64,000 nt of DNA from assembly GCF_009911645.1 (NCBI RefSeq), contig NZ_QWKI01000041.1:1-64000 (forward strand). Reading direction: 5' to 3'. The DNA is from Pseudoflavonifractor sp. 60. Its GTDB lineage: Bacteria > Bacillota > Clostridia > Oscillospirales > Oscillospiraceae. The notes under the pieces are model-generated. The model saw nothing but the letters and a program-made list of their open reading frames with translations. It was not told the origin of the DNA and did not search any database. The first letter of the stretch is position 1. Each line of letters starts with the position of its first letter. The translations under genes were made by a program, and so were the position numbers. Shown here piece by piece: positions 1-64,000 of this stretch.

Positions 1-252
1 AGGTAGAAGATGGTGCTTTCAGGGACAATCCCCCCACCCCCTTTGCCAAAGGGGGCAAGCGCCTTCGCCGCTTGTGCGCTCCTGCGGCATCACAAGGTGG
101 AACTGCCCCGGTTCGCTCTACAAATTTTCTCTACTTTACGAATTGAAGGGGAATTTCCATAATCCACATCTGCCCCACGACCCATGGAAATGGATTTCAT
201 CCTGGCGGGCCGGTTTCCTGCCTCTGCGCCCTCTCAAACGGCCTCTCCGCCG
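1..252. other. Intergenic region with a short hairpin, no gene
   Basis: No convincing gene is seen. A perfect 8-bp stem with a 3-nt loop lies at 37-55 (CCCCCTTT / AAAGGGGG). It is downstream of the minus-strand synthase gene but lacks a T tract on either side, so it is not a clear terminator. The remainder is GC-rich with a short AT-rich patch around 120-160. The small ORFs here have no ribosome binding site. Confidence 0.4.
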
Positions 253-3200
253 CTAGATGGTGACCTCCAGCCGGTGCTCCCCCTTCAGCTCCGCCAGGGG
301 GACTCCCTCCTGAATCCCTCTGCCGTCCAGCTTGGCGGAGTAGGCCCCGGTGCGCCTGACCGAGATGGCCAGCGCGCCGCCGGACAGCCTCCAGGCCGCC
401 TCATAGCCCGGCCAGTCAGGGGGCAGGTTGGGCTCCACGGTGAGCTTCCCGCCGCTCACCTTCAGCCCCAGCAGCTCCTGGACGGCCACCTGCCAGTACC
501 AGCCGGCGGCCCCGGTGTACCAGGACCAGCCCGCTCTCCCCATCCGCCCGGGGGCGTGGGAGACGTCGGCGGCAATAACGTAGGGCTCCGCCCGGTAGAT
601 CTCCGTGGGGTGGCCCTCGGGGAGCAGCGCCTTTAAAATGGCCCAGCCGTCCCCCGGACGATTGAGCCGGAAGCAGGCCATAGCCAGCCACACGGAGGCG
701 TGGGTGTACTGGCCGCCGTTCTCCCGCACTCCGGCGGGGTAGCTCTTGATATAGCCGGGGTCCTTCTCCCCCTCCCCGTCAAAGGCGGGGTCGAAGAGGC
801 GCACCACCTGGTTCTCCCGGTCAAACAGCCGCTCTAAGGCGGCGGAGACGGCAAGGCCCGCCTGTTTTCGGTCGGTCCCCGCGGGAAACAGGGCAAAGGA
901 CTGGGCGATGGAGTCGATTTGGCACTGGTCGCTCTCCTCGCTGCCCAGGGGGGTCCCGTCCTCATAGTAGCCCCGGCGATACCAGCCCCCGTCCCAGGCG
1001 CTCTGAGCCGCTTGGATCAGGCTGTCCGCCCGGCGAAGGAAGTCCTCTCCCCTGGCCTCCTCCCCCGCCTGGCGGCACAGAGCGGAGAAGTCCTGGAGCA
1101 CCGCCGCCAGAAACCAGGTGAGCCACACCGACTCGCCCCCAACCCGGTCCATGCCGTCGTTCCAGTCGCCGCTCCCCATCTTGGCCAGCCCGTGGGGGCC
1201 CGTCCCCCGCACCAGAGCACACTGGATGGCAGCCAGGGCGTGGCAGTAGAGGGTATCCCCCTTCCCGCTGGCCCCAGGGACCTCGTACCGGTCCTTCTCC
1301 CCCGGTTCCAGGGGCCTTCCCGCCAGATAGGGGACCTGCTCCTGCAAAATTTCCAGGTCCCCGGTGACTGCGCAGTACCGGCACAGGACCCAGGGCAGCC
1401 ACAGCAGGTCGTCGGAGATGCGGGTCCGTACTCCGGCCCCCTGGGGCGGGTGCCACCAGTGCTGCACGTCCCCCTCCTCGAACTGCCGGGAGGCGCACAG
1501 CAGCAGCTGTTCCCGGGTCCGCTCCGGCCAGGTGTACACCAGCGCCGCCGCGTCCTGGAGCTGATCCCGGAAGCCGAAGGCCCCGCCGTTCTGGTACTGG
1601 GAGGTCCGGGCCATCAGGCGGCAGGCGGTCACCTGGTAGAGGCACCAGCCCCCCAGATACCGGTCCAGCGCCCCCCACGGGGTCTTCACTGTCAAGGGGG
1701 ATACCTTGTCATGCCACCAGTCCAGTGTCTCTTCCTGCCTCTCCAAAAATTGTTCACGGAAGAACCGGGAGTCGGGCTTTCCCTGCTTCTCCTGGGTCAC
1801 CAGCACCGCGCTCTGGCCCCCGGTCAGGGCGGCGGAGACGGGCTCCCCCTCCCCCAGACGCCAGAACAGACGCCCGCTCTCCCCCGTGAGTGTGAAGCGG
1901 AGAATCCGGCGGTCCTCGTCCAGGGGCACAAAGCCCTCGGTGACCAGAGTCCCCCCGGGCAGCTCCTTCTCCCACCGGGCCAGGCCAGGGTGGTAGGAGA
2001 CGGTGCAGGGCAGCCCGTCCCCGGCGGCAAATACGGAATATTCCGCCCCATTAATACCAATTGTAATCTTCTCCAGGCCGCCCACCGCCAGAGGGTCGTT
2101 GGCCCAGGGGGTCAGCCTGCCCTCCCGGGAGTTGCCCCCGGACCACAGCAGGCCCGCCCCTGTCTCATCGGTGAGCCAGCCAAATTCCGGATTGCACAGC
2201 ACCTGAGACCAGCCCACCGGGGGCAGCGCCGCCCCGGTTTGAATGGTGACGGTATCCCCCTCCATGGTCCAGGGGGCGGGTTCGGAGGTGGCGAGGACAG
2301 GGGGCGGCGGCGCGATGATCTCTGGCGGTTCCTCGCCGCCCTCCACCGGCAGCGCCGCCTTGGCCCAGGCCAGCACCGCCGGAGCGGCGTCGGGGCCTGT
2401 CAGGTGGATGCCCCCCTTGGCCCCCAAGACAGACTCCGCCCCCAGCTTTTTCAGCTCCTCCAGCAGGGCGGAGCGCAGGGGCCGGCGGTAGTCGCCCCCC
2501 TCCTCCAGCAGCAAAACCAGGTCGAAGGGATAGCCCGCCCGGGTCAGAAGCTGATGCCACCGGCACCACAGGGCCCCCTGTTGGGTCTCCTCCTTCGACA
2601 GCCTGCCGGCGGCGATGGGCAGGTCGCCGGAGATGCCAAAGGGCCACAGGGCGCTCTGGGGCGGGCGGTCCTTCCTCTCCTCCACCGACGCCAGCCGGGC
2701 CAGCAGCTCAAAGGCGGCCAGGGCCTCCCCCTCGCTCAGGGCCAGCTTCTGCACCAGGGGCGCCAGAGAGGCTCCGTCCTTTCCCCGCAGGGTCCGCTGG
2801 GCCCCCGCCTGGGCCATCTGGGCGCTGTCCCCCACCGCCAACGCCAGGGCGAAGGTCCGCCGCTCCCCCGAGGCCAGGGAGAGGGGGATGCGCACCATCA
2901 GGCAGGGGTCGGGGCCAATGGCGGCAGAGAGGGGGCCGGCCTTGCGATGGGCCAGCGCCCGCAGTCCGCCCCGGCCCAGGGCGGCGGAGCGGTCCAGTGC
3001 GGCGGAGGTCTTCTCTCCGGTCCAGAGGGCAGCCAGATACAGCTCGTCCTCCTCCCCCCGGGGACGGCGGTGGAACAGGGCCATATTTCCGTCGGCGGAG
3101 CTCTCCAGAAACAGCCGGGAGAAGGCCGGGTGGGCGTCAAAATCCCGTTGGGGGCACAGAACGGGCTCCAGGTAGAAGAGCAGCTCCCCCTCCAGCCGCC

Positions 3201-6200
3201 TCCTGCCCCGCCAGTGGAGCTCGACCCGGCGCAGCTCCCCGTTCTCCCGCCGGGGCAGGGACAGGCTGGTCCGGGCGGTCAGCTCCTCCCGCTCCAGGGT
3301 CCAGCTCGCCCCCGCGGCGTGGAACTCCCAGCGGTAGCTCTCTCCGGTCTGGTACAGGGGGGCGGGGGTCAGCCCGATCAGCCCATCGGGACCGTGGAAA
3401 AAAGCGGACACCCCGGCGGGGGCGGCGTACTCCCCCGGTCTGGCCAGGGCCACCGCCCGCTCCCCCGCCCAGCTGGCGGAAAGGCCATTGTCGCAGAACA
3501 GCACACTGTAGCTGCCGTTGGACAGCAGAGCGCACCGGGGAAACTTCCGTCCAAACTCCCTCCCCTCCCGCTGAAGGGCGGGGCCGGAGGCAGGCCGGGG
3601 CCGGGCGGGGAAGTCCCGCTCCTCCTGGCGCATGATGGGGGCCCCCACCGGGACCCGCTCCTGGAGCAGTTCCCGAAAGGCGGACATATCGCAGTCCTTC
3701 ATAAACCGGCGCTGCATCACGTTATCTCGCAGAACGTTGTCAATGGCCACCAGGCTCATCCCCAGATGGTGGGACATATAGGAGCGCACCGGCTCGTAGT
3801 TCTCCCTCCCGGTGAGGCGGGAGGGGGTGTAGTCCACCGCCTCGTACAGGCCGTACCGCCCCTCCAGCCCCATGTCCCGCAGGCGGCGCAGGTTGCGCAG
3901 GGCGCTGCGGGGGGCCAGCAGCAGGGCCAGGAAGGAGGAGTAGGGGGACACCACCAGCTCAGTATCCAGCCCCCGCTTCAGCCCCAGGGCCTGGACCCCG
4001 TGGGCCTTGTACTGGTAGTTCATGCCCGGGTCGAAAGCGTAAAATCCGGACTCCGAAATGCCCCAGGGCGTTTTGGTCTTGTCCCCCCGGCGCTTCTGGG
4101 CGTAGACGCAGAAGGACAGGGTTTCATATAGGAAGGAGTTAGGCTCACAGGGCAGGAGCAGATTGGGCATAAAGTACTCAAACATGGTGCCGGTCCAGGA
4201 GGCCATGCCGCAGTAGTCGTTGTCCCCCAGCAGCATCCGCCCCAGCCGCCGCCAGTGCCGGGCGGGCACCTCCCCCCGGGCCACGGCAATAAAGCTGGTC
4301 TGCCGGGCCTCGCTGGCCATCAGGTCGTACCAGCCGTCGGTGAGCTTCTCCTGCTCCACCTCATAGCCGATGGAGAACAGCTTCCGCTCCCAATCGAAGA
4401 GGGGCGCGCAGTCCATGGCGTCGGACAGCTGTTCCGCCCGGCGGGCCAGCACGTCCTCCCCCCACTGGTACAGCCCCTCCCGCAGGGCGATGAGACAGCC
4501 CCGCAGGTTGCCGCTGTCCACAGTGGACACATATCGGGGATGGAGGGGCTTGGCCGTGGATGTGTCGTACCAGTTGTACAGGTGCCCCCCCCACTTGTCC
4601 AGTCCCTCCACCGTGTCCAGGATGTGGGCAATCAGCTCCACCGCCCGCCTGCGGGGCAGCAGGTCCAGGTCCGCCGCCGCCATCGCAGACAGCAGGGCCA
4701 TACCGATGTTGGTGGGGGAGGTGCGCCGGGCCAGGACAGGGCCGGGCTGTTCCTGCCAGTTGTCGGGGGGCAGGTAGTGGTCCTCGGGCCGGAGGAATTT
4801 GTCAAAATACCGCCAGATCAGGGCGGCCTGGTGGAGGAGGAAGGCCCGGTCGGCGGGGGGCAGGGCCTTCCCCTTTCTGGATGGACGGCTCACCGCCCAG
4901 GCCAGCACCGGCGAGAGCAGCCAGACGATCCCCACCGCCTTGCCAAAACGGAGCTGGGCAAAGAGCACCACAAGCACCCCCACCACCGCCGAAAATCCGG
5001 CCTTTTTGTAGTAAAATCCCACGCTCCCCTTCCCCTTCTCCGTCTGGGCGGCGGTGACCCAGGCCAGCAGGTTTTTGTGGGATACCCCCATCCTCCACAG
5101 GGCGGCGGAGATGGCAGTGAGGGAGATATAGGCCTGGTAGGGCAGGAAAATAAGCTGGATGGCGGTCTGCAAAATGGCCCCCGCCAGCCCGGCGATGACG
5201 GTGGAGTGGTACCGCCGCCGCTTGCCGGAGCGGCGCACCGCCAGTTCCGCCCCGGACAGCAGCAGATTGGAGGCCGCCGCCACCACCGCCACCGCCCCTG
5301 CCCAGGCGAAGACCTTGCCCGAGAAGCACATCCCCAGCACCAGGGTCACCAGCGTAAAAACGGGGGACAGGGACCGGCGCAGGTTGTCGAAAATCTTCCA
5401 CCGGGCCAGGGGCGTCAGGGGGTTCCTCTCCCGGCCCCCCTGCCCGTCCGGCACATACCGCCCCAGCCAGGGGAGGATCTGCCAGTCCCCCCGGATCCAG
5501 CGGTGGAGACGGGCGTAGTAGCTGTACACCTGCCAGGGACAGCCGTCGGTCAGCTCCACCTCCCCCAGCAGGCCCGCCCGCAGATAGCTGCCCTCCAGCA
5601 GGTCGTGGGAGAGGATGGTGTTGTCGGGAAAGCGCCCGTCCAGACAGCGGAAAAAGGCGTCCACCGAGAAGATCCCCTTGCCGGTGTAGGTGCCCTGGTC
5701 GAACAGGTCGTGGTACACGTCGCTGGCGGCACAGCCGTAGGGGTCCACACCCCCCAGGCCGCCGAAAATCTTGGCGAAGAAGGACTTGTTGGCCGCCTCC
5801 AGCTCCACCGCGACCCGAGGCTGAAACAGGGCGTGGCCGGCGGTGACGACCCGCCGCTCCGAATCGATCACCGGCTGGTTCAGGGGGTGGAGCATGGCTC
5901 CGGTGAGCTCCCGGGCGGCGCCCACGTTGAGGCTGGTGTCCGAGTCCAGGGTGATGACATACTTCACCTGCCGCAGCCACCCCTTCTCCCCCGACTTCAC
6001 CTCCAGGTGGGACGGCCTTCCCCGCAGCAGGCGGACCAGCTGGGTGAGGGCCCCACGCTTTCGCTCCCAGCCCATATAGCGCTCGTCCCGGTCACTGAAG
6101 GCGGGGGCCCGGAAGAACAGGTAAAAGCCGCCGCCGTATTTCTCGTTGAGGGCGTCCACCGCCCTTCGGGCGCGGTCCATCCAGACCTGCCTCTCTTTCC

Positions 6201-7398
6201 CCATGGGGGTCCCGCTGTCGGGCAGGTCGGCCAGAATGCCCAGCCGCAGCTCAGACCCTGCGTCCCGGTTGGCCAGGCGGTAGCGCTCCAGCAGGGCAGC
6301 CAGGCGCGGACCGCTGTCCTCCCCGGTGAGGAGGGAGACCACCACGCACAGGGTCCGCCCCTCCCGGGGAATGCCCCCCTCCAGCTCCATTTTGGGCACA
6401 GGGCGGGGCGGGACCAGCCGCACCAGCAGAAAGTCCAGCACATTTTTCACAATGTCGGACAGGGGCAGGATAAGCAGCAGGGCGGCCAGGGGAGTTCCGG
6501 CCAGGTACCACAGGGCCAGGGCGGCCAGCAGGGAGAGCCCTGTCACCGCTGCGCCGTAGCTGACCCCAGAGCGGGCTCTCTCCCTGTGCCCCAGGGGCTC
6601 CCGGTAGAGGTACCAGCCCACGTGGCGGCTGGGCCTCCCCTGCCGGGCCAGCTCCAGGGCCTTTTGGGCGGCCTCCCGCTCCCCCAGGCCTTGCTTCCGC
6701 GCCAGCCGGCACACCCTCTGCCGGTAACGGCGGCGGGTCCCCTCGTCCATGCGGGGATAGTGGCCTGAGGGGTCCTGGCTGAGAATGCCCTCCACGCCGC
6801 TGGCTCCCTCCAGCAGGGCGCTCCACTCGCCCCCCGACAGCCCCCGCAGGGCGGCAAAGACGGCCCCCATCTCCTCTGGAGACACCTGGTCAGACTTGAG
6901 GGCCTCCAAATCGGTACAAAGCCGGGCCAGCCGCTCCGCCAGCGCCCCGGCCAGGGAGGGGACGAAGAGGGACAGCTCCCGCTCGGTAAGGGGGCACACC
7001 GACTGGAAGCCCTCCAGGTACAGGGCCAGCCGCTCCTGCTCCAGCCCCGGCGCCGCCCACAGCGCGCACCGGGCGCACAGCTGGATCAGCGCCCCGTCCC
7101 CCCTGGTCCCCCGCAGAGGCCGGCCCCGCTTCAGCGCCTCCCGGGCCCGCTCTCCCTCCCGCACCGCCATATAGTGGTTGTCCAGCAGCCACTCCGCCGC
7201 CCCGGGCAGGGCAGTCTGGCCGACGCTCCAGGCATTCAGCTCCCGGTGGGCCCGGCGTACCCGCCTCAAATCCGCCTCCAGCTCCCGGGAGAGGGCGCGG
7301 CAGGAGATAGTCCCCTCCAGCCGGGCCTGCCGGGCGGCGTTGGCCGCGTACTTTTTCAAATGGGTGTCGTCCATAGGGACGTGGGGAGTATTGGACAT
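253..7398 (-). CDS. Cyclic beta-1,2-glucan synthase-like protein (GT84 + GH94)
   Basis: A 2381-aa membrane enzyme of the NdvB/Cgs type, expected to build a beta-1,2-linked glucan from UDP-glucose and trim or cyclise it. A first membrane cluster lies at about residues 280-330. The glycosyltransferase region follows, with the nucleotide-sugar DxD motif in TLDSDT near residue 483. Further membrane segments are near 675-712, 733-768 and 800-836. Glucan-phosphorylase-like domains fill the C-terminal half, with the GH94 signature GDWNDGMDR near residue 2080. The start is ATG 7398: a consensus AGGAGG lies just upstream, whereas the longer frame to 7509 has none. It is somewhat shorter than the roughly 2800-aa proteobacterial enzymes. 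The gene is isolated on its strand. The family is clear; cyclic versus linear product is not visible. Confidence 0.88.
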   Translation of the reverse strand: MSNTPHVPMDDTHLKKYAANAARQARLEGTISCRALSRELEADLRRVRRAHRELNAWSVGQTALPGAAEWLLDNHYMAVREGERAREALKRGRPLRGTRGDGALIQLCARCALWAAPGLEQERLALYLEGFQSVCPLTERELSLFVPSLAGALAERLARLCTDLEALKSDQVSPEEMGAVFAALRGLSGGEWSALLEGASGVEGILSQDPSGHYPRMDEGTRRRYRQRVCRLARKQGLGEREAAQKALELARQGRPSRHVGWYLYREPLGHRERARSGVSYGAAVTGLSLLAALALWYLAGTPLAALLLILPLSDIVKNVLDFLLVRLVPPRPVPKMELEGGIPREGRTLCVVVSLLTGEDSGPRLAALLERYRLANRDAGSELRLGILADLPDSGTPMGKERQVWMDRARRAVDALNEKYGGGFYLFFRAPAFSDRDERYMGWERKRGALTQLVRLLRGRPSHLEVKSGEKGWLRQVKYVITLDSDTSLNVGAARELTGAMLHPLNQPVIDSERRVVTAGHALFQPRVAVELEAANKSFFAKIFGGLGGVDPYGCAASDVYHDLFDQGTYTGKGIFSVDAFFRCLDGRFPDNTILSHDLLEGSYLRAGLLGEVELTDGCPWQVYSYYARLHRWIRGDWQILPWLGRYVPDGQGGRERNPLTPLARWKIFDNLRRSLSPVFTLVTLVLGMCFSGKVFAWAGAVAVVAAASNLLLSGAELAVRRSGKRRRYHSTVIAGLAGAILQTAIQLIFLPYQAYISLTAISAALWRMGVSHKNLLAWVTAAQTEKGKGSVGFYYKKAGFSAVVGVLVVLFAQLRFGKAVGIVWLLSPVLAWAVSRPSRKGKALPPADRAFLLHQAALIWRYFDKFLRPEDHYLPPDNWQEQPGPVLARRTSPTNIGMALLSAMAAADLDLLPRRRAVELIAHILDTVEGLDKWGGHLYNWYDTSTAKPLHPRYVSTVDSGNLRGCLIALREGLYQWGEDVLARRAEQLSDAMDCAPLFDWERKLFSIGYEVEQEKLTDGWYDLMASEARQTSFIAVARGEVPARHWRRLGRMLLGDNDYCGMASWTGTMFEYFMPNLLLPCEPNSFLYETLSFCVYAQKRRGDKTKTPWGISESGFYAFDPGMNYQYKAHGVQALGLKRGLDTELVVSPYSSFLALLLAPRSALRNLRRLRDMGLEGRYGLYEAVDYTPSRLTGRENYEPVRSYMSHHLGMSLVAIDNVLRDNVMQRRFMKDCDMSAFRELLQERVPVGAPIMRQEERDFPARPRPASGPALQREGREFGRKFPRCALLSNGSYSVLFCDNGLSASWAGERAVALARPGEYAAPAGVSAFFHGPDGLIGLTPAPLYQTGESYRWEFHAAGASWTLEREELTARTSLSLPRRENGELRRVELHWRGRRRLEGELLFYLEPVLCPQRDFDAHPAFSRLFLESSADGNMALFHRRPRGEEDELYLAALWTGEKTSAALDRSAALGRGGLRALAHRKAGPLSAAIGPDPCLMVRIPLSLASGERRTFALALAVGDSAQMAQAGAQRTLRGKDGASLAPLVQKLALSEGEALAAFELLARLASVEERKDRPPQSALWPFGISGDLPIAAGRLSKEETQQGALWCRWHQLLTRAGYPFDLVLLLEEGGDYRRPLRSALLEELKKLGAESVLGAKGGIHLTGPDAAPAVLAWAKAALPVEGGEEPPEIIAPPPPVLATSEPAPWTMEGDTVTIQTGAALPPVGWSQVLCNPEFGWLTDETGAGLLWSGGNSREGRLTPWANDPLAVGGLEKITIGINGAEYSVFAAGDGLPCTVSYHPGLARWEKELPGGTLVTEGFVPLDEDRRILRFTLTGESGRLFWRLGEGEPVSAALTGGQSAVLVTQEKQGKPDSRFFREQFLERQEETLDWWHDKVSPLTVKTPWGALDRYLGGWCLYQVTACRLMARTSQYQNGGAFGFRDQLQDAAALVYTWPERTREQLLLCASRQFEEGDVQHWWHPPQGAGVRTRISDDLLWLPWVLCRYCAVTGDLEILQEQVPYLAGRPLEPGEKDRYEVPGASGKGDTLYCHALAAIQCALVRGTGPHGLAKMGSGDWNDGMDRVGGESVWLTWFLAAVLQDFSALCRQAGEEARGEDFLRRADSLIQAAQSAWDGGWYRRGYYEDGTPLGSEESDQCQIDSIAQSFALFPAGTDRKQAGLAVSAALERLFDRENQVVRLFDPAFDGEGEKDPGYIKSYPAGVRENGGQYTHASVWLAMACFRLNRPGDGWAILKALLPEGHPTEIYRAEPYVIAADVSHAPGRMGRAGWSWYTGAAGWYWQVAVQELLGLKVSGGKLTVEPNLPPDWPGYEAAWRLSGGALAISVRRTGAYSAKLDGRGIQEGVPLAELKGEHRLEVTI

Positions 7399-7502
7399 AG
7401 GTAAAACCTCCTCGTATCTCATATCTCCTATCTCCCATAAGGGTTTCCCCCGCTCTGGCGGAATATACCAAAAGAAAGTAGAACTCTGACAAGGATTTCG
7501 GC

Positions 7503-7531
7503 TTGACAAACAGGAAAAAATGTGGTATGCT
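7503..7531 (+). promoter_or_regulatory. Sigma-A promoter of the ylxM-ffh operon
   Basis: A perfect -35 box TTGACA at 7503-7508 is followed after 17 nt by TATGCT at 7526-7531. Transcription would start near 7538, about 60 nt before the GTG start of ylxM. The site lies between divergent genes. Confidence 0.75.
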
Positions 7532-7535
7532 CCCC

Positions 7536-7561
7536 AATGTAAAGTTTATACGCTTTACATT
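7536..7561 (+). promoter_or_regulatory. Inverted repeat at the ylxM transcription start
   Basis: AATGTAAAG and CTTTACATT form perfect 9-bp arms around an 8-nt spacer. The repeat begins at the predicted transcription start, so it could be an operator or a 5' leader hairpin. No known regulator motif was recognised. Confidence 0.5.
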
Positions 7562-7596
7562 TTTGAGGAAACAGCCCGGCAAAGGAGGTCTGCCCC

Positions 7597-7962
7597 GTGA
7601 AAAATCAAGCCTACCGCATGGCAATGCTCTTTGATTTTTACGGCGATATCCTCACCGACCGGCAGAAGGAATTTTACGACCTGTACTACAACGAGGACCT
7701 GTCTCTGGGGGAGATCGCCGAGAACTACGGCATCACCCGCCAGGGGGTCCGGGACGTGATCGTTCGGGCGGAGGCCGTCCTCACCGAACTGGAGGACAAG
7801 ACCGGTTTGATCAAACGCTTCCACACCATGCGGGGCCAGCTGGAGCAGGTTGTCCAGGACGCGGAGCGGATGGTGCAGCTGGCCTCCCGTCTGGACAGCG
7901 CCGAGCTGGAGCTCCTGGCCCTCCGGGTGCGGGACACCGCCGGCCAACTGCTGAAGGAGTAA
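7597..7962 (+). CDS. ylxM: YlxM-family SRP-associated DNA-binding protein
   Basis: A 121-aa protein of the YlxM/p13 family, encoded next to the signal recognition particle GTPase in Firmicutes and thought to assist SRP function or regulation. The N-terminal half carries a sigma-70 region 4-like helix-turn-helix (DLSLGEIAENYGITRQGVRD, about residues 35-54), followed by an amphipathic helical tail. The start is GTG 7597, preceded by AAAGGAGGT at good spacing. It is the first gene of the operon driven by the promoter at 7503 and ends 4 nt before ffh, so the two are probably translationally coupled. Length and context are typical, so the assignment is secure. Confidence 0.9.
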   Translation: MKNQAYRMAMLFDFYGDILTDRQKEFYDLYYNEDLSLGEIAENYGITRQGVRDVIVRAEAVLTELEDKTGLIKRFHTMRGQLEQVVQDAERMVQLASRLDSAELELLALRVRDTAGQLLKE

Positions 7963-7966
7963 GCCC

Positions 7967-9334
7967 ATGGCATTTGAAGGACTTTCTGAAAAGCTGTCCG
8001 CCGCCTTTAAAAAGCTGCGGGGCAAGGGACGGCTGTCCGAGGCCGATGTGAAGGAGGCTATGCGGGAAATTCGCCTGGCCCTGCTGGAGGCCGACGTCAG
8101 CTTTAAGGTGGTCAAGCAGTTCGTGGCCCAGGTCACGGAGAAGGCGGTGGGAGCCGACGTGCTGGAGGCCCTGTCCCCCGCCCAGCAGATCATTAAAATT
8201 GTCAACCAGGAGCTGACCCAGCTGATGGGCGGGTCCGCCGCCAAGCTGGAGATCTCCTCCAAGCCGCCCACGGTGATTATGCTGGTGGGCCTTCAGGGTG
8301 CGGGCAAGACCACCAACGGCGCCAAGCTGGCCGGCCTGATGAAGAAGCAGAGCGGCAAGCGCCCCCTGCTGGCCGCCTGCGATATCTACCGCCCCGCCGC
8401 CATCCAGCAGCTGGAGGTGGTGGGCAGGCAGCTGGATATCCCCGTTTTCCAGATGGGCCAGACCAATCCGGTGGACATCGCCCGGGCCGCCGTGGAGCAC
8501 GCCAAAAAGCACGGCAACGACATGGTCTTCCTGGACACCGCCGGACGGCTCCACGTGGACGAGGAGCTGATGGACGAGCTGCGGGCCATCAAGGCCGCCG
8601 TGGAACCCACCGAGATCCTGCTGGTGGTGGACGCCATGATCGGCCAGGACGCGGTGAACGCCGCCAAGGCCTTTGACGATGCCCTGGACATTGACGGTGT
8701 TATGCTCACCAAACTGGACGGCGACGCCCGGGGCGGAGCGGCCCTGTCCATCAAGGCGGTCACCGGCAAGCCCATCAAATTCGTGGGCGTGGGGGAAAAG
8801 CTGGACCAGATCGAGGTCTTCCACCCAGACCGAATGGCCAACCGCATTCTGGGCATGGGGGATATGCTCTCTCTCATTGAGAAGGCAGAGCAGAACTTCG
8901 ACCAGCAGAAGGCCCTGGAGCTCCAGGAGAAGCTGCGCAAGAACAAGTTTACCCTCACCGACTTCTACGACCAGATGAAGCAGCTGAAGAACATGGGCTC
9001 TCTGGCCGACATTGCCGGAATGCTTCCGGGCGTGAAGGCCAGCGACCTGGAGGGGGCCGGCATGGACGAGAAGCTGATGCAGCGCATGGAGGCCATTATT
9101 CTGTCCATGACCCCCGCCGAGCGGGAGGACCCCAAGCTGCTCAACTCCAGCCGGAAAAAGCGCATTGCCGCCGGCTCCGGGACCCAGGTGGTGGATGTGA
9201 ACCGGCTGCTCAAGCAGTTTGAAATGCTCCAGGCCATGACCAAGCAGTTTACCGGCGGCAAGATGCCCAAGAATCTGCGCAGGATGATGGGCAAAAAGGG
9301 CCGGGGCCCGAGAATGGGCGGACTGCCCTTTTGA
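7967..9334 (+). CDS. ffh: Signal recognition particle protein Ffh
   Basis: A 455-aa SRP54 GTPase that binds signal sequences of nascent membrane and secreted proteins together with 4.5S/SRP RNA and delivers ribosomes to FtsY. The N-terminal helical bundle spans about residues 1-95. The G domain follows, with P-loop GLQGAGKTT near 108, DTAGR near 190 and TKLDGDARGG near 246. The methionine-rich M domain starts near 300 and ends with the basic RRMMGKKGRG stretch that contacts SRP RNA. Length and motifs match intact family members. It follows ylxM by 4 nt and precedes a small membrane-protein gene. Confidence 0.97.
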   Translation: MAFEGLSEKLSAAFKKLRGKGRLSEADVKEAMREIRLALLEADVSFKVVKQFVAQVTEKAVGADVLEALSPAQQIIKIVNQELTQLMGGSAAKLEISSKPPTVIMLVGLQGAGKTTNGAKLAGLMKKQSGKRPLLAACDIYRPAAIQQLEVVGRQLDIPVFQMGQTNPVDIARAAVEHAKKHGNDMVFLDTAGRLHVDEELMDELRAIKAAVEPTEILLVVDAMIGQDAVNAAKAFDDALDIDGVMLTKLDGDARGGAALSIKAVTGKPIKFVGVGEKLDQIEVFHPDRMANRILGMGDMLSLIEKAEQNFDQQKALELQEKLRKNKFTLTDFYDQMKQLKNMGSLADIAGMLPGVKASDLEGAGMDEKLMQRMEAIILSMTPAEREDPKLLNSSRKKRIAAGSGTQVVDVNRLLKQFEMLQAMTKQFTGGKMPKNLRRMMGKKGRGPRMGGLPF

Positions 9335-9366
9335 CCCACAATGTTCCTGCACGGAAAGGAGTTACA

Positions 9367-9618
9367 ATGAAGCATTATTCCTTCCAACAGCAGACTTTGG
9401 TCAGCTTCTGTCTCCTTATGGCCGCAGCCGTCGTTGCCGCCATAACTCATTTGGGGCTGATAGGCCGTATCGCCTTTTTTGCTGTGGGCACGGCCTACGT
9501 GATTCGGGCCGTCCCGCCGGTAATCTGGTCCATCCAGTTGGGAGAGGCAAAGGCCAAACTGGTCACCAGAATATTGGGGCTGTCCTTCATTCTGTACAGC
9601 ATATTTGCCCATTTTTAA
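9367..9618 (+). CDS. Small membrane protein of unknown function
   Basis: An 83-aa predicted membrane protein. The start is ATG 9367, preceded by GGAAAGGAG; the longer frame from 9331 would begin before the ffh stop and has no ribosome binding site. Hydrophobic segments lie at about residues 10-30, 33-50 and 66-80, separated by a short charged loop (GEAKAK). I do not recognise the family. It sits between ffh and rpsP, a slot usually empty in Firmicutes, and is likely co-transcribed with them. A 14-bp perfect palindrome at 9625-9638 follows its stop codon. Confidence 0.65.
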   Translation: MKHYSFQQQTLVSFCLLMAAAVVAAITHLGLIGRIAFFAVGTAYVIRAVPPVIWSIQLGEAKAKLVTRILGLSFILYSIFAHF

Positions 9619-9683
9619 CCGTTGGCAGAGCGCTCTGCGCGCTTTCCATATAAATAAACAAATTCATTTGGAGGTGAAGATAC

Positions 9684-9923
9684 ATGGTTAAAATCAGACT
9701 GCGCCGCATGGGCGCGAAGAAGGCCCCCTTCTACCGCATTGTGGTGGCTGACTCCCGCTATCCCCGTGACGGTCGTTTCATTGAGGAGATCGGCTTCTAC
9801 AATCCCACTACCAATCCCGCCGAGCTGAAGGTGGATGTGGACCGGGCCCAGGCTTGGATCAAGACCGGCGCTCAGCCCACCGAGACCGTCCGCGACCTGC
9901 TGAAAAAAGCCGGCGCCCTGTAA
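9684..9923 (+). CDS. rpsP: 30S ribosomal protein S16
   Basis: A 79-aa S16 protein of the 30S subunit body, needed for early subunit assembly. The N-terminal [25 protein letters not shown] is the diagnostic S16 motif, and [12 protein letters not shown] follows. A strong TTGGAGGTGA ribosome binding site precedes ATG 9684. Its place after ffh and before khpA is the usual Firmicutes order. The protein is full length. Confidence 0.97.
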
Positions 9924-9938
9924 GGCAGGAGGTTGCCA

Positions 9939-10169
9939 ATGAAAGAGCTTCTGACCTATGTGGCCCAGAACCTGGTGGAGCACCCCGAGCAGGTGTCTGT
10001 CACTGAGGTCGAGGGCGACGGCGAGACCGTCCTGGAGCTCCGGGTCGCTCCGGAGGATATGGGCAAGGTGATCGGCCGCCAGGGCCGCATTGCCAAGGAG
10101 ATCCGTATCCTGATGCGCTCCGCCGCTCAGCGCGCCGGTAAACGCCTCAGCGTGGAAATCGTCGATTGA
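9939..10169 (+). CDS. khpA: KH-domain RNA-binding protein KhpA
   Basis: A 76-aa KhpA/YlqC protein, a single KH domain that partners KhpB in post-transcriptional control and cell division in Firmicutes. The RNA-binding GxxG loop is GRQGRI near residue 50. The start is ATG 9939, six nt after a perfect AGGAGG; an in-frame TTG at 9933 would abut that site. It follows rpsP by 15 nt and is followed by an intrinsic terminator, so it probably ends the first transcript segment. Confidence 0.95.
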   Translation: MKELLTYVAQNLVEHPEQVSVTEVEGDGETVLELRVAPEDMGKVIGRQGRIAKEIRILMRSAAQRAGKRLSVEIVD

Positions 10170-10174
10170 TTAAG

Positions 10175-10205
10175 GGCGCAGGGATGTTCCTGCGCCTTTC
10201 TTTTT
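10175..10205 (+). terminator. Intrinsic terminator after khpA
   Basis: GGCGCAGG pairs with CCTGCGCC across a short loop, followed immediately by a T-rich run (TTTCTTTTT). It separates ffh-rpsP-khpA from the downstream rimM group, either fully or as partial attenuation. Confidence 0.8.
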
Positions 10206-10227
10206 AAATTTTGCTCTGGAGGCCCCT

Positions 10228-10650
10228 ATGAACTGGTCCAACACACAGCTGGCGGAGATCAGATATTTCTGTACCAGCACCCGCAGCCGGACGCCAAAAA
10301 TCCTTTGCCTTCGTATGCTCAAAATCCAACTCGGCTTTGTATTGATTATCTTCTCCCACTACAACATCAAAGAATTTCACCTTACGGATATCAAAGCCTT
10401 TTACAAATCACTGTACACCCGGCACTTCAAGCCGGAACAGCTGCGCACCCCCTCCCCCGCCCGCATTGCCAAGGCACTGGAACAGCTGGATCAGGATGAC
10501 CGATATCACATCAACGTCCGCTGTCTTGGAGAGGACCGCTATCAGATTACCGAGGTCGACCCCATTTACGAAGATGACTATGTAAATGAGCTGAATTACG
10601 GGTACACAAAGGGGTACATCCAGTATTTTATGGAGGAACAACCATGCTGA
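10228..10650 (+). CDS. Hypothetical protein between khpA and rimM
   Basis: A 140-aa protein I do not recognise. CTGGAGG precedes ATG 10228, and the 3' end overlaps the rimM start by 7 nt, which supports a translated gene coupled to rimM. The first 45 residues are basic with a hydrophobic patch (LGFVLIIF). The rest is acidic and tyrosine-rich, ending EDDYVNELNYGYTKGYIQYF. The N-terminal codon use looks less GC-rich than its neighbours, so the first third could be out of frame or recently acquired. It occupies the slot where other Firmicutes carry ylqD, but no YlqD similarity is visible. Confidence 0.55.
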   Translation: MNWSNTQLAEIRYFCTSTRSRTPKILCLRMLKIQLGFVLIIFSHYNIKEFHLTDIKAFYKSLYTRHFKPEQLRTPSPARIAKALEQLDQDDRYHINVRCLGEDRYQITEVDPIYEDDYVNELNYGYTKGYIQYFMEEQPC

Positions 10651-11141
10651 AGCAATTTTTAGAGGTGGGCAAGGTCACCAACGTCCACGGCCTGATGGGA
10701 GAGGTGAAGGTCCAGCCCTGGGCCGACTCCCCGGAATTTCTGTGCCAGTTCCAGACCCTCTACGTGGACGAGTCCCACTGGCCCATTAAGGTAGAGCGGG
10801 CCCGGGTCCACAAGAACATGGTCATCATCAAATTTGAGGGCCCCACCGACGTGCCCAGCGCCATGTCCCTGCGCAACGCCATCCTCTACATCCGCCGGGC
10901 CGATGCCAAGCTGCCTGAGGGGGCCTTCTTCCTGGCGGATATCTACGGTCTGGAGGCGCAGGACGCCGCCACGGGGGAGGTACTGGGTAAAATTGACGAC
11001 GTGCTCACCCTGCCCGCCAACAATGTCTACGTGGTGAAGGGCGGCGCACGGGAGCTGATGATCCCCGCCGTGGCGGAATTTATTGCGGAGACCAACATAG
11101 AGGGCGGCTATATCCGGGTCAATATGATGGAGGGACTGTGA
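10644..11141 (+). CDS. rimM: Ribosome maturation factor RimM
   Basis: A 165-aa 16S rRNA processing factor that binds S19 and helps mature the 30S head. The N-terminal beta-barrel domain starts LEVGKVTNVHGLMGEVKVQPW; the C-terminal PRC-barrel region includes LADIYGLEAQD and PANNVYVV and ends with the typical ELMIPAVAEFI. GGAGG lies upstream inside the preceding ORF. The trmD and rplS genes that normally follow are not here; an AI-2E-type permease gene overlaps its stop codon instead. Confidence 0.95.
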   Translation: MLKQFLEVGKVTNVHGLMGEVKVQPWADSPEFLCQFQTLYVDESHWPIKVERARVHKNMVIIKFEGPTDVPSAMSLRNAILYIRRADAKLPEGAFFLADIYGLEAQDAATGEVLGKIDDVLTLPANNVYVVKGGARELMIPAVAEFIAETNIEGGYIRVNMMEGL

Positions 11142-12259
11142 TGAAGCAGGACTGGAAGGGACCGCTGCGTATAGGCGCGGTGCTCTTTGGGCTCTATCTG
11201 GCCATACACTACTGGGAGCGGCTGTCCGCGCTGGCGGTACTTGCCCTGAGCGCCGGCTTCCCTCTGGCCCTGGGTGCAGTCATCGCCTACGCCGTCAACA
11301 TTCTGATGAGCACCTACGAGGGCTGGTACTTCCCCAACTCCTCCAGCCAGTGGGCGGTAAAAAGCCGCCGCCCTGTGTGCCTGCTGCTGGCCTATGCCAG
11401 TCTGGCCACCATCGTCATCCTCCTTGTGCGCATGATTCTGCCGGAGCTGATTCAAAGTGTCTCTCTGCTGCTCCAGGAGCTGACCCCTCTGCTCCAGCAG
11501 CTGGGCGCCGTCCTCAACGAGGGCTTGGGCAAAAACCAGCTGTCTGACCTCTTCTCCGCCGACGGCACCGTCAACTGGCAGGAGCTGGCTGTGAAGGTAA
11601 TCAACTTCCTGCTGGCAGGGCTGGGCGGGGTGATGGGCTCGCTGTTCTCCCTGATCTCCGCCGCCGTGTCCGCCGCCTTCACCGCCATTGTCAGCGTCAT
11701 CTTCTCCATCTACCTGCTCCTGGGCAAGGAGACCCTCTCCCGCCAGTGCGCCCGGGTCCTGAAAACCTATCTGAAGCCCTCTTGGTACGACCGCCTGATC
11801 TACTTCCTGAACACCCTGCACAACTGCTTCCGCCGCTTCGTGGTGGGCCAGTGTACCGAGGCGGTGATTCTGGGCCTGTTGTGTATGCTGGGGATGCTGC
11901 TGTTCCAATTCCCCTACGCCTCCATGGTGGGAACCCTGATCGGCTTCACCGCCCTGATTCCAGTGGCCGGGGCCTACATCGGCGCGGGGGTGGGGGCCTT
12001 TATGATCTTCACCGTCTCCCCTATCAAAGCCCTGCTGTTTCTGGTGTTCCTCTCGATACTCCAGCAGCTGGAGGGCAACCTGATCTACCCCAAGGTGGTG
12101 GGTTCCTCCATCGGACTGCCCGGCATCTGGGTCCTGGCCGCCGTCACCGTGGGCGGAGGCGTGCTGGGCATCTTCGGAATGCTGCTGGCCGTCCCCCTGG
12201 CCGCCGCCTTTTACCAAATTCTGCGGGACGACGTGGCCCGGCGAAACGCGGCCCCATAA
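11141..12259 (+). CDS. AI-2E family transporter (UPF0118 permease)
   Basis: A 372-aa polytopic membrane protein of the AI-2E/UPF0118 exporter-like family. Hydrophobic segments lie near residues 10-50, 75-100, 145-190 (the pair around GVMGSLFSLISAAVSAAFTA) and four or more from 230 to 350, including the family-typical region FTALIPVAGAYIGAGVGA near 270. ATG 11141 overlaps the rimM TGA; a GTG at 11138 is an alternative start. The family's substrates are mostly undefined, and transport of autoinducer-2 is shown for few members, so no substrate is claimed. Presumed co-transcribed with rimM. Confidence 0.88.
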   Translation: MKQDWKGPLRIGAVLFGLYLAIHYWERLSALAVLALSAGFPLALGAVIAYAVNILMSTYEGWYFPNSSSQWAVKSRRPVCLLLAYASLATIVILLVRMILPELIQSVSLLLQELTPLLQQLGAVLNEGLGKNQLSDLFSADGTVNWQELAVKVINFLLAGLGGVMGSLFSLISAAVSAAFTAIVSVIFSIYLLLGKETLSRQCARVLKTYLKPSWYDRLIYFLNTLHNCFRRFVVGQCTEAVILGLLCMLGMLLFQFPYASMVGTLIGFTALIPVAGAYIGAGVGAFMIFTVSPIKALLFLVFLSILQQLEGNLIYPKVVGSSIGLPGIWVLAAVTVGGGVLGIFGMLLAVPLAAAFYQILRDDVARRNAAP

Positions 12260-12278
12260 CAACGACAGGAGGAATTTG

Positions 12279-13088
12279 ATGAAAACCAGTGTTGTAATTG
12301 CCGACGGCACCTTTCCTACCAATACCGCCCCTCTGCTGGGCCCCACGGAGGAGGTCATCTCCAGGGCTGCCAGGCTAGGCTACGACGCCGTATCCATTAC
12401 GGTGGACCGGCCCGAGGAGGTGGACGCCGATGGGATTCTGGCCGCCTGCGCCCGATCCCATATGGCGGTGTCCGGCCTTGCCACCGGGCGTATCTACACA
12501 GTGCGGGGTCTCTCCCTGGGCTCCGGGGACGAGGCAAACCGGACCCAGGCGGTGGAACAGATGCTGGGACACGCCCAGCTGTGCGCCAAGCTGGGTGGAG
12601 CCAAGCTGATTATCGGCGCAGTGCGGGGCTGGACCCGGGACGCCGGAGGCCGGGAGGCCTACCAGGTCCAGCTCAGGCGCAGTCTGGAGACCCTCACCGT
12701 CCGGGCGGAGGAGCTGGGCATTCAGATCGTCTTTGAGGCCATCAGCCACATCGACTCCGACGCCTACTGCTCCATCGCCGAGACGGCGGAGTACATCCGC
12801 TCCTTCCGCTCCCCCGCCCTGCGTCTCCAGCTGGACTCCATCCACCTGCACACCAACGGTGAGCTGGACTTCTATCCCAAAATCCTCGCCCTGGAGGGGC
12901 TGGTGGGACAGGTGGATATCTCCGATGTGGACCGCATGGCCCCCGACGGGAAGCATTTCGACTTCCCCCTCTTCCTCAAGGCGCTGAAGGAAATCGGCTA
13001 TCAGGACTATCTGGTCAGCGAATTTCGGGCCGCGCCGCCGGACAACGCCGCCAAGGCGGGGTTGGATTATCTGCGTACGCTGCTGTAA
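12279..13088 (+). CDS. Sugar phosphate isomerase/epimerase-like TIM barrel protein
   Basis: A 269-aa protein of the xylose isomerase-like TIM barrel superfamily. Conserved strands and metal-ligand positions are visible: IVFEAISH (Glu near 150), LQLDSIHLH (Asp/His near 185-191), VDISDVDR, and the C-terminal YQDYLVSEFRA (Glu near 247). The start is ATG 12279, six nt after AGGAGG. Members isomerise or epimerise keto-sugars, inosose derivatives or hydroxypyruvate; the substrate here cannot be read from sequence. It follows the permease by 19 nt and is closed by a strong bidirectional terminator. Confidence 0.82.
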   Translation: MKTSVVIADGTFPTNTAPLLGPTEEVISRAARLGYDAVSITVDRPEEVDADGILAACARSHMAVSGLATGRIYTVRGLSLGSGDEANRTQAVEQMLGHAQLCAKLGGAKLIIGAVRGWTRDAGGREAYQVQLRRSLETLTVRAEELGIQIVFEAISHIDSDAYCSIAETAEYIRSFRSPALRLQLDSIHLHTNGELDFYPKILALEGLVGQVDISDVDRMAPDGKHFDFPLFLKALKEIGYQDYLVSEFRAAPPDNAAKAGLDYLRTLL

Positions 13089-13108
13089 ATCCAGGTCATT
13101 CACAGAAA

Positions 13109-13147
13109 ACAACAGCGCAGGAGCTTCCAAGCTCCTGCGCTGTTGTT
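13109..13147. terminator. Bidirectional terminator between convergent genes
   Basis: Perfect 18-19-bp arms (AACAACAGCGCAGGAGCTT and its complement) surround a 2-nt centre. The stem lies between the plus-strand TIM barrel gene and minus-strand ridA, and can serve both. Confidence 0.85.
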
Positions 13148-13184
13148 GGATTCAATCAACGATTCCTACAGGCTGGCGGTCGCC

Positions 13185-13559
13185 TTACTTGACGGCTACC
13201 GCCTCAATCTCAAACAGTCCGCCCTTGGGCAGCGCCGCAACCTGGACGCAGGAGCGGGCGGGGGCTTCGCCGGTGAAGTACTGGGCGTAGATGGTGTTGA
13301 TGGCGGCAAAGTCGTTCATGTCGGCCAAAAACACGGTGGTCTTCACCACGTCGGCCATATCCATGCCGGCGGCGGCCAGGACAGCCTTCAAATTCTCCAG
13401 CGCCTGAGTCGCCTGGGCCTCCACCCCCTGGGCCAACTCACCGGTGGCGGGGATCAGGCCCAGCTGGCCAGAGGTGTACAGGGTATTCCCTGCCAGCTTG
13501 GCGTGGCAGTAGGGACCCACGGCGGCAGGGGCATTGGAAGCGGTAATGGTTTTGTTCAT
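13185..13559 (-). CDS. ridA: RidA family enamine/imine deaminase
   Basis: A 124-aa RidA/YjgF/UK114 protein that hydrolyses reactive 2-aminoacrylate and related enamines, protecting PLP enzymes. The signature APARSCVQVAALPKG carries the catalytic Arg near residue 105, followed by the conserved FEIEAVA strand. N-terminal GPYCHA is typical. The gene is full length, has GGAGG just upstream of ATG 13559, and stands alone on the minus strand. Confidence 0.95.
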   Translation of the reverse strand: MNKTITASNAPAAVGPYCHAKLAGNTLYTSGQLGLIPATGELAQGVEAQATQALENLKAVLAAAGMDMADVVKTTVFLADMNDFAAINTIYAQYFTGEAPARSCVQVAALPKGGLFEIEAVAVK

Positions 13560-13815
13560 GGAAAACTCCTCCTTATTGAGCTAATATCTCTATTATAAGG
13601 AAATCCAGGAAAAAATCAAGATGCTCTTCCGCTTTCCCTCTCATTCATAAAATATCTTTTGCAGGGCGCGACGGCCCCGGCCCGCCTTATTAATTTTGTC
13701 TGCTTTACCAAAGGAAACCGCTTTCCACAGGCCCATTGCATTCCCCGCAGAAACAGGGGCCATCACGGCGCACTCTACCCCCGGCTGGTCCTGCGCAATA
13801 TGGCGGCGTCCACCT
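13560..13815. other. Intergenic region between ridA and the flagellin-like gene
   Basis: About 255 bp, AT-rich next to ridA (probable ridA promoter) and GC-rich next to the flagellin-like gene end. A 75-aa minus-strand ORF here has no ribosome binding site and overlaps the end of the next gene, so it is not called. Confidence 0.4.
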
Positions 13816-16800
13816 CTACCGCAGCAGGCGTTTCGCGTCAATTTTAGCTCGCCTGTTGTGCGTCTCAATGATCTGAGCGGGCTGGAGGCGGATGGACTGA
13901 CGCATCTCCTCCAGTAGCGCGTCCGCCGCGTCGGTATCCCGCACCGGGGCCTCCGCCGCGTCGATATACTGCTGGACGCCCCGCACCGCGCTGCCTCCCA
14001 GCCGCCCGTACATGGCCCGGTAGACCGCCTGGACCTGGGAGACCCAGCGGCGGTCCGCGTCCAGGGTCACCACCGCGCTCTGCGCCCCCTCCCGGGTCGT
14101 CAGAGACAGCTGGTCCAGCCCCAGCGCTCTGGCGGACAGGCGGAACTGGGGCAGGGTCACCGTACTCTCCCCCATATTCAGGGCCACGCCGGTCCGGGTC
14201 TGAAGCTGTGCGCCGCCGATATCCGCGCCCCCGGAGATCTGCACATCTCCGCAGCCTCCAAAGAGACAGGCTCCAATATCCGCCCCGGGGTCGCCCCCCA
14301 CCGCCTTGACGATTTTAGCGGTGCCGGTAATGAGGATATTGCCGCACTCTCCCTGAACCCCCGCGCCAATGGCGGCAGCGTGGCAGGCGGCGGTGGCCTC
14401 GATGACGCCGCCGCGGACGCTGATCTCCCCTACGCTGCCCCCCAGTCCGCCGCCGATCCCTGCGCCACCCGTCTCGCCGGTACAGGCGATGGTGCCGCCC
14501 AGAATGGCGATGGCCCCCATGGAGCTCTGTTTTCCCGCACCGATGCCCGCGCCGCCGCCGTTTCCGGTGGCTGTAATCACGCCGCCGCGAATCTCGATTC
14601 TGCTGTGCCGGTCCCGGCCTGCGCCGCTGTCCTGGCCAATCCCCGCGCCCCCGGAGGAACCCACCGCGGTGAGGCTCCCCGGCTCCTCCTCCCGGGAGGT
14701 GGCGGCGTCGATGCACAGGCTGGTGCCCTCCCCCAGGGAGATGCCCGCGCAGCCCGCGCCGCTCTCAAAGAAATTCCGGGTCCCGCTCTGGAGCATCAGG
14801 GTCACCTGGTTGCTGCACCCCAGGTCGAAGGCTCTGCCCGCGCTGACCCGGCAGGCCACGCCCCCCAGGGCCAGCTCGATCTCCCCAATCTCGTCGGCCA
14901 GCACGATTCTGCCGCTGAAGGGGACCTGATTGGCGTCCGTCCCGGCGCCCCCGGCCACAGCGGTCACCTGGCTGGACAGGATGTGGAGGGTGTGGGTCTC
15001 CTCCTCATACACCCAGTCCTCCCCCGCCTCGCCGCCGGTGACCGAAAAGGGGTTGGGGTACATATCCAGCGTCTGGAATTTTCCCGTATCCTGGTTCCAG
15101 ATCAGATAGGCATACCGGGTCTGCGCCCTGCCCTGCCGGTCCCGTCCCCGGAGGAGCAGGGTGTGGATGGGATAGCCGTGCTCCCCTTTGGACAGCCACA
15201 CCCGGGCGGGTTCGCCGTGGAGCAGAGCCATTTTCGCCTGCTTTCCCTCCAACTCCATGGCAGTGATGTGGCTCCAGCCCGGCAGGAGGGTATCCCATAG
15301 GATATCAAAGGCCGCCTTGCCCGCCGTCTGCTGCCCGCCGGCGGTCTGGGCGTACAAGGAGACGGGGCCGGCCAGCTCCACGGGGACGGTCAGGCGGTCG
15401 GGCTCCTCCCCTTCTTCTCCCTCTTCACCCTCCACAATCACCGCGCCCCCCGCCAGGCGCAGCAGGCTGGTCTCGCCGCCCCGCACCTGGACCAGGCGCA
15501 CCAGTCCTCTGCCGTCCAGCGTGAGCGTGGTCCCCTTCGCCAGCGTAAGCTCCTGGATCTCGTTCTCCCCTGCGGTGACCACCTGGGCCTGGGGGGCGGC
15601 GATGGTGAGACTGGAGACCGTCACATTCTGAATGGTCACCTTTCCGCTCCCCGCCACTACAACGGCCTGCTCTCCCTGGCCTGTCCCGAAGATGGTCACA
15701 TCCTGGTCCCCCGCCACCGTCAGCACGCCGGCGGCCTCGTCAAAGGTCACGGCGGACAGGTCCCTGCCCATCACCTGCACATTGTCCATGGTCTGGACGG
15801 ACATGGGGGATGGGGCGCGGGCGGCCCCCTCCGGCTGGACCCCCTCCGCCGCCTGGGGCTGGTCCGGGACCTGGGAGGTCTCGGAATTTTGCAGGACGGT
15901 CAGCAGCCCCATCATCAGGTCCAGGTTGGCCGCCTTCATCCCCTCCAGCAGACTGAGGAGGGGGGAGACACCAAACTCCAGGACGGGGCTGTCCGTCAGA
16001 AACAGATTCACCAGGAAATCCTCCAGCCCGGGGGCTGTACCGGTGGAAAACTGGGCCTGAAAATCGGCCAGGCTGGCAAACTCTCCGCCGGTCAGCTTTG
16101 CAATGGCCTCATCCAGGGGAACCCCCTGGGACAGCTGATCCATCAGCTGCTGCAAGCCCTCCAGGGCCGACTCGCTGTCCCCGGCAATCACCGCCCCCAG
16201 ATACAGCGCCGCAATCCGGCTCGCGGCGGAGCTGCTCTCCAGGGAAAGGTTGGTAATGGCCGCCACCAGCTCCGGTCCGGTGGCGTTCTGGTCCAGGCCC
16301 AGGGCGGTAAGCAGCTGTTCCGGCATTAGCTCCTGCTCGCCCAGCCCCCGCGCCAACCAGTCCGGGAGGGCTTGGGACTCCTGCCGGGGGGGCTCCCCCA
16401 AAACGGCGTAGAGCAGCGCCTCCGCCCCGTCCTCCAAAGCGGCGTCCGCGTCCAAAAACAGGGGAGTTTCCCCCGCCAGCGCGCTGCGCACCATGCGGTC
16501 GATCTCCGCTGTCAGCCCCTCCAGCTCCTGTTGGAGGGCGGCGCGGTCGGGGTCCTCCCCCTGGGCCGACTCCTTGGCCAGCTCAGATAGACGGGCCAGG
16601 CTGTCCTGCACCTCCGCCAGAGTCCCCTCCCCTGTCTGGAGGGTGCGGCGGCTCTCCCGGACGTGGGTCTCCGCCTGGCTGACCCGACTCATCAGCTGGC
16701 GCAGCGTCTCTGACACCGTTACCGTGGTTCTCTTCGCCGCCGTGGCCGGGGCGCTCCCCTGGGTCCTCACCCCCTTGCTAACCCCCTGATACCGGGGGAC

Positions 16801-16839
16801 CGAAAATCCTCTGTTCCGGCGGATTGCCAGCTCACCCAT
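13816..16839 (-). CDS. Flagellin-like protein with a large repeat (probable beta-helix) insertion
   Basis: A 1007-aa protein. Residues about 45-117 resemble the flagellin D1 helix (LQTGEGTLAEVQDSLARLSELA, then LQQELEGLTAEIDRM). The last 100 residues resemble the flagellin C-terminus (LGLDQLSLTTREGAQSAV, then AEAPVRDTDAADALLEEM). Between them lie a helical, Leu-rich part (about 130-390), beta-rich sequence, and from about 733 to 850 five repeats of roughly 30 residues built around GGAGIG-type turns, typical of right-handed beta-helices. There is no signal peptide, as expected of flagellins. The first 40 residues do not match the usual flagellin D0 start, so the protein may be a specialised minor filament or adhesin. 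ATG 16839 has AGGAGG upstream. No other flagellar genes are in the window. Confidence 0.7.
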   Translation of the reverse strand: MGELAIRRNRGFSVPRYQGVSKGVRTQGSAPATAAKRTTVTVSETLRQLMSRVSQAETHVRESRRTLQTGEGTLAEVQDSLARLSELAKESAQGEDPDRAALQQELEGLTAEIDRMVRSALAGETPLFLDADAALEDGAEALLYAVLGEPPRQESQALPDWLARGLGEQELMPEQLLTALGLDQNATGPELVAAITNLSLESSSAASRIAALYLGAVIAGDSESALEGLQQLMDQLSQGVPLDEAIAKLTGGEFASLADFQAQFSTGTAPGLEDFLVNLFLTDSPVLEFGVSPLLSLLEGMKAANLDLMMGLLTVLQNSETSQVPDQPQAAEGVQPEGAARAPSPMSVQTMDNVQVMGRDLSAVTFDEAAGVLTVAGDQDVTIFGTGQGEQAVVVAGSGKVTIQNVTVSSLTIAAPQAQVVTAGENEIQELTLAKGTTLTLDGRGLVRLVQVRGGETSLLRLAGGAVIVEGEEGEEGEEPDRLTVPVELAGPVSLYAQTAGGQQTAGKAAFDILWDTLLPGWSHITAMELEGKQAKMALLHGEPARVWLSKGEHGYPIHTLLLRGRDRQGRAQTRYAYLIWNQDTGKFQTLDMYPNPFSVTGGEAGEDWVYEEETHTLHILSSQVTAVAGGAGTDANQVPFSGRIVLADEIGEIELALGGVACRVSAGRAFDLGCSNQVTLMLQSGTRNFFESGAGCAGISLGEGTSLCIDAATSREEEPGSLTAVGSSGGAGIGQDSGAGRDRHSRIEIRGGVITATGNGGGAGIGAGKQSSMGAIAILGGTIACTGETGGAGIGGGLGGSVGEISVRGGVIEATAACHAAAIGAGVQGECGNILITGTAKIVKAVGGDPGADIGACLFGGCGDVQISGGADIGGAQLQTRTGVALNMGESTVTLPQFRLSARALGLDQLSLTTREGAQSAVVTLDADRRWVSQVQAVYRAMYGRLGGSAVRGVQQYIDAAEAPVRDTDAADALLEEMRQSIRLQPAQIIETHNRRAKIDAKRLLR

Positions 16840-16876
16840 ACAGGCTCCTCCTTTCGCGGCTGTGCCGTTTTTATCA

Positions 16877-16884
16877 ATATCGGC
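16877..16884 (-). promoter_or_regulatory. Possible sigma-28 -10 element
   Basis: The minus strand reads GCCGATAT, an exact match to the sigma-D/sigma-28 -10 consensus, 38 nt before ATG 16839. The expected TAAA at 15 nt upstream is only TATC. The element also forms part of a small hairpin (TGTGCCG / CGGCACA, 16861-16887), which may explain the match. Confidence 0.3.
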
Positions 16885-16987
16885 ACAAAAGGAAGAAAAG
16901 ATAACACAACATCTCTGGAAGCCGGGAGGCGCCTTGGACAGTACATCCCACCTCCGAAACGGCTGGACAGAGCACCAAAAATGCCGC

Positions 16988-17036
16988 GCAAAACCGCGTC
17001 CCACAGGAAAAATCCTCCTTGGGGGCGCGGTTTTGC
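16988..17036 (-). promoter_or_regulatory. Leader hairpin upstream of the flagellin-like gene
   Basis: Perfect 11-bp arms GCAAAACCGCG and CGCGGTTTTGC enclose about 27 nt with a further weak stem. It lies about 150 nt upstream of ATG 16839 and downstream of the operators, so it would be in a long 5' leader. No T tract follows. No known riboswitch was recognised. Confidence 0.45.
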
Positions 17037-17042
17037 CGGCGC

Positions 17043-17055
17043 AACATCCCATGTT
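17043..17055. promoter_or_regulatory. Operator O1, AACAT-N3-ATGTT
   Basis: Perfect 5-bp inverted repeat with centre CCC. It is the copy nearest to the flagellin-like gene, about 205 bp upstream of its ATG. Confidence 0.65.
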
Positions 17056-17098
17056 CTTTCAGGGAGCCAAGGGTTCCCTCTCTATTTTATTCCGCCAA

Positions 17099-17111
17099 AA
17101 CATCCTATGTT
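17099..17111. promoter_or_regulatory. Operator O2, AACAT-N3-ATGTT
   Basis: Perfect copy of the same palindrome with centre CCT, 56 bp from O1 and directly beyond the 3' end of the small membrane-protein gene. A minus-strand TAAAAT 16 nt beyond it could be a -10 box for the flagellin-like gene. Confidence 0.65.
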
Positions 17112-17112
17112 A

Positions 17113-17397
17113 TCACTTTTTTCTTCCTTTTCTGCTCATATTGCCCAGCAAAGCCCCATTATACAGGGTATACAGCCCAATAATGGACAAAATTACGATA
17201 TTTTCCACATTTAGCGGCAGCACACCCCACTGGAGTCCCGTCAGCAGCAGGACAAAGATCACAACGCCTCCCACAAGCCAAAGCGCGGTACTGTTTCGCA
17301 ATTTACGCTGAATTTGCTCCGCCGTATCGGGATTTTCCGCTTTTTTCTTCTCTCTGGCCGCCCGTTTCCAAATATTATTGCTCTGAAATGGATTCAT
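17113..17397 (-). CDS. Small two-helix membrane protein, unknown function
   Basis: A 94-aa protein with a charged N-terminus (about residues 8-33, rich in Lys, Arg and Glu), two hydrophobic helices (about 38-58 and 64-84) and a basic tail NMSRKGRKK. ATG 17397 is chosen because AGGGGGAGG lies 5 nt upstream; the frame is open to 17427 without such a site. The family is not recognised. Its promoter carries operator O3, and O2 lies just past its stop, so it appears to belong to the same regulon as the microcompartment operon. Confidence 0.65.
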   Translation of the reverse strand: MNPFQSNNIWKRAAREKKKAENPDTAEQIQRKLRNSTALWLVGGVVIFVLLLTGLQWGVLPLNVENIVILSIIGLYTLYNGALLGNMSRKGRKK

Positions 17398-17434
17398 TCT
17401 GCCTCCCCCTCTCGTTCCGGCTGTCATATCCCCG

Positions 17435-17463
17435 ATTATATCTTAAACATAGGATGTTGTCCA
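17435..17463 (-). promoter_or_regulatory. Promoter of the small membrane protein with operator O3 in its spacer
   Basis: On the minus strand TGGACA (17463-17458) and a perfect TATAAT (17440-17435) are separated by 17 nt. Operator O3, AACAT-N3-ATGTT, occupies 17446-17458, so a bound protein would cover the spacer and block RNA polymerase. Confidence 0.75.
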
Positions 17464-17548
17464 GCGTTTTTTATAAACACGAAGAAAAGAAGTTCTTCTT
17501 TTGTGTAAAATAAATAAAAATCAAAGTGGAATATCGGCTATCTGCCAG

Positions 17549-17591
17549 TTTACTTTTGGCTTGATTTGGTTTATCCTAAACATAGGATGTT
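17549..17591 (+). promoter_or_regulatory. Promoter of the racemase-TRAP-BMC gene set with operator O4
   Basis: TTTACT (17549-17554), a 17-nt spacer and TATCCT (17572-17577) form a plausible sigma-A promoter. Operator O4, AACAT-N3-ATGTT, sits at 17579-17591 on the predicted start site. The racemase-family ATG is 52 nt further downstream. Confidence 0.6.
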
Positions 17592-17642
17592 TAAGCCTAG
17601 AAACGAAATAAAACCCCATCTAAAATTGAGGAGGGACCCCGC

Positions 17643-18317
17643 ATGATAAAAGTTGGTCTGATCTATACCAGCACAACCCCTGAACTCATCGAACTGGTGG
17701 AACGGGAGGTTAAAAAGCAGCTGGGCGAGGACGTGGAGCTGTACAGCCTCCAGGACCCCAGCATCCTGGCCGACGTCCGGGAGGCCGGTTATGTGACCAC
17801 CGCCCCCGCCGCCCGGCTGATTTCCATGTACATGGAGGCCGCCCAGGCCGGCTGCGACGCCATGCTCAACCTGTGCAGCAGCGTGGGCGAGGTGGCCGAC
17901 AGCGTCCAGGACGTGGCCCGGTACATCGGCGTACCCATTGTCCGGGTCGACGAGGAGATGTGCCGGGAGGCGGTGCGCAAGGGGGTCCGCATCGGCGTGA
18001 TGGCCACCCTGCCCACCACCCTGGAGCCCACCAAGGGCACCATCTGCCGGGTCGCCCGGGAGTGCGGCAAGGCGGTGGAGCTGGTGGACTGCCTGGTGGA
18101 CGGGGCCTTCGGCCTGGACCAGGAGCAGTTCAAGGCCCGGATGACCGAGATGGCTGCCACCATTGCCGACAAGGTGGATGTGATCGTCTTTGCTCAGGGC
18201 AGTATGGCCTACTGTGAGGAGTATATCGCCGAAAAGTTTGGCAAGGTGGTGGTCAGCAGCCCCCGCTTCGGCGCGGCGGAGCTGAAAAAGGCCCTGATCG
18301 CCAAGGGGACCCTGTAA
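17643..18317 (+). CDS. Asp/Glu racemase superfamily protein
   Basis: A 224-aa member of the aspartate/glutamate/hydantoin racemase and maleate isomerase superfamily. The two catalytic-type cysteines are in NLCSSVGE (near residue 78) and MAYCEEY (near residue 189). The fold is typical (IGVMATLPTTLEPTK in the middle). Relatives racemise or isomerise small carboxylates, so here it may convert an incoming organic acid before cleavage; the substrate is unknown. It is the first gene after operator O4, has a good GGAGG-type site, and precedes the TRAP transporter by 70 nt. Confidence 0.8.
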   Translation: MIKVGLIYTSTTPELIELVEREVKKQLGEDVELYSLQDPSILADVREAGYVTTAPAARLISMYMEAAQAGCDAMLNLCSSVGEVADSVQDVARYIGVPIVRVDEEMCREAVRKGVRIGVMATLPTTLEPTKGTICRVARECGKAVELVDCLVDGAFGLDQEQFKARMTEMAATIADKVDVIVFAQGSMAYCEEYIAEKFGKVVVSSPRFGAAELKKALIAKGTL

Positions 18318-18387
18318 GGTCTCTGTTTCCCGTCGATTTCCGGCCCGCCCGGTAATCAAAATAAATGCTTGAAAAGGAGTATCATGT

Positions 18388-19461
18388 ATGAAAAAGATCT
18401 TTGCCCTTGCTCTTTCGCTCAGTATGTCCCTGAGCCTGGCCGCCTGCGGCGGCGGCAATAACAACAACGGCGGAAGCGCCGGCTCCAACGGGGGCGGAAG
18501 CTCTGCCGGCTCCAGCGGCGGCGCGCCTGTCTCCACCCCCGCCAGCAGCGTGACTCTGAAACTGGGCTTCTCCACCAACGAGGAGGACCCCCGGGCTCTG
18601 GGCGCCAAGCAGTTTAAGGAAGAGGTGGAGGAGAAGACCGGCGGCGCCGTCATCGTGGAGCTCTACCCCTCCGGCCAGCTGGGCGGCGACGCTGACCTGA
18701 TCAACTCCATCGCCCTGGACTCGGGCACGGTGGACATTATCATCACCGACGCCTCCAACTTCGCTACTTACGAGCCCAAGATGGGCATCTCCGCCCTTCC
18801 CTTCCAGTTCGCCGACTTTGACGAGGCCTGGGCCTTTATGGACAGCGACGTGGAGACTGAGGCCGAGGCCGGCCTGATCCCCCAGAATATGCGGGTCCTG
18901 GCCCACTACTGCAACGGCTTCCGCTGCGTGACCAACTCCAAGGGCCCCGTCAACTCCCCCGACGACATGAAGGGTATGCTCATCCGCACCCCTGAGAATC
19001 CCGTCATCATGGCCACCATGACCGCTATGGGCGCCAATCCCCAGCCTCTGGCCTTCAACGAGCTGTATCAGGCTTTGAACCAGGGCACCTATGACGCCCA
19101 GGAGAACCCCATCCCCGTCATCTACAACAACAACCTGTACGAGGTGCAGGAGTACCTCAGCGTCACCAACCACATCTACTCCGGTATGTGCTTCACCATC
19201 GCTGAGACCAGCTGGAACAAGCTGAGCGCCGACCAGCAGGCCATTGTGGAGGCCGCCGCCAAGGCCTCTGCCGACTACGACCGCCAGCTGAACAAGCAGA
19301 TGACCGACGACCTGGTGTCCAGCCTGGAGGCCGCCGGCATGAAGATCAACAACCCCGACCTGGCCCCCTTCGCCGAGGCCACCGCTTCCGTCCTCACTGA
19401 CAACGCCGCCACCTACGGCGACCTGCTGGACAAGCTGGCCGACTGGAAGGCCGCCCGCTAA
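18388..19461 (+). CDS. TRAP transporter substrate-binding lipoprotein (DctP family)
   Basis: A 357-aa extracytoplasmic binding protein. A signal peptide ends in the lipobox LAAC, giving a lipidated Cys at about residue 20, followed by a Gly/Ser/Asn-rich linker to about residue 50. The DctP fold follows, with the conserved substrate carboxylate-binding arginine in MLIRTPENP near residue 200 and the helix DAQENPIPVI. TRAP systems import organic acids using an ion gradient, so the substrate of this locus is probably a carboxylate. An attenuator-like hairpin follows, consistent with making more binding protein than membrane subunits. Confidence 0.93.
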   Translation: MKKIFALALSLSMSLSLAACGGGNNNNGGSAGSNGGGSSAGSSGGAPVSTPASSVTLKLGFSTNEEDPRALGAKQFKEEVEEKTGGAVIVELYPSGQLGGDADLINSIALDSGTVDIIITDASNFATYEPKMGISALPFQFADFDEAWAFMDSDVETEAEAGLIPQNMRVLAHYCNGFRCVTNSKGPVNSPDDMKGMLIRTPENPVIMATMTAMGANPQPLAFNELYQALNQGTYDAQENPIPVIYNNNLYEVQEYLSVTNHIYSGMCFTIAETSWNKLSADQQAIVEAAAKASADYDRQLNKQMTDDLVSSLEAAGMKINNPDLAPFAEATASVLTDNAATYGDLLDKLADWKAAR

Positions 19462-19487
19462 GTTCAAACTGTAAGTTCCCAATCCCT

Positions 19488-19521
19488 GGGGCGGAGGAGT
19501 CCTCCTCCGCCCCCATTTTTT
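19488..19521 (+). terminator. Attenuator/terminator between dctP and dctQ genes
   Basis: Twelve-bp arms GGGGCGGAGGAG and CTCCTCCGCCCC are followed by a short linker and six T residues. Placed inside the operon, it should let only part of transcription continue into the membrane subunits. Confidence 0.75.
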
Positions 19522-19538
19522 GGAAAGGAGTTGGTTTC

Positions 19539-20033
19539 GTGAAAAAACTGCAAAACGCGCTGGACAAGGGCTCGACCCTCATCGCGGCGGTGATGTGCGC
19601 CGCCATGATGGTCATCCTCTTTGCCAACGTGGTGCTGCGCCTCATTCCCAACATCGGCGGCTTCAAGTGGTATATGGAGAGCAGCCAGTATCTCAACGTG
19701 TGGTCCATGCTCATTGTGGGCATCTGTATCACCGCCAAGGGGACCCACCTCCATGTGGAGCTGGTGGACGCCGTGGCAGGGAAAAACCCCACGCTGAAAA
19801 AGCTCCATAAGGTGATTACCTCCGCCTTTATCTTCCTGTTCTATGTGATGGTCACCTACAGCGGCTATCAGCTGTCCACCCGGGCCAAGCAGGCAGTGTC
19901 CACCATGCCCCAGTTTAAAATGGGCCAGGTCTATGTCATCTTCGTCATCGCAGGGGCCCTGTGCGCCCTGAGCGCCCTGGTGGACCTGATTGTAACTCTG
20001 ACCGAAAAAGAGGAAGGAGGGGCCAAGAAATGA
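19539..20033 (+). CDS. TRAP transporter small permease subunit (DctQ family)
   Basis: A 164-aa four-helix membrane protein, the small subunit of a TRAP transporter. Hydrophobic helices lie near residues 15-40, 55-72, 90-110 and 127-152, and the family-typical WSMLIVGICITAKGTHLHVELV stretch is present at about 60-82. The start is GTG 19539 with AAAGGAG upstream. It overlaps the dctM start (ATGA), so the two permease subunits are translationally coupled. Confidence 0.9.
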   Translation: MKKLQNALDKGSTLIAAVMCAAMMVILFANVVLRLIPNIGGFKWYMESSQYLNVWSMLIVGICITAKGTHLHVELVDAVAGKNPTLKKLHKVITSAFIFLFYVMVTYSGYQLSTRAKQAVSTMPQFKMGQVYVIFVIAGALCALSALVDLIVTLTEKEEGGAKK

Positions 20034-21322
20034 TCCCCTGGTTATTGATTTCCTTCTTTGTGCTGCTGTTTTTTGGGGTGCCCATCGCCATGAGCCTGGG
20101 CCTGGCCGCTATGGGCGGTATCCTGTTTTTGGACGGCGGCAACATTGTCACCATTGCTCAGCGTATGTTTGAGGGAATGAACAGCTTCGCCCTGCTGGCC
20201 ATCCCTCTGTATACCTTCGCCGGCTTCACCATGAGCAAGGGGGGCATCTCCGACCGGCTGATGAACTTCTGCTACTCCATCGTGGGCCACATCTATGGCG
20301 GTCTGGCCCATGTAAACGTACTGTCCTCCATGATCTTTGCGGGTATCTCCGGCTCCGCTGTGGCCGACACCGCCGGCGTGTCCGGCATGTTCATGCCCAC
20401 CATGCTCAAGCAGGGTTATTCCAAGAAGTTCACTGTGGCTGTCACCGCCATCTCCTCCACCATCGGCATTATCATCCCGCCCTCCATCCCCATGGTGGTC
20501 ATCGCCGGCATCTGCGGCCTGTCCACCGGCAAACTGTTCCTGGGCGGCATTATCCCCGGCATCATGTGCGGCATCGCCCAGATGATCGTCTCCTACTTCA
20601 TGGCCAAGAAGGAGGGGGTCGCCCGGGAGCCCGGCCACTTCTCCATGGGCCCCGTCCTCAAGGGCCTGTGGGAGTCCTGGCCCGCCCTGCTTATGCCCAT
20701 CATTATTGTGGGCACCATCATGTCGGGCATCGTCTCCCCCACCGAGGCGGGTGTCATCGCCGTGGTCTACGGCCTGTTCGCCGGCGGCGTCATCTACCGG
20801 GAGCTGAAGTGGGAGGATATCAAGTTTGCCTTCTGTGAGACCGTCCGGGTGTCCGGCCGCATCTTCATCGTTATCGGCGCAGCCAAGCTGTACACCGTGA
20901 TGCTCACCACCGCCGGCTTTGACAAGTGGATGGCCAACACTATGCTGAGCTTCTCCACCAATCCCACCGTCATCCTCATCATGATCCTGCTGCTGTTCTT
21001 CATCGTCACCATGTTCATGGAGTCCATCGCAACCCTGACCCTGTTCATGCCCATCCTCTACCCCATTGCCACCAGCGTGGGCATTGACCCCATTGTCATG
21101 AGCGTGCTCATCACCGTGGTCATCGGCATCGGCCTGGTCACGCCTCCTGTGGGTATGTGCATCTATGTAGCCTGTGACCTGATGGATATCAAGGTGGGGG
21201 AGGTCCTGCCCACCCTCATGCCCTTCATCTGCGCCACGCTGGTGTGTATCGCGCTGATGATCGCCTTCCCCCAGCTGATAACTCTTCCCACCCTGCTGAT
21301 GAAAACAGGGGTTGCAGGATAG
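20030..21322 (+). CDS. TRAP transporter large permease subunit (DctM family)
   Basis: A 430-aa polytopic permease. ATG 20030 overlaps the preceding stop and has a long AGGAAGGAGG site; in-frame codons further upstream lie inside dctQ. Recognisable motifs are AGISGSAVADTAGVSG near 100-115, IIIPPSIPMVV near 150 and VTPPVGMCIYVACDL near 375. Together with the DctP and DctQ proteins it forms a complete tripartite carboxylate importer. The gene ends 150 bp before the regulator gene; that gap holds degenerate operator copies. Confidence 0.93.
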   Translation: MIPWLLISFFVLLFFGVPIAMSLGLAAMGGILFLDGGNIVTIAQRMFEGMNSFALLAIPLYTFAGFTMSKGGISDRLMNFCYSIVGHIYGGLAHVNVLSSMIFAGISGSAVADTAGVSGMFMPTMLKQGYSKKFTVAVTAISSTIGIIIPPSIPMVVIAGICGLSTGKLFLGGIIPGIMCGIAQMIVSYFMAKKEGVAREPGHFSMGPVLKGLWESWPALLMPIIIVGTIMSGIVSPTEAGVIAVVYGLFAGGVIYRELKWEDIKFAFCETVRVSGRIFIVIGAAKLYTVMLTTAGFDKWMANTMLSFSTNPTVILIMILLLFFIVTMFMESIATLTLFMPILYPIATSVGIDPIVMSVLITVVIGIGLVTPPVGMCIYVACDLMDIKVGEVLPTLMPFICATLVCIALMIAFPQLITLPTLLMKTGVAG

Positions 21323-21387
21323 GAAAAAGTCCCCCCTCAGCTCTTGAAGCCCTGTTAAAAATATGTTAAGCTGATAAAAACGGGGCA

Positions 21388-21432
21388 AATGTGGGATGTT
21401 AAGTGGGGTTTGACCGAGCAACATTCCATCTG
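21388..21432. promoter_or_regulatory. Two degenerate operator copies upstream of the FadR-type gene
   Basis: AATGT-GGG-ATGTT at 21388-21400 and AACAT-TCC-ATCTG at 21420-21432 each keep one perfect half of AACAT-N3-ATGTT, 32 bp apart (three helical turns). Their place 40-85 bp before the regulator ATG suggests autoregulation. Confidence 0.45.
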
Positions 21433-21472
21433 TCCCAGCGCGGGATTCAACTGTGAAAAGGGGGACGCTCAC

Positions 21473-22168
21473 ATGGAGCAGGAAAAGCAGACCATCAAGT
21501 CGGTGGTGGATCAGGTGGTGGACAGCATCATCTCTCAGATCATTGAGGGGCGGCTGACGCCGGGCAGCAAGCTGCCCACCGAGATGGAGCTGTGCGCCCA
21601 GTTCGGCGCGGGGCGAAACTCGGTGCGGGAGGCGGTGAAGAAGCTCCAGGCCTACGGCATCGTCTACATCAAGCGGGCGGAGGGCACCTTTGTCAGCGAG
21701 AACTACACCCAGAAAATGCTGGACCCCATGCTGTACAGCATCATCCTGCAAAAAAACAGCTGGCAGGACTTTGTGGCTCTGCGGGCGGTGATCGACATCG
21801 GGACGCTGAACGTGATCCTCATGCGCCAGGATGTGGCCGCCTTTCTGCCCGACCTGTACCGCACCTTCGGGGAGCTGTCGGCGGAGATGCACGCCCCCAC
21901 CCCCTCGGTGGAGCGGGCCCTGGAGCTGGACAGCCGGTTTCACACCCGCATTGCCGACGCCGCTCAGAACCCCATGCTGGCCACCATTACCGAGTATATA
22001 ACCCGCCTGACCCTGCCCAGCCGTCTGGAGACAACCCGGAGGGTCATTGAGGGGGGCGATATCGAACGCTTTGTAGACCTGCACCGGCAGATGCTGACCA
22101 TTATAGAGCGCCGTCAGACCGACCTGATCCCCCAGACGGTGCAGGACCACTACATTTTCTGGAAATAA
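21473..22168 (+). CDS. FadR-subfamily GntR transcriptional regulator
   Basis: A 231-aa regulator. The N-terminal winged helix-turn-helix (about 10-75) has the GntR pattern GRLTPGSKLPTEMELCAQFG and RNSVREAVKKLQAYGIV. The C-terminal all-helical FCD ligand-binding domain carries the metal/ligand histidines in DSRFHTRIADA (near 165) and DLHRQML. The start is ATG 21473, after AAAAGGGGGA; the frame upstream is open but lacks a site. FCD regulators usually sense a small carboxylate, matching the TRAP importer. It sits between the transporter and catabolic genes and is the best candidate to bind the AACAT-N3-ATGTT sites. Confidence 0.9.
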   Translation: MEQEKQTIKSVVDQVVDSIISQIIEGRLTPGSKLPTEMELCAQFGAGRNSVREAVKKLQAYGIVYIKRAEGTFVSENYTQKMLDPMLYSIILQKNSWQDFVALRAVIDIGTLNVILMRQDVAAFLPDLYRTFGELSAEMHAPTPSVERALELDSRFHTRIADAAQNPMLATITEYITRLTLPSRLETTRRVIEGGDIERFVDLHRQMLTIIERRQTDLIPQTVQDHYIFWK

Positions 22169-22187
22169 ATCGGCAAGGAGTATTGCC

Positions 22188-23033
22188 ATGAAAAAAATTA
22201 TGATCTCTGTGGCCCCTGTAGCGGCCACGGACATCCTCATCAACCCTCGCGCAATTGCAAGAGACGTGTACGAGTGCTACAAAAACGGCGCGGCCATGGT
22301 CCACCTCCACTGCCGGGACCTGAACGGGCGGCTCACTCCCGACCTGAGCCTGCTGGAGGAAACCGTGGCCTACATCCGGGAGCTGTGCGACATTGTGGTG
22401 GAGATCTCCACCGGCGGCGTGTCCAATCTGACCATTGAGGAGCGCTGTCAGCCCTGCTTCCCCGGCTGGGTGGAGGCCAACAGCCTGAATGTGGGCTCGG
22501 TAAACCTGGGCGCCGCCGTCTATCAGAATCCCATCGGCGACGTGGAGTACTGCGTCCAGAAGATTCTGGAAAACAAGAAGGTCCCCGAGATCGAGGTCTT
22601 CGAGCTGGGCATGATCCACACCGTACGGGAGCTGGACGACAAGTTCCACTTCGCCAGCCCCATCCTCTTCGCCCTGGTCTTCGGCCACGGGGGGGAGATG
22701 CCCGCCACCGTCTCCGCCCTGCGCCACATGATCGACGCTCTCGGGGAGAGCTTCCCCGGCCGGGACGACATCATCTGGGGCTATACCCAGGCCCACCGGG
22801 AGGACTGGGAGATGGTGAAGACCGCCCTGGACATGGGGGCCTCCACGGTGCGCATCGGCTTTGAGGACTCCGACTGCATGGCCCCCGGCGTCCACGTGGA
22901 CAACAACGCCGTCCTCATCGCCGAGGTGGCCGATATCATCAAATCCAAGGGAATGCTGCCCATGACCCCTGACGAGACCCGGGCCATGCTGGGCATACCC
23001 CCGCTGGCAGGAAGGGGGCGGAAGGTTTGGTGA
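22188..23033 (+). CDS. Beta-keto acid cleavage enzyme (BKACE, DUF849 family)
   Basis: A 281-aa TIM-barrel, zinc-dependent enzyme of the BKACE family. Known members (for example Kce of lysine fermentation) condense a beta-keto acid with acetyl-CoA and release acetoacetate plus a new CoA ester. The HxH zinc motif is in MVHLHCRD near residues 42-48, and the family motifs EISTGG, FELGMIH and FGHGGEMP are present. The start MKKIMISVAPVAATD is typical. No encapsulation helix is seen at either end, so it probably works in the cytosol. It starts 19 nt after the regulator and overlaps the next gene by 4 nt. The substrate is unknown. Confidence 0.88.
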   Translation: MKKIMISVAPVAATDILINPRAIARDVYECYKNGAAMVHLHCRDLNGRLTPDLSLLEETVAYIRELCDIVVEISTGGVSNLTIEERCQPCFPGWVEANSLNVGSVNLGAAVYQNPIGDVEYCVQKILENKKVPEIEVFELGMIHTVRELDDKFHFASPILFALVFGHGGEMPATVSALRHMIDALGESFPGRDDIIWGYTQAHREDWEMVKTALDMGASTVRIGFEDSDCMAPGVHVDNNAVLIAEVADIIKSKGMLPMTPDETRAMLGIPPLAGRGRKVW

Positions 23034-23905
23034 TCCAGGGCGTACACTATCTGTCCGACTTTGAGGCCAAGAAAGCCATTATGGAGACCGCCAAGCGGCT
23101 GGAGGCCAAGGGCTTCCTCACCGCCGGAGACGGCTCCCTCAGCGTCCGGGTGGGACCCAATGCCGTGTGGGTCACGGTGGACGGGGTGGACAAGGCCGGA
23201 CTGACCCAGGATATGCTGGTACGGGTGGATCTCAACGGCAAAGCCAACCCCTCCGCCCACCCCAAGCCTCTGGGAGAGGACCTATCCATCCACCTGAACA
23301 TTTACCGCGAGAATCCGGACGTCCAGTGCGTCCTCCACGCCTATCCCCCCTGCGCCGCCGTGCTGGGCCGCCAGGGGGAGAGCCTGCCCGCCGCCGGCTA
23401 CAGTCCCTCGGTGCGCAGGCTGGGGCGGGTGGAGCTGATTGCCGGTCTCACCGGCGAGGCTCTGGCCAAGGCGGTGGCCGCCCAGAGCCGCACCAACAAG
23501 GGGGTCCTGCTGGCGGAGGACGGCTGTATGTTCTGGGCCAAGGCTCCCATTGAGATGTGCCATCTGGTGGAGGCGCTGAGCTACCGCTTTACGGTAGACA
23601 GCGCCATCCAGACCGCCGCCCACAGCACCTGCGCCTGCGCGGGCTGTCAGGGCTGCGGCGGCTGCACCGGAAACGCCCAGTGCTCCGCCTGCTCCGGCAG
23701 CGAGGGCACCCGCCCCGCTCCCCCGGAGCCCCCCCAGGCCCTGGCCGGCGTCACGCAGCTGATCCAGCTGGGCCAGTCTCTGCCCCCCCTGCCCCAGCAG
23801 CAGGAGGCCGCTCCGCCCTCCGCCCCTTCCGCCTTCCCTGCAGTGGACGCCCCCAAGGAGGATGTGATGGCCGAGGTGGTGCGGCGGGTTCTGCAAAGTT
23901 TTTGA
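23030..23905 (+). CDS. Class II aldolase/adducin-like protein with Cys cluster and C-terminal encapsulation helix
   Basis: A 291-aa protein; GTG 23030 overlaps the BKACE stop (TTG 23027 is an alternative). Residues 1-200 follow the FucA/AraD class II aldolase fold (TAGDGSLSVR, DGVDKAGLTQDMLV, HLNIYRENPDVQCVLHAYPP). Two zinc-site positions are altered: the usual HxH is H-A-Y, and the NHG motif near 175 reads EDG. A cysteine cluster follows (about 204-224) with eight Cys in CxCxxCxxCxxCxxxxxCxxC-like spacing. Then comes a Pro-rich linker and a terminal amphipathic helix (EDVMAEVVRRVLQSF) typical of microcompartment cargo tags. It may be a BMC-core enzyme with changed metal chemistry. Activity is not assigned. 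Confidence 0.75.
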   Translation: MIQGVHYLSDFEAKKAIMETAKRLEAKGFLTAGDGSLSVRVGPNAVWVTVDGVDKAGLTQDMLVRVDLNGKANPSAHPKPLGEDLSIHLNIYRENPDVQCVLHAYPPCAAVLGRQGESLPAAGYSPSVRRLGRVELIAGLTGEALAKAVAAQSRTNKGVLLAEDGCMFWAKAPIEMCHLVEALSYRFTVDSAIQTAAHSTCACAGCQGCGGCTGNAQCSACSGSEGTRPAPPEPPQALAGVTQLIQLGQSLPPLPQQQEAAPPSAPSAFPAVDAPKEDVMAEVVRRVLQSF

Positions 23906-23925
23906 CTTGAAAGGATGACCCTTTT

Positions 23926-25380
23926 ATGGATATCAGTTCCCAGGAAATTGAGGCCATTGTCCGTCAGGTCCTGTCGGGCATGAGCCCCACCGCCCCCGCT
24001 GCCGCCCCGGTACAGCGGACAGCTGTTCCCCAGCCTGCGCTGGGCTGCCAGGGGGACCGGGGGGTCTTTGAGAACGTGGACGACGCGGTCCAGGCCGCCT
24101 GGGAGGCCCAGCGGGACTGGGCGTCCCACTACAAGCTGGAGGACCGCCAGCGCATTGTGGAGGCCATCCGCCGCTGCGCCCGCTCCCATGTGGAGGAGTG
24201 GAGCCGCAAAATTGTGGAGGAGACCGGCATGGGGCGGTATGAGGACAAGGTGGAAAAGCACCTGGCCACCATCAACAAGACCCCCGGTCCCGAGTGCCTC
24301 AACACCGAGGCCATCAGCGGCGACGCCGGCCTGATGCTGGAGGAGTACGCCCCCTTCGGGGTGATCTGCGCTATCACCCCCACCACCAATCCCACCGAGA
24401 CCATCATCAACAACGCCATCAGCATGATCTCCGGGGGCAATACGGTGGTCTTCAACGTCCATCCCCGGGCCAAGCAGGTGTGCGCCCACTGCCTCCAGAC
24501 CCTGAACACCGCCATTGTGGAGGCGGGGGGCCCGGAGAATCTGCTCACCATGACCCGGGAGCCCACCATGGAGAATGTGGACAAAATGGCCGCCAATCCC
24601 AAGATCCGCCTGATGGCGGGGACTGGCGGCATGGGGATGGTCAACGCCCTGCTGCGCTCCGGCAAGAAGTGCATCGGCGCCGGGGCGGGCAATCCCCCCG
24701 TCATCGTGGATGAGACCGCCGACCTGGAGCTGGCAGGCCGGAAAATTTACGAGGGCGCCTCCTTCGACAACAACATCCTCTGCTTTGCGGAGAAGGAGGT
24801 CTTTGCCGTGGGGAACGCCTTCGGTGAGCTGGTCCGCCAGCTGCAAAAGCAGGGGGCCTATCTCCTCTCCTCCGCCCAGACCGAGCAGCTGGTGAAGCTC
24901 TGCCTCCAGCCCGACCCCAAGGAGGGGTGGTCGGCCAACAAGAAATGGGTCGGTCAGAACGCCTCCAAAATTCTGGAGGCCATCGGCGTGAAGGTCCCTG
25001 ACTCCTGCCGTCTAGCCGTCTGTCAGGTGCCGGCGGACCACCCCTTTGTGGTGGCCGAGCAGATGATGCCCATCCTGCCCGTGGTCCAGAGCGCCAGCTT
25101 CGAGGAGGCGGTGGAGCAGGCGGTGGCCGCCGAGCACGGCAACCGTCACACGGCCTCCATCTTCTCCAAGGACGTGGACCACATGACCCGCTTCGCCCGG
25201 GCCATTGAGACCACCATCTACGTGAAAAACAGCGCCACCAAGGCGGGGGTGGGCATCGGCGGCGAGGGCCACTGCACCATGACCATTGCCGGCCCCACCG
25301 GCGAGGGCATCACCTGCGCCAAGAGCTTCTGCCGCCGCCGCCGCTGTATGCTGGCCGAGGGCGGTCTGCGCATCATCTGA
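23926..25380 (+). CDS. CoA-acylating aldehyde dehydrogenase (PduP/EutE-like), BMC cargo
   Basis: A 484-aa NAD-dependent acylating aldehyde dehydrogenase converting an aldehyde plus CoA to acyl-CoA and NADH. An N-terminal amphipathic helix (SSQEIEAIVRQVLSGM, residues 4-19) and a Pro/Ala linker are a classical encapsulation peptide. The catalytic Cys286 lies in NNILCFAEKE, and the cofactor region ITPTTNPTET is near 147-156. The C-terminal GIGGEGHCTMTIAGPTGEG motif is present. It would oxidise the aldehyde made inside the microcompartment and feed PduL, with NAD recycled by the alcohol dehydrogenase encoded downstream. Confidence 0.93.
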   Translation: MDISSQEIEAIVRQVLSGMSPTAPAAAPVQRTAVPQPALGCQGDRGVFENVDDAVQAAWEAQRDWASHYKLEDRQRIVEAIRRCARSHVEEWSRKIVEETGMGRYEDKVEKHLATINKTPGPECLNTEAISGDAGLMLEEYAPFGVICAITPTTNPTETIINNAISMISGGNTVVFNVHPRAKQVCAHCLQTLNTAIVEAGGPENLLTMTREPTMENVDKMAANPKIRLMAGTGGMGMVNALLRSGKKCIGAGAGNPPVIVDETADLELAGRKIYEGASFDNNILCFAEKEVFAVGNAFGELVRQLQKQGAYLLSSAQTEQLVKLCLQPDPKEGWSANKKWVGQNASKILEAIGVKVPDSCRLAVCQVPADHPFVVAEQMMPILPVVQSASFEEAVEQAVAAEHGNRHTASIFSKDVDHMTRFARAIETTIYVKNSATKAGVGIGGEGHCTMTIAGPTGEGITCAKSFCRRRRCMLAEGGLRII

Positions 25381-25439
25381 GCCCCCAATTTCATTCCAAA
25401 TTATAAATTTCCTTATTAAAATTACTGGAGGTTATCACT

Positions 25440-26030
25440 ATGAAGGCACTGGGTTTTATTGAGACCAAAGGTCTGGTGGGCAACATCGAGGCCACCGACG
25501 CCATGCTGAAGGCCGCCGACGTGGAGTTCGTGGGCTCCGACACCATCGGCGCGGGGCTGACCACCGTCATCGTCACTGGCGAGGTGGGGGCGGTCCAGGC
25601 CGCCACTGAGGCCGGTCAGGAGGCCGCCTCCCGGGTTGGCGAGCTGTTCTGTGTCAACGTCATCGCCCGGCCCCACAACGACCTGGCCCGCATCATGCCC
25701 CCCAAGGGTCCCGCCGTGGGCAAGGGGGCCAAGGAGGCCGGGGAGCAGGTGCCCCTGAACGCCGCCCTGGGCATGATCGAAACCAACGGCCTCACCGCTG
25801 CCATCGAGGCCGCCGACGCCATGCTGAAGAGCGCTGACGTGTCCCTGGTGGGCCAGGAAAAGATCGGCGCCGGTCTGGTCACCGTCTTTGTCCAGGGGGA
25901 CGTGGGCGCGGTGAAAGCTGCCGTGGAGGCCGGTCAAACCGCCGCCATCCGCATCGGCGAGGTGGTCAGCGCCCATGTCATCCCCCGGCCCCACACCAGC
26001 GTGTCCGAGTGTATGCCTGAGCTGCACTAA
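25440..26030 (+). CDS. Tandem-domain BMC shell protein (fused BMC-H-like repeats)
   Basis: A 196-aa shell protein made of two BMC domains (about 1-88 and 106-196) joined by a short linker. Each begins like PduA ([20 protein letters not shown] and [20 protein letters not shown]), has a pore loop (DTIGAGLT and EKIGAGLV) and ends VIxRPH. Neither is circularly permuted and no PduT-like Fe-S cysteine is present in the pore loop, so three copies should form a pseudohexamer with small polar pores. GGAGG lies upstream of ATG 25440. No single-domain BMC-H gene is found in the operon, so this may be the only facet protein. Confidence 0.9.
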
Positions 26031-26053
26031 GGCCGGGAAAGGGGCGCATCGCC

Positions 26054-26701
26054 TTGATTTACCGGGATATCACCCAGGAGCAGCTGGTCCGGCTGGTGAC
26101 CCAGGCGGTCCGGGAGCAGCTGCGCCTGCAGGGCCGCCTGGTCCCCGTGGGCATCTCCATGCGGCACATCCACCTGAGCCGCCGGGAGGTGGACGCTCTC
26201 TTCGGGCGGACCTATCAGCTGACCCCCCTGCGGCCTCTAAGCCAGCCCGGCCAGTTCGCCTGCCAGGAGTGTCTGGACGTCATCGGGCCCAAGGGCGTGC
26301 TGCATAAGGTGCGCATCCTGGGCCCCGAGCGGCCCCAGGCCCAGGTGGAGCTGGCCCAGACCGACTGCCGCACCATCGGCGTCAAGGCCCCGGTGCGCGC
26401 CAGCGGCAACGTGGAGGGGACTCCCGGCGTCCTGCTCCAGGGGCCGCGGGGCGTGCTCAGCCTCCCCCAGGGGGTCATCATCGCCGACCGCCACCTGCAC
26501 ATGAGCACCGCCCAGGCCGCCGCCTTCGGGCTGAAGGATGGGGACACGGTGCGCATCCAGGTCGGCGGCGGCAAGCCGGGGATTCTGGACGGCGTGCTGG
26601 TGCGGGCGGGGGACCAGTATGAGCTGGACCTCCACCTGGACACTGACGACGCCAACGCCTTCCAGCTGAAGCAGGGGCAGCTGGTGACAGTTCTCGAATA
26701 G
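26054..26701 (+). CDS. pduL: PduL-type phosphate acyltransferase
   Basis: A 215-aa BMC phosphotransacylase converting acyl-CoA and phosphate to acyl-phosphate and CoA, thereby recycling CoA inside the shell. An N-terminal amphipathic helix (ITQEQLVRLVTQAVREQL) is a probable encapsulation peptide. The metal-binding HxH motifs are SMRHIHLSRREV near 36-47 and IADRHLHMSTAQA near 145-155; the domain pattern with VRASGNVEGTPG is typical. The start is TTG 26054, nine nt after AAAGGGG; no ATG fits as well. It links the aldehyde dehydrogenase to ATP formation by a kinase encoded elsewhere. Confidence 0.9.
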   Translation: MIYRDITQEQLVRLVTQAVREQLRLQGRLVPVGISMRHIHLSRREVDALFGRTYQLTPLRPLSQPGQFACQECLDVIGPKGVLHKVRILGPERPQAQVELAQTDCRTIGVKAPVRASGNVEGTPGVLLQGPRGVLSLPQGVIIADRHLHMSTAQAAAFGLKDGDTVRIQVGGGKPGILDGVLVRAGDQYELDLHLDTDDANAFQLKQGQLVTVLE

Positions 26702-26715
26702 GAGAGGAACAAGCT

Positions 26716-26976
26716 ATGATTCTTGGTACTGTAAAGGGAACGGTATACTCGACCCGGAAAATGCCGGAGTTGGTGGGGTATAAGTTCCTGCTGGTGGAGC
26801 CCATGTTCGGCAACAAAAAGGAGCTGATCGTGGCGGGCGACACCCTCGGCGCGGGGGTCGGGGAGTTGGTGCTGGTCACCACCGACGAGACCGTCCAGCA
26901 CGGCCTGGACCACCCCTCGCCCATTGACGCCTTCATCGTCGGCATTGTGGACAACCCGCCGGTGATGGGAAAGTGA
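26716..26976 (+). CDS. EutN/CcmL-family BMC vertex protein
   Basis: An 86-aa BMC-P pentamer subunit that caps the vertices of the microcompartment shell. It begins ILGTVKGTVYSTRK, contains FLLVEPM and VAGDTLGAGVGELVLVTT, and ends PIDAFIVGIVD, all characteristic of EutN/CcmL. GGAGAGG precedes ATG 26716. With the tandem shell protein it gives a minimal facet-plus-vertex set. Confidence 0.93.
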   Translation: MILGTVKGTVYSTRKMPELVGYKFLLVEPMFGNKKELIVAGDTLGAGVGELVLVTTDETVQHGLDHPSPIDAFIVGIVDNPPVMGK

Positions 26977-26983
26977 GGCACAC

Positions 26984-28213
26984 ATGAAACTAATCGTAAT
27001 CGGCAGCATTGCGGCGGGGGTCTCCGCCGCCCAGCGCCTGAGCGCCGGGGAGGCCAGCGCCCAGATCACCGTCTATGAGGCGGGGGCCTTCCACTCCTGC
27101 GGTGCGGGTGGGCTGCCCCACTATCTGGCCCAACCCCTCTCCGCCCTGAATGAGGCCATCCAGGACAAGGAACGGGGGCTGGCCGCCCAGAATATCACCG
27201 CCAAACTGCGCCATCAGGTCCAGAGCATCGACCCCGCCGCCAAAACGGTGACGGTGCAGGAGCTGACCACGGGAAAGGTCTTCCAGGACCGCTATGACAA
27301 GCTGGTGGTGGCCACCGGAGCCACCCCCACCGTGCCCCAGGTCCCCGGCGCCCATCGGGTGGGGGTCCAGACCCTGAAAAATGTGGAGGATTTGATCTTC
27401 CTCAAGGAGTTCATCCGAACCCCTTACGTCCGGGACATCGTCATCCTGGGCGGCAGCTGGGCCGGTCTGGAGCTGGCCAAGGTGTTCCTGAAGCTGGGCC
27501 GGCAGGTGCGTATCGTCTCGGAGGAGGCCCAGCTCCTGCCCCAGCTGGACCCGGAGGTGAACCAGCGCGTCCAGACGGCCATTGAACAGGAGGGCGTCCA
27601 GCTCTCCCTGGGGGAGAAGGTGCGGGCTTTCCCAGGAAAAACCTTCCTCGAACAGGTGCAGACAACCCGGGGCTCCTACCCCTGCGACCTTTGTCTGGCG
27701 GCGGAGGAACTGACACCCAACACCGCCCTTCTGGCCTCCATCGGGGCCCAGTGCGCCCCCGGCGGCGCGGTGCTCATTGACAACAATCTGATGACCAGCG
27801 TCCCCAGTGTCTACGCCGCCGGGGCCTGCGCCGTCAACCGGGAGGGCTCCCTCCACAGCGCCAGCGTCCGGGTTGGACAGCTGGAAATCGCCCGCACCGG
27901 CCTCACCGAGGAACAGGCCAAAAAGGCGGGGCTGCGGGTCAAGAGCGCCGCCGCCTCCGGCTGCGACCGCCCCGGCATCTGCCCCAATCCCCAGGAGATC
28001 ACCATCAAGCTGGTCTACGAGGCCAACACCCGCCAGGTGGTGGGGGCCCAGGCCTGGGGCGGCAAAAACGTGTCAACCCGCATCAACGTCATTGCCGTGG
28101 CCATCCGGGCGGGGATGACGGTGGAGGCCCTGGGACAGGTGGACTTTGTCTTCTCCTCCAGCACCAGCTCCATCTGGGACCCCATCCAGGTGGTCTGCGG
28201 TCGGGCGAAATGA
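26984..28213 (+). CDS. FAD-dependent pyridine nucleotide-disulfide oxidoreductase (CoA-disulfide reductase/NADH oxidase-like)
   Basis: A 409-aa flavoprotein. The N-terminal dinucleotide-binding motif GSIAAGVSAAQRL binds FAD, and a second GGSWAGLELAKVF near 155 binds NAD(P)H. A Cys near residue 40 (FHSCGAGGLPHYL) matches the position of the redox Cys in CoA-disulfide reductases and Nox enzymes. The C-terminal dimerisation domain includes AQAWGGKNVSTRI. In this operon it could rebalance NADH or keep CoA reduced; no encapsulation helix is visible. It starts 7 nt after the vertex protein gene and ends 9 nt before the alcohol dehydrogenase gene. Confidence 0.85.
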   Translation: MKLIVIGSIAAGVSAAQRLSAGEASAQITVYEAGAFHSCGAGGLPHYLAQPLSALNEAIQDKERGLAAQNITAKLRHQVQSIDPAAKTVTVQELTTGKVFQDRYDKLVVATGATPTVPQVPGAHRVGVQTLKNVEDLIFLKEFIRTPYVRDIVILGGSWAGLELAKVFLKLGRQVRIVSEEAQLLPQLDPEVNQRVQTAIEQEGVQLSLGEKVRAFPGKTFLEQVQTTRGSYPCDLCLAAEELTPNTALLASIGAQCAPGGAVLIDNNLMTSVPSVYAAGACAVNREGSLHSASVRVGQLEIARTGLTEEQAKKAGLRVKSAAASGCDRPGICPNPQEITIKLVYEANTRQVVGAQAWGGKNVSTRINVIAVAIRAGMTVEALGQVDFVFSSSTSSIWDPIQVVCGRAK

Positions 28214-28222
28214 GGTGGTCCC

Positions 28223-29374
28223 ATGGCGGAGCGTATTGACGGGGTCAGGACCAGTTTCTTCGGCAAGGGGGCGGTCCAGCTGCTGGGTCCGGAGCTGGAA
28301 AAGCTCCACATCCGTCGGGCCCTGGTGGTCACCGATCAGTTTTTGTACCAGTCCGGGGCGGCGGCCCGGGTGGGCGCGGTGCTGTCTCAGGCGGGAGTTG
28401 AATACGCCGTCTTCTACCAGGTCCAGCCCAATCCCACCGTCCAGGTGGTGGAGGAGTGCGCCGCCGCCGTCCGGGCGCTGGGGGCCCAGCTGCTGGTGGC
28501 CCTGGGGGGCGGGAGCGCCATCGACACCGCCAAGGCGGCCAGCATCCTGGCCGCCAACGGGGGCCGGCTGGAGGACTATGAGGGGACGGACAAGTCCCGG
28601 GTCCCCGGCGTGCCCATTGCGGCGGTAAACACCACGGCGGGCACCGGGAGCGAGTGTACCGCCTTCTACATCGTCACCGACCCGGTCCGCCACAGCAAAA
28701 TGGCCATGGTGGACACCAACTGCATGGTATCCATCGCCATTAACGACATTGATTTTATGCTGTCCATGCCTCCAGCTCTCACCGCCGCCACCGGCATGGA
28801 CGCCCTAACCCACGCCATTGAGGCGGTGCTGTCCCGTGGGGCGACTCCTATGACGGACAAGGACGCCCTGTGGGCGGTGGAGCAGATCTTCACCTACCTG
28901 CCCAGAGCGGTGGCCGACGGGGGAGACGAGACCGCCCGGATCCGGATGGCCTACGGGGAGTACACGGCGGGGACCGCTTTCTCCAACGCGGGGCTGGGTA
29001 TGGTCCACGCTATGGCTCACGCTCTGGGCGGGCGGTACAATCTGCCCCACGGGGTGTGCAACGCTGTGCTGCTGCCCTATGTGCTCTCCTTCCACCGGAG
29101 CTGTCCGGTGTGCTGCAAGCGGCTGGGCCGGATCGCCCGGGCCATGGGGCTGGCGGAGGAGAGCCCCCAGGCGGTGATTGCCGCCGTCCGGGCCCTGAGC
29201 GGCGCAATCGGCATCCCCCCCAGTCTGGGACAGCTCAAGGGGGTAGACCTGGCGGACTTCCCGGCGCTGGCGGCGCTGGCCCTCCAGGACACCTGTATGG
29301 CCTCGGACCAACTCACACCGTCCCGGGAGGAGGTCATGGCGGTCTATCTGGCCGCCTTTACCGGAGTGTTTTAA
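28223..29374 (+). CDS. Iron-containing alcohol dehydrogenase
   Basis: A 383-aa group III alcohol dehydrogenase reducing an aldehyde to an alcohol with NADH, regenerating NAD for the acylating dehydrogenase. The NAD-binding LGGGSAIDTAKAA is near 93-105. Metal ligands are in the family pattern: the Asp after NTTAGTGSE, DALTHAIEA near 195, GMVHAMAHALGG near 255 and LPHGVCNA near 274. It is the last gene of the BMC operon. There is no obvious N-terminal tag. The specific alcohol is unknown. Confidence 0.92.
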   Translation: MAERIDGVRTSFFGKGAVQLLGPELEKLHIRRALVVTDQFLYQSGAAARVGAVLSQAGVEYAVFYQVQPNPTVQVVEECAAAVRALGAQLLVALGGGSAIDTAKAASILAANGGRLEDYEGTDKSRVPGVPIAAVNTTAGTGSECTAFYIVTDPVRHSKMAMVDTNCMVSIAINDIDFMLSMPPALTAATGMDALTHAIEAVLSRGATPMTDKDALWAVEQIFTYLPRAVADGGDETARIRMAYGEYTAGTAFSNAGLGMVHAMAHALGGRYNLPHGVCNAVLLPYVLSFHRSCPVCCKRLGRIARAMGLAEESPQAVIAAVRALSGAIGIPPSLGQLKGVDLADFPALAALALQDTCMASDQLTPSREEVMAVYLAAFTGVF

Positions 29375-29415
29375 CCCCCTGCCAACTCATATGCCGCAGA
29401 CAGCTGCTTTTTGTC

Positions 29416-29444
29416 TTTACCTTGGTCCGAAAATATGGTATGAT
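29416..29444 (+). promoter_or_regulatory. Probable promoter of rlmD
   Basis: TTTACC at 29416-29421, a 17-nt spacer and TATGAT at 29439-29444 form a plausible sigma-A promoter about 30 nt before the rlmD start codon. Confidence 0.55.
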
Positions 29445-29472
29445 AGCCTGACTTGAAAAGGGGGCGTCCACC

Positions 29473-31104
29473 ATGGCTGACATCCGAAAAAACACTGTCC
29501 ACACCTTGGACATCACTGGCTACACTGCCGAGGGAATGGGGGTGGCCAGGCTGGAGGGGCGGGTGGTATTTGTTCCTTATACCATCCAGGGGGAGCAGTG
29601 GAGAGTCCGCCTGGAGAAGGTAAACAAAAACGTGGCCTGGGGCCGTGGGGTGGAACTGCTCCTCCCCTCCCCTGAGCGCGTTGAGTCCAGCTGCTCCCTG
29701 TACGGCAGATGCGGCGGCTGCCAGTTCTGCCACATGACGTATGCGGAGGAGCTGCGGGCCAAGAGCCGGCGTATTGCCGACGCTTTGGAGCGGGTGGGAC
29801 ACGTCAAATTGGACCTGCCTCCGGTGCTGGGCACGGAACAGCCTTACCGCTACCGGAACAAGGTGCAATTTCCGGTGGCTCAGGGGAAACGGGGGCTGTC
29901 TGTGGGTTACTACCGTCCCCGGAGCCACGATGTGCTGGACGCCTCCGACTGTTTCCTCCAACCCCGGGCAATCACCCAACTGCGGTCAGTCTTTAAAGAC
30001 TGGATGGAAGCCCACAACATATCTGCCTACGACGAGGGAACGGGCAGAGGTCTGATCCGCCACCTCTATGTCCGCACCAACAGCAGGAGAGAAAGTTTGG
30101 TCTGTGTGGTGGCCAACGGAGACAGCCTGCCCCACCACACCGCCCTCACAGATACGCTGCGCCGGGCGGAACCGGCATTGGCAGGGGTGGTACTGAACAC
30201 CAACACGCAGGACACCAACGTCATTCTGGGGGACCGGTACGTCACCCTGTGGGGGCGGGACTGGCTGGAAGAGGAGTTATGCGGACTGACCTTCCGTCTG
30301 TCCGTCCCCTCCTTCTTCCAGATCAATTTGCCCCAAACCCAGCGGCTGTACCAGGCCGCTTTGGACTTTGCCCAGCTCACCGGAACGGAGACCGTGCTGG
30401 ACCTGTACTGCGGCATTGGAACCATCTCCCTGGCTCTGGCCAAGCAGGCGGGGCAGGTCGTCGGCGCGGAGATCGTCCCCCAGGCCATTGAGGACGCTCG
30501 GGAAAACGCCCGGCGAAACGGCGTCAGCAATGTGGAGTTCTTCTGCGGCGACGCCGGGGCGGTGGCCCAGCGACTGACACAGGAAGGAATCCGGCCTCAG
30601 GTCATCTGCGTAGACCCGCCCCGAAAGGGTCTCTCCCCCGCAGTGCCAGCCATCCTGGCCAGTATGGCGCCAAATCGGATCGTCTATGTCTCCTGCGACC
30701 CTGCCACCCTGGCCCGGGACGTAGACCGTTTTCGTCCTCTGGGTTACTGCGCGGTGAGGGCTCAGGGCGTGGACCTCTTCCCCAGAACCGCTCATGTGGA
30801 GACGGTATGCCTTTTGTCCAAACTCAGAGCAGAACACCATATTGAGGTGGACTTGAACCTGGACGAGCTGGATTTGACCGCCGCCGAGAGCAAGGCCACC
30901 TATGAGGAAATCAAGACGTATGTGCTGGAACAGTTTGGACTGAAAGTGTCCAGCTTGTATATATCTCAGGTGAAGCGGAAGTGCGGGCTGGAGGTCGGGC
31001 GGAACTATAACTTGCCTAAATCCGAGGGTCAGAGAGTATCCCAGTGTCCGCCGGAAAAAGAAAAGGCAATTATGGCGGCGCTGGAGCATTTTCAGATGCT
31101 CTGA
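29473..31104 (+). CDS. rlmD: 23S rRNA (uracil-5-)-methyltransferase RlmD/RumA family with C-terminal extension
   Basis: A 543-aa TrmA/RumA-family enzyme that methylates uridine C5 with SAM. A TRAM domain lies at about 5-60. The [4Fe-4S] cysteines are in CSLYGRCGGCQFC (near 75-87) and DASDCF. The SAM motif VLDLYCGIGTISLALA is near 310, and the catalytic Cys and Asp region YVSCDPATLARD is near 410. The last 90 residues form an extra domain (LNLDELDLTAAESKATYEEI through CPPEKEKAIMAALEHF) that I know fused to this enzyme in Clostridia. The gene is intact, and a mobilizable element starts about 50 bp after its stop, suggesting that its 3' flank is an insertion site. Confidence 0.9.
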   Translation: MADIRKNTVHTLDITGYTAEGMGVARLEGRVVFVPYTIQGEQWRVRLEKVNKNVAWGRGVELLLPSPERVESSCSLYGRCGGCQFCHMTYAEELRAKSRRIADALERVGHVKLDLPPVLGTEQPYRYRNKVQFPVAQGKRGLSVGYYRPRSHDVLDASDCFLQPRAITQLRSVFKDWMEAHNISAYDEGTGRGLIRHLYVRTNSRRESLVCVVANGDSLPHHTALTDTLRRAEPALAGVVLNTNTQDTNVILGDRYVTLWGRDWLEEELCGLTFRLSVPSFFQINLPQTQRLYQAALDFAQLTGTETVLDLYCGIGTISLALAKQAGQVVGAEIVPQAIEDARENARRNGVSNVEFFCGDAGAVAQRLTQEGIRPQVICVDPPRKGLSPAVPAILASMAPNRIVYVSCDPATLARDVDRFRPLGYCAVRAQGVDLFPRTAHVETVCLLSKLRAEHHIEVDLNLDELDLTAAESKATYEEIKTYVLEQFGLKVSSLYISQVKRKCGLEVGRNYNLPKSEGQRVSQCPPEKEKAIMAALEHFQML

Positions 31105-31106
31105 TA

Positions 31107-31151
31107 ACAAAACACGGATGCTTTGCCATTTGGTAATCATCCGTGTTTTGT
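31107..31151. terminator. Terminator after rlmD
   Basis: A perfect 14-bp stem (ACAAAACACGGATG and its complement at 31138-31151) with an inner CCA/TGG pair. The 3' arm is T-rich, so it is a likely terminator of rlmD; it lies at the left edge of the mobile element. Confidence 0.7.
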
Positions 31152-31153
31152 GT

Positions 31154-31162
31154 TATCCAAAC
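31154..31162. repeat. Candidate left attachment repeat
   Basis: TATCCAAAC, part of the similar 22-bp stretches at 31143-31164 and 42282-42303. Short cores are normal for serine integrases, but 9 bp can occur by chance. Confidence 0.3.
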
Positions 31163-31164
31163 TC

Positions 31165-32211
31165 CTATACGTTTGTGAGAAGATACGCATTTAATTTGTT
31201 TTTTTCATCAATGTAGGATTGATAGATATTTTTAATTCCAGCTTCTTTGGCCATAGAAATAATCAGGCTTTTATCTACTTGGAATGTTCTCAAGCCGATA
31301 ATAACTCCAGCGGGAACGCACTCTATCATAGCAGGAAGATTCATTTTGCAATTAGCAATCATCCTCCATTCTTCGTCATATTTGTGGCATTCCTTTTTAA
31401 TCAAACTGTTGCGCTCAACTTCCCAAGGAAGAGGTTTAAATTCCCTTTGTAGAAATTCTGGCAACGGGGCACCTAACTTTTGCACCAACTCTTGTCCCAT
31501 AACAAATTTTGCAAAATCGGTTGCATTATGTGGAGTGTCAGAATAATATACTGGATAAACCCGCGTTCTATATTTATAGACGCCACAATTTACACACTTA
31601 TCCATTTTGCCACAATGGGAACTCGCCTCATCACTTAGATCGTACATAAGGCAAAACCCCCTGTGCATATCAGCATATTTCAGCCAAAGAGTTTCATTAA
31701 ATCCATTTTCGGAAAAACAGATGGACAAAATCTCGTCTTGTATTTTCGAACGTAATGTTAGAAGATAAGATAAAAATTGGTTTGTTATTCCGCTTGCAAA
31801 TAACTGTTTTAAGCCCTCGACACTCGTAACTTGCTGAACAAACTCTTGCGGGATGCCAGGTTGATTTTGAAAGGTTTCTTTCATGCCGTTTGCCAACGCA
31901 GCTAATGCCTCAGTGGAGCTATAGTTGCTGACAAATTCTTGACGAATCTTCTCCACGTCAATATGTAAAAAAGTATCAAATGGATCATCATAGCTGCTGG
32001 CTTTAGAAAAAAACAGTTTATTTGAGCGTAAAGCATCAAGATTATTATTATTTACAGCACGATACTTATATAAAAATCTTGGATAATGAATTTTCGCCAT
32101 CAGTTGACTGATTTCATGCGATATATCTTCGCCTGAAAATGAGCATAATGTCTGCCAATAATCCTGCATTTCATCGTGGCTCATAGCAGTTTTTCGTTCT
32201 TCTGCTATCAA
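31165..32211 (-). CDS. DUF2971 domain protein
   Basis: A 348-aa protein. The DUF2971 pattern is visible near residues 45-80: FLYKYRAVNNNNLDALRSN, KLFFSKASSYDDPFD. A conserved CLMYDLSD segment follows at about 190 and a C-terminal EWRMIANCKM region near 280. Function is unknown; such genes often accompany restriction and phage-defence genes, which fits the R-M pair next door. The start is TTG 32211 after GGGAG, or ATG 32181 further in. AT-rich codon use marks it as element cargo. Confidence 0.75.
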   Translation of the reverse strand: MIAEERKTAMSHDEMQDYWQTLCSFSGEDISHEISQLMAKIHYPRFLYKYRAVNNNNLDALRSNKLFFSKASSYDDPFDTFLHIDVEKIRQEFVSNYSSTEALAALANGMKETFQNQPGIPQEFVQQVTSVEGLKQLFASGITNQFLSYLLTLRSKIQDEILSICFSENGFNETLWLKYADMHRGFCLMYDLSDEASSHCGKMDKCVNCGVYKYRTRVYPVYYSDTPHNATDFAKFVMGQELVQKLGAPLPEFLQREFKPLPWEVERNSLIKKECHKYDEEWRMIANCKMNLPAMIECVPAGVIIGLRTFQVDKSLIISMAKEAGIKNIYQSYIDEKNKLNAYLLTNV

Positions 32212-32288
32212 AGAAAATCACTCCCTACACGCCCTACGCCACATTTTTCAATTCTCTAGTACGGTTCTGACAAGGTCACAATCAGTCG

Positions 32289-33206
32289 TCAGTTTTCCCC
32301 ATATAGCGACCGCCTAAGCGCATCACGATAAACATTTCCTTCTGGCAAATTCAATGAGGAAAACGCCTCCTGCACCTTATAAACCGTCGTACAGTGTTCC
32401 TCTATAACCCCCAAATGCCTGATTTGTCCATCAGTCAGTGGAGCATTGTTTATATAGTCATAAGACACAAAATGAATAGAGGCTGGCTGAGTAGGAAAAT
32501 GCGGCAGCTTCTCTCGACCACCCAACCGATTTAGGACTCTTTCAAATACCGGCTGAGGGCATACAAAGTAAAGACCCGTTCGGCACAAATCCTCTCGCTG
32601 CAAAACTTGTCCCTTGTAAATTAACTGCGGAATAATCCGCTTTGAGACGTTCTCCCAATTCAAACCTACTGTGCAGGGGACAACCTCTCTGCTACTCTCC
32701 AGTGTTTGGCGGGCATCACGGTAGTTTCCAGTTGTATCTATTGTCTGCACTTCAATTGCTGTAAACTCAACCAGTTCACCAGTAGCATCAAGTCGAGCAA
32801 GCACCCAATCAACAAAATAGGAGCCTGTCCCTTCTCTCTGCGGAAGGCGAAGTTCCCCGCCCCATCCATGTCCAAAGACGGCAATTGCTCCACCTTCACT
32901 GCGCGCTTTATCAACCGCCGCACAACCAGCATATAAGTTCAAGCTCATACCAAAAGCGTTGTTTGCAATTGTGCGCAGCATCTTATAGTCCTCCGCATAG
33001 ATGCGTATTGGACAGCATATTACATTAGGCGACCCATCCGTTTTCTGTCGGATAGCGCACACGCCGGAAACAATGCGGTCACGAGAAAGTATCTTTGTAC
33101 ATTGTGTTCCCAAAAAAGGACACCGCTTTTGGGCTACTGCTGTGAGCGCCTCATTGGAAGCATCCTCAGCCCGATAGCCAAAAAACTCTGCAATATATCC
33201 AGCCAT
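32289..33206 (-). CDS. NotI-like type II restriction endonuclease
   Basis: A 305-aa protein that I match to the NotI endonuclease family. The N-terminal metal-binding motif is KRCPFLGTQCTK (Cys near 29 and 36), with further Cys at GVCAIR and VICCPIR, as in NotI's iron-binding fold. The nuclease core has SYFVDWVLARLD then EFTAIEVQTIDTTG, a PD-ExK-like Asp...Glu-x-Gln arrangement. The gene begins 3 nt downstream of the cytosine methyltransferase gene. The recognition site cannot be read from sequence; NotI itself cuts an 8-bp GC-only site. Confidence 0.75.
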   Translation of the reverse strand: MAGYIAEFFGYRAEDASNEALTAVAQKRCPFLGTQCTKILSRDRIVSGVCAIRQKTDGSPNVICCPIRIYAEDYKMLRTIANNAFGMSLNLYAGCAAVDKARSEGGAIAVFGHGWGGELRLPQREGTGSYFVDWVLARLDATGELVEFTAIEVQTIDTTGNYRDARQTLESSREVVPCTVGLNWENVSKRIIPQLIYKGQVLQREDLCRTGLYFVCPQPVFERVLNRLGGREKLPHFPTQPASIHFVSYDYINNAPLTDGQIRHLGVIEEHCTTVYKVQEAFSSLNLPEGNVYRDALRRSLYGEN

Positions 33207-33209
33207 ATG

Positions 33210-34400
33210 TTATTTGTCCTCCAGCAACATGGATTTAAGTGTCAGGCCAACCGCTTCGGCAAGAAGTGGCGGTACGGCGTTTCCTACTTGGGCAAATTGT
33301 TCTGCCATTGTCCCTGTAAAAATATAGTGGTCGGGAAAAGATTGAATTCTGGCAGCTTCCCTTACCGTGAATGAACGTTCCTGCTCATAGTGAAAGTATG
33401 CTCCCCAGTGCGGATCACATTTTGTAAGTATTGTGGACGCAAGCCCATCAGGAGTTACCCTGCCATATCGCTTGGTATGGTCTCCCCTGTTGGCTCGCTT
33501 CATTCCTTTCGGCAATAAATCTTCTGGAATATCCGTCCAATTTCCTCCCGGTTTAATATGCTTCAGCCGCTCCAAATTTATCTTTGACAGGCGTGGAGCT
33601 TCATGGTTATACACACCGGGACTGCCAATTCTTAGCCTGCGTTGGTAATCGCAGAAAGGTTCAGAGATATATTCTTTTACCTCTGTGCCACGTTCTCCAC
33701 ATATGAGTGGCGGCAAATCGCCAATAGCCTCTTTTACTGTCGTGAATGCTGCGGACACTTCTGGCGCTGGAAGTTTAACGAGCATCTGTCCATCAAATGT
33801 CGTTGTGAAATTTGGCCTGATTGGTGCGTGGTAAATCGGTTCGGGAAATGCAACAGACGGAAGAATTTTCCCTCTTAATCCAAGAATGATTGTACGCCAC
33901 CGCATTTGGGGAACACCATAATACGCTGCGCCCAAAATCCTGACATCAGCACCGTATCCTAATTGAGCAAGAGCGTCCAAGATGGCGTGTAAAGTAGCCC
34001 CGTGTTCAAATGACACCAGGCCAGGAACATTTTCTATCAATACTGCTCTTGGAGCAAATATGTCCACAAAACGCAAGTATTCCTTAAACAAATGATTTCG
34101 CTGATCCAATACACTGCGCACAGGAGCATTGATAGAAAATCCCTGGCAGGGCGGACCACCCGCTAACAGATCCAGCTGTCCGCGCTCTAACCCTAAATCA
34201 GATAGAACCTCTCCAGCATCAAGTGAGCGGATATCTGCGGTAAAGACTTTAGCCCCCGGGTGATTCAGTTTATAGGTGTTTGCATAAGCAGGCACAATTT
34301 CGGATGCAAAGAGGCTATGAAAGCCAGCTTCAGATAGTCCCTCTGAAAGCCCACCTGCGCCAGCAAATAAATCCAACATCGTAAGCGTATTGTTCACCAT
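33210..34400 (-). CDS. DNA (cytosine-5-)-methyltransferase
   Basis: A 396-aa C5 methyltransferase protecting DNA from the paired endonuclease. Motif I is LDLFAGAGGLSEGL (residues 9-22), motif IV with the catalytic Cys is GGPPCQGFSI (near 83), motif VI is IENVPG (near 127), motif VIII lies near the RWRTIILGLR segment, and motifs IX-X are at the C-terminus (ARIQSFP, QVGNAVPPLLAEAVG). The target-recognition region lies between about 180 and 320. It is the first gene of the R-M pair. Confidence 0.93.
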   Translation of the reverse strand: MVNNTLTMLDLFAGAGGLSEGLSEAGFHSLFASEIVPAYANTYKLNHPGAKVFTADIRSLDAGEVLSDLGLERGQLDLLAGGPPCQGFSINAPVRSVLDQRNHLFKEYLRFVDIFAPRAVLIENVPGLVSFEHGATLHAILDALAQLGYGADVRILGAAYYGVPQMRWRTIILGLRGKILPSVAFPEPIYHAPIRPNFTTTFDGQMLVKLPAPEVSAAFTTVKEAIGDLPPLICGERGTEVKEYISEPFCDYQRRLRIGSPGVYNHEAPRLSKINLERLKHIKPGGNWTDIPEDLLPKGMKRANRGDHTKRYGRVTPDGLASTILTKCDPHWGAYFHYEQERSFTVREAARIQSFPDHYIFTGTMAEQFAQVGNAVPPLLAEAVGLTLKSMLLEDK

Positions 34401-34474
34401 AACACCACCTCTTTGTTGTTCAATTCTTCTTGTTTGCTATATTACCACAAAATAGTACATTATGCAACGGGGCA

Positions 34475-34990
34475 TTACATAACAGCACAAGATATCGGGT
34501 CAATGATATGGACATCTCTATTCAGCTTCCGAGCATACCTCACCGTCATCGCTGTCCCGCCCCGCCACTCGCCATTGTAGACAGCCAGCAGACAGGCGGC
34601 GTGATCGACCAGATAACGGTTGCGTTTCAGCATACAGCCCTCATGGTATTCCTGGCTCACATACACGACCTCATCCGCTTGTTCCAAAATAGAAAAATAA
34701 AGTTCCCGCGCCGAAGCCGACCACCCATCTGCCTGTTCTTCACAGGGCAGAACACAGTGGAGTTTCAGCGCGGGATTTTCTTTTTTCAAGGCCAGAACAG
34801 TCAACGATGCCCAGGTATCCGCACCCTCTGCCATACCGGAGAAGAAGTCCGTATATCCAGCATCCACCAGCTTGGTAATCTCCTTGGCAAGCGTTTCTTT
34901 CAGCGCGACACATCGGGCATCGGACTCGTTGTAACCCCAGGGGAACTTCCTCGGACGATGGCCGGTGAATGCACAAGATTTCAATTCCAT
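34475..34990 (-). CDS. SLOG-family (DUF1273/YpsA-like) protein
   Basis: A 171-aa Rossmann-like SLOG protein. It begins CAFTGHRPRKF and has FFSGMAEGADTWAS near 50, ELYFSILEQADEVVYVS near 95 and CLLAVYNGEWRGGTAMTV near 135, the nucleotide-binding signatures of the YpsA/DUF1273 group. Roles are poorly defined; some SLOG proteins sense nucleotide signals in conflict systems. AAAGGAG precedes ATG 34990. It is divergent from the XRE gene, and the shared region has palindromic operators. A paralogue lies at 63171-63671 in another element. Confidence 0.8.
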   Translation of the reverse strand: MELKSCAFTGHRPRKFPWGYNESDARCVALKETLAKEITKLVDAGYTDFFSGMAEGADTWASLTVLALKKENPALKLHCVLPCEEQADGWSASARELYFSILEQADEVVYVSQEYHEGCMLKRNRYLVDHAACLLAVYNGEWRGGTAMTVRYARKLNRDVHIIDPISCAVM

Positions 34991-35006
34991 AATGTATCTC
35001 CTTTAT

Positions 35007-35075
35007 TACGCAGTTGCGTATATTAAGGATAGCAAAATTTTCTGAGTTACGCAAGTGCGTATACGCTTCTGCGCA
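35007..35075. promoter_or_regulatory. Operator array TACGCA-N2-TGCGTA
   Basis: Perfect copies at 35007-35020 and 35048-35061 (41 bp apart) and an imperfect copy (two changes) at 35062-35075, between the divergent SLOG and XRE genes. The adjacent XRE protein is the likely binder. Confidence 0.65.
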
Positions 35076-35108
35076 TAATATTTTATCCTGTTTCAGGGTG
35101 AGATGGAT

Positions 35109-35351
35109 ATGCGTATCAAGCCAGCAATCGTTCAACGGTTCCAGCAATTATGTAAAGAACGGAATATCAAGTATAATGAGCTAGCTACTCTATCAGGGGT
35201 AACTCCTTCGACCGTATACAGCATGATGGACAACACACGCAAGGATTTATCGGTAATTACGGTCAAAAAGCTATGTGATGGGCTAGACATCACTATCACA
35301 GAATTTTTCAATGCTCCAATTTTTGAACAGCTAGAACAGGAGCTACAATAA
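35109..35351 (+). CDS. XRE-family transcriptional regulator
   Basis: An 80-aa single-domain helix-turn-helix protein (QRFQQLCKERNIKYNELATLSGVTPSTVYSMM). ATG 35109 has correct spacing to GGTGAG; ATG 35103 abuts the site. Likely a repressor of its own promoter and of the SLOG gene through the TACGCA palindromes. A long hairpin starts at its stop codon. Confidence 0.85.
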   Translation: MRIKPAIVQRFQQLCKERNIKYNELATLSGVTPSTVYSMMDNTRKDLSVITVKKLCDGLDITITEFFNAPIFEQLEQELQ

Positions 35352-35398
35352 AACAGCGGCAGTGTTTACCCAGGCATGGATAAACACTACCGCTGTTT
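35351..35398 (+). terminator. Long hairpin after the XRE gene
   Basis: AAACAGCGG-C-AGTGTTTA pairs with TAAACACT-A-CCGCTGTTT: 17 bp with one C/A mismatch and a 12-nt loop. There is no T tract afterwards, so it may act as a structured RNA or weak terminator. Confidence 0.55.
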
Positions 35399-35700
35399 CC
35401 ATTTTCGGGTCATGGGGCCGGACTGCGTTTGGCAGTCTATGGCCACACAGCTCCCGAAAATGGCGGGGGTTTCCAAAGGGGGCGGTCCCCCTTTGGCACA
35501 CGACTTTTGGAACGCAGTGGAAAAAGTCTAGTGTGTTATACCTTTTGCCCCGGCTGGCGTGGGAAAGGGGATGTACGGGAGGACAGCCGCTTTCCCGCAC
35601 CAGGAAAGCAGGCGGAGGAATGGAGCGGCAGCGATCATTCCTCCACCTGCTTTCGAAAGGGGCAAAAGGTATATACAGCCACCGTCCTTCGTCCCTCGTC
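35399..35700 (+). other. Densely folded non-coding region around oriT
   Basis: Successive inverted repeats: 35399-35409 with 35453-35463 (11 bp); 35421-35426 with 35432-35437; 35473-35482 with 35487-35496 (10 bp, perfect); the oriT hairpin 35497-35535; 35537-35551 with 35659-35673 (15 bp, perfect); 35604-35622 with 35636-35654 (18 of 19 bp). Pairs 35551-35556/35584-35589 and 35561-35567/35590-35596 interleave as a possible pseudoknot. No ORF with a ribosome binding site is present. Confidence 0.65.
35497..35545 (+). other. oriT: Origin of transfer (oriT), MobV/pMV158 type
   Basis: CACAC and GACTTTT pair with AAAAGTC and GTGTG across a 13-nt loop, and the 3' arm leads into TAGTGTG-TTATAC (35529-35541). 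The pMV158 MobM oriT has the same layout and cuts at TAGTGTG/TTA, which here falls between 35535 and 35536. A MobV relaxase gene lies 3.6 kb away in the same element. Transfer of the plus strand would lead with the sigma/helicase/relaxase side. Confidence 0.8.
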
Positions 35701-35714
35701 CCGCCGCAGCGACA

Positions 35715-36284
35715 TCAATGCGGCAGCCTGCGCCGTAAATCGTTCAGCGCGGCTTGTTCCGTTTTCTGCGCCCGCTTCACTGTCAACCGGAAGTGCGCCG
35801 CTGTTTCTGGAATGGGATGCTCGTCCCCATCGGTAAAACCGTAGCGGTAGAGCAGATAAGTCCGCTCCCTGGCGGAAATCTGTCGCAGGCCCTCGTGCAG
35901 TTCGGCGTAGGTTTCTGCTTGCAGAACAATTTGCTCCGGGGATTTTCTGTAAGCCTGCGGAAGAGAAAAATCCTCCAACTCATCCAGGCTGATCTCATCA
36001 GATGCAGTGACGATGCTAACTGACTCCTGCATGAATTTCCTGATCCACCAGACAGCGTAGGTCAGAAATTTCGTGCCGCGCTCCGGGACAAAGCGACTGA
36101 TCGCCTCCATCAGACCGAAGCAGCCCTCTTGAATGAGGTCGTCCACATCAAGACGATTACCACCATATCGTTCAATAAATTGATTGGCTTGTTGTTGGAT
36201 AAAGGCCAGATTATTTTCCAGCAGTTGGTCCCGGGCATCTATGCTGCCATTCCTGGCAAGTACACAGAGTTCTTCATTGCTCAT
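35715..36284 (-). CDS. Sigma-70 family RNA polymerase sigma factor
   Basis: A 189-aa sigma factor. Region 2 is clear (NRLDVDDLIQEGCFGLMEAI, then GTKFLTYAVWWIRKFMQESV, about 50-100). Region 4 is shorter (ISARERTYLLYRYGF, then RLTVKRAQKTEQAALNDLR). ATG 36284 overlaps the end of the upstream XRE-type gene by 11 nt, so the two are coupled. Sigma factors of this type occur near transfer genes in clostridial mobile elements and probably drive element promoters. Confidence 0.85.
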   Translation of the reverse strand: MSNEELCVLARNGSIDARDQLLENNLAFIQQQANQFIERYGGNRLDVDDLIQEGCFGLMEAISRFVPERGTKFLTYAVWWIRKFMQESVSIVTASDEISLDELEDFSLPQAYRKSPEQIVLQAETYAELHEGLRQISARERTYLLYRYGFTDGDEHPIPETAAHFRLTVKRAQKTEQAALNDLRRRLPH

Positions 36285-37077
36285 GCGCTGCCCTGGGGAG
36301 AGCTTCAAAGAGAGAAACAACGCCAGACCGGAAGACTGACAGCTTGTCCGGGTCAAAAACAGAAGTGTCCACCGTATGTAAAATGGCATCCGTCATTTGC
36401 TCTGGCGTGATTTCAGTCAGGGGCCTGTCCTCGCCCTTCGTAAGCTCCGCCATCATCTGCGCCACGATTTCCTTGGTTGCCGCCTGCTTTGCCGCTAACT
36501 CGGAAGCCATATCTTTTTTCATTTCTTTGAGCATCACCATAAAGGTGTTTTGAATTTTGGACAGCTCAACTTGGTACGGCGGTATCTTGGAAAGTGCTGT
36601 TGCCTGTGCTGCGTCCCGCTGTCCACACCCCATCAACAACAGCTCACCCATGGAGGCAAAAATCTGGTTCTGGACGGCAACTCCTGCCGCCAGGGTATCA
36701 TCAAAATACTGTGCGATCATTGTGGTCAGCATGGCAAATCGGGGATGCTCCAGCATTCGGCTGACAACCTCACTGTTGACTTTCCCAGTGTAGAGGTTCC
36801 GCGCCGCCAGTGCCGTCAGTCTCAGTTCCTCAATGTCATAATTTTTTCGGTCGGGAATGTTCGTCAGGCCCAGCAGAAAGTCGGCGGATACGTTAAATTC
36901 CCGCACCAGGGCGGTCAACACCTCATCACTGAATTTCTGTATCTGTCCGCTTTCCAACCGGCTGAGGGTAGATGTACTGACACCCACTCTTTCCGCCAAT
37001 TCTTCTCTTGTAAAGCCACGCTGTTCCCGCAGTTCCGCCAGTCGCTGACCTATCGTTCCCGGTAAAAATTCCACCAT
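36274..37077 (-). CDS. XRE-family regulator with long C-terminal domain
   Basis: A 267-aa protein. An N-terminal HTH (GQRLAELREQRGFTREELAERVGVSTSTLSRLESG, about 9-43) is followed by a helical domain of unknown fold rich in Met, Ala and Lys. ATG 37077 has AGGGAGGTG upstream; the frame extends to 37308 without a site. It precedes and overlaps the sigma gene, suggesting a regulator/sigma pair controlling transfer or excision. Confidence 0.82.
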   Translation of the reverse strand: MVEFLPGTIGQRLAELREQRGFTREELAERVGVSTSTLSRLESGQIQKFSDEVLTALVREFNVSADFLLGLTNIPDRKNYDIEELRLTALAARNLYTGKVNSEVVSRMLEHPRFAMLTTMIAQYFDDTLAAGVAVQNQIFASMGELLLMGCGQRDAAQATALSKIPPYQVELSKIQNTFMVMLKEMKKDMASELAAKQAATKEIVAQMMAELTKGEDRPLTEITPEQMTDAILHTVDTSVFDPDKLSVFRSGVVSLFEALPRAAHEQ

Positions 37078-37286
37078 TACGCACCTCCCTGTCGTATTCT
37101 TGATTTTAGCACAGCATTTCCGCAATAAAGCACGAATTATGTCGGTTTGGAGTTTGCATTTCTGCAAATTATCCGGGCCGATTTTTATTTTCCAGTCAGT
37201 TTTGCAAAAAATGGGGGCCAAAGCCGGTTTTTCCGTATATTGAGATAGGCAAATGAAAACGCCAATCTTTTTACGGAGGAATGCAG

Positions 37287-38624
37287 TTGAACAACTATGA
37301 AGCAACAAATCACGCCGCCCGCCTGCCGCCAGGGATGAAGGACTGGCCCGCCTGGTTCGACGGCAAGAAGATCAATGAAGTCCTGTTCTGTGAGGAATTT
37401 CTGCAAGATCACCCCATGCTCTGTATTCACGATGCTTTTTTCACCACGGAGGGCCGGGTGATGGATGAAACGATGCTGAAAAAGGAAATTCTGGATCGCA
37501 TCAAGTCCTATGTCACTTCCGGCGTGGCGAAGCGGGCGGCAAACTTGTTGGACGCTCTGCGGGTGGAGTGCTGGTCGCCGCCCCTGCTGGTCTTTCAAGA
37601 CAGGATACACGTTGCCAACGGCACATTTTTTCTTAGCGGCACATTTTCAGAGGCAAAAGATTTCTGTATCAACCGCCTGCCAGTCCGTTATGTGCCGGAT
37701 GCTCCGCCGCCAGTGAAGTGGCTGGCGTTTCTGGCTGACCTTCTGGAACCGGACGACATTCTGACCCTCCAGGAGTTTATAGGCTACTGCCTCATTCCCT
37801 CCACAAAAGGGCAGAAAATGCTTATCATCACTGGTAGAGGCGGTGAAGGGAAATCACGGCTGGGGTTGGTATTCCGCGCCCTGCTGGGGCAGAACATGAA
37901 TACCGGCAGCATCGCCAAGGTTGAGACAAATCCCTTTGCCCGTGCCGACCTGGAGCATGAGCTGCTGATGGTGGACGATGACATGAAACTGGAGGCTCTT
38001 CCCCAAACCAATCACATCAAGGCAATCGTCACCGCAGAATTGCCCATGGATTTGGAGAAGAAAGGCAGGCAGAGCTATCAAGGCCAACTGTATGTCCGCT
38101 TCATTGGCCTGGGCAATGGGACGCTGCACTCCCTCTATGACCGGAGCGTCGGTTTCTTCCGGCGACAAATCATCCTGACTGCCAAAGAACGTCCGGCCAA
38201 CCGGGTGGACGACCCATTTATCGCAGAAAAGATGTGCGCCGAGGCGGAAGGCATCTTCCTGTGGGCGCTGGAGGGTCTGCGGCGGCTGATTGCTAATAAC
38301 TATCGTTTTACTATCAGCCAGCAGGCCCAGGAAAATATGAAAGCGGCGGTGGCAGATGGCAACAACATTGTTGAATTCATGCAGTCCACCGGATATATCG
38401 TCTTTCAGCCGGACGCTGCTTCCAGTTCCAAAAACCTGTATGCCGCCTACAAGCTGTGGTGTGAGGACAATGCCTATAACACACTTTCCATGAAAAGTTT
38501 CTGCAATTATCTCACTCAAAATGCCGGAAACTACGGCATCAGCCACACCAACAACATCTACATCGGCAACGGCAGGCGCTCCAGAGGTTTTACTGGCCTG
38601 CAAGTGCTGATACCGCATTTTTGA
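37287..38624 (+). CDS. SF3 helicase / P4-type primase C-terminal protein
   Basis: A 445-aa replication protein. It resembles the D5_N plus superfamily 3 helicase part of phage P4 alpha-type primases: Walker A ITGRGGEGKSRLG near 180, Walker B ELLMVDDDM near 218, sensor-1-like region IVTAELPMDL near 240, and a C-terminal winged-helix region (NLYAAYKLWCEDNAYNTL). No primase (AEP or TOPRIM) domain is present. Likely needed for autonomous replication of the excised element. TTG 37287 lies 7 nt from GGAGG; ATG 37281 is only 1 nt from it. Confidence 0.8.
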   Translation: MNNYEATNHAARLPPGMKDWPAWFDGKKINEVLFCEEFLQDHPMLCIHDAFFTTEGRVMDETMLKKEILDRIKSYVTSGVAKRAANLLDALRVECWSPPLLVFQDRIHVANGTFFLSGTFSEAKDFCINRLPVRYVPDAPPPVKWLAFLADLLEPDDILTLQEFIGYCLIPSTKGQKMLIITGRGGEGKSRLGLVFRALLGQNMNTGSIAKVETNPFARADLEHELLMVDDDMKLEALPQTNHIKAIVTAELPMDLEKKGRQSYQGQLYVRFIGLGNGTLHSLYDRSVGFFRRQIILTAKERPANRVDDPFIAEKMCAEAEGIFLWALEGLRRLIANNYRFTISQQAQENMKAAVADGNNIVEFMQSTGYIVFQPDAASSSKNLYAAYKLWCEDNAYNTLSMKSFCNYLTQNAGNYGISHTNNIYIGNGRRSRGFTGLQVLIPHF

Positions 38625-38650
38625 AAATAGACAGTGACCCGAAATCTCCC

Positions 38651-38698
38651 GTACAATGCGTACAAGCGTACACCGCCGTACTCATGTACGCAATGTAC
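38651..38698 (+). repeat. Six GTAC repeats at helical-scale spacing
   Basis: GTAC occurs at 38651, 38660, 38668, 38678, 38686 and 38695, steps of 8-10 bp, in the 348-bp non-coding gap (38625-38972) between helicase and relaxase genes. It may be an operator or iteron cluster. The rest of the gap is AT-rich with no ORF. Confidence 0.5.
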
Positions 38699-38972
38699 GC
38701 TTCTTTTGCGGTCAGCGGTAGATTTTTCAGCGGTAATGTGGACGGGGTAATATAGTAGGTCACCTTTGTTGCTAAAACTTCGACATTTTTCAAATCCGCA
38801 AACTTTTTGATGCAGTCGAGAATAAATTTTACGGAACCGTGTTTCTCGAAAGCGTAAACAAATTTTCCGATTTTACAGACATTTTCATCATTTCAACAAA
38901 AGTCACTCGGAAGCACGAAATCGAAGGGCGCTTCTATTGCGTGACAACCATGTAGAAATCAGGAGGTTTTTA

Positions 38973-39185
38973 TTGAACATCAGAAATGAAATCAAAGCGC
39001 AGATCGTCCGCGCCGGGTACACCATGCAGGAGGTTGTAGATATGCTCGCCGCTGAACACAGCTGGAGCGACAGCGTGTCCAATCTCTCCGCCAAATTGCA
39101 GCGGGGTTCGCTGCGGTACATTGAGGCCATTCAGCTGGCCGATGTGCTGGGATTTGATTTGGTCTGGAAACGGAGGGATAAGTGA
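38973..39185 (+). CDS. Small DUF6471-like helix-turn-helix protein
   Basis: A 70-aa protein starting at TTG 38973, six nt after a perfect AGGAGG. The sequence (IRNEIKAQIVRAGYTMQEVVDMLA, then NLSAKLQRGSLRYIEAIQLADVLGFDL) looks like a short HTH protein of the DUF6471/XRE kind. Its TGA overlaps the relaxase ATG, so it is probably a mobilization accessory or regulator. Confidence 0.75.
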   Translation: MNIRNEIKAQIVRAGYTMQEVVDMLAAEHSWSDSVSNLSAKLQRGSLRYIEAIQLADVLGFDLVWKRRDK

Positions 39186-40156
39186 TGGACAAACCGCAAT
39201 ATGCTATTCTCCGCTTCGCCAAGTACAAGGGGCCGGAGATCGGCCACATCGAAGCCCACAATGAGCGCACCAAGGAGAAGTACGTCAGTAATCCCGACAT
39301 AGATACCAGTCGGACCCACCTCAATTTCCACCTTATCCAGCCGGAGCGGAAATACCGTGCGGAGGCGGAGAGGCAGATCGCCGAGGCCAAATGCCGTATC
39401 CGCAAGGACAGCGTTCGGGTGGTGGAGACATTGGTGACGGCCAGCCCAGAATTCTTCAAGGGCAAAAAGAAAGCAGAAATCAGAGAATTCTTCGAGGAAG
39501 CCGTCCGTTTCATAGAAAAATATCAGTCGAAAGACACGATCATATCCGCCGTGGTGCATATGGACGAGAAAACGCCCCATATGCACCTTTCTTTTGTTCC
39601 GCTGACGGCGGATGGGCGGCTGAGCGCCAAGGACATCGTAGGCAATAAGAAGAAACTGATTTGGTGGCAGGATGAGTTCTGGAAGCACATGGTAAAGAAG
39701 TGGCCGGACTTTGAGCGAGGCGAGAGCGCCAGCGAAACCGGCAGGACGCATATCCCGCCCCGGCTGTTCAAGGAGGCGGCCCACCTCAACCGTCAGCGGG
39801 ATATGCTGTTGCAGCTGTTGGGAGAGGTCAATCCGCTCAACGCCAAAAAGAAAAGCGCCGAGATCGAGGCGCTGCTGGAGCAGTATATTCCCGGCGTAGA
39901 GCGGATGCAGACGAAACTGCGGAAGTACGATGCCGCTTACAAAGACCTCCAGGCCGAAAATACCGCCTTGAAAAAGAAGGATGATGCTAGCCGGGAGAGC
40001 GTCAAGCGCCGCTTGGAGGTGGCGCAGCAGCTTCAAGAGCTGGACGGTCTGCGCCAGGTGGTGGAGAATATCCCGCTGGAGATTTTACAGGCGTATCAGC
40101 AGAGTTCTACATTGACACAGAAGGAGGTTGGCGCAAAGAATGCCCTTGACCGATGA
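39185..40156 (+). CDS. mobV: MobV-family relaxase (Pre/Mob)
   Basis: A 323-aa plasmid recombination/mobilization enzyme of the MobV group. The N-terminus has AILRFAKYKGPEIGHIEAHNERTKE (motif I with the nucleophile His, HNERT). Motif III HMDEKTPHMHLSFVPL near 120-135 is the HxDExPHxH metal site. The C-terminal third is a coiled coil (about 215-300). It should nick and covalently bind the oriT at 35535/35536. ATG 39185 overlaps the upstream stop. Length is at the short end of the family. Confidence 0.92.
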   Translation: MDKPQYAILRFAKYKGPEIGHIEAHNERTKEKYVSNPDIDTSRTHLNFHLIQPERKYRAEAERQIAEAKCRIRKDSVRVVETLVTASPEFFKGKKKAEIREFFEEAVRFIEKYQSKDTIISAVVHMDEKTPHMHLSFVPLTADGRLSAKDIVGNKKKLIWWQDEFWKHMVKKWPDFERGESASETGRTHIPPRLFKEAAHLNRQRDMLLQLLGEVNPLNAKKKSAEIEALLEQYIPGVERMQTKLRKYDAAYKDLQAENTALKKKDDASRESVKRRLEVAQQLQELDGLRQVVENIPLEILQAYQQSSTLTQKEVGAKNALDR

Positions 40157-40322
40157 ATGGAGCGGACTTGCCACGTTGCTGGCAAATCTGATTGAGAAGT
40201 ATGCATCGGACTTGGGGCTTGATGATATGCCCTTTCCAAGCGTTTATCAGACCGGGATCGGAGCTGACGAGAAATCCTGTCAGAACCATAAATCCAATAT
40301 TGAAAAGACTGTTGCGATATGA
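40140..40322 (+). CDS. Small protein overlapping the relaxase gene end
   Basis: A 60-aa ORF beginning MPLTDEWSGLATLLANLIEKYA, with AAGGAGG about 13 nt upstream. It overlaps the last codons of the relaxase gene in another frame. The function is unknown; its composition and position suggest a real accessory gene. Confidence 0.5.
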   Translation: MPLTDEWSGLATLLANLIEKYASDLGLDDMPFPSVYQTGIGADEKSCQNHKSNIEKTVAI

Positions 40323-40328
40323 TATAAT
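40300..40328 (+). promoter_or_regulatory. Promoter of the serine integrase
   Basis: TTGAAA (40300-40305), a 17-nt spacer and a perfect TATAAT (40323-40328). The leader then contains the 16-bp hairpin at 40353-40391. Confidence 0.75.
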
Positions 40329-40352
40329 CATAAACGTGATATGAATATCCAA

Positions 40353-40391
40353 ACTTACTGTTGGAGAGAAAGACGCTCTCCAACAGTAAGT
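40353..40391 (+). promoter_or_regulatory. Perfect 16-bp leader hairpin before the integrase
   Basis: ACTTACTGTTGGAGAG and its exact complement flank a 7-nt loop between promoter and start codon. There is no T tract, so an operator or RNA control element is more likely than a terminator. It may also be an att-related repeat. Confidence 0.6.
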
Positions 40392-40416
40392 GGATAACAG
40401 GAAATGTGAGGTTATC

Positions 40417-42098
40417 ATGCGCAAAGAAAAAGAGAAGGTTTATATCTACACCAGAGTATCCACTACCATGCAGATCGACGGTTACTCCCTGGATGCGCAA
40501 AAGGCCAGAATGAAAGCGTTCGCGGATTTCAACAACTATGAAATCGTTGGAGAATATGAGGACGCAGGCAAATCCGGCAAATCTATTGAGGGCAGAATTC
40601 AGTTCAGCCAGATGATGGAGGACATCAAATCCGGGAAAGACGGTATTTCCTATGTTTTGGTGTTCAAACTCTCCCGCTTTGGCAGGAACGCCGCAGATGT
40701 TCTCTCCACTCTGCAAATCATGCAGGACTTTGGGGTGAACCTGATTTGCGTAGAGGATGGCATTGACTCCTCAAAAGATGCTGGGAAATCCTGATTTCCG
40801 TTCTCTCTGCGGTGGCGGAAATTGAGCGTGAAAATATTCGTGTCCAAACCATGGAGGGCCGTATCCAGAAGGCTAGAGAGGGCCGTTGGAATGGGGGCTT
40901 TGCGCCCTATGGCTATCGTCTCACGGACGGTAATCTGGAGATCAACGAGGAAGAAGCGGAGGCCATTCGCGTTATATTTGAGCAGTACACCTCCACTGAC
41001 ACCGGCGCAAACGGTATCTCAAAGTATCTGGAAACTCACGGTATTCGTAAGATGCAACGCCAAAATGGGAAAAATCCGCTGTTTGATGCCGGTTTAATCC
41101 GTAAAATCTTGAAAAATCCTGTCTATTGCGGAAAAATCGCTTACGGGCGACGAAAGACAGAGAAAATCCACGGCACTCGAAATGACTACCATCTGGTAGA
41201 GCAGGACAATTATCTTTTGGCAGACGGTCAGCATGAGGGAATTGTGTCCGAGGATGTCTGGCAGATGGCCCAGGTGAAGCTGTTGGCCCAGGCTAAGAGA
41301 TACGAACACGTGAACAGGGGGCAAAGCGAACGGACGCATTTGCTCACCGGAATTGTGAAGTGTCCCATCTGCGGAGTTGGTATGTATGCCAACAAGTGCA
41401 TCAAGTACAAAAAGGACGGGACGAAATACAAGGACTTTTTCTACTATGGGTGCAAACACCGCACCATGCAGCGGGGACACAAATGCGATTATCGAAAGCA
41501 AATCCGGGAGGAATTGCTGGACGATGCTGTGGCAGAGGTCATTGTCAAGCTGGTGAGTAACCCCAGATTTGCGGCAATGATGCAGGAAAAAATCAACATG
41601 AAGGTAGACACCGCCGCTATCGACCAGGAAATCGCCAATTACGAAAAGCAGCTGCGTCAGAGTTATTCTATCAAGTCTAAGCTGATGGAGGAAATCGACT
41701 CCCTTGACCCAGATGACCGGCATTACATCAAACGCAAAGCCGACCTTGACGACCGGCTTTATAAGATGTACGATAAGATTGAAGAAAGCGAGTCCCAGCT
41801 CATTACAGCCAGGGCCAAGAAGCAGGCCATTGAAGCGGAGAAAATCACTGGCGATAACATCTACAAAGTCTTGATTTACTTCGATAAGCTGTATACAATG
41901 ATGAATGATGTGGAGCGGCGGCAGCTGATCGAGGCTCTGATTGCAGAAATCCAGATTTACGAAGAACGCCAGCCCAATGGACAATGGCTGAAATCCATCA
42001 AGTTCAAGCTGCCAATCATTGAACAGGACATGAATTTAAGTTTGGACAATGATGAGCAAGTGGAGACTATCGTGTTGCTACAAAGAGAAAACTCGTAG
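40417..42098 (+). pseudogene. Large serine integrase, frameshifted
   Basis: A serine recombinase of about 560 aa split by a frameshift. The catalytic domain starts at ATG 40417 (VYIYTRVSTTMQIDGYSLDAQKAR, nucleophile Ser in TRVS) and continues to SKDAGKS, then TGA at 40792. The sequence resumes one frame over as AVAEIERENIRVQTMEGR. Restoring one base near 40789 gives the usual GKLLISVLSAVAEIE joint. The recombinase domain, zinc ribbon (CPICGVGMYANKC) and coiled coil are otherwise intact to 42098. Either recent inactivation or a sequencing error. Confidence 0.85.
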
Positions 42099-42254
42099 AA
42101 ATCCTGTGTTTCCAATACTTTGCCCGTCATGTGGTGTTTGACGCCGAGGGCGATAAACTCCGCAATAAACGCATTGAGGACTATATCACTGTTTCGGCCG
42201 TCATTGATATGGAGTGCGGGAACTCAAAAACGGCAAAGAGCAAGGATAGGCGAA
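42099..42254 (+). other. Short gap at the right end of the element, possible gene remnant
   Basis: An open stretch from 42131 reads VFDAEGDKLRNKRIEDYITVSAVIDME. It looks like the end of some protein but has no start site. I do not recognise it. Confidence 0.3.
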
Positions 42255-42291
42255 CGCCGCAGACTTTGAAAAAGGTCTGCGGCGTTTTGTT
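42255..42291 (+). terminator. Terminator at the right end of the element
   Basis: A 13-bp stem (CGCCGCAGAC... with 42272-42284, one G-T wobble) followed by TTTTGTT. Confidence 0.8.
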
Positions 42292-42292
42292 A

Positions 42293-42301
42293 TATCCAAA
42301 C
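42293..42301. repeat. Candidate right attachment repeat
   Basis: TATCCAAAC, matching 31154-31162; again directly after a hairpin ending GTTTTGT. Confidence 0.3.
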
Positions 42302-42376
42302 ACCGAACGGAGAGGAAAACCCCAATCCCGCACGGAGAGGAACAAAGACTATATTTCACATTATCATGAAGGGAAT

Positions 42377-43567
42377 TTATTTCAACTCACAAAGCAAAGA
42401 ATAACCCATTGTTCCGTCTGGCATATTTGCGCCAAAATTATCCGCTATGGTAGCGCCTATCACTGCGAAAGTATCACATTCAGGAATGGCTCCCCCGCCC
42501 TTCATAGAGGGTGAATAGGCCAAAAAAGGTACTTTCTCCCTGGTATGGTCAGTCCCAGTATGGGTTGGGTCGTTGCCGTGGTCCGCCGTAATGATGAGCA
42601 AATCGTCTTCCCGCAGGATATCCAGAAGTTCGCCTAATTTTTCATCAAAACGCTCCAGTTCGCCGGCGTATCCTTTCGGGTCCCGCCGGTGTCCCCAAAG
42701 GGCATCGAAATCCACCAGATTTACAAAGCACAGGCCATGAAAATCCCCCTTTGCAGTCTCAATGGTCTGCTCCATACCGTGAACGGAGCTTGTAGATTTT
42801 TGGGCTTGGGTGATCCCCTCACCATCAAATATGTCCCGAATCTTGCCAATTGAAATGACATCCAGGCCGTTGGCTTTCAGGGCGTCCAGGGCAGTTTTGC
42901 CAAAGGGCTTCAGGGCATAATCGTGCCGGTTGCTGGTTCGTTTGAACTCGCCCTTCTTTTTTCCTACATAGGGGCGGGCAATCACGCGGCCCACTTTCCA
43001 CTCCTCTCTCATGGTGAGCTCACGGGCAATTTCACAGCAGCGGTACAACTCATCCAGGCCAAAGGTCTCCTCATTCCCGCAGATTTGCAGCACGGAATCC
43101 GCAGAGGTATACACGATCATGTGTCCTGTGGCAATTTTCTCCTCGGCCAGCTCCTCCAAGATTTCCGTTCCGCTGGCGCTCTTATTTCCGATGATGGTTC
43201 TGCCAGTCCTCTGCTCCAGCTCGGCAATCAGCTCCGGCGGGAAGCCGTTTTCTGTAAATGTGCGAAACGGCTGCTTGACCTCCAGTCCCATCATCTCCCA
43301 ATGGCCGGTCATGGTATCCTTTCCCCAGCTCTTTTCCCGCAGAACTCCATAGTAGCCCCGGGAGATCTCTGCCGGCTCGACCTGTTTCAAAGGCGTCAGG
43401 TTTGCGATACCCAATGTTTGCAGATTTGGAATGCGGAGGGTTTCCACCGCCTGGAAAATATGTCCCAGGGTATTCACGTCAACATCGCCAAATGCCGGGG
43501 AATCCTCCATCGCGCCAACGCCCAGCGAATCCACCACAATGACAAAGATACGCTTATAAGCTTCCAT
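42377..43567 (-). CDS. deoB: Phosphopentomutase
   Basis: A 396-aa DeoB that interconverts (deoxy)ribose-1-phosphate and -5-phosphate in nucleoside salvage. Metal-binding motifs of the alkaline phosphatase superfamily are visible: VVDSLGVG (Asp near 10), [12 protein letters not shown] near 86-97, and [22 protein letters not shown] near 334-355. ATG 43567 is preferred because AAGGGGAG lies 7 nt upstream; ATG 43573 is too close. It overlaps the deoD remnant by 14 nt. It is the only intact gene of this operon. Confidence 0.95.
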
Positions 43568-43869
43568 CCCCATACTCCCCTTTTGCCAGTTCCAAGGCGC
43601 AGCGAATCATAAGGTCAAGGTTCTGTTCCCGCTGTTCGTTGGTCAATGCGGTGTTGGTGTGGATAGGGAATCCCCATCCCGCTGCCCTGGACAGACACCG
43701 GCTGCCCCTGGTAGGTTCCGGAATACCCATACATCCCTCTGACGCGGTTATAGCAGACCACATCCTCCAGGTAAGTTTCTGCGACATATTTCGCACGGAG
43801 GGGGTCGCCGGGCATCAGGACAGTTTTCGCAATCTGCCCCGGCTCCGCCTCATTGTGAAAGGTTTTCAT
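43554..43869 (-). pseudogene. deoD: deoD purine nucleoside phosphorylase, internally deleted
   Basis: The N-terminus is clear ([28 protein letters not shown], then [27 protein letters not shown], about 65 residues). Translation then leaves frame near 43678, and another frame gives a DeoD-like C-terminus ([20 protein letters not shown]). About 140 central residues of a normal 235-aa protein, including the catalytic centre, are missing. A deletion with frameshift is the simplest explanation. Confidence 0.85.
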
Positions 43870-43900
43870 ATGTATCCGCTCCATTTCAGTAAATTATACT

Positions 43901-44650
43901 TTATCTGCTTTTACGTTTCAAGCTGATCTTATAGAGGTCCGCTCCCATAAACATTTTATGGGACAACACGGGTTTGTCGTATTCGGTATAGAGCTCCTCC
44001 TCCATAATCAGGAGGGGGTCCCCCTCCGGAACCGCCAGAATATTGGCTAGGCGTTCCCGTGCGTGTACAATCCGCAGCTTGGTATCGCTGTACAGCCGGC
44101 CGGAGGACAGCAGCCGGGTATAAAATGTGTAAACGCTGTCCGTATCCTCCAGATCCACATCGCCCTTGTCCAACACCTCATAGGGCATATACACCATGGC
44201 GAACCCCACCGGCATATCCTGATGGTAGTAGGTGATGTCGATCACGGCAACAATACTGGAGGGTCTGAGCTTCAGTACCTCCTGATGCTTGCGGGTGGCG
44301 GGCTGGAAGCCCACAGTGGTGACCGTGCGGTCGATGGGGTGGACACAGAAATCCAGGATGGGATTGCCCACCTTCTCCAAGCCGTTGGATTTCAGGTCCT
44401 GATTGGAGAGCACAATATTGCCCTTTCCCTGATGGTTGCCTACCAGCCCGTCCTCCTACAACAGGAGCATGGCCTGCCGTAATGTGCTTCTGCTGACCTG
44501 AAACTGTTCCGCAAGGATGCTTTCTCCCGGCAGCTTATCCCCAGGCTTGTACTTGCCCTCCTTCAGGCACTGGCAAATCGTTTCATATACGGACACATAC
44601 AGCGGAATCTTAACATTTTTTCCTTTACGACATTCTTCATAGTTGGTCAT
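43901..44650 (-). pseudogene. GntR/HutC-family regulator with an in-frame amber stop
   Basis: The N-terminal winged HTH (PLYVSVYETICQCLKEGKY, GDKLPGESILAEQF, RSTLRQAMLLL) runs to a TAG at 44456-44458. The same frame then continues EDGLVGNHQGKGNIVLSNQ and a UTRA ligand domain to 43901. The codon position is Gln in the family pattern (LLQEDGL), so a CAG-to-TAG change is likely. The start overlaps the upstream chimeric ORF by 4 nt. It probably regulated the nucleoside operon. Confidence 0.85.
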
Positions 44651-45633
44651 ACTCCTTTGTTGGCTTGTTGAACAAATCGTTCTGCCAATAGTATAACCCT
44701 ATCTACCAGTTTGCCAAGTGCTTCCGGCCCTTTACCCCGCTTGCCCACAAATAAAAGAATCAGCAGCGTAATGATGTAGGGCAGCATCTGTACGATTTGG
44801 GAGGGGATGGACAGGTCGGTGAGGTAGAACCGGGCTGCCTGAGCCACGGCGAACACCATTCCGGCCAGCAGCGAGCCCACCGGCTGCCAGCCGCCAAAGA
44901 TGTTGGCGGCCAGTCCCATAAAGCCCCGTCCGGCGGTCATATCCGTCACAAAGAGGTTGTTCTGGGACAGGGAGAGGTAGGAGCCCGCCAGCCCCGCAAT
45001 TGCCCCCGCCGACATCATTGCAATATAGCGGTAGCGGTTGACCGGCACGCCCGCTGTCTGAACCGCATGGGGCTGGTCGCCAATGGCGCGGTAGCGCAGG
45101 CCGTATTTCGTCTTGTAAAACAATACCCAGACTGCCGCGACAATGAGCAGCATGGCATACAGGTAGGGAGACTGATTTTTGAAAAATGCGCCGAGAACAG
45201 GAATGTCGCAGAGCACAGGCACCGTCAGGTTGGAGACAGCTTTGACCGGCTCAGACATTCCCTCAGTGTGCCAGATGGCTTTAAGCTTGCTCGCTGGCCT
45301 TCCGGTCCAGAAACAGACCGCCCTGCTCTTTTCCGATAATGATATTTTCCAGAACGGTGAGCTGGCTGACCAGCATGAAGTGCTGGTGTACCATGCCGAT
45401 TTCGGATCCACCTGATCGTAGGTAATCCCAAGTTCTTTTTCTGCCCGCCGGACGCCCTCCAAGGCCAAATCGTTAAAGGAATTGCCGCCCAAGCCCGCCT
45501 GTGTGAAGATGATTCCGATGTGTGCCGTGCCTCTGTCCGTGTCTCTGCCTCCTGCCGTACCGCACCCTGTCAGTACAGCGGCCATATATGCCGCTGCCAA
45601 TAATGCGGTCAATCGTCTTTTCCGGCTTCTCAT
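44647..45633 (-). pseudogene. Collapsed nucleoside ABC transporter operon (Bmp lipoprotein / ATPase / permease chimera)
   Basis: One open frame joins pieces of three genes. Residues 1-85 are a BMP-family nucleoside-binding lipoprotein start (signal peptide with VLTGC lipobox, then IGIIFTQAGLGGNSFNDLALEG). From about 45405 to 45300 another frame encodes an ABC ATPase Q-loop segment (IGMVHQHFMLVSQLTVLENI), read out of frame here. From about 45230 the frame is a NupQ-type permease (YLYAMLLIVAAVWVLFYKTKYGLRYRAIG to the C-terminus). Large deletions between the genes explain the structure. Not expected to transport. Confidence 0.85.
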
Positions 45634-46212
45634 TGAATAAGTCCCCCTTTGTTGTAGTGCATTTAAATTTACTTGTCCAATAAATACGGCAATGCAACAG
45701 TATAAATTATAAAATTTGTCAACAGAAAGGGGAGTGAATCCTAAAACTTTGTAAAAAGTGAACAAGATTTAGGCGTGGTTTTTTGACGCTTTGCCGAGGC
45801 ATAGACGCCTAGGGCCCGCCCCACGATGGATGAAAAGCGGAGAGATAGGGTTTTCTCCATACCTCTCCGCTGATGCTATCGCTGTCATAATTGGCCTTGC
45901 GGTGGAGGCAAAGCCGGTTTTCCTGGCATCATCCCAGGGTTGATGCACTTATGGGAACACTGCCCAGGTCTCTAACGGGCTGGGGCTTAACTTTGCCGCC
46001 ATGAACCCCAAAAAGCTGCCTCTTTGCCGCTCTTTTCGTTCCTGCTGTACTTCCCTTTTGCTCCTTATTATGCTTTGCGGACTGCCCAGCTCAACGCCAG
46101 ACAGTCCGCTTTTCGACAGTCTGATTGCTGTGTAAAATCTGAAAAGTACACGGCGCTATATCAGATTCCAGTTTTTTCTCTGTGTCCTGCAAGGTGTAAG
46201 CAAATGATACAC
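45634..46212. other. Intergenic gap between nucleoside operon and recombinase
   Basis: No credible gene. A 9-bp inverted repeat AGCGGAGAG / CTCTCCGCT is at 45836-45871. The first 150 bp are AT-rich and may hold the old nucleoside-operon promoter; the left end of the next mobile element is probably in this stretch. Confidence 0.4.
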
Positions 46213-48042
46213 TTACACATTTTGGAGTTTCCCAAAAAATATCCCCAATCGCCCCGTCAATTCAATTTCTTCTCCGCAGCATTTGCAGACCAGCTTAAAT
46301 GGCTGACCGACAACGTGTTCGCCGGCCTTCATCATCTGGTAGCGTTCCCGGCTCTTGACTCGATGGCGGTGCAGGGATGCCTGCCGCTTTTCTTCCTCCG
46401 GCGTCAACTCCGGGGCCGGGAGGTCGAACCGCCCAATAAACTTCAGATAAATCTCGACTTCCTGCGTCCTGTCGCCGTCAATCTTTTCCGGGGCATAGAC
46501 GATGATTTTTTCGATAAACTCGTTGATCATGGGCGTAGTCAGTTCCGAAAAGTCCGTGTACTTCTTTGCCAGGGCGAGGAACCGTTCCACATTGGCGGTG
46601 TCCTGCTCGAAACTGTTCAGTGCCGATTCCGCCTCCGTGACGGCCTGCCGGAGCGTTGCCTGTTCCTGCTCATACCCGGCAAGGAGAGTGTCAAAGCGTT
46701 CCTCACCGATGCGCCCCACCGCATAGGATTCGTATAGCTTCTTGATGATGGTGTCCAGTTCTTCACAGCGTCGCCTGTCTTTGTTCAATTTGCGTTTCAG
46801 GTCTTTCGCCGCCTGCGCCTGCCGGACTTCGGACGCCGCTCGAACTTTTTGGATAAACTCCGTTTCGTTGGAGATGGCATAGGTGCTGGCAGCCCGGATT
46901 GTCTCCAGGATCAGCGTCCGCAGTGCCTTTGTAGAGATATGATGATTACTGCAGGCACTGTCATGATACTGCCGGGCCAGCGTGTAAGTGGAGCAGTCGA
47001 ACCAGTCCGAGGAATAGGGCTTGGTGGCGGTTCCCTGTGAACGGTGATTATACAGCTTCGCGCCGCAGTCGGCACAGTAGAGAAGCCCGGTCAGGGGATT
47101 GGCCTCGCCGATGGTGTCGTGGCGGCGGGGTGTATTTCTCAGTTTCTGGGCAAGCTCCCAGGTCTCTTTATCCACGATGGCCTCATGGGTGTTTTCAAAA
47201 ATCAGCCAGTCCTCTGGCGAGTGGACAATGGCCCGTTTGTCCTTGTAGGACTCCTTGTGGGTGCGGAAGTTGACCGTATGGCCCATATACTCCGGTTTAG
47301 AGAGAATCTGCCCGACCGCAAACCCGTTCCAGCTATAAGGCCGGGGGATGTCCTCTCTGCTTTTCCATACGCCCCGCCCCTGTCTGGCGAAATAGGTGGC
47401 AGGCGTCTCGATCTTCTCTTCGCAGAGCATCGTGGCGATCTCATAGGGGCCGCGGCCCTCGATAGTAAGCTGGAAGATACGCCGCACGACTGCCGCCGCT
47501 TCCTCGTCAATCAGCCAGTGATATTTGTCATTGGGGTCTTTCTTGTAGCCGTAGATGGCACAGTTGGTGGTGGGCTTGCCGGACTCACCCTTGACCCGGA
47601 TGGCGGTGCGCTGCTTGCGGCTCAGGTCCCTCAAATACCATTCGCTCATGATGTTGACAAAGGGAGCAAACTCGCTGGAACTGGGGTCATCGCTGTCGAT
47701 GCTGTTGCCAATGGCAATAAAACGCACCCCAAATTTTCTGAAGAGGACTTCCGTATAAAAACCGGTTTGGAGATAATCTCTGCCGATTCTGCTCATGTCC
47801 TTCGTCAGCACCAGGGCCACTTTCCCGGCCTCAATGTCAGCAATCAGCCGTTTCCATGCCGACCTGTCGAAGTTGCCGCCCGACCATCCGTCATCACAGT
47901 AGGCGGCGTAGAGGTTCCAGCCCTGCTCCTGCACATAGCGGCTAAGCATGATTTTCTGATTTTCGATGGACACACTCTCGCCGGTTCTCTCATCATCCCG
48001 GCTGAGCCTGCAATAGATTCCAACATTGTATTTTTCCTGCAT
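46213..48042 (-). CDS. Large serine recombinase (TndX/TnpX-like)
   Basis: A 609-aa recombinase. The catalytic domain (1-150) has VGIYCRLSRDDERTGESVSIENQ with the nucleophile Ser in CRLS, and the conserved DMSRIGRDYLQTGFY. The recombinase domain spans about 165-290. A zinc ribbon follows (LLYCADCGAKL, then CSTYTLARQYHDSACSNHH), then a coiled coil (400-470) and a DUF4368-like tail with a CKCCGEEIEL zinc pair. The gene is intact and could move the element carrying the two genes upstream of it. Confidence 0.93.
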   Translation of the reverse strand: MQEKYNVGIYCRLSRDDERTGESVSIENQKIMLSRYVQEQGWNLYAAYCDDGWSGGNFDRSAWKRLIADIEAGKVALVLTKDMSRIGRDYLQTGFYTEVLFRKFGVRFIAIGNSIDSDDPSSSEFAPFVNIMSEWYLRDLSRKQRTAIRVKGESGKPTTNCAIYGYKKDPNDKYHWLIDEEAAAVVRRIFQLTIEGRGPYEIATMLCEEKIETPATYFARQGRGVWKSREDIPRPYSWNGFAVGQILSKPEYMGHTVNFRTHKESYKDKRAIVHSPEDWLIFENTHEAIVDKETWELAQKLRNTPRRHDTIGEANPLTGLLYCADCGAKLYNHRSQGTATKPYSSDWFDCSTYTLARQYHDSACSNHHISTKALRTLILETIRAASTYAISNETEFIQKVRAASEVRQAQAAKDLKRKLNKDRRRCEELDTIIKKLYESYAVGRIGEERFDTLLAGYEQEQATLRQAVTEAESALNSFEQDTANVERFLALAKKYTDFSELTTPMINEFIEKIIVYAPEKIDGDRTQEVEIYLKFIGRFDLPAPELTPEEEKRQASLHRHRVKSRERYQMMKAGEHVVGQPFKLVCKCCGEEIELTGRLGIFFGKLQNV

Positions 48043-48151
48043 CTTGTTTTTTTACCTCCCTGGACGCAGGAACATAGCATCTGTTACCTGCCCCCATCAT
48101 AACCGCTTTAGCACTGTAAAGCAATAGTTTTCTGACAGAAATCAGAAGTTT

Positions 48152-48367
48152 TTACGCCGTCTGCCGCCTGTTCCGCTCCAGTTCCGCCCTGTCGATGACC
48201 TCGCCCATCTCCGCTTTTTCCGCAAAGCTGCTGGACAGGTGATAGGTCACTCCGTCCATTTCCACATCAAGGCCCAGGTTCAAAAACACGCCCCGGCACC
48301 CGCCGTATTCAAAGCCGGGAAGTTCCCCTGCCACTGTGATTTCCACTGGCCGTTTTTCGGTTTTCAT
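48152..48367 (-). CDS. Small element-encoded protein, unknown function
   Basis: A 71-aa acidic protein (MKTEKRPVEITVAGELPGFEYGG, then DGVTYHLSSSFAEKAEMGEVIDRAEL). AGGAGGTG precedes ATG 48367, which overlaps the end of the next upstream gene. The family is not recognised; it lies between a recombinase gene and another accessory gene. Confidence 0.65.
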   Translation of the reverse strand: MKTEKRPVEITVAGELPGFEYGGCRGVFLNLGLDVEMDGVTYHLSSSFAEKAEMGEVIDRAELERNRRQTA

Positions 48368-48828
48368 GCGACACCTCCTATGCTCCGCAGAATGTCCACG
48401 GTGTTGCCCAGCGCACAATAAAGCGCCTCATTGTCTGGATTTCTCATGCTGGACTTCGCCGCCATTCGGATTTCCCGCAGGGCAACCTCCACCTCCCGTG
48501 TGGTGTACCCATTTTGAACGGCGGCGATGGCAAGGTTGGCGAGATAGACGCAATCGGTATGGCCCAACTTGTCCTGCACCGCCATTCTACCGAGCTGCTC
48601 CAGGATGCCGTCACGGGATTTCAAGGTGACGGCTGTTCTGTCCTCTCGCCATAAGACCTCGCTGTTTTGAATTTCGGTAGCCGCTACCGATAACAGGTGG
48701 ACGCCCTCGTACATATACATCTTGTTCAACGCCTGCCGCCTGCTGGGGGCGTATTCCTCGGTAATGTGGGCGTCCAGCTTCGGCCTGCCCCGCCCGCGCC
48801 TGACTTCCTCTGTCTTGATTTTTTCCAT
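48364..48828 (-). CDS. Element-encoded protein with AT-hook-like N-terminus
   Basis: A 154-aa protein. Residues 8-17 (VRRGRGRPKL) resemble an AT-hook, the rest is helical with QNGYTTREVEVALREI. ATG 48828 has GGAGGCTGG upstream; the frame runs on to 48885. The end overlaps the 71-aa gene, so they form an operon toward the recombinase. The function is unknown; it may be a DNA-binding accessory factor. Confidence 0.65.
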   Translation of the reverse strand: MEKIKTEEVRRGRGRPKLDAHITEEYAPSRRQALNKMYMYEGVHLLSVAATEIQNSEVLWREDRTAVTLKSRDGILEQLGRMAVQDKLGHTDCVYLANLAIAAVQNGYTTREVEVALREIRMAAKSSMRNPDNEALYCALGNTVDILRSIGGVA

Positions 48829-49504
48829 TGTCCAGCCTCCCTTCAAAAACAAAAAACGCAGATACAACAAGACCGACCCCAGCAAAACGCTGTGGTTCGG
48901 TCTATGTATCTGCGTGAAAAATATGTGCAGTATTCAGTTCGCTATTATGGTAGCACAAACAGATGTTCCTATCAATGCCTTTGAAGAAAGTTTGTCGAGG
49001 GCTGGTGGACAGTACAGGCTTTCACTACTGGGCAAGCAGGGCGTTTGTATATACAAACGCTCAAAACCTGCGGTTCCCGGCGATGCCGGAAACCGTAGGT
49101 TTTGCTTGTTGGGAAGTATCCCAAGCCCTTTGAACAGACCGCTCCGCTGGTCTGGCTACGGCTCTGCGAGCCTGACAGATTTTGAAAAATGCCGTTTCCT
49201 ATTACGGGACAGTTTGCGATTATGCTGGTAAGCCAGCCTTGCCGCTTTCAAAACATCTCCGCCGGGGGCGGAAGAAAAAAGCGCCGGAACGGTGCGTAGC
49301 CGCAGAATGAAATTCTGCGAAAAGGGGGTTGGGGGCTGTGCCACCAACAAGCAAAAACAGCTTTCCGGCGTGACCGCCAGAAAGCTGTTTTGAGTATTTG
49401 TGGGAACAAATACACTGCTTGCCACTTTGGTGACGACCCTTACTTGGGCTGGTCATGCATTTATAAACCGAAAACTAATATGCAGACTTTCCTATGAACG
49501 AGCA
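48829..49504 (-). other. Hairpin-rich non-coding region
   Basis: A 20-bp perfect palindrome at 49041-49060, a 17-bp stem (49063-49080 with 49086-49103, one mismatch), an enclosing CAAGC/GCTTG pair (49033-49037 with 49104-49108) that would make a three-way junction, TTGGGA/TCCCAA at 49109-49124, CGCAGAAT/ATTCTGCG around 49302-49320, a 12-bp stem at about 49353-49391 and GTATTTGT/ACAAATAC around 49396-49415. No ORF with a ribosome binding site. Possible transfer origin or structured RNA. Confidence 0.55.
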
Positions 49505-51226
49505 TCAGAGGCTCCATATCGTACGTGCCTGCTCAAAGAGCCATTTGGCGCGGGCCGAAATTTCGTTCTCGTCCCAAGCTACTTTTGTAAGGACATCGTA
49601 AAGAGTACAAAGCCCACTTGCACACAAAGCGAGTCCCGGTTTCCCGTTGCCGTTTCCGGCCTTCTTCATATCCCACGTTGCGTCTCTGATGGAAGCATTC
49701 AAGGATTGCGTAATAATTGCCAGATTTCCAAGAGTCAAAAGAATGGAGTCCCGCTGTCGCTCCAAATCATCTGTAGCACAGGGTGTCCAGTTATTTCTCC
49801 ACTTTTTGGGCATGAGGTGTTCAAGGCTGTACTGGTTAAATCCCAATAAGGCAACCGCGCTGTTGGAGGGGCGTATCTTGCTTTCAATAAGATAAATGAT
49901 CCCCTTTGACTGGAGATTGACCAACTTGGAATTTTCAAATCCATTCCACAATTCATTGTCATCAGGCGTGTAAGTCGTGGCATCCCCAGCGTTCTTCAAC
50001 TTTGCCTGCAACGTGTCGGCGTCCAAAACTTGATTCAGAATTAGGGATGTAAACAGGTTATTGTAATTTTTAGTAGACGCATGGACAATCATTCTCCGCA
50101 TGATATAGCTTTCAAGGATTCCATAAATTCTGTTTTTCTCGGCGTCATCAGAAATATTCTTTGCGACAAAAAGGATATATGGAATCATGGTGGTATTCTT
50201 TAGGCCGAATATCACGACATTGATTCGCTCTACACCAAAGTTGGAGGGAATACTTCGCTCGCACTGATCCAGCTTGAATGTATTCATAAAACAAAGCGCA
50301 TAGTCGTGCATCGCATCAAGGACTACATTTTTGTTCCCGCCGCAATAGGTGTTGATAAAGTGCTGATATGACTGCGATAGATGGTCCACTCTTGCATACA
50401 TCAGCTTATCTTCATTTGTGATATTGTAGTTCCGATCTTGAATGAAAAGCTGAAAATAGGCATCAAAGAATATATCAATCATTGCCCGCTTGAGACGGCC
50501 TGTTTCCAATTCTGTGTCCCAGTAAGCCTTTACATCATCATCCTTTTCAAATACAGATACCCATTTTGCCTCATACTCTTGAATGGTTTCACGGCTGAAA
50601 AAGTAGTTCTTCAACAGTTCCGATGTAGTCAGATTCACACCCAGGGAATTGATAGTATCGAAAATCTGCTGTTCATCCTCATCTTCGTCCAAATCAATTT
50701 TGACAAACTGAGTATTTGTCATGATTGTCATAATATCCAATTTCGTTTCATCGAGATTCTTGACAAAGAAATTGAACGCCTCAATAATTCTGGAGCCGGG
50801 AGCCGGATCGTCAATCTGTTCGGCTGATGTGGATGCCATCACTTTCTCAAAAGCGGCAATGTCATTTTTGCCGTGGCACAATGCAAGCGTTTGTCCCATA
50901 AGTCTGAACTGCATATCAAACATTGTTGTCTGCCCGGTCTTTAAGCAGAGGACTTTCATAAAAATCAGAAAAGTAGTCAGCCGCTGCTGCCCGTCAACAA
51001 CGGTTTTGCATACTGTAAATAAGTCACCCTGCCTGCGTTTACGTCCGACCTTCAAAATGATAGACCCAAAGAAATGGGGTTTGCCTGTTTTTACGATAAA
51101 TTCCATATCATCTAACAGGCGCTGCCAAAGGTCACCCTTCCATACATAAGACCGCTGGAAAAATGGAACCTCAATCAGAGTACCGTTGTTAAAAATGTCT
51201 TGTATCAACGCCTTATGTGCATCCAT
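49505..51226 (-). CDS. DUF262/DUF1524 protein (GmrSD-like, putative defence nuclease)
   Basis: A 573-aa protein. The N-terminal DUF262 (ParB/Srx-like NTPase) has VPFFQRSYVWKGDLWQ near 20 and the signature VVDGQQRLTTFL near 72. The C-terminal DUF1524 HNH-type region has YSLEHLMPKKWRNNW (near 478) and LGNLAIITQSLNASI (near 515). GmrSD and BrxU-type proteins use this architecture to cleave modified phage DNA with NTP hydrolysis. AT-rich and flanked by recombinase genes, so it is acquired cargo. It lies 17 nt downstream of the next entry, in one operon. Confidence 0.85.
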   Translation of the reverse strand: MDAHKALIQDIFNNGTLIEVPFFQRSYVWKGDLWQRLLDDMEFIVKTGKPHFFGSIILKVGRKRRQGDLFTVCKTVVDGQQRLTTFLIFMKVLCLKTGQTTMFDMQFRLMGQTLALCHGKNDIAAFEKVMASTSAEQIDDPAPGSRIIEAFNFFVKNLDETKLDIMTIMTNTQFVKIDLDEDEDEQQIFDTINSLGVNLTTSELLKNYFFSRETIQEYEAKWVSVFEKDDDVKAYWDTELETGRLKRAMIDIFFDAYFQLFIQDRNYNITNEDKLMYARVDHLSQSYQHFINTYCGGNKNVVLDAMHDYALCFMNTFKLDQCERSIPSNFGVERINVVIFGLKNTTMIPYILFVAKNISDDAEKNRIYGILESYIMRRMIVHASTKNYNNLFTSLILNQVLDADTLQAKLKNAGDATTYTPDDNELWNGFENSKLVNLQSKGIIYLIESKIRPSNSAVALLGFNQYSLEHLMPKKWRNNWTPCATDDLERQRDSILLTLGNLAIITQSLNASIRDATWDMKKAGNGNGKPGLALCASGLCTLYDVLTKVAWDENEISARAKWLFEQARTIWSL

Positions 51227-51243
51227 ATGTATCTCTCCTATTA

Positions 51244-52272
51244 TTACTTCTTTTGTTTCAACGCACCGACAGGAGGCGGCACTTGCGCCATGTCGATTCC
51301 ATTTATCGTACAGAAATGCTCGAAAAACCTCTGCGCAAATTCCTTGTCTTTTGGCTCAGTTCTAACCTCCGCAATATCCCTCAATATCTGCGCGGCTTGG
51401 TTGTCGGAAAGATAGCGATGGAGACCAGAGCCAAAAACTATCCTCTCAGGTGCATTCTGATTGAGATAATAATTCCAAAACAATATCTGATGCGCCTCTT
51501 GCGGAGTGAGAGAAATTTTCCATTCGGATGTTGTGGTTACATAACCGGCATCCCGGTGATCTCCTTCGTAGCTTTCATCTACAAGGAAAACAGCGAAAAT
51601 AAAACGCGATTCATCGGAGACATAATTCGGTTCCCGTGAGGTTAGTACAGCCAGACTGTTACGCTGTACTTTCAAAAGACGCATTGGTTTTCCTCGGTTG
51701 GCTCCAGTCTGAACAACACCCGCGCTGGCCATCCAGTCACGCAACATATGACTCTCATAGCAAACGGAGTCCAAACCGCCGCCACCCCTCATCATATCCT
51801 CCAATTCGGTACGGCTAATTTTTCCATCCAGATAACAGCGGCATGGGGATTCTGTGTCAGCACACCAGATATGACGGGCTTTCTCAATATTGTATCGCAA
51901 GACTATATCAGAGCAAACACCGTTAAAGCCTATACAGGTCGATGTTTTTCCGCCATCACAATAGTTACACTTGAAGGCTACGTTGGAGCGTTCCACCTTT
52001 TTAAGTTTTTTTCGCACCTGTGGTTTCGGCGGGATTGGATCAGGCTGAACAGTAGATAATACAGCCGTTGCATGAGCATCGTTCTTTACTTGAAGGTCGC
52101 GGCTCACCTGTGCCATCAATCCCTGGTCAACACTTGTCAAATATTTCTCAAAAGCATCTGGGTAGACGAATTTTTTCTCAGTACCATTGAAATCAATAAC
52201 AAGCAGATTTGCAGTCTTGCTGATAATCGTTCCACTGCCAAATGTGTTATGAAATACTATACATCCTACCAT
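51244..52272 (-). CDS. Putative defence partner protein with SH3-like and Cys-rich regions
   Basis: A 342-aa protein. The N-terminus (IVFHNTFGSGTIISKTANLLVIDFNG, then KKFVYPDAFEKYL) resembles the small SH3-like domain found in UvrD-type and defence proteins. Then come a Lys-rich linker (about 85-95) and a Cys-rich core (CNYCDGGKTSTCIGFNGVC, then IWCADTESPCRCYLDG) likely to bind metal. The C-terminal half (about 190-342) has no recognised motif. ATG 52272 has AGGTGGGG upstream. First gene of the two-gene cassette; no function is assigned. Confidence 0.65.
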   Translation of the reverse strand: MVGCIVFHNTFGSGTIISKTANLLVIDFNGTEKKFVYPDAFEKYLTSVDQGLMAQVSRDLQVKNDAHATAVLSTVQPDPIPPKPQVRKKLKKVERSNVAFKCNYCDGGKTSTCIGFNGVCSDIVLRYNIEKARHIWCADTESPCRCYLDGKISRTELEDMMRGGGGLDSVCYESHMLRDWMASAGVVQTGANRGKPMRLLKVQRNSLAVLTSREPNYVSDESRFIFAVFLVDESYEGDHRDAGYVTTTSEWKISLTPQEAHQILFWNYYLNQNAPERIVFGSGLHRYLSDNQAAQILRDIAEVRTEPKDKEFAQRFFEHFCTINGIDMAQVPPPVGALKQKK

Positions 52273-52481
52273 ATCACCCCACCTCCCAAGCACATTATAT
52301 CATGGCCTGTTGAAATACGCAACTAATCCGGCATCCACTATCTATCAGGAACTTCCAAGTTTTTTGAAGTACATCCGTCATTTGTAACGCATAAACCGCT
52401 CAGAGGGGGCTTGCCTATGCAACAAGCCCCCTCTGATACCTACATCCTACTATCAGCGCAACTGCCCGGATTCTGTACCTA

Positions 52482-52868
52482 TTATGTATAAATTAACTCG
52501 TTTCTGATAATTTCCTCGGCTTGGCTGACAATACTGTTCATGGCTTTTATCCATTCCCACTGCGACCGCCGCTTCAAGTCCTCGGTTACGCCCCCGGCAG
52601 AGGCCATCTGCTTAATGATAAGCTGGCAGTGATCCCGCGCTTGCTCATTGAGGTCAGCAAGGTAGGAGTGCAATTTGCCAATCAAAATCAGGTGGTTGAG
52701 CAGAAGCGGATTTGTTTCTGCCAAGTAAGCCCGGTGCATCCGCCCCCACTTCCCGATGGGGCGGTCATCGACCACTGGCAATTTGATTGCCGGGATGTAG
52801 TAGTCCCCAGCAAGGATGTAATCAAGGCCGTTTGCCTCGTCATGGATTCTCGGTTTTAATTCGTCCAT
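52482..52868 (-). CDS. tnpV: Transposon-encoded protein TnpV
   Basis: A 128-aa TnpV-family protein (PRIHDEANGLDYILAGDYYIPAI, then WGRMHRAYLAE and EWIKAMNSIVSQAEEIIRNELIY). These accompany large serine recombinases in clostridial transposons; the role is unknown. The start is ATG 52868; the frame is open to 52997 but without a site. It lies just upstream of the AT-rich cassette and downstream of a recombinase relic. Confidence 0.82.
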   Translation of the reverse strand: MDELKPRIHDEANGLDYILAGDYYIPAIKLPVVDDRPIGKWGRMHRAYLAETNPLLLNHLILIGKLHSYLADLNEQARDHCQLIIKQMASAGGVTEDLKRRSQWEWIKAMNSIVSQAEEIIRNELIYT

Positions 52869-53000
52869 TGCGTTACCCCCGTTATTTTTGGTAGCCGCTA
52901 CTGTTAATACAGATTCGGCATAAGGTAGTTTCTGTCTGCGGTACAAATCAGCTTTGTCAGAGGTAACAGGGATGCTATGTCCTGCGTGTAGTGTCATTCT

Positions 53001-53186
53001 TTATGAGAGGGTGGCATTAAACAGGTTTTTCATGGAAACGACCAGGTGATCTGAGGAAGTTTCCTTGATATTATCATAAATGTCCAGAATCGCAATGAAT
53101 CGGATGTTTTGACTGGTAAATTGCCGAAGGTATTTTCCTACGTCAACATGCTCACGCCCGAAACGGGACAGGTCTCTTTGTGTCAA
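53001..53186 (-). pseudogene. Serine recombinase relic
   Basis: About 60 residues matching the middle of a catalytic domain (RDLSRFGREHVDVGKYLRQF, then IRFIAILDIYDN and DHLVVSMKNLFNA). The start with the nucleophile serine and everything after the catalytic domain are absent. Probably left by an insertion or recombination event between the defence cassette and the triple recombinase operon. Confidence 0.8.
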
Positions 53187-53205
53187 CTAAACACCAAATT
53201 TTTTA

Positions 53206-53257
53206 CGGATGCCAGAGGCGGCCAACAGGTCTTTCCCAGACCGCCCCCCGGCATCCG
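53206..53257. terminator. Hairpin after the triple recombinase operon
   Basis: CGGATGCC and GGCATCCG flank an inner GGTCT/AGACC stem. On the minus strand the run after it is A/T-rich but not a pure T tract, so termination is likely but not certain. Confidence 0.5.
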
Positions 53258-53282
53258 CTTTATCGTGAGGTAGAAACCTTTA

Positions 53283-54878
53283 TCAGTTGTCATGTCCCTG
53301 CATATCAAACACATCCCGGAACTTCCAGACGATCTCGATCTCGGTGGAAGAGGACACCAGCACTTCCTTGATGAATGTCTGCGCCAGTTCCGCCGTCAGT
53401 TCTGTTGCTCCGGCAAAAGAAGTGAACACATCATCCTCCTGCGCCTTGTCCTGAAAGGCCAGATGCTCCAGTTCAGATAAAAGCTGTTCCTGCGCCTCCT
53501 GTTCGGCTTTGGCGGCGGCGAGTTTGCCGTCAATGTCCGCCCGCTGTCTCAGGTAGGCGTCCTTTGCCAGCGTCCCGCCGCTGTAATCCTCGTAGGCCCG
53601 GAACTTCTCCTGCCTGTACCGTTCCTGCTGCTGTTCCAGCTTTTGAAGCTCCGCAACACAGGCGGCGATACGCTCCTTGCGGGTCAGCATCAGGGAGGTC
53701 TTCTGCTTTTTCCGTTCCTGACACATCGCCAGCATCTGCATGACCGCCCGGAAGATGATGCCCTCGATCTCCTTCTCGGAGAACAGCTTTCCCTTCGGGC
53801 AATCGCTGTTCTCATCCGCCTTGCTCTTGGTGCATCGGTAGTAGTATCCCGCCGTACTGTGGAAACGGCTCAATGTCCGATGGCAGTTGCCGCATTTGAG
53901 AAGCCCTTTCAGCGGATACTCCTGTGATGTCCCTTTGGCCCGCCTCGGCCTCTGCCGGATGATCTCCTGCGCCCGGTCGAAGTCCGCCCTGCTGATGATG
54001 GCGTCATGCGCCCCCTCATAGATGATCCAGTCGGACTTATCCTGCGGGACGGTCCGCTTTTCATGGAGGCCGGCCTTGTACCGCTTGCGCCCCACCAAGG
54101 CCCCGGTGTACTCATACTGGTGGAGGATGTTCAGCACCGTGGCCGCCGTCCAGCCGTTCTTTTCGGAGGCTTTGCGGAACCGTCCACTCCCCGGATTTTT
54201 CTGCCGGAAATAGGCGCCGGGGGTAAGAATGCCCTCACTGTTTAACTGGCGGGCAATAGCGGTACTGCCCATCCCCTGCAAAGTCATATCGAAGATGCGC
54301 CGCACCACCGCCGCCGAGTCCCCGTCTATCACCAGCTTGTTCCGGACCGTGGGATGGAACTGAAAGCCATAGGGAGCGAAGCTGCCTATGTATTTGCCCT
54401 GCTTCATCATGATGATCTTTGCCGTGGTGGTCTTGACGGACAGGTCCTTGCTGTACGCCTCATAGATGATGTTCCGCAGGACCACATCCATGCCGGAGGT
54501 CATGCCCTTGTAATCATCGCTGTCGTAGCCGTCATTGACGGAGAGGTAGCGGACGCCGAGGAAGGGAAAGACGCACTCCAGATAGTTGCCCATCTGGGTA
54601 TAGTCCCGATGGCATCTGGAAAAATCCTTCATCACCATCACATTGATGGCCCCGGTGCGAAGCTCCTTCATCAGCGCCTGGAACTGCGGGCGGTCCGTGT
54701 TGGTCCCGGTGTACCCATCGTCCACGAACTCCGTCCGGGGCGCTGTTTTCAGTTGGGGATGGCGGTCTAAAAACTGATGGATCAGCTCCCGCTGGTTGCC
54801 GATGCTGTCGCTCTCGGCCTTTCCGTCCCCGTCCGCCAGGGAAAGGCGGATATAAATGCCCACCCGGTAATCAGTCAT
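53283..54878 (-). CDS. Large serine recombinase, third of a triple operon
   Basis: A 531-aa recombinase. VGIYIRLSLADGDGKAESDSIGNQ carries the nucleophile Ser, and DFSRCHRDYTQMGNYLE follows. A recombinase domain spans about 160-275, a zinc ribbon is LLKCGNCHRTLSRF near 330, then coiled coil, ending with the EIEIVWKFRDVFD motif. It overlaps the gene upstream by 8 nt. Catalytic residues appear intact. Confidence 0.92.
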   Translation of the reverse strand: MTDYRVGIYIRLSLADGDGKAESDSIGNQRELIHQFLDRHPQLKTAPRTEFVDDGYTGTNTDRPQFQALMKELRTGAINVMVMKDFSRCHRDYTQMGNYLECVFPFLGVRYLSVNDGYDSDDYKGMTSGMDVVLRNIIYEAYSKDLSVKTTTAKIIMMKQGKYIGSFAPYGFQFHPTVRNKLVIDGDSAAVVRRIFDMTLQGMGSTAIARQLNSEGILTPGAYFRQKNPGSGRFRKASEKNGWTAATVLNILHQYEYTGALVGRKRYKAGLHEKRTVPQDKSDWIIYEGAHDAIISRADFDRAQEIIRQRPRRAKGTSQEYPLKGLLKCGNCHRTLSRFHSTAGYYYRCTKSKADENSDCPKGKLFSEKEIEGIIFRAVMQMLAMCQERKKQKTSLMLTRKERIAACVAELQKLEQQQERYRQEKFRAYEDYSGGTLAKDAYLRQRADIDGKLAAAKAEQEAQEQLLSELEHLAFQDKAQEDDVFTSFAGATELTAELAQTFIKEVLVSSSTEIEIVWKFRDVFDMQGHDN

Positions 54879-56589
54879 CGCCGCCCGCCTCCTTTATCTG
54901 CTCCACGCACTCCAGCATGGCGTAAAATACATCGTTGTAGTTGAACACGACCTCGATACGGCCCCCGCCGTAGACAAGCACCTTCTCGATTATCGCGTCC
55001 ACAAGCTCCTGCGTCAATCCTGTCATCCCGGCAGCGCCCCGCATCATGGTGAGCCATTTGTTGTCCGGGGAGATGGACGCCAGGAACCGCTCCCGGCGCT
55101 CCACGGCCTCGTCCAAAAGCCGGTTCAGGGCTTCGTACTGCTCCTCATAGGTCTGCTTGGCAAAGGCGTATTCCTCCTCGTTCAGGATGCCCTCGACATA
55201 GCTCTCATACAGCCCCGCCCGTTTCTTTTTCAGGGCGTTCAGCCGGAGCTTGACGCTTGCCACCGCCGCCTTGTGCTTCTCCCGGACGCTTGCCTCGCCG
55301 GAGCCGCCCCGCATGGCAAGCAGGAGCTTCCCATAGTCCAGCGCCACCTGAAGCTGGTCCCGGATGGCGTTGAACACCTTCTCGTTGAGGGCGTCCTGCC
55401 GCATGGCGTGTTTGAAGCAGGTCCCATGCCCCCGCCTCATGTGGGTGCTGCAATCGTAGACCCCACGGAACACAACGCCCTTGCACTGGATACGCTGCCG
55501 CTTGTAGTACATCCGCTTTCCGCAGTCGGCGCAGAATATCTTCCCGGCAAAGAGGTCGATCATGCCCGCCCGGATGTCCGCCGACCACTCCATAGCCGTC
55601 TCCCGGTGGGCGCTGTCCTCCCGCATCTGCCGCTCCACCGCCTCAAAGTCCGAAATAGATACGATGGGTGGGTGTGCGTCAGGGACTACGATCCACTTGT
55701 CCGTTTCGGTGACGTGCTTTTTCAGCCCCTTGTAGAGCGCCGTCTCGGACTTCCCGCAGACCATCTCCCCAATGTACGCCCGGTTTTGCAGGATGCCCCG
55801 GATGGTGGAGGGACACCAGCCCTCGCCCTGGATGTTGCCGCCGCTCCGGGTGCCGGCCCTGCGCTTGTGCCGCTCCGGGCTTTCTATGCCCCCGGTTTTC
55901 AGCCGCTCAACGATGGTGTAGACCGATACCTCCTGCCGTTTCCACTCAAATATCTGCCGGACAACAGCGGCGGCTTCTTCATCCACCACATAGGCGGTCT
56001 TATCCCCGTTCCAGAGGTAGCCGTAGGGGAGGTTGCGGTTCCGAAAGTTCCCCGTCTCCATCTGCGCCCGGAGCGCCGTGGAGACCTTCTTGGAGATGTC
56101 CCGCGAATACATGGCGTTCACCAGATTTTGCAGGCTCACCGACAAGGACTCCATCGCGTTGCCGCAGGTAAAGTTGTCGAAGTTCTCCTTCACGGAGATG
56201 AACCGTGTCCCCAGCGCCGGGAAGATCTTCTCCAGATAGCTGCCGGTCTCCACATAGTCGCGCCCGAACCTGCTGAGATCACGGACCACGATGCACTGTA
56301 TCTTCCCCGTCCGCACATCGTCCATCAGGCGGTTCCACGCCGGACGGTCGAACACGGTCCCCGTCCTGCCGTTGTCCGAGTAGACCTCCGTGAGCCGGAG
56401 GTGGGGGCATCCGTCCAGATAGTCCTCGCAGACGGCGATCTGGTTTTGCAGGGAGTTCCCGTCATCGTCCTTGCCGCTGTTCTCCACCGAGAGGCGGGCA
56501 TAGATGGCGGTGGGGAGCGCCGCTGCCTCTTTTTTGACTTCTGCCACAGGCTTGCTCTGCGCCTGTGCTTTTCTGCTCTTTCGTGCCAT
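54871..56589 (-). CDS. Large serine recombinase, second of a triple operon
   Basis: A 572-aa recombinase with a basic N-terminal extension (ARKSRKAQAQSKPVAEVKK) before the catalytic start TAIYARLSVENSGKDDDGNSLQNQ. DLSRFGRDYVETGSYLE and the recombinase domain follow. The zinc motif is KIFCADCGKRMYYKR with CSTHMRRGHGTC, and the tail has EVVFNYNDVF. It overlaps the next gene and begins 14 nt after the previous one. Confidence 0.92.
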   Translation of the reverse strand: MARKSRKAQAQSKPVAEVKKEAAALPTAIYARLSVENSGKDDDGNSLQNQIAVCEDYLDGCPHLRLTEVYSDNGRTGTVFDRPAWNRLMDDVRTGKIQCIVVRDLSRFGRDYVETGSYLEKIFPALGTRFISVKENFDNFTCGNAMESLSVSLQNLVNAMYSRDISKKVSTALRAQMETGNFRNRNLPYGYLWNGDKTAYVVDEEAAAVVRQIFEWKRQEVSVYTIVERLKTGGIESPERHKRRAGTRSGGNIQGEGWCPSTIRGILQNRAYIGEMVCGKSETALYKGLKKHVTETDKWIVVPDAHPPIVSISDFEAVERQMREDSAHRETAMEWSADIRAGMIDLFAGKIFCADCGKRMYYKRQRIQCKGVVFRGVYDCSTHMRRGHGTCFKHAMRQDALNEKVFNAIRDQLQVALDYGKLLLAMRGGSGEASVREKHKAAVASVKLRLNALKKKRAGLYESYVEGILNEEEYAFAKQTYEEQYEALNRLLDEAVERRERFLASISPDNKWLTMMRGAAGMTGLTQELVDAIIEKVLVYGGGRIEVVFNYNDVFYAMLECVEQIKEAGGDD

Positions 56590-56603
56590 TTTCTCTCTCC
56601 CTC

Positions 56604-58238
56604 TCAGCCCACTGCCGGAAGCGGACAGTCCTTGTAGTTTTTCGCCATCTCCATCGCCCTGGCGAACTCATCCCGATACCGAAAGGCGATCTCCACCTTT
56701 TTGCCCTCATAGATGAATATCTTATCCACCAGAGCCAGCAGGAGGCGGCGGTCAAGCTCCTGCACATTCTCATACTGTGCAAAGACCTGTACCCATGCCC
56801 GGTTCTGGCTGCCCATCGCGGCGGCATCCTGCTGTTCCCGTTTCAGCCGTTTTACAGCCTCCTGCTTCTCCTCGATCAGCCCCCGGTAGTTCTCCCGGAA
56901 GTCGGTGTACTCCGCCTTGTTGATGATGCCCTCCACGAAGTTCTCATACAGGCCCAGCTCCAGCTTCTTGTACCGCTGTATCTCCTCCTCCAGGCGGGTC
57001 ATCTGCGCCTCGTAGCTGAACACCCTGCGGTCCCGCTGGGGGAGGGTGTCTATAAACCGCAGTACCCTGTCGAGGTGAAGCACCACCTCTATCTGGTCGT
57101 GGATGGCATGGAACACGATCTCGGTCAGCTTCGCCTCACTGAAAGAGTGGGGGCTGCACTGGTGGGTGCGCTTGTTGTTGCCGCAGTTGTAGTAGACATA
57201 CGCCTTGCCTTTCACCTTCTGCGTCTTTCGGACCATAGCATCCTGACAGTCCCCGCAGAACAGGTAGCCGGAGAACAGGTCGTGCCTGTCGCTGTCCCCG
57301 GCACAGCGCATATCCCGGCGCATCAGCTCCGCCACCGCCTCAAAGTCTGTGCAGGAGATGATCGGCTCATGGGCGTTCTCTACCCGCACCCAGTCGGCCT
57401 CATCCTTGGGGCGCGTCACCCGGACCTTGTGGTTCGGCGTTCCCCGCCGCCCCTGGATGAGTACCCCGGTGTAGACGATGTTGGAGAGTATCCGCTTGAC
57501 GGTCACATACTCCCATTCCGGCCTCTCCTTTGTGCGGAAAGCCGTCTCAAAGCGGACCCCCTGCATCCGTTTATACTCCATCGGTGTAGGGATGTTACTG
57601 GTGTTGAGCCTCCGGGCAATTTTCAGGATGGGGAAACCGTCCTTATACATCCCGAAAATGAGGGTAACGACCTCAGCGGCGTCATCGTCCACCAGCAGGC
57701 GGTTCTTGTCCTGCGGGGCTTTCCGATACCCGAAGGGGACGAAGCTGCCAACATACTCACCCTTCTTGCGCTTGACTTCCAGGCTGGTGCGTATCTTGAT
57801 GGATATGTCCCGGCAGTAGATGTCATTTACCAGGTTCTTGAAGGGAAGGGTGATGACATCGGTGCTGCTTCCGGGCGCCATGCTGTCGTAGTTGTCGTTG
57901 ATGGCGATATAGCGGATGCCCATCGCCGGGAAGATTTTTTCCAGGTAGTTCCCGGCGTCGATATAGTTCCGAGAGAACCTGCTGAGGTCTTTGCTGACGG
58001 CGCAGTCGATACGCCCGGAACGCATATCCTGGATCATCCTCTGAAAGCCGGGACGGTCCGTGTTGCTGCCGGTCTCCCCATCGTCAATGTAGGTATCCAC
58101 CAGATCAAGGTCGTCGTGGCTCTCTATGTAAGCCAGACAGATGGCCCGCTGGCTTTGGATGCTGTTGGACTCCAGCCGGTCAGCATCCTCTCTGGATAAC
58201 CGGGCATAGATGCCGGTCTTATAGATTTTGTTGGACAT
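56604..58238 (-). CDS. Large serine recombinase, first of a triple operon
   Basis: A 544-aa recombinase. TGIYARLSREDADRLESNSIQSQ holds the nucleophile Ser, followed by DLSRFSRNYIDAGNYLE. The zinc ribbon is YLFCGDCQDAMVRKT with YYNCGNN. The tail motif is KVEIAFRYRDEF. ATG 58238 has AGGAGGTT upstream; the frame extends to 58427 without a site. Three adjacent recombinases suggest that insertion and excision need more than one, as in SCC ccrAB systems. Confidence 0.92.
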   Translation of the reverse strand: MSNKIYKTGIYARLSREDADRLESNSIQSQRAICLAYIESHDDLDLVDTYIDDGETGSNTDRPGFQRMIQDMRSGRIDCAVSKDLSRFSRNYIDAGNYLEKIFPAMGIRYIAINDNYDSMAPGSSTDVITLPFKNLVNDIYCRDISIKIRTSLEVKRKKGEYVGSFVPFGYRKAPQDKNRLLVDDDAAEVVTLIFGMYKDGFPILKIARRLNTSNIPTPMEYKRMQGVRFETAFRTKERPEWEYVTVKRILSNIVYTGVLIQGRRGTPNHKVRVTRPKDEADWVRVENAHEPIISCTDFEAVAELMRRDMRCAGDSDRHDLFSGYLFCGDCQDAMVRKTQKVKGKAYVYYNCGNNKRTHQCSPHSFSEAKLTEIVFHAIHDQIEVVLHLDRVLRFIDTLPQRDRRVFSYEAQMTRLEEEIQRYKKLELGLYENFVEGIINKAEYTDFRENYRGLIEEKQEAVKRLKREQQDAAAMGSQNRAWVQVFAQYENVQELDRRLLLALVDKIFIYEGKKVEIAFRYRDEFARAMEMAKNYKDCPLPAVG

Positions 58239-58386
58239 TGTGAACCTCCTTGTCGTCTGTCTGTCAGAAAACCGAAGGCCCCTGTCCCGTATGGGAACGG
58301 AACACAAGGCCGCTGGCCCTGTGATGCGGTTCCTTTTTTTGACCCAGACACATTGTAGCGCCGGGCCGCCCTGTTTGTTAAGGATG

Positions 58387-58626
58387 TCAGGCCCCGGCAA
58401 GGTAGAGGGAGTTGATGCGCTCCTCAATGGTCTCGCCCCTGTCCGCGAAGCTCAGCTTCACCACCACCCCGCCGTCCAGATAGACATAGGGGTTGCCGAG
58501 CTGCTCGATCCACGCCCGGATGCGCTCCTCGGTGGAGGCCTCCGGGTCGATGTGGACCGTACTGCGGTCGCGGAGCGCCGCCTTATCCACCTTGCGGAGG
58601 TCGATATCCTTCATCGCCTCTGTCAT
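58387..58626 (-). CDS. DUF6870-like small protein
   Basis: A 79-aa acidic protein (DLRKVDKAALRDRSTVHID, then ERIRAWIEQLGNPYVYLDGGVVVKLSFAD). The pattern fits the DUF6870 family found in clostridial mobile elements. GGAGGTGTTG lies upstream of ATG 58626. Function unknown. Confidence 0.7.
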   Translation of the reverse strand: MTEAMKDIDLRKVDKAALRDRSTVHIDPEASTEERIRAWIEQLGNPYVYLDGGVVVKLSFADRGETIEERINSLYLAGA

Positions 58627-58732
58627 GGCAACACCTCCAGTTCCCTGAAAGAACTTTTCAGCCTTTCAACATCTTATGGGAGGGACAGGCCCGAAAATGA
58701 CAACGATCTGCCCCGATATGGAGCAGGCCGCC

Positions 58733-59638
58733 CTATCTGTCCCCGCCCAGCTTCTTCACCGGCTCATAGTCCGCGAAACGCTCCACGGTGCGGAATATCC
58801 GCTTGTTGTTCACCCACCGCTGGAGATGCCTCGTGACGGGCGGCGCCGTTGGCCGCTCATAGACCATCACATAGGGGTCGTACCCCATGTGGCGCAGGGT
58901 GTCCACCCGGTAAAGGTCCTGCTCGTGGGTGCTGTTGTAGTTCGTCAGCACATAGACCCGCTTGCGGCGGAAGTCCCTGATCTTGGACAATTCCGAGAAC
59001 CGCTGGAAACAGCCGGTCAGGTCAACATTGGGATTATCCCACGCGAAATGGATGGTTTTCGTGCGGACCCTGTTCAGGAGCGCCGCGTTGTCCGGCGTGA
59101 TGAGGCGGATGTCCAGCCCCTGGGAGAAGTCCACCAGGGCGCGGCTTTCGGCAAGCTGCCCGATCAGCCGCTCATGGTCCGGGCAGGCCAGCAGATTGGC
59201 GTCCATCAGCTTGATCTCCCTCTGTCCCTCCCAGAACTCGGACAGGTCCGCCACATGGACGCTCTCTGCGCCCTCCTTGCCGGACACCAGGCAGAAGCCG
59301 CAGCGGTTGGGGCAGCCCCTCGTCAGGAAGCCGTAGGCCGTGTCCGGGAACTGCGGGTAGAGGCCGTAGTCGGGGCGGGTATGCTCCACGGCGTCCGGCA
59401 GGTCAGGCCCCGAACCGTAGCCGGTGCCGCCGCAGACCAGCTCATCGGCGTTGGTTACGGCGATCCTGTCCTTGGAGTAGGTGTCCGTGAACACCCGGCT
59501 CTTATAAACGAGGTCATACCGTCCCGACCGCGTCCACCACTCCACATCGTCCCCCTGGGCCTTGTGGCAGGCGGACAGCTTCATCAGGCACAGGTTTGGC
59601 CACCGATGGCTGTCCACATCAATAAGCCCGATCTTCAA
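58733..59638 (-). CDS. Radical SAM protein encoded by the mobile element
   Basis: A 301-aa protein. The [4Fe-4S] motif CxxxCxxC is in TRGCPNRCGFCLVSG near residues 105-119. The N-terminal 90 residues resemble a Rossmann-like B12-binding-type domain without an obvious cobalamin motif. After the cluster come KLMDANLLACPDH and ALVDFSQGLDIRLI, as in MiaB/HemN-type barrels. The substrate is unknown; such genes occur in phages and elements. GGAGGTGGG precedes ATG 59638. It lies between the DUF6870-like gene and a ParB-like gene. Confidence 0.75.
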   Translation of the reverse strand: MKIGLIDVDSHRWPNLCLMKLSACHKAQGDDVEWWTRSGRYDLVYKSRVFTDTYSKDRIAVTNADELVCGGTGYGSGPDLPDAVEHTRPDYGLYPQFPDTAYGFLTRGCPNRCGFCLVSGKEGAESVHVADLSEFWEGQREIKLMDANLLACPDHERLIGQLAESRALVDFSQGLDIRLITPDNAALLNRVRTKTIHFAWDNPNVDLTGCFQRFSELSKIRDFRRKRVYVLTNYNSTHEQDLYRVDTLRHMGYDPYVMVYERPTAPPVTRHLQRWVNNKRIFRTVERFADYEPVKKLGGDR

Positions 59639-59705
59639 AAGCCCACCTCCTTGTGGAATAGCAGGGAGCGCCCGCCCCGGAGGGCAGACGCTCCCATCAA
59701 CTGTC

Positions 59706-60485
59706 TCAGAACTTCATGGGCAGGGCGGCCTTTGCGCTGGAGCCGTTGTAGATGCGGTACACCTGGTAGAGATACCGCTTGTATCCCGGCAGGCTGGTCA
59801 TGGCCCGTCCCTCCCGGAAGATCACCACCGGGTCCATCTGGCGCAGCCGCGTCACCAGCCGTTTGCGGCTGTACTCCCCGTGGTACAGGTCCACGAACTC
59901 CACCACGCCCTGCACCGTCTCCGCCCGGAGGGAGTCCGGGGCGCCCTTCCAGGCGTCCACAATGGACTGCATCGCCTCCCGGTAGATACCGTTGCCCACT
60001 TTTTTGTAAAGCTCAAAGGCGGTGCTGATGCAGGCCAGCCGCTTCGCGCCCCTGGTCTGCTTGTAGTCCACCCAGAGGCCCACGGCCTCCGTTGCTTTCA
60101 GGAACGCCATCGCGTCCTCATCGCCGCCGTAGACCAGCGCCCGGAACCTCGCCCCGGCGGTCAGGCTGGCGGACGCGCCCGTCTGCTGGGCGAACAGCAG
60201 CGCCTCATCGCTCTCGGTCAGGCCGTAGAACACCTTGCAGCGGATGGGCAGGTCCTTCCCGCCGTTCAGGAACTTCCGGGCGGCGATGGTGTGCTGGCCG
60301 TCAAAGACATAGTAGCGCCCGTTCCGGCTGCTGACCTTCGGCTCGTTGGCGATGCGCTCATCGAACTCGGCGGCGATCCTGCGGACCCGGTCCTCGTTCA
60401 GTTCACGCTGGTAAGTAGTGCGGGGGATCTTCAGCTCCGCGCTGTTGATGGGAAGCTCCCGGCAAAAAAGGTCCTTGCTGTTCAT
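59706..60485 (-). CDS. ParB/Srx-like domain protein (DUF6551 type)
   Basis: A 259-aa protein. The N-terminal 90 residues have a ParB-like fold pattern (PRTTYQRELNEDRVRRIAAEFDE, then YYVFDGQHTIAARKFL), as in DUF6551. The rest is helical with no HTH recognised. ATG 60485 overlaps the stop of the upstream ParB-like gene by 4 nt. Likely a partition, plasmid-maintenance or regulatory role in the excised element. Confidence 0.78.
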   Translation of the reverse strand: MNSKDLFCRELPINSAELKIPRTTYQRELNEDRVRRIAAEFDERIANEPKVSSRNGRYYVFDGQHTIAARKFLNGGKDLPIRCKVFYGLTESDEALLFAQQTGASASLTAGARFRALVYGGDEDAMAFLKATEAVGLWVDYKQTRGAKRLACISTAFELYKKVGNGIYREAMQSIVDAWKGAPDSLRAETVQGVVEFVDLYHGEYSRKRLVTRLRQMDPVVIFREGRAMTSLPGYKRYLYQVYRIYNGSSAKAALPMKF

Positions 60486-61396
60486 TCTGTGCGTCCTCCT
60501 TCGATGTCTGTGATATACTGCTTCATTTTCTGCATGATCTGGATGAGTTCCTGCCTGTAATGGCCGTCCGACAAAAGCCGGGGATATTCCTGAAAGATGC
60601 GGTCAAAAAGCTCCATGAACGATACGATCTCGCCATCCAGGGAACAGAGTACATTCTCCTCGGTGCTGGGGGCCTTGTCCCGCTCCATCTCAGCCGATAT
60701 TTCCGCGATCTTCTGCATCTCGGCTTTTCTTGAAGCGGCTGGCGGGGCTTTGTGGTAAGCGGGGCGGGGCTTCTTGTCCCTGTCATCCTTGGATTTCTTC
60801 AAGTCAGCGGCCAGTCTGGGGCGTTCCTCCGGGGCGGCTTTTGCAACTGCGGCCACTGCTGTCTCCGTGGGCTTGATCGCTCCCGTGAGTATCTCCTGCT
60901 TGATGCCGGGAAGGGCTTCTTCGGCGGCATCCACACCCTGGGCATACCAGCCAGCACGCATGACATAACTCTCGCTGGTGCTGGTATCATTCGCTATCTG
61001 AGCGCGGGTTTTGTGGGAGGAGGGCAACGGTTCATTTTGAACCGTTGCTACCCGTTCACCGCCATGCGCCATCTTCTCCGCTTCATACCTCTGCCCAATC
61101 AGGTATTTCTTTTGCTGGGGCGTCAGGTTCCGCCTGCCAAGCTGGTGTTTGCATATCCACGAAAGAGCTTCATAGCGGTTGTCAAAAGACATCTTGTGGA
61201 CCGCATAGGTCAGCTCCGGGTGCTTCTGGATGATCTCATAGCGGTTGTGGCCGTCCAGGATCGTGCCGTCCCAGACGATGAGCGGCGAAAAGACCGCCCC
61301 GTCAGACAGGATGTTCTCCTCCAAAAGGGTGAACTCGTCCTCCGTCAGTGGCGGTATCTTGTCCCGGAACTCCGGGTCGATGATGAGCCTGTCCAT
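60482..61396 (-). CDS. ParB-like partition/replication protein
   Basis: A 304-aa protein. A ParB N-domain is visible (PPLTEDEFTLLEENILSDG, then PLIVWDGTILDGHNRYEII, residues 15-58). A helical region follows with RRNLTPQQKKYLIGQRYE and an HTH-like KTRAQIANDTSTSESYVMRA near 130-150. The C-terminal third is charged. ATG 61396 overlaps the MazF stop. With the next gene it may form a two-protein partition or licensing module. Confidence 0.82.
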   Translation of the reverse strand: MDRLIIDPEFRDKIPPLTEDEFTLLEENILSDGAVFSPLIVWDGTILDGHNRYEIIQKHPELTYAVHKMSFDNRYEALSWICKHQLGRRNLTPQQKKYLIGQRYEAEKMAHGGERVATVQNEPLPSSHKTRAQIANDTSTSESYVMRAGWYAQGVDAAEEALPGIKQEILTGAIKPTETAVAAVAKAAPEERPRLAADLKKSKDDRDKKPRPAYHKAPPAASRKAEMQKIAEISAEMERDKAPSTEENVLCSLDGEIVSFMELFDRIFQEYPRLLSDGHYRQELIQIMQKMKQYITDIEGGRTE

Positions 61397-61788
61397 CAGG
61401 ACACCTCCGTTTCCGCAATGGGAGCATAGTCCTTATCAAGCCCGACACTTACCAATAGGGCGGCGTTGACCCGCTTCATCTGTTCTCTGGTGAGCCTGCC
61501 CACATAGCTCTGAACCCGCCGCTTGTCGATGGTGCGGATGACCTCCGACATAAAGAGGGACGGCGCAAGCCCCTGGGCATCATCCAGCACCACATGGGTC
61601 GGCTGCTTGGGTTTCTTAAAGGTCCTTCTGGTCACGGCGATCACAATGATGGTCGGGGAGTGGTAGTTGCCCGTGTCGTTCTGGATAATCAGCACCGGGC
61701 GGATGCCGCCCTGCTCATGGCCGATCACCGGGTCCAGGTCTGCATAATAGACTTCGCCGCGGTGGAAATCGTGAAAATTACGTTCCAT
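61396..61788 (-). CDS. MazF/PemK-family endoribonuclease toxin
   Basis: A 130-aa toxin-like protein (FHRGEVYYADLDPVIGHEQGGIRPVLIIQND, then TRRTFKKPKQPTHV and SEVIRTIDKRRVQSYVGRL). MazF enzymes cleave mRNA at short sequences. AGGAGGTATC precedes ATG 61788. No antitoxin gene is adjacent: the upstream 500 bp lack an ORF with a site, and downstream is parB-like. It may be controlled by the ParB-like protein or be a solitary stabiliser. Confidence 0.85.
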   Translation of the reverse strand: MERNFHDFHRGEVYYADLDPVIGHEQGGIRPVLIIQNDTGNYHSPTIIVIAVTRRTFKKPKQPTHVVLDDAQGLAPSLFMSEVIRTIDKRRVQSYVGRLTREQMKRVNAALLVSVGLDKDYAPIAETEVS

Positions 61789-62285
61789 ATGGATACCTCC
61801 TTCTTCTGGTATGTAAAGGAACGGCCCAGCGCGGCAAATGCCGTCTCCAGACCGCCCCTCAAATTTCATAAAGCGTGTTTTTTAATCCCTATTTGTCCCC
61901 GACACCCCGGAATCACGGGAATCATCAGGCTCGTCAGCTTGCGAAGCTGCTCTCATAGGCATCTAACCTCCCCGCCTTCTTTACGGCCGGGCCGCGAGTT
62001 ACGGAAGTATCATTATCGCTGTCTGTTGTCGTCGCCGAGCCAAGAGCAACTTGGCATTTTCAGTCGGATGGATCGCTCCTCCCAAAACCGGGGATCGTGG
62101 CGCTCCGCTGCACAGGCTATTCCAGACAGTAACGTGGTCCTGTTTCCAGGACTTCCTGATGACTGCGTATTCAGTTTTCAAAGTCCACACCAGCGGGTCG
62201 CCCCGGCTGATGGTTTAAGTTTAGTGGAAATCGGGCGGTATTCTTATGGCGCAGGAGTACCAGCCGCTGGTCTTGTTACGACCAG
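61789..62285. other. Intergenic region, no gene seen
   Basis: About 500 bp of mixed composition. Minus-strand reading frames are short and lack ribosome binding sites. It should hold the promoter of the mazF-parB operon, but no clear -35/-10 pair was identified. Confidence 0.35.
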
Positions 62286-62570
62286 TCACATATCCTCCCG
62301 CAGAGCCACCAATGTTTGGATAACAGCATCCAGCTGCGCCCTCACCTCTCCGTCCGAGACCTTCCCCAGCACCAGATAGTCGAGGCTGGCATTGAAAAAA
62401 GCGGCAAAGTCGATCAGAATATCCAGCGAACAGCCGCGCTTGCCGGTCTCGATCTTTGCCAGATGGACGGTGCTGACATTCAGCCGTTCCGCCAACTGTT
62501 CCTGTGTCAGCCCCTTTTCCCTGCGGAGCTTCTGGATGCGTCTGCCAGTTTCCAAAGTGTCATAGCTCAT
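62286..62570 (-). CDS. XRE-family transcriptional regulator
   Basis: A 94-aa HTH protein (RIQKLRREKGLTQEQLAERLNVSTVHLAKIETGKRG, then LIDFAAFFNASLDYLVLG), like element-encoded SinR/Cro-type repressors. ATG 62570 follows GGAAAGGA; the frame upstream is open without a site. It could repress the downstream operon. Confidence 0.88.
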   Translation of the reverse strand: MSYDTLETGRRIQKLRREKGLTQEQLAERLNVSTVHLAKIETGKRGCSLDILIDFAAFFNASLDYLVLGKVSDGEVRAQLDAVIQTLVALREDM

Positions 62571-62689
62571 AAAAAGTCCTTTCCCGGACACAGCGGGGAA
62601 GGACTTTTGCATGGTTCAGGCTGTTTCCCTGCCGTGTTCGCCGGCCTGGGACAGCACTTTGGCAAAGGGAACTCCGACAGCCCCTTATG

Positions 62690-62732
62690 TACGAAAAAGG
62701 CGGGGCCATGTGCGGAAATGCACATAGCCCCG
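62690..62732 (-). terminator. Minus-strand terminator
   Basis: CGGGGC-x-ATGTGC pairs with GCACAT-x-GCCCCG (12 bp, one mismatch, 6-nt loop at 62701-62732), followed on the minus strand by CCTTTTTCG. Confidence 0.65.
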
Positions 62733-63116
62733 TAATTGCCTGACAGCACAGGAGAGCATGGCACTTCCTATGGCTGGCCCACCTATCCGCCCTTATCCGG
62801 CGTTGATGGACTGCCATATGAGATACCTTTGCCCTAATGCATATCAGGCACGATATTTTTTGTGGATAGATTGTGAAACCTGTCCTTATGTGTCTATTCT
62901 ATCGGGTGGTCTTCTGAAAGGACAGGCCAGACTATGGCACTTTTGGCGGCGCATAAGTTTAGGGAAATCGCCGTTATCCCGGCTTTCATACTCTGTATCC
63001 AGGCTTCCGGCGGACGCTCAGACAGATCATCAGGCGGAATTATGGACACGAGACGGTGACATATCATGGCACTTTCTATCCTGAAAAAATTTCTGGCAGA
63101 GTGTCCTTAACCGCTC
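62733..63116. other. Intergenic region, no gene seen
   Basis: About 380 bp. The short ORFs lack ribosome binding sites. The 8-mer ATGGCACT occurs three times (about 62759, 62935 and 63066), which may be chance. Confidence 0.3.
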
Positions 63117-63145
63117 AAAAAAAGCGCCCACCACATGGTGAGCGC
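63117..63145 (-). terminator. Terminator of the SLOG gene
   Basis: On the minus strand GCGC-x-CACC pairs with GGTG-x-GCGC, followed by seven T residues. Confidence 0.75.
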
Positions 63146-63170
63146 ATCAGGCGAAGCAGCATATTCGGTT

Positions 63171-63671
63171 TTATCTTTTCAGGTGATCCGGCACGATGAT
63201 CTCTCCAACAGGGATTTCCCGCAGTTCTTTTTTCAGTGTATGGGTAAATCGGATGGTTCCCGCAGTACCGCCCTTTTCCCGACCATCGTAGACAGCGATC
63301 ACCCGGTCGGAGTGTTCCACCATGTAGCGGTTGCGATGAGAGTAAACGCTGGGCTGATACTCCTCCCGGATGACAACAACATCTACACAAGCCTCCAGCA
63401 TCTCATAGGTCCGCTTCTTTTGGCGCAGATTGTCAAGCCGTTTCTGGTAGGGGATCACGGCCACAAGCTCCAGCGCCGGATTTGACTTCCGCATTTCCAG
63501 CACGATTTCGGCAAAATACTGGTCTACTCCCTCGGCAAAACCGCTCATAAAGCGAGTAAAGCCGTCAGCGACCGCCTTCTCAATCTCCTTCCGTAGAGCC
63601 GCCTTTACGCGGTTGATCTCCTTTTGGGGCAAATCCCTATGTCCTGTGACACAACAAGTCTTTTTCTGCAT
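63171..63671 (-). CDS. SLOG-family (DUF1273/YpsA-like) protein
   Basis: A 166-aa SLOG protein (CCVTGHRDLPQKE, then FMSGFAEGVDQYFAEI, ALELVAVIPYQKRL and DRVIAVYDGREKGGTAGTIRF). It is a distant paralogue of the protein at 34475-34990 and shares its motif order. GGAGGAAAG precedes ATG 63671. It has its own terminator. The function is not established. Confidence 0.8.
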   Translation of the reverse strand: MQKKTCCVTGHRDLPQKEINRVKAALRKEIEKAVADGFTRFMSGFAEGVDQYFAEIVLEMRKSNPALELVAVIPYQKRLDNLRQKKRTYEMLEACVDVVVIREEYQPSVYSHRNRYMVEHSDRVIAVYDGREKGGTAGTIRFTHTLKKELREIPVGEIIVPDHLKR

Positions 63672-63922
63672 CTGTCTTTCCTCCGTTTGATATTGATGGG
63701 CTGACCGGCTACTGCTGTTTGGAGTGGCTCTGTTTCAACATACCCGGCCACAGCTCCAACGGTCAAGGATGTCGCAAGGCAACACGCATGAATAGGTATA
63801 ACCTTTTATCACTGTCAATAATAGTAGATGTAATTTAGCAAGTCAATGTTAATACCCTTTTTCAATTTGCGGATACAGTCATTTCATGAGGTACAATCTA
63901 ATACAAGGCGGAGGTGAGGATG

Positions 63923-64000
63923 ATGTATGAAGATTTTCTCCCGGAACGGCTGGCAAAGCTAAGGATACAAAAAGGCGTATCAGCCCGTGATATGTCCCTG
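63923..64000 (+). CDS. XRE-type regulator, cut by the window end
   Basis: The first 26 codons (MYEDFLPERLAKLRIQKGVSARDMSL) begin a helix-turn-helix domain. GGAGGTGAGG lies just upstream; ATG 63920 is an alternative start. It is divergent from the SLOG gene. The rest lies beyond the window. Confidence 0.65.
   Translation, partial: MYEDFLPERLAKLRIQKGVSARDMSL

Follow-up and report, generated by a model that had tools for sequence, protein, structure and literature searches.

A predicted MobV-type origin of transfer detached from its relaxase gene and followed by a conserved post-nick fold in an integrative mobilizable element of Pseudoflavonifractor sp. 60

The origins of transfer (oriTs) of MobV systems have so far been modelled on that of plasmid pMV158, a site of about 43 nt beside the relaxase gene. 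In pMV158, the relaxase is reported to stay on the 5' end while the coding strand is transferred (PMC5090054, PMC5863519), and its relaxase MobM is described as needing supercoiled or single-stranded DNA and as switching hairpins there (PMC5863519). IMESag-rpsI is described as an integrative element whose relaxase is of the MobV type and whose oriT resembles that of pMV158; this oriT adjoins mobSag, and a putative ssoA follows the gene (PMC5090054). In ICEBs1, the stem-loops of sso1 lie downstream of oriT on the transferred strand and resemble plasmid sso sequences, and the location of sso downstream of oriT was argued to keep att single-stranded until recircularisation (PMC4595007). Folded DNA in a leading region is also reported for the single-strand promoters Frpo and ssi, Frpo being that of the F plasmid (PMC11541004).

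The site analysed here lies in a stretch of 64,000 nt from Pseudoflavonifractor sp. 60, referred to below as the window. It shares with pMV158-type (MOBV1) oriTs the nick core TAGTGTG/TTA, the CACAC...GTGTG hairpin, a MobV relaxase and the coding-strand orientation. The hairpin and nick core were confirmed letter by letter at the positions given in the initial annotation: CACACGACTTTT (35497-35508) is followed by a 13-nt loop, AAAAGTC (35522-35528), a TA bulge and GTGTG (35531-35535), with TTATACC next. The start of mobV (39182) was found 3,646 bp downstream of T35536 on the same strand, in agreement with the distance of about 3.6 kb first reported, and Pfam and NCBIfam matches together with the ORF positions bore out the sigma factor, regulator and helicase genes said to lie between the two (Table 1). 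In five classical MobV plasmids, by contrast, the nick is 68-81 bp from mobV. IR2, the repeat spanning the nick, has 7 of 9 pairs here compared with 9 of 9 in pMV158, and 5-7 pairs across the 56 related sites defined below. MobV oriTs are an established kind of site, of which the present one is a variant; since it is not directly upstream of the mob gene, it was filed as a variant and not under the classical layout.

Table 1. Coordinates of the features of the oriT region and of the surrounding element (positions in the window)
Feature	Position	Strand	Basis
Integrative mobilizable element in the 3' end of rlmD/rumA	30796-42067		Homology limits, recombinase tail
Proposed att core GTGGAGAC	30796-30803 (attL), 42060-42067 (attR)		Present at both homology limits
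Cargo: type II restriction endonuclease, NotI-like	32289-33206	-	Profile matches
Cargo: C5-cytosine methylase	33210-34400	-	Profile matches
Hairpin 0, 10-bp stem directly 5' of the CACAC arm	35473-35496	+	Inverted-repeat search, relatives
IR1/IR3-type oriT hairpin, CACAC-GACTTTT-loop-AAAAGTC-TA-GTGTG	35497-35535	+	Sequence, DNA fold, kept in relatives
Predicted nick TAGTGTG/TTA	35535-35536	+	Identity with the reported pMV158 nick (PMC5863519), DNA fold
Outer stem, proximal arm, TATACCTTTTGCCCC	35537-35551	+	Inverted-repeat searches, relatives
Inner hairpin A with conserved GGAAAGGGG motif	35554-35603	+	Fold, alignments, covariation, model
Inner hairpin B, with numerous compensatory changes between relatives	35604-35654	+	Fold, alignments, covariation
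Outer stem, distal arm, GGGGCAAAAGGTATA	35659-35673	+	Inverted-repeat search, relatives
Sigma-70 family factor	35715-36389	-	Profile matches
XRE-type regulator	36274-37308	-	Profile match
DUF5906 / P4-family primase C-terminal (D5-like) helicase	37281-38624	+	Profile matches
mobV relaxase, 324 aa	39182-40156	+	PF01076 E 3.9e-53; NCBIfam MobV
Large serine recombinase, two ORFs (40390-40794, 40812-42098)	40390-42098	+	ORFs, profile matches

Several observations bear on the value of the motif itself. With at most one mismatch allowed, TAGTGTGTTA matched the window twice where 0.75 matches were expected, and 16 of 100 shuffles reached this count of 2; TAGTGTGTTATAC occurred a single time in the 4.38-Mb genome. 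The 71-nt hairpin region by itself folded no better than its shuffles (z -0.60; 51/200 as good). As sequence evidence, the 10-mer core alone is weak, and conservation is decisive.

A search confirmed MobV relatives in 362 stretches, and the best 80 of the 362 were analysed. Among these 80, AGTGTGTTA was found upstream on the mobV strand in 51, at distances of 1,184-8,814 bp, and the exact 9-mer occurred 52 times compared with 5 times for the reversed control. The core was present in 46 of the 49 that had at least 5 kb of upstream sequence, and absent from three (L025, L026, L051) despite about 9 kb upstream; the other 26 without the core all had less than 5 kb. Since 51 of the best 80 relatives carried the core 1.2-8.8 kb upstream, detachment of oriT from mobV is usual in this MobV family. 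The distance pointed out in the initial annotation stands, but it is not the striking feature that it was taken for. One site (L012) was assigned to a different oriT variant on the opposite strand, and in another relative (L061) a site resembling TAGTGGG/TTATACG precedes mobV by 142 bp. In IMG/VR, two of seven relatives had the site on the mobV strand, lying 3,960 and 1,591 bp upstream of the gene; both carriers have at least 5 kb of upstream sequence and the other five less than 5 kb.

A pattern search independent of MobV was also run on 245 genomes, and it returned 13 sites in 11 genomes, compared with none for the reversed pattern. All seven sites with enough contig downstream had MobV 3.4-4.7 kb downstream on the same strand, which supports the oriT independently of the MobV search. 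For the other six, the contig ends 14-1,175 bp downstream, and on this ground the idea that they are orphan oriTs without MobV was rejected. A rival oriT beside mobV was looked for and none better was found, the sole closer near-match being AAGTGTGTTA (38477-38486), on the wrong strand and inside the helicase gene. This genome has two further MobV genes, each of which lies next to a site of its own, with 234 bp and about 78 bp between nick and gene. With strand, order and hairpin conserved in relatives, the claim of a pMV158-type MobV oriT detached from its relaxase gene is supported, and judged by sequence comparison the initial annotation was right in substance. We conclude that the site is very probably a MobV-type oriT of an integrative mobilizable element. 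Two carriers of such elements have unexpected labels. One record (L135, MT836484.1) was deposited as a bacteriophage and carries this type of MobV and oriT, so that it is perhaps a mobilizable element and not a phage; another MobV element (L037) is on a contig binned as Akkermansia, which may reflect a binning error or cross-phylum transfer.

The ends of the element were mapped by homology. The homology of two related loci (L008, L011) with the window stops at 42067, while that of L009 runs to 42347 and that of L010 to 42111. On the other side, rlmD homology in six congeneric loci stops at window positions 30803-30816, and in a seventh (L118) it reaches 30891, which is the end of its contig. 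The C-terminus of the recombinase has the appearance of an rlmD-like tail, and rumA (rlmD) is reported as an integration site for serine-integrase elements in streptococci (PMC5357655). Since the att 8-mer GTGGAGAC is common in the window (6 on the + strand and 2 on the - strand, one of the eight inside mobV), placement of the ends relies on the homology limits and the reading frames, and gives an element size of about 11.3 kb. The part shared by blastn with L008, L009 and L011 begins at 34523-34526, and the DUF2971, restriction endonuclease and methylase genes (31165-34400), being outside this part, are cargo of this copy. The DUF2971 protein (31165-32211), which adjoins the restriction-modification genes, matches the PADLOC candidate defence family PDC-S31. 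The element ends enclose oriT, mobV and the restriction-modification genes, which supports the reading that the oriT belongs to an element that also carries the restriction system; however, the frame of the serine recombinase is split in two here, whereas it is a single open frame in L008-L011, and the present mobility of this copy is therefore doubtful. The split could be real or an assembly error. T4SS genes of its own were not found among the subset of the element's ORFs scanned with Pfam; the genome has nine VirD4-like matches, which are possible helpers.

Other features were seen at and beyond the ends. At 30804-31104, the element seems to give RlmD a C-terminal extension of about 100 aa, and similar DNA stands away from rlmD at G010:C145 (L112). 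A stretch of about 100 bp (42249-42347) recurs elsewhere in this genome (C182 and, in part, C192) as well as in congeners, and may be the terminus of a different mobile element. Another large serine recombinase, which contains DUF4368, is encoded at 46213-48042, so that the region may hold more than one element.

The structured unit around the nick is larger than the hairpin first noted and covers 35473-35673; its conserved post-nick part had been missed. The ssDNA fold of 35470-35690 had a z of -10.85, with none of 200 shuffles as good, and is made up of hairpin 0 followed by the IR3 hairpin and the post-nick fold. Between the latter two, the prediction leaves just one base unpaired, T35536, which adjoins the nick. 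The opposite strand also folds strongly (z -9.83), because inverted repeats necessarily fold on both strands. With T35536 taken as the first nucleotide, nucleotides 2-16 (35537-35551) form a fully paired outer stem with 35659-35673, and this stem encloses further hairpins. Larger versions of the fold in relatives have a further helix besides hairpins A and B.

Conservation of the outer stem was analysed at 56 distinct sites, defined as an exact AGTGTGTTATAC with at least 120 nt downstream after removal of identical rows (62 before). At least 10 of 11 Watson-Crick pairs were found at 47 of the 56, compared with 0.11% of 2,800 letter shuffles, in which letters are exchanged one by one without preserving dinucleotides. 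Across those 47 sites, the end of the distal arm is 91-228 nt past the nick. The outer stem is absent at L045 and L071, and L133/L139 is cut by the contig end. On the other side of the nick hairpin, hairpin 0 has at least 5 contiguous Watson-Crick pairs at 34 of 54 sites (2 of the 56 were skipped), compared with 8% of letter shuffles. At one locus (L072:498-520), the post-nick module is shrunk to a short palindrome, TATACCTATAGGTATA.

Covariation was counted in two alignments, A1 with 12 close relatives and A2 with 14 other sites. Double changes were found in 13 of 59 pairs of A1 compared with 5.9 in shuffles, and in 37 of 61 pairs of A2 compared with 22.5; in both cases none of 500 shuffles was as high. 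Correspondingly, 97.0% of cells were paired in A1 and 91.9% in A2, compared with 41-48% and 38-50% with slid partners. The structures tested are RNAalifold consensus folds from these very alignments, a derivation that works in their favour. Further pair types were less distinctive, being matched by 1 of 500 shuffles in A1 and 64 of 500 in A2. Wobble pairs were used to compare the two strands. At the outer-stem positions without a Watson-Crick pair, a G.T pair fits the transferred strand in 17 cases and the opposite strand in 2, while 13 others fit neither. With consensus folds derived without G-U pairs, for fold groups holding 45 of the 56 sites, wobbles fit the transferred strand by 64 to 28. 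Since the rows are related and not independent, this bias is support and not proof.

To look at the anchoring of the fold to oriT, a model of its inner part (R1) was used. It holds neither the nick nor the outer stem, save two bases in some rows, and has hairpin A as its only structure (15 pairs), with hairpin B included as sequence. In the 245 genomes, R1 gave 15 matches with E values of at most 4.4e-6, and all 15 begin 15 nt past the nick core. Two of them (the window and L124) belong to its training set of 21 of the 56 sites, and six are new relative to the pattern search. The outer stem was found at 14 of the 15 and the remaining one is cut by a contig end. Nine of the 13 pattern sites were recovered by R1; of the four that it missed, three run into a contig edge within 55 nt, and at the fourth (G059:C1:330405) the downstream sequence is complete and the fold is from another group. 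Five weaker matches (E 0.0026-0.0087) consist of two antisense copies of the same places and three without the core. Since 15 first-look candidates per genome were scored with strict filters, weak copies standing on their own may have escaped detection. The idea of a MITE with terminal repeats was rejected, as the arms differ between elements yet stay complementary and all 15 strong model matches are at the nick. Relatives vary the letters of the fold yet keep its pairs, and its position, conservation, covariation and anchoring to the nick are established at the level of comparative analysis.

The fold was compared with known sequences and with other MobV systems. Rfam families were found neither in the window at 31000-42500 nor in seven relative loci. 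Blastn of 35480-35720 against 72,556 plasmids returned only the 39-nt oriT core, in one record, and no known sso or plasmid region. A description of the post-nick fold was not found in the literature searched, which consisted largely of titles and abstract openings. In the five classical MobV plasmids, the best post-nick stem has 7-8 of 11 pairs, within the bulk of the shuffles, whereas the stem is conserved in the present family. A sixth plasmid (L161) has 9 of 11 pairs at a detached exact pMV158 oriT and 7 of 11 at the site beside mobV. Among MobV systems that are more remote or organised in another way, the outer stem also has 9 of 11 pairs at L004 in the same genome, in an E. faecalis tet(O) region and on a contig labelled as phage, a level reached by 1.6% of shuffles; a Pusillibacter plasmid, with mobV 4.4 kb away, has 10 of 11. 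The conserved fold is the new finding of this work.

These comparisons set the locus apart from the systems described above. It differs from IMESag-rpsI, as presented in its report (PMC5090054), in that the oriT is detached from mobV and a fold starts at the nick. Unlike the reported sso1 of ICEBs1 (PMC4595007), the fold is without a match to plasmid sso sequences, and an sso role is putative. In contrast to the Frpo and ssi promoters as reported (PMC11541004), a scan found no -35/-10 pair here. A single-stranded promoter for leading genes was rejected, because a promoter-like pair was not found and the fold is beyond the 3' ends of the sigma factor and regulator genes; on this wrong side of convergent genes, it would be badly placed to drive them.

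We propose that MobV would bind the hairpin at 35497-35535 on the + strand, cut between G35535 and T35536 and stay on the 5' end. The strand would leave in the order nick, sigma factor, regulator, helicase, mobV, att junction and restriction-modification genes, and would exit by way of a helper's coupling protein and T4SS. Its first ~140 nt (~90-230 in relatives) would fold from the second base past the nick, the outer stem would enclose the further hairpins, and the oriT of this MobV family would exceed the pMV158 minimum. Since strand and order match those reported for pMV158, the fold would enter the recipient first. It may be a start of second-strand synthesis after recircularisation, or a scaffold for the relaxosome or for termination. 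From a start within 140 nt of the nick, copying would run back to the nick and would continue only after ligation; this fits the reasoning reported for the ICEBs1 sso (PMC4595007). Taken as a whole, a MobV oriT of an integrative mobilizable element with a post-nick fold of the transferred strand working in transfer is a quite probable account. That the post-nick fold acts on the transferred strand seems likely, and we infer that it folds there as ssDNA and not as RNA. Given such action, the chance that it would be a second-strand start is about even.

Other explanations of the same observations were considered. The repeats and hairpins could act in double-stranded form, as protein-binding sites or as a cruciform whose extrusion would open the nick in the donor, which would agree with the nick at a single unpaired base between two predicted folds, with the folding of the opposite strand and with the DNA forms and hairpin switching reported for MobM (PMC5863519). 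However, compensatory changes along several helices are needless for plain binding sites, nor would such sites favour wobbles of one strand, and we consider action as duplex rather unlikely. Both of these features would be left by a structured + strand RNA, since an RNA of the same sense and ssDNA yield an identical pattern of covariation and wobbles. An RNA beside oriT that aids mobilization also has a precedent in the sgm-sRNA of SGI1, reported as an essential sRNA beside oriT (PMC9299015). Nevertheless, a scan of 35000-36600 revealed neither a sigma-70-like promoter nor, on the + strand past the distal arm, a terminator-like site, and the Rfam searches of the window and the seven relatives were negative. 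Another type of promoter is possible, because the element has its own sigma factor. The first pair of the fold is one base beyond the nick, and the strong R1 matches are all anchored to it; a position so tied to the nick argues against an RNA, which appears improbable.

The motif could, lastly, be a decayed or coincidental oriT, with mobV acting elsewhere. Its near-chance frequency in the window and the split frame of the recombinase are in line with this, but strand, order, hairpin and post-nick fold are the same in dozens of relatives, the search near mobV gave no better site, and the adjacent sites of the two other MobV genes belong to those genes. Decay or coincidence can hardly be the explanation, and we retain a MobV oriT whose post-nick fold would act on the transferred strand.

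For the MobV family of gut Clostridia as a whole, there is an even balance for and against a general form of this proposal, in which a nick-anchored, multi-branch fold of the transferred strand, kept by compensation, would be an sso or a part of the relaxosome and would travel with oriT independently of the position of mobV. The functional unit in these gut elements is probably more than 200 nt long and detached from mobV. The fold can be found in genomes without the nick sequence, and this may help to locate oriTs in fragmented assemblies. If it is true that the transferred strand folds, the way in which mobilized elements lacking an evident sso start their second strand in the recipient would become testable.
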